Of a stretch of 24,897 bases of DNA, positions 1 to 24,897 are shown one piece after another. The stretch's first letter is position 1; every line of letters begins with the position of its first letter. Position numbers and translations under genes: made by a program. Below the pieces are notes generated by a model, which was not told the origin of the DNA, made no database searches, and was given only the letters and a program-made list of their open reading frames with translations. This stretch comes from a virus, in the IMG/VR virus record IMGVR_UViG_3300027508_000048, positions 1 to 24,897 of that record; one strand, written 5' to 3'.

Positions 1-1
1 A

Positions 2-1270
2 ATAGATGAATCCGGTTTACAGTATTATACAGGTGTCAAAAAGCACGGCAAAGAATACATGAAGAAAGCTGCTCAAGCAGGTCGTGAAGGTGCAAGTCAA
101 GAAGAACTAGGCCGTCTAAAAGACAAGTACAGCAAAGCAGAAAAGAAAACCAAAGAAGAGTTTGAACTAGAACAAGCGTTTGAAGACACAATGGGTCAGT
201 TTAGTGATCATGTGTGTGAAGATTGTGGCAATCCAAGTTGGCGTACACTCAGCGAAGAAAAGCAAAAAGGTGTTGACGGCAAAGTATGCTGGAAAGGCTA
301 CAAGCGTATGGGCACCAAAATGAAAGGTGGCAAGCGTGTAGATAACTGTGTAAAAGTTAGCGAAGCAGAGTTAGAAGAAGCATATATTAACACAAGCAAA
401 GACGCTATAGCAGTACTAGGCAATCTACGCATGATAGGCAAAAGTATTGAAAGAGGTCAAGGTACATACGATGGTAATCTTGCAGGCGAATATGCCAATG
501 ATGTTTACGACGTTATTTCATGGCTAGACGCCAATGCCGACACTAGTAATCCTAAATTCCAACAAGTTATCAGACCTGTAATAGAATTGCGTAAGAAAGC
601 TAAAAGTATGGAGCGTGAACCAGGCAGTGGCAAAAACGCAGCGTTTGGTAACGAGATTGTAAACACATTATATCCGCTAATGCAGTGGATTGAAATGAAT
701 GCACAAGCAGGCCGCGAAGCAGATGTTGGTGAAGGTTTCAAAAGCAAATTAGCAATGCTTGCATTGTTAGGACTAACCGGATTAGGCGCAATGAAGATGA
801 CAGATCCGACAAATACACCATTAGGACAAGCTCTACAACAAGCAGCACAACAAGGCGACGAAGACGCAGCATATCACTTAAAAAGATTAGGCGCATACAT
901 TGACGCAGGCGATTCGGGAACATTAAAACAACTAAACTTCCAATATATAGATGAGCCAGAGTCAATGAAAGATAACGCAGATACCCCATCTAGCACCATG
1001 ACAGCACCAATGAGCATGTCTCAAGAAAAGCCAAAGACACCACTTGGAGAGTTCATTCTGTCTTACTTTGACAGAGAAAACGGAACATTTCCAAAAGGCC
1101 CAACAGCAGTTCTTACTATGGTAGAAAAAGATTACGGTACACAATATGTAAAGCCGGCTGCTAAATTTATTCAAAAAGTTGAGGCAACTGTTGCTAAACG
1201 TAACGCACAAGAAACATTAAATTCTCGTTATCCACAAACAGAAATTATAAAACAGTTAGCGGGTCTATGA
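2..1270 (+). CDS. Uncharacterised phage protein, 5'-truncated
   Basis: The reading frame is open to the left edge from base 2, so the first in-frame ATG at 59 is probably internal and the true start lies outside the window. The visible part has a basic, Lys/Glu-rich N-terminal stretch. A Cys-rich module follows (CEDCG near residues 53-57 counted from the ATG at 59, then a VCWKGYKRMGTKMKGG segment and a final NCVKV) that could bind a metal. A hydrophobic run (LAMLALLGLTGLGAM) sits near residue 235, followed by a C-terminal region rich in Gln and Ala. This modular style is familiar to me from hypothetical or internal virion proteins of marine T4-like phages, but I cannot name a function. It ends 122 bases before gp32 and is not overlapped by it, so it probably belongs to a separate transcription unit. 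Confidence 0.75.
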   Translation: MDESGLQYYTGVKKHGKEYMKKAAQAGREGASQEELGRLKDKYSKAEKKTKEEFELEQAFEDTMGQFSDHVCEDCGNPSWRTLSEEKQKGVDGKVCWKGYKRMGTKMKGGKRVDNCVKVSEAELEEAYINTSKDAIAVLGNLRMIGKSIERGQGTYDGNLAGEYANDVYDVISWLDANADTSNPKFQQVIRPVIELRKKAKSMEREPGSGKNAAFGNEIVNTLYPLMQWIEMNAQAGREADVGEGFKSKLAMLALLGLTGLGAMKMTDPTNTPLGQALQQAAQQGDEDAAYHLKRLGAYIDAGDSGTLKQLNFQYIDEPESMKDNADTPSSTMTAPMSMSQEKPKTPLGEFILSYFDRENGTFPKGPTAVLTMVEKDYGTQYVKPAAKFIQKVEATVAKRNAQETLNSRYPQTEIIKQLAGL

Positions 1271-1304
1271 TTCGCTAACACCTTAATAATATTAAAAAAA
1301 ATAC

Positions 1305-1333
1305 TTGACAAGATAAATAATATTGTGTAGTTT
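1305..1333 (+). promoter_or_regulatory. Candidate promoter(s) upstream of gp32
   Basis: TTGACA at 1305-1310 is a perfect sigma70-type -35. A weak -10 (TAGTTT, 1328-1333) lies 17 bases downstream. GATAAATA at 1312-1319 also matches 7 of 8 bases of the T4 late promoter TATAAATA and the NATAAATA form reported for marine T4-like phages. One or both may be used. They lie in the only sizeable intergenic gap before gp32. Confidence 0.45.
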
Positions 1334-1390
1334 AGTAACTGTGCTACACATTAAAGGCACAAATGCATAGGCAATAACAAGGAGGCAATA
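1324..1390 (+). promoter_or_regulatory. gp32 mRNA leader: hairpin, repeat and strong RBS
   Basis: TGTGTAG (1324-1330) pairs with CTACACA (1344-1350) to give a 7-bp stem with a 13-base loop. Downstream, AGGCAATA occurs twice (1369-1376 and 1383-1390), the second copy merging with a strong ribosome binding site AAGGAGG at 1379-1385. In T4 the gp32 messenger is autogenously repressed through a leader structure followed by an unstructured A-rich stretch. The arrangement here suits a similar role, but I found no convincing pseudoknot. Confidence 0.35.
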
Positions 1391-1392
1391 CT

Positions 1393-2376
1393 ATGGCATC
1401 ATTAGCAGAAATCCGCGCGAAACTTAAAGAACAGGAAACACGTTCTAGCGGTAATAATCAAAACACCGGCGGCGACAACGCAATTTATCCATTCTGGAAC
1501 ATGGCAGAAGGCCAAACTGCAACCATTCGTTTTCTTCCAGATGGCAATACTTCAAACGACTTCTTTTGGGTAGAACGTGCAATGATTAAACTTCCTTTTG
1601 CAGGAGTAAAAGGAGAAACCGAGTCACGTCCTGTTCAAGTACAAGTTCCGTGCATGGAAATGTATGGCGAATCTTGCCCAATTCTTACCGAAGTTCGTCC
1701 GTGGTTTAAAGATCCTACTCTTGAAGATCTAGGACGCAAGTATTGGAAAAAGCGTAGTTACCTCTTCCAAGGATTTGTATCTGACAATCCGATCAAAGAA
1801 GATACTACGCCGGATAATCCGATTCGACGTTTTATCATCGGTCCTCAAATCTTCCAGCTTATTAAAGCAGCACTTATGGATCCTGACATGGAAGAACTAC
1901 CAACAGATTACACTGCTGGTGTTGACTTCCGTCTTAACAAAGGGTCTAAAGGTGGCTATGCAGACTATGGTGCAAGCAACTGGGCTCGTCGTGACCGTCC
2001 GTTGTCGGATTCGGAAATGAAAGCAATTAACGAGTTTGGACTGTATAACCTCAGTGACTTCCTTCCTAAGAAGCCCACAGATGTTGAGCTTAAAGTCATT
2101 AAAGAAATGTTTGAAGCTTCAGTTGACGGTGAAGCATACGATGCAGATCGTTGGAGCCAATATTTCCGTCCTAGCGGCATGGCAGCTCGTACTGGAGATC
2201 CTGTTGCATCGTCTAAAACCATTGTAAATGACGAAGATGATGACATTGGTTTTAAATCAAATGAAGAAGCAGCTAGAGCCGCAGCACCTGTGTCTAAGCC
2301 TGCACCTGTAACTAATACAGCATCTACTGGCGCACAAGATATTCTTGCAAAAATTCGTGCTCGTCAGAACGGGTAA
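1393..2376 (+). CDS. 32: Single-stranded DNA-binding protein gp32
   Basis: The protein has 327 residues (T4 gp32 has 301) and a strong RBS, AAGGAGG, just before the ATG. An N-terminal region corresponding to the cooperativity arm is followed by the OB-fold core, recognisable from ATIRFLPDG (residues 43-51), FWV.RAMIKLPF and RSYLFQGFVSD. The C-terminal tail is acidic (NDEDDDIGF) and then Ala/Pro-rich, as expected for the gp32 protein-interaction tail. It coats single-stranded DNA during replication, recombination and repair and contacts UvsX, UvsY, primase and helicase. The T4 zinc site (H64, C77, C87, C90) is incomplete: C87 and C95 are present here, but the last ligand of the CPxC pair is Leu98 and no His aligns clearly. 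The genes that follow (uvsX, uvsY) support the assignment. Confidence 0.93.
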   Translation: MASLAEIRAKLKEQETRSSGNNQNTGGDNAIYPFWNMAEGQTATIRFLPDGNTSNDFFWVERAMIKLPFAGVKGETESRPVQVQVPCMEMYGESCPILTEVRPWFKDPTLEDLGRKYWKKRSYLFQGFVSDNPIKEDTTPDNPIRRFIIGPQIFQLIKAALMDPDMEELPTDYTAGVDFRLNKGSKGGYADYGASNWARRDRPLSDSEMKAINEFGLYNLSDFLPKKPTDVELKVIKEMFEASVDGEAYDADRWSQYFRPSGMAARTGDPVASSKTIVNDEDDDIGFKSNEEAARAAAPVSKPAPVTNTASTGAQDILAKIRARQNG

Positions 2377-2384
2377 AAACAATA

Positions 2385-2413
2385 TTATAGGCGTGTTCAA
2401 AGCACGCCTATAA
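2385..2413 (+). terminator. Hairpin after gp32, likely terminator or attenuator
   Basis: An 11-bp perfect stem is formed by TTATAGGCGTG (2385-2395) and CACGCCTATAA (2403-2413) with a 7-base loop. A run of five T starts about 11 bases after the stem rather than immediately, so it may be a partial terminator, an attenuator or an mRNA-end-protecting structure that separates gp32 message levels from the downstream genes. Confidence 0.55.
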
Positions 2414-2446
2414 CCGTTATTGCTTTTTATATTAGGAGATAAACAA

Positions 2447-2635
2447 ATGGCAAAAATTAACAAGCTAGTTAAAGTAAATGATAACATCTCTGTTAACCGT
2501 TACGATAACGGATGGATGGTAGAAATCAACGGTCGTGATAAAAAAGATGACTGGAAATCAGTAAAAGTGATGTGTGCGTCAGAAGACGAACTGTTTGCAC
2601 TCATTAAAGAATACAACGGAATGGAGCTCGAATAA
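2447..2635 (+). CDS. Small conserved phage protein between gp32 and uvsX
   Basis: The protein has 62 residues, starting at MAKINKLVKV. The frame is open further upstream (2420), but the AGGAG at 2434-2438 is correctly spaced for the ATG at 2447. The sequence alternates short strand-like segments (ISVNRYDNGWMVEINGRD, WKSVKVMCASEDELFALI) and has no membrane segment or recognisable motif. It ends with an acidic tail three codons from the uvsX start (2 bases between stop and ATG), so it is translated with uvsX. Its position between two recombination genes suggests an accessory role in DNA metabolism, but this is only inference from context. Confidence 0.75.
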   Translation: MAKINKLVKVNDNISVNRYDNGWMVEINGRDKKDDWKSVKVMCASEDELFALIKEYNGMELE

Positions 2636-2637
2636 GC

Positions 2638-3711
2638 ATGGCAACAAAGGCATTTGATCCAAGCAAATTCCGAAACTCGCTAACAAAGAGTATCAAAGGA
2701 ATGAGTGCAGGGTTTAACGACCCAACTGATTGGATCAGCACTGGTAACTATGCTCTTAATTACTTGCTTAGTGGTGACTTTAAAAAAGGTATTCCGCTAG
2801 GCAAAGTAAGTGTGTTTGCCGGTGAGTCGGGTGCAGGTAAGTCTTACATTGTGTCTGGCAATATTGTAAAACACGCACAAGAACAGGGTATTTTTGTTGT
2901 TCTTATTGACTCGGAAAACGCACTTGACGAAAGTTGGCTGCAAGCACTAGGCGTTGATACTAACGAAGAAAAAATCCTCAAACTCAACATGGCAATGATC
3001 GATGATGTTGCTAAAACTATCTCAACATTCATGGACGATTATCGCAGCATGAATGAAGCAGATCGTCCCAAGGTGCTGTTTGTCATTGACAGTCTTGGTA
3101 TGCTTATGACTCCTACTGAAGTCAACCAGTTCGAAGCAGGTGACATGAAAGGTGACATGGGTCGTAAGGCTAAAGCACTTAAAGCACTTGTGACTAACTG
3201 TGTTAACATGTTTGGTTCATACAATGTGGGTATGGTTGTTACTAACCACACTTATGCATCGCAAGATATGTTTGATCCTGATGATAAAATTTCAGGAGGT
3301 TCGGGGTTTGTGTACGCATCGTCGATGGTAGTAGCAATGAAGAAGTTGAAGCTTAAAGAAGACGAAGATGGCAACAAGACAAGTGAAGTAAACGGTATTC
3401 GTGCTGCATGTAAAGTGATGAAAACACGTTATGCAAAACCGTTTGAAGGTGTACAAGTAAAAATTCCATATGAGACTGGCATGGATCCTTACAGTGGATT
3501 GTTTGACATGTTTGAAAAATGGGGTGTTCTTGAGAAACAAGGAAACCGTTACAAATACACTGACAGCGAAGGTATTGAAACTTTGGAGTATCGTAAAAAC
3601 TGGACAGGAGAACTACTCGAAATGGTAATGTCGGATTTACCCAATAAAAAGCAAGTCGAGGTAAATATCGAGAACACAAACGAAGAAGTTGTGGATACCA
3701 TCGAGGAGTAG
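2638..3711 (+). CDS. uvsX: UvsX RecA-like recombinase
   Basis: The protein has 357 residues (T4 UvsX about 390). Walker A is GESGAGKS at residues 62-69. Walker B is VLFVIDSLGML at about 146-156 with Asp151. A RecA-type DNA-binding loop region (GDMKGDMGRKAKALKALV) and the segment VVTNHTYASQDMFDP, followed by KISGGSGFVYASSMV, match the UvsX core. The C-terminus is acidic, like the regulatory tail of UvsX. It forms filaments on single-stranded DNA and drives strand exchange for recombination-dependent replication, displacing gp32 with help from UvsY, which is encoded just downstream. The start codon lies 2 bases after the preceding stop. Confidence 0.96.
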   Translation: MATKAFDPSKFRNSLTKSIKGMSAGFNDPTDWISTGNYALNYLLSGDFKKGIPLGKVSVFAGESGAGKSYIVSGNIVKHAQEQGIFVVLIDSENALDESWLQALGVDTNEEKILKLNMAMIDDVAKTISTFMDDYRSMNEADRPKVLFVIDSLGMLMTPTEVNQFEAGDMKGDMGRKAKALKALVTNCVNMFGSYNVGMVVTNHTYASQDMFDPDDKISGGSGFVYASSMVVAMKKLKLKEDEDGNKTSEVNGIRAACKVMKTRYAKPFEGVQVKIPYETGMDPYSGLFDMFEKWGVLEKQGNRYKYTDSEGIETLEYRKNWTGELLEMVMSDLPNKKQVEVNIENTNEEVVDTIEE

Positions 3712-3716
3712 TTGTA

Positions 3717-3938
3717 ATGGATGAAAGCCAAATTGCAGACATTTGGAATCTTTTTAAAGAGTACTTGGACAAAAAACATGTCGAGCTAGCAGCAGAAAAG
3801 TTTGTCGACTTGCTAGCAGATTATGGTGTAGACGATATTACATTTAAAGAAGTATCGGGTACAGACAAATATCTCGATAATGCTATCAATTATTATTTAG
3901 ATTTAGATTCTGAGTATAACGACGAAGAGGACGACTAA
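3717..3938 (+). CDS. Small acidic protein between uvsX and uvsY
   Basis: The protein has 73 residues and is strongly acidic, ending in LDSEYNDEEDD. The predicted content is mainly helical (IADIWNLFKEYLDKKHVELAAEKFVDLLADYGV). It has no Cys/His cluster and no membrane segment. Its TAA stop overlaps the uvsY ATG by one base (TAATG at 3936-3940), a typical translational coupling. An acidic helical protein lying between a recombinase and its mediator could bind one of them or mimic DNA, but nothing in the sequence proves this. I do not recognise a named family. Confidence 0.8.
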   Translation: MDESQIADIWNLFKEYLDKKHVELAAEKFVDLLADYGVDDITFKEVSGTDKYLDNAINYYLDLDSEYNDEEDD

Positions 3939-4393
3939 TGGGATGGTATAGTAGAGTATCAAGAGATATCTCTCAAATTCCGGAAGCAATACAATACTTT
4001 CAAGACGAACTTGTGTCAGCTCGTAACGAAGTACAAATTAGCGGCAGTATTGAAAAAGCTGCCGCTAATATGCCTGGTATCGTAGAACACCGATTTAATC
4101 AACTGCAAGAGTTAGAAGCTATTCTCGAGTATTTGAACATTGAATTACGTAGATTGCGCAGCAGCTTTTTTAAGAAATATCTTGAAAATTATCAACGTGC
4201 ATTAAGCAGTCGCGATGTTGAAAAATATGTAGACGGCGAAGCAGATGTAGTCGACTATGAAAAAATTATTAATGAATTTGCATTAGTGCGCAATAAATGG
4301 CTAGGCGTTCTTAAAGCATTAGATCAAAAACAATGGCAATTAACCAACATCGTAAAGTTACGAGTTGCCGGTATGGAGGACGCTTCGATATGA
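3938..4393 (+). CDS. uvsY: UvsY recombination mediator
   Basis: The protein has 151 residues (T4 UvsY 137). It is mostly helical and basic in the middle, with the characteristic stretch ELRRLRSSFFKKYLENYQRAL followed by SSRDVEKYVDGE and a C-terminal helix LVRNKWLGVLKALDQKQWQLTNIVKLR, which is where T4 UvsY forms its hexamer. It promotes gp32 displacement and nucleates UvsX filaments. The start overlaps the previous stop by one base, and its own TGA overlaps the ATG of the next gene (ATGA at 4390-4393). That overlap ties the first glycan gene translationally to the recombination operon. Confidence 0.92.
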   Translation: MGWYSRVSRDISQIPEAIQYFQDELVSARNEVQISGSIEKAAANMPGIVEHRFNQLQELEAILEYLNIELRRLRSSFFKKYLENYQRALSSRDVEKYVDGEADVVDYEKIINEFALVRNKWLGVLKALDQKQWQLTNIVKLRVAGMEDASI

Positions 4394-5010
4394 AAAAAGT
4401 TTACGACTATTGGATGCCAGACACTGACAGCCATTTTGAAAGACTGATTGCCAAGCGTGTTAAAAACGGTGGACCTCCTGAATACCAAGATGATGTTAGA
4501 GACGAAGCATATAAGTATGTAACTGATTTTAATATAGTAGTTGATGTGGGCGCCAATGTTGGATTATGGTCAAAACCTTTAACAAAAGTGTTTAATCACG
4601 TTATTGCATTTGAGCCATTGGAGCAAGTATATAGTTGTTTAGAGCGTAATGTTGAAGGGTTAAACATTGAAATACATAAACATGCGCTGGGCAACATAAC
4701 CAATAAAGTAGAAATGATTTATGATGCCGAAAACACTGGTAGTAGTTATGTTAGCGAAACAGGCTACGGATCTATCGACATAAAACGTTTAGATGACTTG
4801 AATTTACCCAAGTTTGGACTTCTTAAAATTGATTGTGAACGATACGAATTAGAAGTATTAAAAGGTGGCATCGAAACTATTTTAAAATACAAGCCTATAA
4901 TTATTGTTGAACAACATCCTGATACAGAATACTGCGCAGGTACTTATTTAAAAACTCAAGGTGCAAAAGAAATTACCAATATCAGAAAAGACTATATTTT
5001 TGGCTGGTAA
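4390..5010 (+). CDS. FkbM-type SAM-dependent methyltransferase
   Basis: The protein has 206 residues from the ATG at 4390. An upstream in-frame ATG exists at 4333, but GGAGGA at 4375-4380 and the ATGA overlap with uvsY decide for 4390. The SAM-binding motif I is VDVGANVGLWS (51-61), with the acidic residue of motif II in AFEP (73-76). The FkbM signature appears as LKIDCERYELEVLKGG (145-160), close to the usual LKIDvEGfE. Family members O-methylate sugars or polyketide hydroxyls, so in this setting sugar O-methylation of a surface glycan is likely. It is the first gene of the first glycan island. Confidence 0.88.
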   Translation: MKKVYDYWMPDTDSHFERLIAKRVKNGGPPEYQDDVRDEAYKYVTDFNIVVDVGANVGLWSKPLTKVFNHVIAFEPLEQVYSCLERNVEGLNIEIHKHALGNITNKVEMIYDAENTGSSYVSETGYGSIDIKRLDDLNLPKFGLLKIDCERYELEVLKGGIETILKYKPIIIVEQHPDTEYCAGTYLKTQGAKEITNIRKDYIFGW

Positions 5011-5025
5011 TTATTAAATAACTTT

Positions 5026-5796
5026 ATGAAAACAATAGTATTAGTAACCGGAGGATTTGATCCTATCCACAGCGGACATATTGCTTATTTTAACGAAGCT
5101 AAAAAGCTCGGCGATGAACTATGGGTAGGTGTAAACAGTGACAGCTGGCTTGTTAACAAAAAAGGCAGACCGTTTATGCCATTTGAAGAACGAGCAAACA
5201 TCGTGAGTAATCTAAAGGTAGTAGACTTGGTTTTATCTTTTGATGATGACGAACTAGGTAGTAGTAATAAATGCATCGAGTATATCTTAGATTCTAATCC
5301 TAACGCAAAAATTATTGTTGCCAACGGCGGTGATCGCAATGCTGGAAATATACCAGAATTTATCAAATACGGAACTCACCCAAGAGTTAAATTTGCCTGG
5401 GAAGTCGGCGGCAATGATAAGAAGAATTCAAGCAGTTGGATTTTAAAAAACTGGGAAAAACCAGAGACTGAAAGATCTTGGGGATCTTACAAAGTACTTG
5501 ATAGCAACGGCGAATGGCAAGTAAAAGAGCTGAGTTTTCAAAAAGGAAAAGCATTAAGCGATCAACGACATTTTAAAAGATCCGAACACTGGCATGTTGT
5601 TAGCGGAGTAATTGTAATGGTACTTGAAGACAGACAGGGTAGAAAGACTCAACAGACACTAATACCAGGAGACAGTATAGACATACCGACTGCATACTGG
5701 CACAAGGCTATAAATATCGGAAACGAAACTGCCAAAGTAATTGAAGTGTGGCTGGGCAAAGAATTAACGGAGAATGACATTGAGCGACGAGATTAA
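5026..5796 (+). CDS. Fusion: cytidylyltransferase plus mannose-6-P isomerase-like cupin
   Basis: The protein has 256 residues in two parts. Residues 1-140 are a nucleotidyltransferase of the TagD/RfaE-C type: GGFDPIHSGHIAYF (9-22) with the HxGH motif H15-H18, then VNSDSWLVNKKGRPFMPFEER and a KKNSSSWI segment corresponding to the ISSS/T motif. Residues about 149-256 are a cupin like the C-terminal domain of type II phosphomannose isomerases: ERSWGSYKVLD, Q180, H182, E187, H188 (RSEHWHVVSG), GDSIDIPTAYWHKAINIG with H226, and IEVWLGKELTENDIERRD. The first half would make a CDP-activated sugar or alcohol; the cupin may isomerise or epimerise a related sugar phosphate. There is no clear Shine-Dalgarno; TTAAATAA lies just upstream. 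The ORF overlaps the next gene by 23 bases. Confidence 0.88.
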   Translation: MKTIVLVTGGFDPIHSGHIAYFNEAKKLGDELWVGVNSDSWLVNKKGRPFMPFEERANIVSNLKVVDLVLSFDDDELGSSNKCIEYILDSNPNAKIIVANGGDRNAGNIPEFIKYGTHPRVKFAWEVGGNDKKNSSSWILKNWEKPETERSWGSYKVLDSNGEWQVKELSFQKGKALSDQRHFKRSEHWHVVSGVIVMVLEDRQGRKTQQTLIPGDSIDIPTAYWHKAINIGNETAKVIEVWLGKELTENDIERRD

Positions 5797-6520
5797 ACCA
5801 TTAAAGATCTATATCGGATGGGATAGTAGAGAAGACATTGCATATCAAATTGCAAAGTTAAGTATCGAACAACACGCTTCTGTACCAGTCGAGATCGTTC
5901 CAATAGAACAAAACAAACTTAGAAAACAAGGCATTTACACTCGTCCAGTTGATAAACTTGCAAGCACAGAGTTTACGTTCACAAGATTTCTTATTCCATA
6001 TCTTAATAACTACACCGGTTGGGCGCTGTTTATAGATTGCGACTTTTTAGCAGTTGCTGATATAAAAGAGTTGTTTGATCAGATTGACGACAAGTATGCT
6101 ATTATGTGTGCCCAACATAATTATATACCAACAGAAGTTACCAAAATGGACGGGCAGCGACAAACGTTGTATCCAAGAAAAAACTGGTCAAGTATGATGT
6201 TAATCAACTGCGAACATCCTAGTAACAAACTATTAACACCTACACTTATTAATAACGAGGCAAAGACGGGTGCGTATTTTCACAGATTTAGTTGGGTTCA
6301 CGACAAACATATAGGTAAGATCAGTCACGAATGGAATTGGCTAGTAGGATGGTACACCGAACCCAAAGATGGTAAGCCGAAACTTATTCATTACACCGAA
6401 GGCGGACCTTGGTTTGATGATTACAAAAGTTGCGAATACTCAAGTGATTGGTATCAAGTTGAAAGAACATACTTACAAAATAATTTAGAAGTTCAAAAAA
6501 AAACCTCACAAGAGAATTAG
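5774..6520 (+). CDS. DxD glycosyltransferase (GT-A type, GT8-like)
   Basis: The protein has 248 residues in this frame. It opens with KIYIGWDSREDIAYQIAKLSI, typical of phage GT-A glycosyltransferases, has a DxD motif in LFIDCDFL (D88, D90), and ends with the region HEWNWLVGWY then IHYTEGGPWFDDYKSCEYSSDWY. It transfers a sugar from a nucleotide-sugar, with metal bound by DxD. The start is ambiguous: the ATG at 5774 sits directly against CGGAG (5768-5772), whereas the TTG at 5780, two codons on, has better spacing. The frame reaches a stop at 6520 shortly after an A9 tract (6495-6503). In the -1 frame the coding sequence continues without a stop into the next gene, so the natural product may be longer. 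Confidence 0.85.
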   Translation: MTLSDEIKPLKIYIGWDSREDIAYQIAKLSIEQHASVPVEIVPIEQNKLRKQGIYTRPVDKLASTEFTFTRFLIPYLNNYTGWALFIDCDFLAVADIKELFDQIDDKYAIMCAQHNYIPTEVTKMDGQRQTLYPRKNWSSMMLINCEHPSNKLLTPTLINNEAKTGAYFHRFSWVHDKHIGKISHEWNWLVGWYTEPKDGKPKLIHYTEGGPWFDDYKSCEYSSDWYQVERTYLQNNLEVQKKTSQEN

Positions 6521-6657
6521 AACGACCCAAAACAATTGATGATTTACCGTTTACAAAGAATGTAAAATCTATATTAAAGCTATACTTAAATACATTAGTC
6601 GACCCTGAACATAAGATTTATGACGACACAGAATTAAAGAAAGAAGTTAGTGCATTC
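6495..6657 (+). other. A9 tract and orphan in-frame coding stretch (frameshift junction)
   Basis: Nine A residues at 6495-6503 include A AAA AAA in the phase of the upstream gene (6496-6502), a canonical -1 slippery heptamer. After a -1 slip the frame reads on without a stop to 7470. The intervening codons look coding (RELERPKTIDD, ILKLYLNTLVDPEHKIYDD, TELKKEVSAF) but contain no ATG, GTG or TTG. Either programmed frameshifting or one lost A in the homopolymer would fuse the two proteins. I see no obvious stimulatory hairpin. Confidence 0.6.
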
Positions 6658-7470
6658 ATGGGAATAAAAATTGCAGCAATTGCATCCGACGGATTTAACT
6701 ACGAAGCTAAAGGATTAAAATACGATCCTTACTTGCAATCATTTATAATGGGTTCTGGTGGAAGCATAAGTGACTTTGTGTTAAAAAACGGCACTACTGA
6801 CACACTGGTAATTCGGGGGCTGGGCGGCGGCGGTCAAAAAGCCATAAAATATTGTTTAAGAAATAAAATAGATTTTTATGCTATCGACTCTGGATATATT
6901 CAGCCCGGTACAAAAAAGGACTATCATCGTATTACTAAAAATGCACTGCAAAATTTAGGACCAATAAAAGACAGAGGCCTTGATAGATTAAAAAAATTAA
7001 ATTGGCAATACAAAAACAGAAACGGTCAAACAGGCAATAAAATTTTAATATGTCCGCCATCTGACAAAGTAATGAAGTTTTATGAAAAAGATTTAGATAC
7101 TTGGTTAGCTGAAACAGTTGACGAGATCAAGACACATACTAATCGACCAATTGAAGTAAGACTCAAACCAAATCGTTCCGAACGGGTTACAACTAATACA
7201 ATTTGGGATGCGTTAGATGATGCATACTGTTTGGTTACATTTAACAGCATTGCAGCTACAGAAGCGTTGCTCTACAGTGTACCGGCTATCGCATTAGCAC
7301 CAAATGCTGCTTCTGTTTTGTGCAACACTGCTCTTAAAGACATTAACAATTTATATTTGCCTACCAAACAAGAAACTGTCAGATTTGCAGCACACTTGTC
7401 TTATTGCCAGTTTACTTCTAATGAAATGCTAAACGGATTTGCATGGAGCATATTAAATGAAGGTAGTTAG
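6658..7470 (+). CDS. Capsule-synthesis-like glycosyltransferase, paralogue A (possibly C-terminal part of a fusion)
   Basis: The protein has 270 residues from the first ATG. That ATG has no clear Shine-Dalgarno, and coding sequence extends about 50 codons upstream, so it may be the C-terminal half of the product starting at 5774. The second half has the GT-B-like layout also seen in the two paralogues at 7457 and 9239: KILICPPSD, then TWLAETVDEIKTHTNRPIEVRLKP, then YCLVTFNSIAATEALLYSVPAIAL. This resembles capsular polysaccharide synthesis proteins (KpsC/KpsS-like and related CDP-glycerol transferase-like families). It probably transfers an activated sugar; the donor is unknown, with CMP-Kdo a possibility given kdsA and kdsB nearby. 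The gene ends within the start of the next one (14-base overlap). Confidence 0.7.
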   Translation: MGIKIAAIASDGFNYEAKGLKYDPYLQSFIMGSGGSISDFVLKNGTTDTLVIRGLGGGGQKAIKYCLRNKIDFYAIDSGYIQPGTKKDYHRITKNALQNLGPIKDRGLDRLKKLNWQYKNRNGQTGNKILICPPSDKVMKFYEKDLDTWLAETVDEIKTHTNRPIEVRLKPNRSERVTTNTIWDALDDAYCLVTFNSIAATEALLYSVPAIALAPNAASVLCNTALKDINNLYLPTKQETVRFAAHLSYCQFTSNEMLNGFAWSILNEGS

Positions 7471-8386
7471 TTATTTAAAAACTGTTCCGGCAAAAAATAA
7501 CAACAAACAAAAAACCGATTTGCTTTTTAAATTTATCAAAGGTGTAGATAAAGTCGGCGATGTTGGAAAAATTAATAATACGGATCAACTAGAAGATTCT
7601 GAAGTTGCAGTGATACAAGGCTGGGTGCATAACGATATAAGTTCTGCACATCTAAAATTAAGAAACAATATAATACACACACAAGTTTCAAGCGGAAAAC
7701 ATGTTGTGTGTGCAGATGCAAATTTATTTTTATATAACGATAAAATAAATCCCCATGGTTATTTAAGATATAGTTTTAATGGAATCTTTCCAAACACTGG
7801 TATCTATTGTGATCAAGACATTGACCCAACTCGATGGCAGCAGATTAGTAAAGATACAAGAATTGTATTAGAAGATAACAAGACACACGGATCTCATATC
7901 TTACTAATGCTTCAGCGCAACGGCGGATGGAGCATGACAGGTACAGACGTACAACAATGGGCGTTAGATACAATTAAAAAAATAAGATATAACAGTGACA
8001 GACCTATTGTAATAAGAGCTCATCCAGGAGACAAAAACGCATCAAAGTATTTGCATCCTAAATTTACCAAAATTAAAAATTTTAAAAACGTAACAATAAG
8101 TGCATTTGACAAACCATTAGAACAAGATCTAGATAATGCGTGGTGTGTTGTTAATCACAACAGCAGTGCAGTAGTTGGTCCGATAATAAAAGGTTATAAT
8201 TGTTTTTTAACTGATCCACAAAAAAGTCAGTGCAAAGAAGTTTCTAATGATGATTTTAAATATATAGAATCACCTGTTACATTTGACAGGCAACGTTGGC
8301 TTGAACGAATTAGTATGTTTCACTGGAAGTTTAGTGAATTAGAAGACGGTAGCTGCTGGCGCCATATGAGAAATTATTGCCAATAA
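7457..8386 (+). CDS. Capsule-synthesis-like glycosyltransferase, paralogue B
   Basis: The protein has 309 residues. The start is supported by GGAG at 7445-7448 inside the previous gene. The N-terminal half (VIQGWVHND, HLKLRNNIIHTQ, CADANLFLYND, YLRYSFNGIFPNTG) is a pattern I associate with hypothetical glycan proteins of marine T4-like phages. The C-terminal half carries HILLMLQRNGGWSMTG, WALDTIKKIRYNSDRPIVIRAHPGDK and WCVVNHNSSAVVGPIIKG, the nucleotide-sugar-binding layout of KpsC/KpsS-like transferases, including the R-x-HP element. It probably builds or decorates a polysaccharide together with paralogues A and C. Its last codons overlap the convergent gene by 13 bases inside a palindrome. 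Confidence 0.78.
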   Translation: MKVVSYLKTVPAKNNNKQKTDLLFKFIKGVDKVGDVGKINNTDQLEDSEVAVIQGWVHNDISSAHLKLRNNIIHTQVSSGKHVVCADANLFLYNDKINPHGYLRYSFNGIFPNTGIYCDQDIDPTRWQQISKDTRIVLEDNKTHGSHILLMLQRNGGWSMTGTDVQQWALDTIKKIRYNSDRPIVIRAHPGDKNASKYLHPKFTKIKNFKNVTISAFDKPLEQDLDNAWCVVNHNSSAVVGPIIKGYNCFLTDPQKSQCKEVSNDDFKYIESPVTFDRQRWLERISMFHWKFSELEDGSCWRHMRNYCQ

Positions 8387-8389
8387 TTT
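8371..8389. terminator. Palindromic bidirectional terminator between convergent genes
   Basis: AAATTATTG (8371-8379), C8380 and CAATAATTT (8381-8389) form a near-perfect palindrome. As RNA it folds into an 8-bp AT-rich stem with a GCC (or GGC) loop followed by a short U run on either strand. Both convergent genes end inside it, so their last codons are almost identical (Asn-Tyr-Cys-Gln-stop and Asn-Tyr-Trp-Gln-stop). Confidence 0.55.
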
Positions 8390-9198
8390 TCAGTTCTTTT
8401 TACAATTAAATCTTTAGGTTTATTACTTTTTCCGGTAGTTTTTCTGTCACCTTTTAAGTGATCAAAGTATTTTCCTAAGTCGCTATTAATCATAGGATGT
8501 CCTTCGCCGTTAACTAAATTGCCGCTTATATTATAAACTGACGAGCTTGGAAATTGTTTTTGCATTTTCTTTAAAACTTCAAAAAACACAAAACTGTCAT
8601 GCCACTCTTCCATTTTAAATATACCGTTTTCGGCATCTTCGTATACCCGTTCAAACTCTTTTAAAAATTCTTGACCTTCTGCACTCTTTAAATTGATTCC
8701 GTAAAATCCACATTCAGGCCATTTTTTGCCTCTACCCAAATAACTTAACCAACTGTTGTTAGGAGTAAACTGTTCTAGATTTTCGTTAGTTACGTGTGAA
8801 TGTACATATGTATCTGCATCTAACCAAATCAGCCAGTCACTGTTACAACGACGTGCAGCATCAAACACTGCATAAGTTTTATTTGCAAATCGTACTGCGT
8901 CCCATTTAAATTCTTTATTCCAATCTTTAGGTCTACGCACTTTAATTTCCGGTGGACACATTCCGTTGGCTTTAGGAACATTTTTCCATCGTTCTTTAAA
9001 TGCAACTAGTTTAGGAAGTTCTTTTTTCTGGTCTAGCACAAATACACGAGTGTCGTTGACTACAGGGGTGCAATCTTCTGCATACAAGAACAGTTCGATT
9101 TTTGTATCTATATTTTTACTAAAGCTATCCAAAAAACGTTGTCCATACAATTCTAGAACAGGTTTATGAAATGTCGATACTACAGAAATTTTTACCAC
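8374..9198 (-). CDS. DxD glycosyltransferase, inverted gene
   Basis: I place the start at a GTG whose first base is 9198 on the minus strand, giving 274 residues beginning MVKISVVSTF. GAGGA lies 7 bases upstream of it. The longer open frame to 9336 would run through the start of the divergent neighbour. A DxD motif is present in LIWLDADTYV (D127, D129), with SYLGR (152-156) and HLKGDRK near the C-terminus. The same three elements occur in the 248-residue protein at 13626, so the two are paralogues. It is probably a GT-A-fold transferase or a related nucleotide-sugar enzyme. It is one of only two clear minus-strand genes in the window, flanked by a palindromic terminator and a short AT-rich divergent promoter region, which suggests a one-gene cassette. 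Confidence 0.82.
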   Translation of the reverse strand: MVKISVVSTFHKPVLELYGQRFLDSFSKNIDTKIELFLYAEDCTPVVNDTRVFVLDQKKELPKLVAFKERWKNVPKANGMCPPEIKVRRPKDWNKEFKWDAVRFANKTYAVFDAARRCNSDWLIWLDADTYVHSHVTNENLEQFTPNNSWLSYLGRGKKWPECGFYGINLKSAEGQEFLKEFERVYEDAENGIFKMEEWHDSFVFFEVLKKMQKQFPSSSVYNISGNLVNGEGHPMINSDLGKYFDHLKGDRKTTGKSNKPKDLIVKRTENYWQ

Positions 9199-9238
9199 GT
9201 GCAAGTCCTCGTTAAATATATTATAGGAATATTTAACA
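9199..9238. promoter_or_regulatory. Divergent AT-rich promoter region
   Basis: Only 40 bases separate the divergent starts at 9198 (minus) and 9239 (plus). TATAAT reads on the minus strand at 9225-9220, in a suitable place for the inverted gene, and AGGA at 9225-9228 could serve as the plus-strand RBS. No clear -35 was seen on either strand. Confidence 0.35.
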
Positions 9239-10084
9239 ATGAAGTTTAGTTTATGGACACAATATGGAGCACTTAACTCGTCTCCTGTATTTGATGCATT
9301 TAGAAAAGGTGCCCAATCGTTAGGATTCACATGCACAGATAATACTACTGATAGCGATGTAGATGTTATATGGAGCGTATTGTTTCATGGCAGAATGGCT
9401 CCGAACAGAGGCATTTGGGAAAAAAACAAAATAACCGGAAAGCCAACTGTTGTGCTGGAAGTTGGTGGCATTAAGCGCGGAACAACATGGAAGATAGGGT
9501 TAAATGGAATTAATAGGAATGCTTATTTTGGGCCTAGTGGCATGGATGATCTACGCAGTCGCAAATTAGGATTAGAATTAAAACCCTGGCAGCAAGATGG
9601 TGAGTATATTTTAATTTGTGGACAGCATGATAAAAGTTTACAGTGGCAAGGCATGCCACCTATGAGCAAGTGGGTAATGGATACAATTGAACAGTTGCAA
9701 ATGCATTACAACTATCCTATTATATTTCGACCGCATCCGAGATGCAGACTTTCAGACATTGAACGTCAATACAAGAATGTTTATAGGCAAGAACCAAAGC
9801 AGATATCGGGAACATACGACGACTTCGATATGAACTTTGCTAATGTAAAATACACTGTAAGCTGGAGTAGTAATCCAGGAATACACAGTATTATCAATGG
9901 TGTACCTGCGTTTGTTAGTCCATATAGTTTAGCGTTTGATGTAGCATGTCCGCATTTGTTAATGGTAGACAATCCTCATTTGCCAGATAGGCAACAATGG
10001 TTAAATGATTACGCATATACAGAATGGACAATTGCGGAAATTTCTCAAGGTATCCCGTTGAAATACTTGACTTTAAAATTGTAA
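9239..10084 (+). CDS. Capsule-synthesis-like glycosyltransferase, paralogue C
   Basis: The protein has 281 residues. Its start follows AGGA by 10 bases. The N-terminal part contains SLWTQYGALNSSPVFDAFRKG, VIWSVLFHGRMAPN and TVVLEVGGIKRGTTWKIG. The C-terminal half repeats the layout of paralogues A and B: YILICGQHDKSLQWQG, KWVMDTIEQLQMHYNYPIIFRPHP and VSWSSNPGIHSIINGVPAFVS. The conserved RPHP and the S-x-x-x-x-G-x-P pocket are typical of KpsC/KpsS-like and other GT-B capsule enzymes. A glycosyltransferase role is likely but the donor is unknown. It is the last gene of the first glycan island; a TTGACT promoter element for the next operon lies within its final codons. Confidence 0.78.
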   Translation: MKFSLWTQYGALNSSPVFDAFRKGAQSLGFTCTDNTTDSDVDVIWSVLFHGRMAPNRGIWEKNKITGKPTVVLEVGGIKRGTTWKIGLNGINRNAYFGPSGMDDLRSRKLGLELKPWQQDGEYILICGQHDKSLQWQGMPPMSKWVMDTIEQLQMHYNYPIIFRPHPRCRLSDIERQYKNVYRQEPKQISGTYDDFDMNFANVKYTVSWSSNPGIHSIINGVPAFVSPYSLAFDVACPHLLMVDNPHLPDRQQWLNDYAYTEWTIAEISQGIPLKYLTLKL

Positions 10085-10098
10085 TATGTTATTAATAT
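10067..10098 (+). promoter_or_regulatory. Candidate promoter for the uvsW operon
   Basis: TTGACT at 10067-10072 is followed by TATTAA at 10090-10095 (17-base spacing) or TAATAT at 10093-10098 (20-base spacing). It lies directly before the gene at 10103, which has no Shine-Dalgarno. A similar TTGAC element occurs before gp32, primase and helicase. Confidence 0.45.
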
Positions 10099-10102
10099 AA
10101 CT

Positions 10103-11302
10103 ATGAAAACAATCGAAGATTTGCTAGAGTACGTAATGCACGTGGACAAAAGTGCAGCACTACCTCACTTTACTGTTAACACAGAAGATAAAGATATACT
10201 GTCTAGTATTTCTAGACAAGTGTATAGAGGTATAGCGTTAACTGATAGACAATATGCACTATGTAAAGAAAAGTTAAAAAACTATGCCGAAGAGTTCGAA
10301 CAAATCAACGTAAGTGTTGATCAAGTAGTAGAACATCTACGTTCTTCGATAAGAGAAATAAATCGTGAGCAGTATGTTAAAATCTCACTAGATAAAAAAT
10401 TTATAGAAGTAAGATTTCCATTTAGTAAAAAGAATATTGTTACAATTGAAAAAATTGCTAACAAGTTTAGATCTATTTACTCTCATGCTAAAGGCACACA
10501 TGTTCACCAGTTTAAACTAACCGAGCCAGTAGTTAAAGAAGTTGTGGAATCTTTTATTAATAAACAGTTTGTTATCGATAACGAGCTGCTAGAATATTAT
10601 AACGAAATTATGATTTGTTCAACTAACAAGTACGATTACATTCCGACTTACAAAAATCATAATTTTATTAATATTTCGGATCATGCAATTACAAGCATTG
10701 TTGATAACTTAAACAATTGTGTAACTGATTTAAAACTGTTTGACAGAAGAAAACGATTTGGGTTAGTACTTGACAACATAGAAATTCCTGATGTGTCAAA
10801 TTATAGACTTTTGCACAACGTGGTACACAGACCTTCGGCGGAAATAGCAATACCGCCTAATCAGTATAGCATAAATGATGTTGTTCTATGTTTGTCAGAT
10901 CTAGACAGATTTCCATTACTTGTATTGCTAGATGAAGTCAACTGTCTTGATCAATTGACAGTTTTTCACAATGCTGTAAAAGAAATTGTGCCTAGTGAAA
11001 ATCAAACTGTATTGTTTAGAGTTGAAGGTAATTCTTCTCAGAACGAATTCAATGAGTTTGTTAGAGAAAAAAAGTTAAACAATTGGCTCGACGACAATAC
11101 ACAGATAGTGTATATTAAAAAAGCAAAATTACCTAAGCTGTTGTTGAAAACTGCATGGCGTCCTATAACTGCGTTAGGACTAACCAGCTATCGTTCTAAT
11201 ACTACAGTAAACATATATATTAAAGATTATTGTGATCTAATTATGTATCATGACAAAGAATTAAGTTTGATGAAGGACGCATCGTACTATGGCAACTTGT
11301 AA
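10103..11302 (+). CDS. Uncharacterised 399-residue protein encoded with UvsW
   Basis: I recognise no named family. The N-terminal region (residues 1-80) is helical with a segment VYRGIALTDRQYALCKEKLKNY, a style I associate with N-terminal parts of phage DNA-processing proteins. The middle contains strand-rich segments (KFIEVRFPFSKKNIVTIEKI, GTHVHQFKL) and the C-terminal half alternates hydrophobic strands and helices (PLLVLLDEVNCLDQLTVF, TVLFRVEGNSSQNEFNEFV, TQIVYIKKAKLPKLLL), suggesting a Rossmann-like or inactive helicase-like domain. No Walker A is visible. It overlaps UvsW by 14 bases, so the two are co-translated and a role in the same recombination or replication-restart step is plausible. 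There is no Shine-Dalgarno before its start. Confidence 0.8.
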   Translation: MKTIEDLLEYVMHVDKSAALPHFTVNTEDKDILSSISRQVYRGIALTDRQYALCKEKLKNYAEEFEQINVSVDQVVEHLRSSIREINREQYVKISLDKKFIEVRFPFSKKNIVTIEKIANKFRSIYSHAKGTHVHQFKLTEPVVKEVVESFINKQFVIDNELLEYYNEIMICSTNKYDYIPTYKNHNFINISDHAITSIVDNLNNCVTDLKLFDRRKRFGLVLDNIEIPDVSNYRLLHNVVHRPSAEIAIPPNQYSINDVVLCLSDLDRFPLLVLLDEVNCLDQLTVFHNAVKEIVPSENQTVLFRVEGNSSQNEFNEFVREKKLNNWLDDNTQIVYIKKAKLPKLLLKTAWRPITALGLTSYRSNTTVNIYIKDYCDLIMYHDKELSLMKDASYYGNL

Positions 11303-12758
11303 GCTGATAATCGAAGACGAAGTAAACATCAAATTCGAAGGGCTAGATGTCGACGTAAGACGTAAACTGTCGAACGCACTTAAATTTGAGATACCTTACG
11401 CAAAGCACATGCCTCAGTATCAACTGGGTAGATGGGATGGCAAAGTTGCATTTTTTGGAATCGGCGGCACAGGATACATTAATCATCTAGATGTTATTTC
11501 TGACATTTTACAAAAGAACAACGTTCATATCACAGACATTGAAGACCGTCGTGTACCGGTACAAATAAACCTTACGCCAGTTACAGAAACTTATTGGGCT
11601 GACCAAGGCGTGCGTTGGCCAAAAGGTCATCCAGCCGAAGGCGAACTTATTATGCTTCGCGACTATCAGGTCGAAGCAATCAACAACTTTATTGCCAATC
11701 CACAAAGCCTACAACAGATTGCTACTGGTGCAGGTAAAACTATTACCACAGCAACACTAAGCCATATTAGCGAACCATATGGTCGCAGTCTTGTCATTGT
11801 ACCTAACAAGAGCTTGGTCGAACAAACCGAAGAGGATTATATTAACTGCGGACTTGACGTAGGTGTTTATTTCGGTGACAGAAAACAACTAGGAAAAACA
11901 CACACTATTTGCACTTGGCAAAGTTTAAACATTCTTGACAAGCGTCATAAGGACGGCGCGGCAGTACTAAGTCTTGCTGAGTTTTTAGAGGGTGTAAACA
12001 CCATTATTGTTGACGAAGTACACCAAGCAAAGGCAGAAGTTCTTAAAAATCTACTCACACGCAATCTTCGTAACGCTCCTATTCGCTGGGGACTAACCGG
12101 TACAGTTCCTAAAGAAAAGTTCGAGTTTGAAAGTATTCATGCAAGTCTTGGTCCAGTTATTGGACAGATTACAGCTAAGGAATTACAAGACAAAGGTGTG
12201 CTAGCAGAATGTCATGTTAATGTTGTACAACTTATTGACACTGTAGCACACAGAGGTTATCAAGATGAATTAAAGTATCTAGTCACAAACAAAGAACGAT
12301 TAGAATATATAGGCAAACTACTAAACACAGTAAAACAATCAGGCAATACTCTAATACTTGTAGATAGAATATCAGCAGGTGAAGAGCTACAAAAACTCAT
12401 ACCAAACAGTACTTTTGTCAGTGGTGCTGTTAAAGTAAAAGACAGAAAAGAAACATACGACACAATTCGCGAAGGCACAAACGAAGTAATTATTGCTACG
12501 TATGGTGTTGCTGCGGTCGGACTTAACATTCCACGCATTTTTAATCTCGTGTTGCTTGAACCTGGTAAAAGTTTTGTAAGAGTAATTCAATCAATCGGTA
12601 GAGGCGTTAGAAAGGCAAAAGACAAAGACTTCGTACAAATATGGGACTTGACATCAACGTGCAAGTATGCGAAGCGGCACCTTACCGAGCGTAAGAAATT
12701 TTACAAAGAGGCGCAGTACCCGTTTACATTAGAAAAGGTTGACTGGAATGAAAAATGA
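11289..12758 (+). CDS. uvsW: UvsW superfamily 2 DNA/RNA helicase
   Basis: The protein has 489 residues, close to T4 UvsW (about 503). An N-terminal substrate-recognition domain (residues 1-110) includes YQLGRWDGKVAFF. The helicase motifs follow in order: LRDYQ (123-127), Walker A ATGAGKT (145-151), DEVH (242-245), GLTGT (268-272), LILVDR and ATYGVAAVGLNIP in the second lobe, and motif VI QSIGRGVRK (about 434-442). UvsW unwinds R-loops and branched recombination intermediates and switches T4 from origin-dependent to recombination-dependent replication. It overlaps the genes on both sides (14 and 4 bases). Arginine codons shift from mostly CGT/CGC in the first half to more AGA in the second. 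Confidence 0.95.
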   Translation: MATCKLIIEDEVNIKFEGLDVDVRRKLSNALKFEIPYAKHMPQYQLGRWDGKVAFFGIGGTGYINHLDVISDILQKNNVHITDIEDRRVPVQINLTPVTETYWADQGVRWPKGHPAEGELIMLRDYQVEAINNFIANPQSLQQIATGAGKTITTATLSHISEPYGRSLVIVPNKSLVEQTEEDYINCGLDVGVYFGDRKQLGKTHTICTWQSLNILDKRHKDGAAVLSLAEFLEGVNTIIVDEVHQAKAEVLKNLLTRNLRNAPIRWGLTGTVPKEKFEFESIHASLGPVIGQITAKELQDKGVLAECHVNVVQLIDTVAHRGYQDELKYLVTNKERLEYIGKLLNTVKQSGNTLILVDRISAGEELQKLIPNSTFVSGAVKVKDRKETYDTIREGTNEVIIATYGVAAVGLNIPRIFNLVLLEPGKSFVRVIQSIGRGVRKAKDKDFVQIWDLTSTCKYAKRHLTERKKFYKEAQYPFTLEKVDWNEK

Positions 12759-13261
12759 AAATATTAACACTAGAAAATAATTCTTACTCTCTAAATTCTT
12801 TACCTGATAGCGTAGAAGAACCTGTTAGATTTGCTGTATTAGATAATAGTAATCCGGTAGATCCTGATTTCTTTTTTAATCCTTTAATTTTTTTAGAATC
12901 TTTTAATAGCCCGGCAATTGTTTTATCAATTAACAACCGAGAGATTACAATGCCTTTAGACTGGTGCATTGCTGTAGGATGCAGCGATGCTGGCAGCGAT
13001 CTAGAAGTACTACCACTTACAAGTTTAAACGATCGTGGGTTTGAAGCATTTCTTTTTAATCCGCTAACAGGATCGTTACCAAAATTTAGCACAATAGAAA
13101 TTATAAATTTTTACAACGATGTTAAATGGTATTTTCCTAAGATGCGCAACGGACAGTTACTTGCTGTACCGTTAGAAGACAAACACAATCCGCTATGTGC
13201 ATATTTTGTAAAAGATATAAACAGACAAAGCGAAATTATAGATTTTGGTAAATTATTATAA
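12755..13261 (+). CDS. Conserved T4-like phage protein downstream of uvsW
   Basis: The protein has 168 residues. Its ATG overlaps the uvsW TGA (ATGA at 12755-12758). It is strand-rich with no membrane segment. Notable segments are FAVLDNSNPVDPDFFFNPLIF, EAFLFNPLTG, STIEIINFYNDVKWYFPKMRNGQLLAVPLED and CAYFVKDINRQSE. I recall this pattern from hypothetical proteins of marine T4-like phages but know of no function. It is followed by AAGGAG and the cupin gene, so it marks the boundary between the UvsW operon and the second glycan island. Confidence 0.8.
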   Translation: MKILTLENNSYSLNSLPDSVEEPVRFAVLDNSNPVDPDFFFNPLIFLESFNSPAIVLSINNREITMPLDWCIAVGCSDAGSDLEVLPLTSLNDRGFEAFLFNPLTGSLPKFSTIEIINFYNDVKWYFPKMRNGQLLAVPLEDKHNPLCAYFVKDINRQSEIIDFGKLL

Positions 13262-13272
13262 GGAGAAAAACA

Positions 13273-13629
13273 ATGTCAATAAGAGCAGGAAAAGTTTGGG
13301 GTACTACAGATTTTATTTTTGGAAACGGTGCATTAGAGTTTCATCGCATTGCATTTAATGCAGGATACAAATGCAGCGAGCACTATCACAAGTACAAATG
13401 GAACGGATTTTATGTAGAACACGGAAAGATGTTAATTCGTGTTTGGCAAGATGAGGATCAAAACGGATTAGTTGACGAAACAATTCTTCACGGTGGACAA
13501 TTTGCAATGGTCAAGCCAGGCAAGGTACATCAGTTTGAAGGACTTGAAGATGGCGTAGCATTTGAACTTTACTGGGCTGAATTTAATCATGACGATATCG
13601 TTAGAAGGTCAATTGGTAGTAAGACATGA
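13273..13629 (+). CDS. Small cupin, sugar-isomerase-like
   Basis: The protein has 118 residues with a strong RBS, AAGGAG, at 13260-13265. It is a single-domain cupin: metal ligands H37 and H39 in SEHYHKYKWNGFYVEHGK, and H86 in VKPGKVHQFEG, with the usual Gly-rich turns. It resembles small D-lyxose/mannose-6-phosphate isomerase-like or dTDP-sugar-modifying cupins. Placed directly before a glycosyltransferase (ATGA overlap at 13626-13629) and an epimerase, a role in making a nucleotide-sugar is likely, but the substrate is not visible from the sequence. Confidence 0.8.
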   Translation: MSIRAGKVWGTTDFIFGNGALEFHRIAFNAGYKCSEHYHKYKWNGFYVEHGKMLIRVWQDEDQNGLVDETILHGGQFAMVKPGKVHQFEGLEDGVAFELYWAEFNHDDIVRRSIGSKT

Positions 13630-14372
13630 GTACAACACTAATAACAACCTTTAGCGATACTGGTTACAATACATATGCAAAATATTTTTTAGATAGTTTA
13701 GTAGAACACATTGACGACAATGTTAAAGTTGTAATTTATACTGATAGTCCTAAATTTGAACCAAACGGAAACTGGTTCAACTTAAATCTTGCAGAACATG
13801 CACCGGGTCTTTTAGAATTTAAAAAACGTAATAGTCATCGTGTTGTTCCTGAAGGTACAAAAGGTTTTCTAAAAGACGCAATAAGATTCAGTCATAAAAG
13901 TTACTGCATAGTACATGCTGCTAGAAACTGTACAACGGATCAATTGATTTGGTTAGATGCTGACACTGAAATTATCAAACCGTTAACAGAAAAATACTTG
14001 CGCAGTCATTTACCAGCAGGTAAGTTTGTAAGCTATCTAGGACGCCCTGACAGATACACCGAAACAGGATGGTTAAGTTTTGATATGACAAACCCTTATC
14101 AAAAAGAGTTTTTTGATTTGTGGGAGTGGTATTACAGCACAGACGAAATCTATAATCTGTCAGCACAATTAGACTGTCATGTGTTTGATGCTTGTCGAGA
14201 AAAATTAGAAGCTGAAGGAAAAATAGTAGGCGAAAACATAAGTCCTAAAGATCTAAACAAAGCACACTTTGATACAAGATTTGCTGGATACATGTGCCAC
14301 TACAAAGGCGACAGAAAAGAAAACAGAAATCAGTTTTTTGCAAAAGCATTGGCAAGGAAAACTAAAAAATGA
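13626..14372 (+). CDS. DxD glycosyltransferase, paralogue of the inverted gene
   Basis: The protein has 248 residues. A DxD motif lies in LIWLDADTEI (D111, D113), with SYLGR (136-140), GWLSFDM and a C-terminal HYKGDRK. These three blocks are shared in order with the minus-strand gene ending at 8374. The N-terminus (TTLITTFSDTGYNTYAKYFLDSL) suits a GT-A Rossmann-like domain. It probably transfers a sugar onto the glycan made by this island. It is coupled by ATGA overlaps to the cupin before it and to the epimerase after it. Confidence 0.85.
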   Translation: MSTTLITTFSDTGYNTYAKYFLDSLVEHIDDNVKVVIYTDSPKFEPNGNWFNLNLAEHAPGLLEFKKRNSHRVVPEGTKGFLKDAIRFSHKSYCIVHAARNCTTDQLIWLDADTEIIKPLTEKYLRSHLPAGKFVSYLGRPDRYTETGWLSFDMTNPYQKEFFDLWEWYYSTDEIYNLSAQLDCHVFDACREKLEAEGKIVGENISPKDLNKAHFDTRFAGYMCHYKGDRKENRNQFFAKALARKTKK

Positions 14373-15232
14373 AAATCGTGCTAACTGGACACAACGGATT
14401 CATTGGCAGTCATTATTTAGAATATGCAAACAATGATCCTGACGTTTCGGTTATAAAAACGTTTGATAAGCGGTCTGGTGAAGATTTATGCAACCCTAGG
14501 GTTGCATACAACAGTCCTGATTGTGACGTACTAATACACATGGCTGCAACAAACGGAACACGATTGTTTTATGAACAACCTACAGAGGTTGCAACAAATA
14601 ATACTCTACCGACATTTAATCTAGTACATAGATACCAGAACACAGATACTAAAATTGTGTTTACAAGCACTTGTGAAATTTTTAATGGAACAATAGATGC
14701 CGGTTACTATCCAGTTCCTACTGACGAGCAAGTGCCTGTTATGTTTAATGACATTACAAATCCACGATGGAGTTATAGCATTCCAAAAGCACTAGGAGAA
14801 AACTTGATTGCCAACTGCGGTGCACCGTGGTTGATCATACGGTATTTTAACATATATGGACCGAGACAGCACGATCATTTTATCAGTGAGTTTGTAGATA
14901 GAGTCAAGAATGGCGAGTATTACATCAAAGGCGATGATACTAGAAGTTTTTGTTATATTGATGACGCAATTACTATGACACATAATCTTATAAAAAATCA
15001 TAGTGGACACATTGTCAACGTTGGCAGACAAGAAGAAATAAAAATAAGTACAGTAGCAAAAGTTATTATGAAGTTAATGGATGTTGATCCTACCCGACTT
15101 GAAATAATGGATGCACCCAAAGGCAGTGCAAAACGTAGATGTCCTGACACTACACTAGTAAAACAATTAACAGGATTCAACAATTATACTCCTTTGGAAA
15201 TTGGTTTAAAGAAAACAATAGAAAGTTTATAA
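14369..15232 (+). CDS. NAD-dependent nucleotide-sugar epimerase/dehydratase
   Basis: The protein has 287 residues and is an extended short-chain dehydrogenase. The NAD-binding motif is GHNGFIG (7-13). The catalytic set is S100/T101 in VFTSTCEIFNG and Y136xxxK140 in WSYSIPKALGE. Substrate-domain signatures are IRYFNIYGPRQ, DTRSFCYIDDAI and RRCPDTTLVKQLTGF. The closest resemblance is to UDP-glucose 4-epimerase and UDP-glucuronate decarboxylase. The next gene encodes a UDP-glucose 6-dehydrogenase, so the pair could convert UDP-glucose to UDP-glucuronate and on to UDP-xylose or an epimer. The exact product cannot be decided from motifs alone. Its stop overlaps the next start (TAATG). Confidence 0.88.
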   Translation: MKIVLTGHNGFIGSHYLEYANNDPDVSVIKTFDKRSGEDLCNPRVAYNSPDCDVLIHMAATNGTRLFYEQPTEVATNNTLPTFNLVHRYQNTDTKIVFTSTCEIFNGTIDAGYYPVPTDEQVPVMFNDITNPRWSYSIPKALGENLIANCGAPWLIIRYFNIYGPRQHDHFISEFVDRVKNGEYYIKGDDTRSFCYIDDAITMTHNLIKNHSGHIVNVGRQEEIKISTVAKVIMKLMDVDPTRLEIMDAPKGSAKRRCPDTTLVKQLTGFNNYTPLEIGLKKTIESL

Positions 15233-16026
15233 TGAGAATAGGTATAGTAGGACTAGGTGCAGTTGGCACAGCAAACAAGCAAGGGTTTGAACATTTAAAC
15301 CACGAAGTAATCGGACATGACATCAAGCATAATACAAAAATACAAGATGTTATAAACAGCGAAATTGTATTTGTTTGTGTTCCTACTCCGCAGTCTGCAG
15401 ATGGCAGTTGCGATACAAGCATAATCGAAAGTGTAATTGCAGAACTCGGCACCCACGAGTATAAAGGTATTATTGCAATACGCAGCACAGTTGAGCCAGG
15501 ATTTACACAGCACATGATAGACAAATTTAAAAGTTTGACTATTTGCTTTGTTCCAGAGTTTTTAAGAGAACGTTGTGCAACAGATGATTTTATTCATAAT
15601 CACAAACTACTTGCAGTAGGCACACACGACATTTGGGTATATAGAAAAGTTGTTCGGGCGCACGGAGACTTACCTCAGCATACAGAACACTTAACTCCTA
15701 GTGAAGCAGAAGTGCTAAAATATTACAACAACGTATATGCAGCATTGCGTGTTACGTTTGCCAATGTAATGTATGAAATATGTGATAAATTAAATTGTGA
15801 TTATACAACTATCAAAAATGCTTATATTAAAACCGGAAAAGCAACAGACATGTATTTAGATGTAAATCCAAGTTTGCGAGGGTACGGTGGCATGTGTTTA
15901 CCTAAAGATACACAAGCTATAGCTGCATTGCTAGATAAACTAGAGCTTGACTTTGATCTGATCAAAAGTATAAATCACGACAACAGCAAGTTAAAAAGAA
16001 CAGTGTTCAATGGTATGAGAGAATGA
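15232..16026 (+). CDS. UDP-glucose 6-dehydrogenase-like, short form
   Basis: The protein has 264 residues, against about 390-450 for the bacterial family. It has the N-terminal Rossmann motif GLGAVG (7-12), VCVPTP (48-53), RSTVEPGFT (84-92), FVPEFLRE (106-113), the central helix with K163YYNN, and the catalytic cysteine C222 in GGMCLPKDT. It ends soon after INHDNS, so the C-terminal UDP-binding domain is absent. Known family members oxidise UDP-glucose (or UDP-ManNAc and similar) in two NAD+ steps to a uronic acid. The missing domain means substrate binding must be completed another way, for instance by a dimer partner. It overlaps both neighbours by 1-4 bases. Confidence 0.88.
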   Translation: MRIGIVGLGAVGTANKQGFEHLNHEVIGHDIKHNTKIQDVINSEIVFVCVPTPQSADGSCDTSIIESVIAELGTHEYKGIIAIRSTVEPGFTQHMIDKFKSLTICFVPEFLRERCATDDFIHNHKLLAVGTHDIWVYRKVVRAHGDLPQHTEHLTPSEAEVLKYYNNVYAALRVTFANVMYEICDKLNCDYTTIKNAYIKTGKATDMYLDVNPSLRGYGGMCLPKDTQAIAALLDKLELDFDLIKSINHDNSKLKRTVFNGMRE

Positions 16027-16622
16027 AAAAAAATCCTTTACGTGGAAAGTCCGAAGCACAAGCAGGACAAGATTTATTTGCATTAGAAGTTTGCAAAAAT
16101 AAAACCTATATTGAAATCGGCGGCAGTCATCCGAGACGCATCAATAACACATTCAATCTAGATTCCAATCACGGATGGAAAGGATTTAGTATTGAACTAA
16201 ACGACAAGTGGAACAATGCATGGGACACATCATCAAGAAACAATCCTTGTTATTTTAAAAACGCACTTACATTTGATTACCTTGCAGCAATTCGCGAACA
16301 AGGAATGAATACTAAGGTTGGATATTTGAGCTGTGACATTGAACCGCCTAATAACACATATGCAGCTTTACAGCGTGTAATCAATCAAGGCGTTGAGTTT
16401 GAATGTATTACATTTGAACACGATTGGTATAATTTCCCTGATACAACCTTTAACGAACAAGCAACCGACTTTTTAAAGAAGCACGGATATAAAGTTGCTG
16501 TTAGAGATGTATTTTGTAAAAAGTCTTGGCTACCATACGAAACATGGTACGTTCGTGAAGACATAGTATTCGAAGAACTAGACTTTCAACAATGGCGTGC
16601 AAACAAGGTACAAACTCTATAA
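16023..16622 (+). CDS. FkbM-like methyltransferase
   Basis: The protein has 199 residues. Motif I is a variant, TYIEIGGSHPRRINNTFNL, followed by HGWKGFSIEL, which is the FkbM pattern of a SAM-binding loop and acidic residue. LSCDIEPPNNTYAALQRVI corresponds to the second FkbM signature. The glycine-rich loop is degenerate (GGSHPRR rather than GANxG), so activity is not certain. By analogy it would O-methylate a sugar in the glycan made here; it differs clearly from the first methyltransferase at 4390. ATGA overlap with the dehydrogenase before it and TAATG overlap with the small gene after it. Confidence 0.75.
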   Translation: MKKNPLRGKSEAQAGQDLFALEVCKNKTYIEIGGSHPRRINNTFNLDSNHGWKGFSIELNDKWNNAWDTSSRNNPCYFKNALTFDYLAAIREQGMNTKVGYLSCDIEPPNNTYAALQRVINQGVEFECITFEHDWYNFPDTTFNEQATDFLKKHGYKVAVRDVFCKKSWLPYETWYVREDIVFEELDFQQWRANKVQTL

Positions 16623-16906
16623 TGTTAATAGACCGTCCCGATTTAGTTGAATTGATTGGTGAGTCATTGATATATGAACAAGCCAACAGTGTAACATATG
16701 CACGTTTTAGAGATGAACCGAAAAAAAGTTTATATGCAGGACGTTGGATAATCGGTGGTAGTGCTGAAGAAATTGCTATAGCACAAGGTTATTTGAGTTA
16801 TGATAGTTGGAAAGAATTATTCAGTTTAGCAGACAAAAATCCTACTCTTAGAAAACAACTTGACAAAACTCTTGACATATATTATCTTATAAAAAATGGA
16901 AAATAA
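16622..16906 (+). CDS. Small unknown protein before kdsA
   Basis: The protein has 94 residues starting MLIDRPDLVELIG at 16622, chosen because the ATG overlaps the preceding stop (TAATG). An upstream in-frame ATG at 16592 would need a 31-base overlap. The content is mostly helical and charged (EEIAIAQGYLSYDSWKELFSLADKNPTLRKQLDKTLDIYYLI). No motif is recognised. Its position inside the glycan operon, directly before the Kdo genes, suggests a link to glycan synthesis, but no function can be assigned. Confidence 0.7.
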   Translation: MLIDRPDLVELIGESLIYEQANSVTYARFRDEPKKSLYAGRWIIGGSAEEIAIAQGYLSYDSWKELFSLADKNPTLRKQLDKTLDIYYLIKNGK

Positions 16907-16907
16907 A

Positions 16908-17687
16908 ATGAAAATTATAGCAGGACCTTGTCAGCACGAGAGCTTGGAGCAAAGTAAAGAAATTGCACTCGAGTGCAAGCGTGTTTGCGATCAGTATGGA
17001 TTTGAATATTATTTCAAAGCATCATTTGACAAAGCTAATCGTACAAGCATCAATGGCAAACGTGGAGTAGGGCTGTCTTCAACTATACACGATTTCCGTG
17101 TACTAAAGGAAGAACTAGGATTAAAAATTCTAACAGACGTTCACGATCAAAACCACGTGTTTCATGTTAAGGATGTAGTAGATGTGATACAGATACCAGC
17201 ATTTTTGTGCAGGCAAACTGATCTTATTATAGCAGCGTGTAATACAGGAAAAATTGTCAATATTAAAAAAGGACAGTTTCTTGCACCATGGGACGTAGCT
17301 GGAATACTAAGTAAGTGTACAGATGCTAAAGAAATATGGATAACCGAAAGGGGAACTAGCTTTGGATATAATACCTTGGTTGTTGATTTCACCGGCCTTA
17401 ATTATATGCTCGATAATTTTGATGTACCTATTGTTTTCGACGCCACGCACAGTGTACAAAAGCCAGGCGGCCGTGGAACTAGTAGCGATGGCAATCGTTC
17501 TTATGTCCCTGGCTTGGCTCGTGCAGCTAGTGCTTTAGGAATTAAAAATTTCTTTTTAGAAGTTCATCCTGATCCAGATAATGCACCTAGCGACGGACCA
17601 AACATGTTGCATTTAAAAGACTTTGAAGATGTTGTAAAACAAATTAAAGTAATCGGTGATGCAGCAAGGGGGTATACTTGGTTATGA
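16908..17687 (+). CDS. kdsA: 3-deoxy-D-manno-octulosonate 8-phosphate synthase
   Basis: The protein has 259 residues from MKIIAGPC at 16908, preferred over the ATG at 16896 because GGAAA lies a few bases upstream. It condenses phosphoenolpyruvate with arabinose 5-phosphate to Kdo-8-phosphate, the first committed step to Kdo. Signature blocks are all present: AGPCQHES, KASFDKANRTS, LTDVHD, QIPAFLCRQTDL, IKKGQFLAPWD, TERGTSFGYN, FDATHSVQKPGG, and EVHPDPDNAPSDGPNML. C8, H181, E218 and D229 match the metal ligands of the metal-dependent class (C11, H185, E222, D233 in the Aquifex enzyme); Asn replaces Cys in the E. coli class. The stop overlaps the kdsB start (ATGA). Confidence 0.95.
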   Translation: MKIIAGPCQHESLEQSKEIALECKRVCDQYGFEYYFKASFDKANRTSINGKRGVGLSSTIHDFRVLKEELGLKILTDVHDQNHVFHVKDVVDVIQIPAFLCRQTDLIIAACNTGKIVNIKKGQFLAPWDVAGILSKCTDAKEIWITERGTSFGYNTLVVDFTGLNYMLDNFDVPIVFDATHSVQKPGGRGTSSDGNRSYVPGLARAASALGIKNFFLEVHPDPDNAPSDGPNMLHLKDFEDVVKQIKVIGDAARGYTWL

Positions 17688-18355
17688 CTACAGCTATTCT
17701 TATACCAGCAAGATTTAGTAGTTCTCGATTTCCGGCTAAAATGCTTGCTGGGTTGAACGGAGTACCTCTTGTTCGGCACGTATATGATAAGTGCAAAGCA
17801 ACAGGATTAGATACCTACGTGTTAACCGATGAGCGTCGAATTGCACATCAAATACCTTACAGTGATGTAATTTTTACAAATGATGCAGAAAATGGTACAG
17901 ACCGTTGTATGCAGGTTATTGATAGAGACTTGCAATACGATCGTTACATAAATGTTCAAGGCGACATGCCCGACATTACTACAGAAATTATACGTGCTGT
18001 CGAATCGCAGTTGCAACACAGCGATGTATCAACTGCATATACTACAATGGATTTTAACTTGCGAAATGATCCAAACACTGTTAAAATGATACACACTAGA
18101 GGAAGAGCTCATTGGTTTTGTAGAGCAAGTCTTATGTATGGTGATCATCACTTGGGTGTTTATGGATACAACAGAGAAGCAAAAGTTATGTATAAAAATA
18201 GTACCAAATTTCCAGAAGAAGACATCGAAGCTCTTGAACAACTACGTTGGATACAAAACGGTATTAAGGTTGGTGTAGTAGAGGTTGACTTCAACGGAAT
18301 CGAAATTAACACTCCTGAAGACCTAATCGCGTGGCATCATAAAAATGGCAAATAA
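17684..18355 (+). CDS. kdsB: CMP-Kdo synthetase (3-deoxy-manno-octulosonate cytidylyltransferase)
   Basis: The protein has 223 residues from the ATG at 17684, which overlaps the kdsA stop. A TTG at 17678 is open in frame, but AAGGGGG at 17666-17672 and the ATGA overlap favour 17684. It activates Kdo with CTP to CMP-Kdo. Motifs: IPARFSSSRFPAKML (7-21), NGTDRC (70-75), INVQGDMPDI (89-98), LGVYGYNRE, LEQLRWIQNG and IEINTPEDL. The usual VQGDEP is VQGDMP here, an unusual change near the nucleotide site. It is slightly shorter than bacterial KdsB (about 245-250). Together with kdsA it could supply CMP-Kdo, though a Kdo-8-phosphate phosphatase is not seen in the window. Confidence 0.92.
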   Translation: MTTAILIPARFSSSRFPAKMLAGLNGVPLVRHVYDKCKATGLDTYVLTDERRIAHQIPYSDVIFTNDAENGTDRCMQVIDRDLQYDRYINVQGDMPDITTEIIRAVESQLQHSDVSTAYTTMDFNLRNDPNTVKMIHTRGRAHWFCRASLMYGDHHLGVYGYNREAKVMYKNSTKFPEEDIEALEQLRWIQNGIKVGVVEVDFNGIEINTPEDLIAWHHKNGK

Positions 18356-18809
18356 ACATATCGATCTATTTAAAGAAATGATGCCAGCAATTGATCACGG
18401 TGCAAAGTCTGCATGGGACGAAGCAAACGACGACGAGCGTAAAGAAATCAAAGGCGACTTGTGGAATCTAAATAGATACATTAGTAGTGTAAACGGCGAT
18501 CGTAGAAAACAAGAAATGCTGTTATACAAAGTAAACTTGCTTTATAACAAGGACTGGGCTACACTTTCGTCACATCCTAAGCTACAGTGGATGCTACTTT
18601 GTATAGCAGGAAAAACTGGAAAAAAAGAATTCCATCCATGGATTAAACTTGAGCGTAAAAAAGACACAAGCAATAAAGCTATAAAATTTTTACTAGAAAT
18701 ATATCCAACAATGAAATATGATGAGGCCGAACTACTTGCTAGAATATCTACAAAAAAAGAACTTAAACAACTTGCCGAAGAACACGGGTACGACAAGGTT
18801 GACTTCTAA
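18345..18809 (+). CDS. 62: Probable sliding-clamp loader small subunit (gp62-like)
   Basis: The protein has 154 residues, mostly helical. The pattern DLFKEMMPAIDHG, then NLNRYISSVNGD, then a helical block with FHPWIKLERKK and AIKFLLEIYPTMKYDEAELLARISTKKELKQLAEEHG resembles the short clamp-loader A subunit of marine T4-like phages and, distantly, T4 gp62 (187 residues; compare its GKWAKL and IIKLLAKRYQ region). gp62 joins gp44 to load the gp45 clamp. This is pattern recognition and I could not test it. The start overlaps the kdsB end by 11 bases. It lies away from the usual gp44 and gp45 neighbours. Confidence 0.6.
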   Translation: MANKHIDLFKEMMPAIDHGAKSAWDEANDDERKEIKGDLWNLNRYISSVNGDRRKQEMLLYKVNLLYNKDWATLSSHPKLQWMLLCIAGKTGKKEFHPWIKLERKKDTSNKAIKFLLEIYPTMKYDEAELLARISTKKELKQLAEEHGYDKVDF

Positions 18810-19482
18810 ATCACATACATGCGAATATTGTAATAAAAGTTTTAGCAAAGAACAGACATTGCTAGTTCACGTCTGTGAACAAAAAAGCAGGCACTTACAA
18901 AAAAACGAGAAACGTGTACAACTTGGGTTTTATGCGTTTCAACGCTTTTATAAGTTAAGCACTGGGCACAAGACTGAAAAGACTTACAGCGAGTTTGCTA
19001 GATCGTCGCTGTACAATGCGTTTGTTAAGTTCGGTAGCTTTGTTAACAATGTAAGACCGCTGTATCCTGACAAGTACATTGACTATGTAGTAACCAGCGG
19101 TGTTAAACTCGATCATTGGTGCAGAGACGACTTGTATGAAAAATACGCTGTCAATCTTATCAACAAAGAGGGTGTAGAAACTGCACTAGAGAGATCTGTA
19201 AACACAATGGTTGAATGGGCAGAAGAACACAACAGCGTCTGGAATCATTACTTCTTATACGCCAGTATAAACCGAATTACATGGGACATTAGAGATGGAA
19301 AAATATCTCCGTGGCTAGTTCTTAATTGCAAGTCAGGCAAAGAAGTTTTAGGCAAGCTCAACGATGAACAACTTAACATGTTGACAAATATTTTAAATCC
19401 ACAACACTGGGCACTGAGATTTAATCGTCAACCTAAAGATGTAGAGCTGGTTAAAAACATTGCAAAGGAAGCAAATCTATAA
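18799..19482 (+). CDS. Zinc-finger-like conserved phage protein
   Basis: The frame is open from an ATG at 18718, but that would overlap the previous gene by 92 bases. A TTG at 18799 overlaps it by only 11 and places MTSKSHTCEYC at the N-terminus, which I prefer (227 residues). The N-terminus carries a finger: C-x2-C (CEYCNKSFSKEQTLLVH), with His and Cys 12-14 residues on (LVHVCEQKSRH). A long conserved helical region follows (FYAFQRFYKL, FVKFGSFVNNVRPLYPDKYIDYVV, GVKLDHWCRDDLYEKY, WNHYFLYASINRITWDIRDGKISPWLVLNC). I associate this protein with marine T4-like phages but know no function. It sits between a probable clamp-loader subunit and the DnaE-like protein, so a replication role is possible. 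Confidence 0.78.
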   Translation: MTSKSHTCEYCNKSFSKEQTLLVHVCEQKSRHLQKNEKRVQLGFYAFQRFYKLSTGHKTEKTYSEFARSSLYNAFVKFGSFVNNVRPLYPDKYIDYVVTSGVKLDHWCRDDLYEKYAVNLINKEGVETALERSVNTMVEWAEEHNSVWNHYFLYASINRITWDIRDGKISPWLVLNCKSGKEVLGKLNDEQLNMLTNILNPQHWALRFNRQPKDVELVKNIAKEANL

Positions 19483-20036
19483 TGGATATTGATATTGACT
19501 TTGCAGACAGAACTGCAATTTTATCCAAGCTACAACATCACGTAGCAGCACTCGAAACCGGCAAGAAGCACAACACTGGTATCTATGTTACGCCTGTACC
19601 ACACAATCCAATAGACAACATTGCAACCATTGACTACAAGATTGCTGAGGATAGAGGATACTTTAAGATAGACTTTTTGAACGTTAACATTTACAAAGAT
19701 GTTAACGACGAAGAGCACTTAACTGAGTTATTGAATAAAGAACCGCTGTGGGAATTATTACAGCACAACGAAGTAGTGGATCAGTTGTTTCACGTATCTG
19801 GTCACGGTGATATTTTAAGAATACTAAAGCCAAGTGATGTTGAAGAATTAGCATGTGCGCTGGCAATTATTAGACCAGCAAAAAGATATTTGCTAAACAC
19901 CGGCTGGGAAAAAATTAAAAACGAAGCCTGGACTAAACCCGATGGTAACCAGTATTACTTTAAAAAGGCTCACGCAATTTCTTATGCGTTTGCAGTAATA
20001 GTACATTTAAATTTAATTTGTGAACACGCTATCTAA
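19482..20036 (+). CDS. Miniature DNA polymerase III alpha (DnaE)-like protein
   Basis: The protein has 184 residues, yet it carries, in the same order, several signature blocks of the roughly 1100-residue bacterial replicative polymerase alpha subunit. MDIDIDFADR (1-10) resembles the palm motif P-D-F-D-x-D-F; KKHNTGIYVTPVPHNPI (28-44) resembles the KHAGGVVIAP region; YFKIDFLNVNI (60-70) resembles the KFDFLGL palm motif; FHVSGHGDILRILKPSDVEELACALAIIRPAKR (103-135) resembles the AVFQLES, RLxPxxFEDLIALVALxRPG region; and FKKAHAISYAFA (160-171) resembles the FNKSHAxAYAL region. D4, D6 and D64 align with the three catalytic aspartates. PHP, thumb and most of the fingers are absent. The start overlaps the previous stop by one base. 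Whether it polymerises, regulates or binds a host factor is unknown. Confidence 0.65.
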   Translation: MDIDIDFADRTAILSKLQHHVAALETGKKHNTGIYVTPVPHNPIDNIATIDYKIAEDRGYFKIDFLNVNIYKDVNDEEHLTELLNKEPLWELLQHNEVVDQLFHVSGHGDILRILKPSDVEELACALAIIRPAKRYLLNTGWEKIKNEAWTKPDGNQYYFKKAHAISYAFAVIVHLNLICEHAI

Positions 20037-20397
20037 TTTTTTTTATAAGCTGAACACTTTTACGTTTTACTCTTTTAATTGCTAAGTTGTTAATATTAAC
20101 ACACGGTCCTATTACTAATTTTACATCCTTGCTGTTCATTGTTATCATACAGTAGCGTAACGACTCAATTTCTTTTCTAAGAAAAATGTTGATAGGTATC
20201 ATTCTGTTTGATTCCCACCACCATATTTCTCCTAAATCAACCAACAACCGTTTATGCTCATTATTTTTTAAATTAGTATAAACAAACATTGTTGTAACAT
20301 ATTGATCTTGGTTTGAAATGATTCCGACATATTCGTTGCCGCCATATGCAACAACGCTGATGTAAGGAAACTGAGCTTCTATATCTTTTAATAACAT
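20029..20397 (-). CDS. Conserved phage protein, inverted gene
   Basis: The protein has 122 residues on the minus strand. MLLKDIEAQFPYISVVAYGGNEYVGIISNQD, then MFVYTNL, then DLGEIWWWESNRMIPINIFLRKE and KLVIGPCVNINNLAIKRVKRKS; the C-terminus is very basic (KRVKRKSVQLIKKIR). I recall similar hypothetical proteins in marine T4-like phages, without function. The aromatic WWWESNR cluster followed by a basic tail could contact nucleic acid. It converges on the DnaE-like gene with an 8-base overlap (20029-20036) and diverges from the structural-type gene at 20429, with only 31 bases between them. It is the second of two isolated minus-strand genes. Confidence 0.78.
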   Translation of the reverse strand: MLLKDIEAQFPYISVVAYGGNEYVGIISNQDQYVTTMFVYTNLKNNEHKRLLVDLGEIWWWESNRMIPINIFLRKEIESLRYCMITMNSKDVKLVIGPCVNINNLAIKRVKRKSVQLIKKIR

Positions 20398-20401
20398 TTA
20401 C

Positions 20402-20409
20402 AATAAATA
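20402..20409 (+). promoter_or_regulatory. Late-type promoter AATAAATA
   Basis: AATAAATA matches the late promoter pattern NATAAATA reported for marine T4-like phages and 7 of 8 bases of the T4 consensus TATAAATA. It lies 20 bases before the start of a probable virion gene at 20429 and downstream of the start of the divergent gene. That spacing leaves room for a short leader with AGGA at 20419-20422. Confidence 0.55.
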
Positions 20410-20428
20410 CTTTATATTAGGATCCGGC

Positions 20429-21217
20429 ATGCAATTAGTACCCAGATATTTAGTCAACGACAGAATAATTGTAGTATCAAATGATGCTGGATTCGTTACG
20501 GAGTTTAGACCAGTGTATAGTAGAACAATAAAAGTTTACAAAGGTATTGATAATACCATACAATTCAGATTATTAAATGCAGATCAAAAACCAGTAACGA
20601 TAGAAGATAGTCCAGTGTTTGTAGCATTTGATGAAAATCAATCAAAGATTATAGAACGATCATGTACAGTCACTGACGACTCTACAACTGAAACTCGCGG
20701 AATGTTTGAAGTTGAAATAACAGAAAACGACTTGCTTAACATACAGCAACAGTATATTTCGTTTAACATTTATCTTGAAGCCACAGATGGACAAAGACAA
20801 GTAACCTATTCAAATAGAAACTTTGATAGTATGGGAATAATTTATATAGATTCTCGATCATATCCAGGACCAAAGTCTGCGCAAGAGCTTGCTTCCTTTG
20901 TAGAAGAAGATGACTATTGGGTAGCTGGCAGTACAGACGCAACCAAAATTACTGCATCACCGGGGTTAAATGGCAACGAAGCGTTGCACACTGTTGCAGT
21001 ATATACAAATGAATTTGTAGGAACTGTTGAAGTACAAGCAACACTAGACAATCAAATTTCCGGACTCAACAATTGGACAACTGTTAGCACATTAACATTT
21101 GACGGCACCGAATCTGAGCCTGTGCCTGCAAACTTTAATGGTGTGTTTACATATTTGCGATTCAAAGCAAGTGCCGATCCTGCTGATAAAATTACCAAAA
21201 TATTAGTTAGAAACTAA
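20429..21217 (+). CDS. Probable virion structural protein
   Basis: The protein has 262 residues. It is strand-rich with no membrane segment. Residues 1-135 (LVPRYLVNDRIIVVSND, YSRTIKVYKGIDNTIQFRLLNADQKPV, FVAFDENQSKIIERS, ISFNIYLEATDGQRQVTYSN) form a beta-domain seen in tail- or baseplate-associated proteins of marine T4-like phages. The C-terminal part (VAVYTNEFVGTVEVQATLDNQISGLNNW, NGVFTYLRFKASADPADKITKILVRN) is a second beta-domain, resembling adhesin- or fibre-attachment-type folds. The late-type promoter directly upstream supports expression with virion genes, in contrast to its replication-gene neighbours. The precise virion location is not known. Confidence 0.75.
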   Translation: MQLVPRYLVNDRIIVVSNDAGFVTEFRPVYSRTIKVYKGIDNTIQFRLLNADQKPVTIEDSPVFVAFDENQSKIIERSCTVTDDSTTETRGMFEVEITENDLLNIQQQYISFNIYLEATDGQRQVTYSNRNFDSMGIIYIDSRSYPGPKSAQELASFVEEDDYWVAGSTDATKITASPGLNGNEALHTVAVYTNEFVGTVEVQATLDNQISGLNNWTTVSTLTFDGTESEPVPANFNGVFTYLRFKASADPADKITKILVRN

Positions 21218-21246
21218 TTGACTTAACACTACTACGGTGCTAATAT
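21218..21246 (+). promoter_or_regulatory. Sigma70-like promoter before primase
   Basis: TTGACT (21218-21223) and TAATAT (21241-21246) are spaced by 17 bases, a near-consensus sigma70 promoter. The expected transcription start near 21253 would fall at the primase ATG (21254), so the message could be leaderless or start with a very short leader. Confidence 0.55.
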
Positions 21247-21253
21247 ATACAAT

Positions 21254-22252
21254 ATGAGCATCGTGTCTGATCTTCTGAATGTGTACTTGCCTGCAAAGCG
21301 CAAAACTACCCCAAGCGGTTGGGTGAGTTTTAATGCTCCCTGCTGTGTACACAACGGAGAGAACGTAGACACTAGAGCAAGAGGTGGATTAATCACCGAA
21401 GGCGAAGTTATCAGCTATCACTGTTTCAACTGTGGTTTCAAGGCAAGCTGGCAGCCTGGACGCAACCTAAGTCATAAATTTAAAAAATTATTAGAATGGC
21501 TTAACGCACCTGATAACGAAATTACAAAACTTGCACTAGATGTTATGCGCATCAACGAAGGTGTAGAAGTTCAAAAACATTCTATCGAGATGCCGACGTT
21601 TACAACAGTACCGTTACCGGATGATGCTGTTCGTCTTAGAGACATACCCGACTACAATGAAAACTGTTTAGCGTTTGAACAGTTTTTAAAGGTTGTAGAT
21701 TACATGGGACAACGCAATCTAAAACTTGACGACACAGACTATTATTGGTCTCCTAGTCTTGCTTACAGAGAACGACTTATCATACCTTTCTTCTACGAAA
21801 ATCGTGTTGTTGGTTGGAGCAGTCGTAGTGTAAACCCAGACAAGCAACCGAAGTATCTTACAGAATCACAGCCTGGATTTGTGTATGGGTTAGATGAGCA
21901 ACGCCCTCAAAAAGTGTTTACGTTGGTGTGTGAAGGACCAATTGATGCTATACAAATTGAAGGGTGTGCGTTACTAGGAAGTGAAATAAATGATGCTCAG
22001 GCATTGTTGTTAAATAGGCTAGGCAAAGACATATATGTTGTTCCTGATAGAGACAAAGCCGGTAGCAAGTTAATTGAACAAGCTATTGACCGAGGCTGGG
22101 GTGTTAGTATGCCAGACTGGGATCTTGAAATCAACGACATAAGTGATGCTGTAGCCAAGTACGGAAGACTATATACACTGTATAGCATTGTAAGTGCTGC
22201 TGAAAGCAGCCCATTAAAAATAAGGTTAAAAGCAAAAAGATGGTTTGGATAA
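21254..22252 (+). CDS. 61: DNA primase gp61
   Basis: The protein has 332 residues (T4 gp61 342). An N-terminal zinc-binding domain carries C30/C31, H33, C57 and C60 in APCCVHNGEN and YHCFNCGF. The TOPRIM catalytic domain has VCEGPIDAIQ with E227 and VVPDRDKAG with D265 and D267. The region YRERLIIPFFYENRVVGWSSR is the characteristic primase core strand pair. It lays down RNA primers for lagging-strand synthesis together with the gp41 helicase, encoded 1.8 kb downstream. No Shine-Dalgarno is visible upstream of the ATG. The last 13 bases overlap the 37-residue gene that follows. Confidence 0.93.
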   Translation: MSIVSDLLNVYLPAKRKTTPSGWVSFNAPCCVHNGENVDTRARGGLITEGEVISYHCFNCGFKASWQPGRNLSHKFKKLLEWLNAPDNEITKLALDVMRINEGVEVQKHSIEMPTFTTVPLPDDAVRLRDIPDYNENCLAFEQFLKVVDYMGQRNLKLDDTDYYWSPSLAYRERLIIPFFYENRVVGWSSRSVNPDKQPKYLTESQPGFVYGLDEQRPQKVFTLVCEGPIDAIQIEGCALLGSEINDAQALLLNRLGKDIYVVPDRDKAGSKLIEQAIDRGWGVSMPDWDLEINDISDAVAKYGRLYTLYSIVSAAESSPLKIRLKAKRWFG

Positions 22253-22353
22253 TTAATATCGTTACATGGCCTTACCGCCGTATCGCAGAAGAAATTCGTT
22301 TTAGAAAACGTTTAAAAGAGTTACGCAAAAAAGACCCATTTATATACAAATGA
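22240..22353 (+). CDS. Very small basic protein after primase
   Basis: The protein has 37 residues: a short hydrophobic N-terminus (MVWIINIVTWPYRRIAEE) followed by a very basic helix (IRFRKRLKELRKKDPFIYK). It overlaps the primase 3' end by 13 bases in another frame. I recall nearly identical short proteins in marine T4-like phages, which supports it as real. The amphipathic N-terminus plus basic helix suggests membrane-surface or nucleic-acid contact, but the function is unknown. A weak TAAGG lies about 14 bases upstream of the ATG. Confidence 0.6.
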   Translation: MVWIINIVTWPYRRIAEEIRFRKRLKELRKKDPFIYK

Positions 22354-22385
22354 AATTCAAGTTTTTACAGGATAAGTAGTAATAC

Positions 22386-23909
22386 ATGATAGTTTGGGGA
22401 ATAAGTGCAAACAGTCATGATGCTGCATTGGCAGTTTTTAAATGTTCGGGTAAAGGCAACGGCACTCGAAAACATTTAAAATTACTGTTTGCAAGTCATG
22501 CTGAACGCTACAGTGGCATTAAGAATGATCCTCATTTAAATGCCGAGTTAATTTCAGAAGCTAAAAAGTATGGAGAACCAGATGAAATTATTTGGTACGA
22601 AAGGCCTTTACTTAAAACTCTTAGACAGTTTAGAGCAGGCCAAGGAATTCGGTTACGTGAAAACAACATTAAACATTACCTTAACTCTTATGGAATACAT
22701 GCTCCTATTAAGTATGTTGATCATCATCATTCCCATGCTGCTGCCGGGTATTATACTAGTCCTTTTAGTGAAGCCTGCATTGTTAGTATCGACAGTATTG
22801 GAGAATTTGCAACTCTTAGTATCTGGCAAGCACGAGCCAATCGACTCGAAAAAGTCTACACACAATCGTACCCGCACTCGGTAGGATTATGGTATTCGGC
22901 ACTCACACAACGAGTTGGATTAAAACCACAAGAAGACGAATACATTCTTATGGGTATGGCAGCATACGGTGACCCAGATAGATTGTATCGCAGTATACAG
23001 GATCACTTTATAGAATTAAACGATCCACAGCAGCACTGGTTGCCCGAGGCGCTGGTACACGTTAATCAAAATTTACATCGGGGGTGCCAGAACTGGCGAC
23101 CTGATCTTGAAACAGAACAGGATTATTTTGATATAGCTGCTGGCGCCCAACGAGTTTATGAAAACATTTTCAATTGGGTGTTGCAATATGCATCCACTGT
23201 TGTTCCTTCTAAGAACCTAGTTCTCACAGGAGGGTGTGCGCTAAACTGTAGTGCCAACGGCATAGCATACAATTATTTCGACAACATATGGATCATGCCC
23301 AATCCGGGCGATGCCGGGTCAGCGATAGGTGCACCTCTTGCACATTATAATCAACACATAAAGTGGCCGGGTCCGTATTTGGGTCACACAATTGAAGGTG
23401 ACTATCCTGTAGAAGAAGCATTGCATGAACTACTTACTACAGGTATTGTTGGTGTTGCTAACGGCGCTGCTGAGTTTGGTCCAAGGGCTCTTGGTAACAG
23501 AAGCCTGCTTGCTGATCCTAGAGGCATTGATATCAAGGACCGAGTTAACAAGATCAAGCGCAGACAAAAGTTTAGACCATTTGCTCCAGCAATACTTGCC
23601 GAGCATGTCAACGACTACTTCCAAGGACCCACAGGCCCTTACATGCAATACACCAGCGTTTGTACAGACCCCAATCTACCAGCAGTTGTTCACGGCGATG
23701 GTACTGCAAGGGTACAAACAGTTTCTGCAAAAGATAACCCAGGATTTAGACGTTTACTGGAACGTTGGTATGAAGAAACCGGTTGCCCTATACTGTTAAA
23801 CACTAGTTTAAATATCAAAGGAAAACCGATAGTTAATACTGAAAAGGATGCTGAAGAGTTTGAAAAGTTGTATGGAGTACGTGTGTGCAAGGCTGCTGCG
23901 AAAAAGTAA
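22386..23909 (+). CDS. NodU/CmcH-family carbamoyltransferase
   Basis: The protein has 507 residues, slightly shorter than the 560-600 usual in the family. The N-terminal ASKHA-fold domain starts WGISANSHDAALAVF (H11), with the metal-binding cluster VDHHHSHAAAGYY (H113-H115, H117) and DSIGEFATLSIW. The C-terminal YrdC/Sua5-like carbamoyl-adenylate domain carries AAEFGPRALGNRSLLADPR (about 361-379), KRRQKFRPFAPAIL and LLNTSLNIKGKPIV. Family members transfer a carbamoyl group from carbamoyl phosphate to a sugar or antibiotic hydroxyl. In this window it is best read as decorating a sugar of the phage- or host-surface glycan. No clear promoter is seen; the gene lies 32 bases after the 37-residue ORF. 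Confidence 0.9.
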   Translation: MIVWGISANSHDAALAVFKCSGKGNGTRKHLKLLFASHAERYSGIKNDPHLNAELISEAKKYGEPDEIIWYERPLLKTLRQFRAGQGIRLRENNIKHYLNSYGIHAPIKYVDHHHSHAAAGYYTSPFSEACIVSIDSIGEFATLSIWQARANRLEKVYTQSYPHSVGLWYSALTQRVGLKPQEDEYILMGMAAYGDPDRLYRSIQDHFIELNDPQQHWLPEALVHVNQNLHRGCQNWRPDLETEQDYFDIAAGAQRVYENIFNWVLQYASTVVPSKNLVLTGGCALNCSANGIAYNYFDNIWIMPNPGDAGSAIGAPLAHYNQHIKWPGPYLGHTIEGDYPVEEALHELLTTGIVGVANGAAEFGPRALGNRSLLADPRGIDIKDRVNKIKRRQKFRPFAPAILAEHVNDYFQGPTGPYMQYTSVCTDPNLPAVVHGDGTARVQTVSAKDNPGFRRLLERWYEETGCPILLNTSLNIKGKPIVNTEKDAEEFEKLYGVRVCKAAAKK

Positions 23910-24049
23910 ACATAGTAGAACACATTAAAGAAATTGAGATTGACACACATACATACTGTATTACAATAATATATTGTGAAAATTGTGGTAGTTTAAAAGC
24001 AACAACAAACGTGAGACAAATAAAAAATGGCAACAAGACAAAACACTGA
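23885..24049 (+). CDS. Small CxxC protein overlapping carbamoyltransferase and gp41
   Basis: The protein has 54 residues starting at a GTG with GGAG (23874-23877) 7 bases upstream. It overlaps the carbamoyltransferase end by 25 bases and the gp41 start by 23 bases, in a third frame. The predicted sequence includes VEHIKEIEIDTHTYCITIIYCENCGSLKATTNVRQI, with a CENCG pair that could be half of a zinc ribbon and a further Cys upstream (MQGCCEKV). The coherent amino-acid content and good RBS argue that the gene is real. No family is recognised. Confidence 0.5.
   Translation: MQGCCEKVNIVEHIKEIEIDTHTYCITIIYCENCGSLKATTNVRQIKNGNKTKH
23940..23967 (+). promoter_or_regulatory. Sigma70-like promoter before gp41
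   Basis: TTGACA (23940-23945) and TACAAT (23962-23967) are spaced by 16 bases, with TAATAT directly after (23967-23972). The element lies inside the 54-residue ORF and about 60 bases before the gp41 ATG. It gives the helicase its own start site in addition to read-through. Confidence 0.5.
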
Positions 24050-24897
24050 CTACGGTTACGACATACAAAAGCTATATCTAGAAATGATGCTTACAGATGC
24101 AGAAACATTTGTTCGCTGCCAGAGTGTGTTTGATTCCAGCACATTTGATCGCCGGCTGTCGGATACTGCAAAATTCATAAATGAATATGTCACTGAACAC
24201 AATGCCATGCCCACCTTTGACATTGTTAATGCAGCAACACACGCAGGGTTAAAGGACCCGGGAGTTCTAGAGGAAAACCATTATGACTGGTTGTTGCAGG
24301 AGTTTGAAACATTCAGCAGACACAGAGCACTGGAAGCAGCAATCTTAAAAAGCGCAGACCTGCTGGAAAAGGGCGAATACGGTCCAGTGGAAGACTTGAT
24401 CAAACGTGCTGTACAGATTGGTTTGCAAAAAGACCTGGGCACAGACTACTGGCGTGATCCAAGAGAACGCTTGAGCGCAATCAAAGACAAGAACGGACAG
24501 ATCAGCACAGGCTGGCCTACACTGGACAAGAAACTGTTTGGCGGATTCAACAGAGGCGAACTCAATATCTTTGCAGGTGGATCGGGTGCAGGCAAGAGTT
24601 TGTTCTTGGCCAACCTAGGTGTTAACTGGGCGTTGCTGGGCTTGAACGTGCTGTACTTGAGTTTCGAACTCAGCGAAAATCTAGTTAGTATGCGTATCGA
24701 CAGTATGGTCACTGACATCCCTAGCAGAGACATTTTCAAAAGCATTGATGACGTGGAAATGAAAGTGCGTATGATTGGCAAGCGATCAGGTGCCATACAG
24801 GTCAAGTACATGCCCACAGGCAAAAACGCCAACGACCTGCGCAGCTATATCAAAGAATACGAAATCAAAACAAAGAAAAAGATCGACGTTGTACTGG
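24027..24897 (+). CDS. 41: Replicative DNA helicase gp41, 3'-truncated by window edge
   Basis: The frame is open from ATG 24027 to the right edge (290 codons; T4 gp41 has 475). The N-terminal domain (residues 1-130) is helical, with MMLTDAETFVRCQSVFDSSTFD and FINEYVTEHNAMPTFD. A linker leads to the RecA-like domain: ISTGWPTLDKKLFGGFNRGELNIFAGGSGAGKSLF with Walker A GGSGAGKS at 184-191, then LNVLYLSFELSENLVSMRI. gp41 is the DnaB-family hexameric helicase that works with gp61 primase and is loaded by gp59. No good Shine-Dalgarno precedes the ATG. The gene is richer in G+C (about 48% in two lines I counted) than the glycan genes. Confidence 0.93.
   Translation, partial: MATRQNTDYGYDIQKLYLEMMLTDAETFVRCQSVFDSSTFDRRLSDTAKFINEYVTEHNAMPTFDIVNAATHAGLKDPGVLEENHYDWLLQEFETFSRHRALEAAILKSADLLEKGEYGPVEDLIKRAVQIGLQKDLGTDYWRDPRERLSAIKDKNGQISTGWPTLDKKLFGGFNRGELNIFAGGSGAGKSLFLANLGVNWALLGLNVLYLSFELSENLVSMRIDSMVTDIPSRDIFKSIDDVEMKVRMIGKRSGAIQVKYMPTGKNANDLRSYIKEYEIKTKKKIDVVL

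Follow-up and report, generated by a model that had tools for sequence, protein, structure and literature searches.

We find that the 184-residue open reading frame lying at 19482-20036 of a viral DNA very probably specifies one chain, the C-terminal subunit, of a minimal C-family (DNA polymerase III alpha-like) DNA polymerase made of two proteins. The DNA analysed, here called the window, is a stretch of 24,897 nucleotides that spans positions 1 to 24,897 of IMG/VR virus record IMGVR_UViG_3300027508_000048. The encoded protein is homologous to bacterial DNA polymerase III alpha over the palm and the fingers of that enzyme. It amounts to one half of a palm, and the other half, which carries the GxGRGS motif, is the product of a separate and distant gene in the relatives. 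The frame begins with an ATG at 19482 and closes with a stop codon at 20034-20036, and its coordinates and translation agree with those of a preliminary description made from the sequence. The features discussed here are collected in Table 1.

Table 1. Features of the window around the polymerase gene. Neighbour counts are drawn from 89 loci with 61 distinct proteins, not all independent, and include only the loci with room for the neighbour.
Feature	Position	Strand	Basis
154-residue ORF (phrog_11758), possibly a gp62-like clamp-loader subunit	18345..18809	+	81/85 loci
Zinc-finger protein, upstream (phrog_11058, unknown function); true start perhaps downstream of 18718	18718..19482	+	84/86 loci
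Very probable C-terminal subunit of a split minimal Pol III alpha-like polymerase (phrog_11778), 184 residues	19482..20036	+	PHROGs, profile, structure
D2-I3-D4 codons; D2 and D4 correspond to D401 and D403, both catalytic in E. coli DnaE	19485..19493	+	alignment, conservation
D64 codon, equals catalytic D555	19671..19673	+	alignment, conservation
R131-P132 codons, fingers motif, equals R639-P640	19872..19877	+	alignment, conservation
H164 codon, equals steric gate H760	19971..19973	+	alignment; H in 61/61 distinct homologues
Convergent ORF of unknown function (phrog_11637), 122 residues, abutting the polymerase gene at its 3' end	20029..20397	-	83/85 loci
262-residue ORF, phrog_14467 'virion structural protein'	20429..21217	+	70/73 loci
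DNA primase (phrog_47; Toprim_2)	21254..22252	+	62/64 loci

Searches with the single 184-residue sequence are too weak to decide its identity. Pfam DNA_pol3_finger was matched at E 0.13, which is below the cut-off, the NCBIfam search gave no match and phmmer against the PDB returned two matches only, both unrelated. The PHROGs family phrog_11778, named 'DNA polymerase', was matched over the whole length of the protein (residues 1-183, E 5.4e-62). When a profile of 57 homologues was compared with 177,635 distinct PDB sequences, seven of the eight matches at E<=1 were Pol III alpha, the best of them at E 0.0036, and the remaining one was unrelated; when the family was aligned by hhalign with the E. 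coli enzyme only, the probability was 36% and E 0.0004. Both in this profile search and in the alignment with the E. coli enzyme the motif blocks of the protein stand in the order of DnaE, as the preliminary description had reported.

The AlphaFold2 model of the protein (mean pLDDT 92.5, pTM 0.78) leads to the same family. With VIA-align the 13 best entries, which are Pol III alpha or are titled only 'DNA polymerase', had Z values of 6.0-9.6, the next entry having 3.7. Residues 1-184 of the model corresponded to E. coli DnaE 401-780 and to Taq 462-837, with an rmsd of 3.6 over 182 residues at the top Z of 9.6, and the identity to E. coli DnaE over the aligned structure was ~17%. The first 14 rows of a Foldseek search of the PDB were also Pol III alpha or 'DNA polymerase', E<=0.001 being reached in two rows only, and the best four rows from a viral structure library (E<=0.001) were one named DNA polymerase and three entries without names. 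The compressed C-family palm and fingers skeleton that had been suspected from the sequence is therefore recovered by the PDB profile and by VIA-align, and the comparison of a predicted structure with DnaE that had been suggested as a check favours Pol III alpha with both structural programs.

Relatives of the protein were detected by tblastn in a collection of 50,697 phage records, 76 of which matched at E<=0.01, 63 of them over at least 80% of the 184-residue query. Among the matches listed are PA5oct/Paride, Phosso, Atu_ph07, 121Q/PBECO4, RaK2, GAP32, CBB, XacN1 and SCTP-2, and the extra matches listed at a looser limit were mostly DnaE genes of Streptomyces phages, in which about half of the query was aligned. 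As the hosts of these phages include enterobacteria, Pseudomonas and Agrobacterium, among others, the earlier label 'marine T4-like' proves too narrow. The candidate stretches in IMG/VR numbered 111, and 107 of them proved to be relatives; among the best 80 of these 107, which were retained, two have 100% identity, followed by relatives at 70%. At least five relatives were present among the 584 stretches listed in a scan of bacterial and archaeal genomes; two close ones (61% and 51%), located on metagenome-assembled contigs, are perhaps mis-binned phage, and three distant ones (25-28%) are probably ordinary DnaE.

The catalytic residues can be placed by comparison with the E. coli DnaE stretch P400-D401-F402-D403-V404-D405-F406, of which D401 and D403, together with D555, are named as active-site residues in PMC8485763. 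With F7 anchored on F406, residues D2, D4, D6 and D64 equal D401, D403, D405 and D555, and the catalytic trio is thus D2, D4 and D64. The preliminary description had aligned D4, D6 and D64 with the palm aspartates; its register was one repeat off. D6 is an invariant residue too. Further pairs are K62 with K553, Y168 with Y764 and, by motif, H30 with H511. Residues D2, D4, D6, H30, G33, K62, D64, I130, R131, P132, K134, H164 and Y168 do not vary among the 61 distinct homologues found at 89 loci, the four aspartates being D in every one of them, so that the conservation on which the first reading had been made to depend is indeed found. A set of 58 rows to which Slickus01 was added (A1) keeps the same residues in all rows but L036, which was entered without its N-terminus and has a gap at D2, D4 and D6, and in a set of 57 rows (A3) Y168 is replaced by F in one row. 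Some of the spacings between these residues are short: F7 and H30 are 23 residues apart as compared to 105 in E. coli DnaE, and R131 and H164 are 33 apart as compared to 121, which we take to reflect the loss of the thumb and of most of the fingers.

In 27 close pairs the dN/dS of the C-terminal subunit gene has a median of 0.065 and a highest value of 0.090, the active site being kept under strong purifying selection. These values already contradict the view that the gene is the decaying remnant of a captured DnaE gene that has no present function. Large deletions relative to DnaE would be expected of such a remnant; yet the same boundaries are kept in phages of many hosts and gene order is conserved, and we hold decay to be extremely improbable. 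It was also suggested at the outset that the protein serves as a decoy for host clamp or tau. More generally, a mimic of host DnaE could occupy the clamp, tau or other parts of the replisome, or could complete or poison DnaE itself, an idea to which the homology to the core of the host enzyme lends itself, as does the host takeover that these phages presumably need in general. However, the region matched in E. coli DnaE leaves out the clamp- and tau-binding parts, which we assume to lie outside 401-780, and the phage protein resembles E. coli DnaE little in sequence. A decoy, moreover, has no need of invariant catalytic residues under purifying selection, nor of a second phage gene that provides exactly the missing half. 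We find no support for a decoy for clamp or tau, and consider a mimic of any kind very improbable.

The missing half was recognized as a second small gene by Pfam DNA_pol3_alpha (PF07733) in nine of nine named phages and in a 357-kb relative of the window (G001), the match being confined to profile positions 13-101. The three partner proteins scanned all belong to phrog_11127, which also bears the name 'DNA polymerase'. In relatives the partner protein has ~170-185 residues and ends where the 184-residue protein begins; its C-terminal end reads G-x-GRGSS ... EFL[R/K/N], just ahead of the DIDIDF point in the order of DnaE. A profile of the partner gave nine PDB matches at E<=1, all nine of them Pol III alpha, with E. 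coli residues 320-392 in the tabulated rows. In structure comparison residues 79-173 of the partner model match E. coli DnaE 279-393 and the first 78 residues are outside the match, Z reaching 11.9 among C-family rows and 2.3 in the next unrelated row. As the C-terminal subunit covers E. coli 401-780 and the partner 279-393, the two spans adjoin without overlap. The partner model is weak, with a mean pLDDT of 69.5, values <50 over residues 1-36 and averages of 64 and 75 in blocks 131-140 and 141-150; a model of this quality would fit a half-domain, and a thin alignment could be its cause. The G, G, R, G and S of the partner motif do not vary among the 61 distinct sequences obtained at 89 loci, 80 of these loci having been collected with patterns that do not contain the GxGRGS motif.

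The two halves occur together. Among the listed phage records with the C-terminal subunit 61 of 62 also hold the partner (60 of 62 by tblastn alone), and all 60 listed partner records also hold the C-terminal subunit; these lists include GenBank/RefSeq duplicates, and one further full-length C-terminal-subunit record and 13 weaker partner records are outside the count. The partner of Slickus01 was missed by tblastn and found by profile (E 2.1e-18); it is a 170-residue ORF, and a 98-residue ORF of the same phage was rejected as the partner. The C-terminal subunit stands without a partner, by tblastn or by profile, in PP728206, an unverified record of 109.5 kb that is titled complete and yet has less than one-third the length of the record of RaK2, a phage of the same genus. 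The C-terminal subunit is carried by 13 of the 15 IMG/VR contigs that have the partner, and is absent from the two others, of 146 and 156 kb. A scan for the partner with the Phosso protein as query found nothing. The partner gene was not found in the window or in an identical 51-kb contig (G006), both of which are fragments, and is present in G001, which is 67% identical; we therefore infer that the virus of the window has a partner as well.

In the 10 genomes measured the two genes are 14.7 to 224 kb apart, a distance at which frameshifting or readthrough between the halves is impossible. Joining by an intein was rejected, neither chain having room for one. Since the partner chain ends immediately behind EFL[R/K/N] and the C-terminal subunit begins at DIDIDF or within ~20 residues of it, the chains stay separate. 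We propose that they would assemble non-covalently into one active site of ~360 residues, to which the C-terminal subunit would contribute the metal-binding palm residues D2, D4 and D64 and miniature fingers with the dNTP steric gate H164, while the N-terminal subunit, made from the far-off gene, would complete that palm with its nucleotide-binding GxGRGS part. The assembled enzyme would have no PHP, thumb or C-terminal domains of DnaE. With the thumb and most of the fingers missing, its binding to DNA would have to come from elsewhere or would be poor; partners could provide the grip, and the adjacent zinc-finger protein, a possible accessory protein, is a candidate.

The gene order around the C-terminal subunit is conserved (Table 1), the open frames of the polymerase gene and of the convergent ORF being separated by a median gap of -1 base. 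XacN1 is an exception, with no annotated primase adjoining and an extra ORF before the convergent one. The 154-residue ORF upstream had been described as a probable clamp-loader subunit, which is not upheld by direct comparison of it with T4 gp62, as hhalign fails with a probability of 0.1% and E 0.58. A match to phrog_225 was obtained with one of 25 alignment members of this family (E 0.067), and one member matched phrog_11279 instead, so the PBECO4 row (18% identical) is probably not a homologue. Indirect support comes from a Slickus01 ORF (L200:9953-10381, minus strand) that the family resembles (hhalign 94%, E 1e-7), and which itself overlaps a match to phrog_225, the gp62 family (E 1.3e-4), and adjoins an annotated RFC small subunit. 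Judging by these resemblances, the 154-residue ORF may be a very divergent clamp-loader subunit. The partner gene is separated from the clamp-loader gene by two or three genes in PBECO4, RaK2 and Paride, and in Phosso seven genes lie between the partner and an 'AAA-ATPase'. Two genes downstream of the GxGRGS half (loci L107, L108 and L109) comes a gene that bears the annotation 'head morphogenesis' in PBECO4 and RaK2, and 'Co-chaperonin GroES' in Phosso.

The replication cluster of the window is surrounded and interspersed by genes of sugar or surface-glycan type (4333-6520, 13273-18355 and 22386-23909), among them an FkbM methyltransferase, a GT8 glycosyltransferase, an epimerase, a UDP-glucose/GDP-mannose dehydrogenase and a Nol-like carbamoyltransferase. 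A DAHP-synthase-family protein adjoins a CTP_transf_3 protein there, and we presume that these neighbours are perhaps a KDO pair.

The phages that encode the split enzyme also carry a family-B polymerase, as the preliminary description had expected of them: a match was obtained in 11 of 15 records tested, including all nine named phages, and in Slickus01 too. None was found in the other four of the 15, which are contigs of 51-162 kb, the 51-kb fragment G006 among them. Eight family-B loci were checked, of which five had both motif patterns and the other three one of the two. In Paride (825 and 379 residues), Atu_ph07 (418 and 578) and Slickus01 (578 and 322) the family-B matches extend over two open frames, and going by these frames some of these phages may have a split family-B polymerase too. 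Family-A polymerase gave no match over the cut-off in any of the 15 records. A DnaQ-like exonuclease was considered as a constant partner and rejected, as RNase_T was seen in three of seven records only, over the cut-off in PBECO4 and Paride and weakly in Phosso, with no match in Slickus01, G004, G002 and G006, the last three of which are fragments.

As a family-B polymerase is also present, the split enzyme probably has a limited job beside it, which could be primer extension, synthesis of one strand or repair, and it perhaps acts on the primers of the neighbouring primase. A tentative extension of this proposal, which we consider possible and yet doubtful, is a replisome with two polymerases, in which the family-B enzyme would carry out bulk synthesis and a thumbless, two-chain C-family enzyme, gripped by phage accessory proteins such as the zinc-finger protein, would extend primase primers or make one strand. 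If this were true, the replisome would contain an exceptionally small two-chain C-family polymerase that is not confined to jumbo phages. An alternative is a two-subunit nucleotidyltransferase that has retained the C-family active site and has ceased to copy DNA; the substrates that it would modify could be nucleotides, DNA ends or proteins. The loss of the thumb and of most of the fingers, the presence of a family-B polymerase and a fold of the pol-beta-type nucleotidyltransferases (as described in PMC7824862) would all agree with such an activity, but the dNTP-selecting R131-P132 and H164 are invariant in the 61 distinct homologues and the gene is located in a replication cluster beside a primase. 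On balance we regard a nucleotidyltransferase of this kind as unlikely, and retain the two-protein DNA polymerase as the preferred reading.

Iyer et al. 2021 (Viruses 13:63, PMC7824862) have already described, for 'group 2.2' jumbo phages, a split minimal Pol III alpha, and suggested that the split form is ancestral. The CBB paper (PMC5259590) reports the GxGRGS half only, as a truncated protein, and in the Atu_ph07 paper (PMC6102473) gp316 is given as an alpha subunit. Experiments on the split enzyme were looked for in openly licensed PMC papers, and none was found. The window protein is a new and well-preserved example of the arrangement predicted in print in 2021. Like the family studied here, the system of Iyer and colleagues consists of two proteins from distant genes that comprise only the catalytic nucleotidyltransferase and template-binding core, and its phages, as do the relatives of the window, also carry a family-B polymerase. 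The window sequence differs in being new, its closest non-identical relatives among the best 80 of 107 being those at 70%, and Slickus01, a phage of 141.6 kb that carries both halves, extends the pair below the >200-kb jumbo class.

With bacterial DnaE (E. coli, Taq, M. tuberculosis) and PolC the window protein shares the palm trio D401/D403/D555, R639-P640, the H760 gate and the order of the motifs. E. coli DnaE, however, is one chain of 1160 residues, whereas the phage enzyme is made of two chains of ~184 and 173 residues; in standard DnaE and PolC the GxGRGS motif is part of the same chain, whereas the window protein starts at DIDIDF and the motif is found on another gene in relatives. A chain of 184 residues has no room for the PHP or C-terminal domains, for the thumb or for the greater part of the fingers. 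Unsplit small Pol III alpha proteins of other phages, for example a 547-residue protein in L096/L231 and the DnaE-like proteins of Streptomyces phages, resemble the window protein in having a C-family palm and fingers and in lying in a phage replication region, and differ from its family in that both palm parts are in one chain. The 547-residue protein (L231:16205-17848, equal to L096:1459-3099; contig G004) has both palm parts and fingers and no room for a PHP; it matches PF07733 at 8.2e-41 (247 of 260 positions) and PF17657 at 2.8e-16 over most of the finger model, and is encoded ~7.6 kb downstream of a 70% relative of the window protein on the same contig. The GxGRGS partner half was not found in this contig, a fragment of 144 kb.

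Cyanobacterial DnaE is split over two distant genes and its parts are joined by a split intein. The phage pair is alike in that a DnaE is made from two distant genes, and differs from it in having no intein. To the idea put forward in 2021 our analysis adds the exact boundaries of the halves, the corrected catalytic register, the steric gate, the co-occurrence counts, the selection and the gene context. An active site that is encoded in two chains, the thumb having been deleted, puts the requirements of a C-family enzyme to an extreme test, and as these phages also carry a family-B polymerase, they offer a small system in which to ask why a replicon keeps two unrelated replicases.
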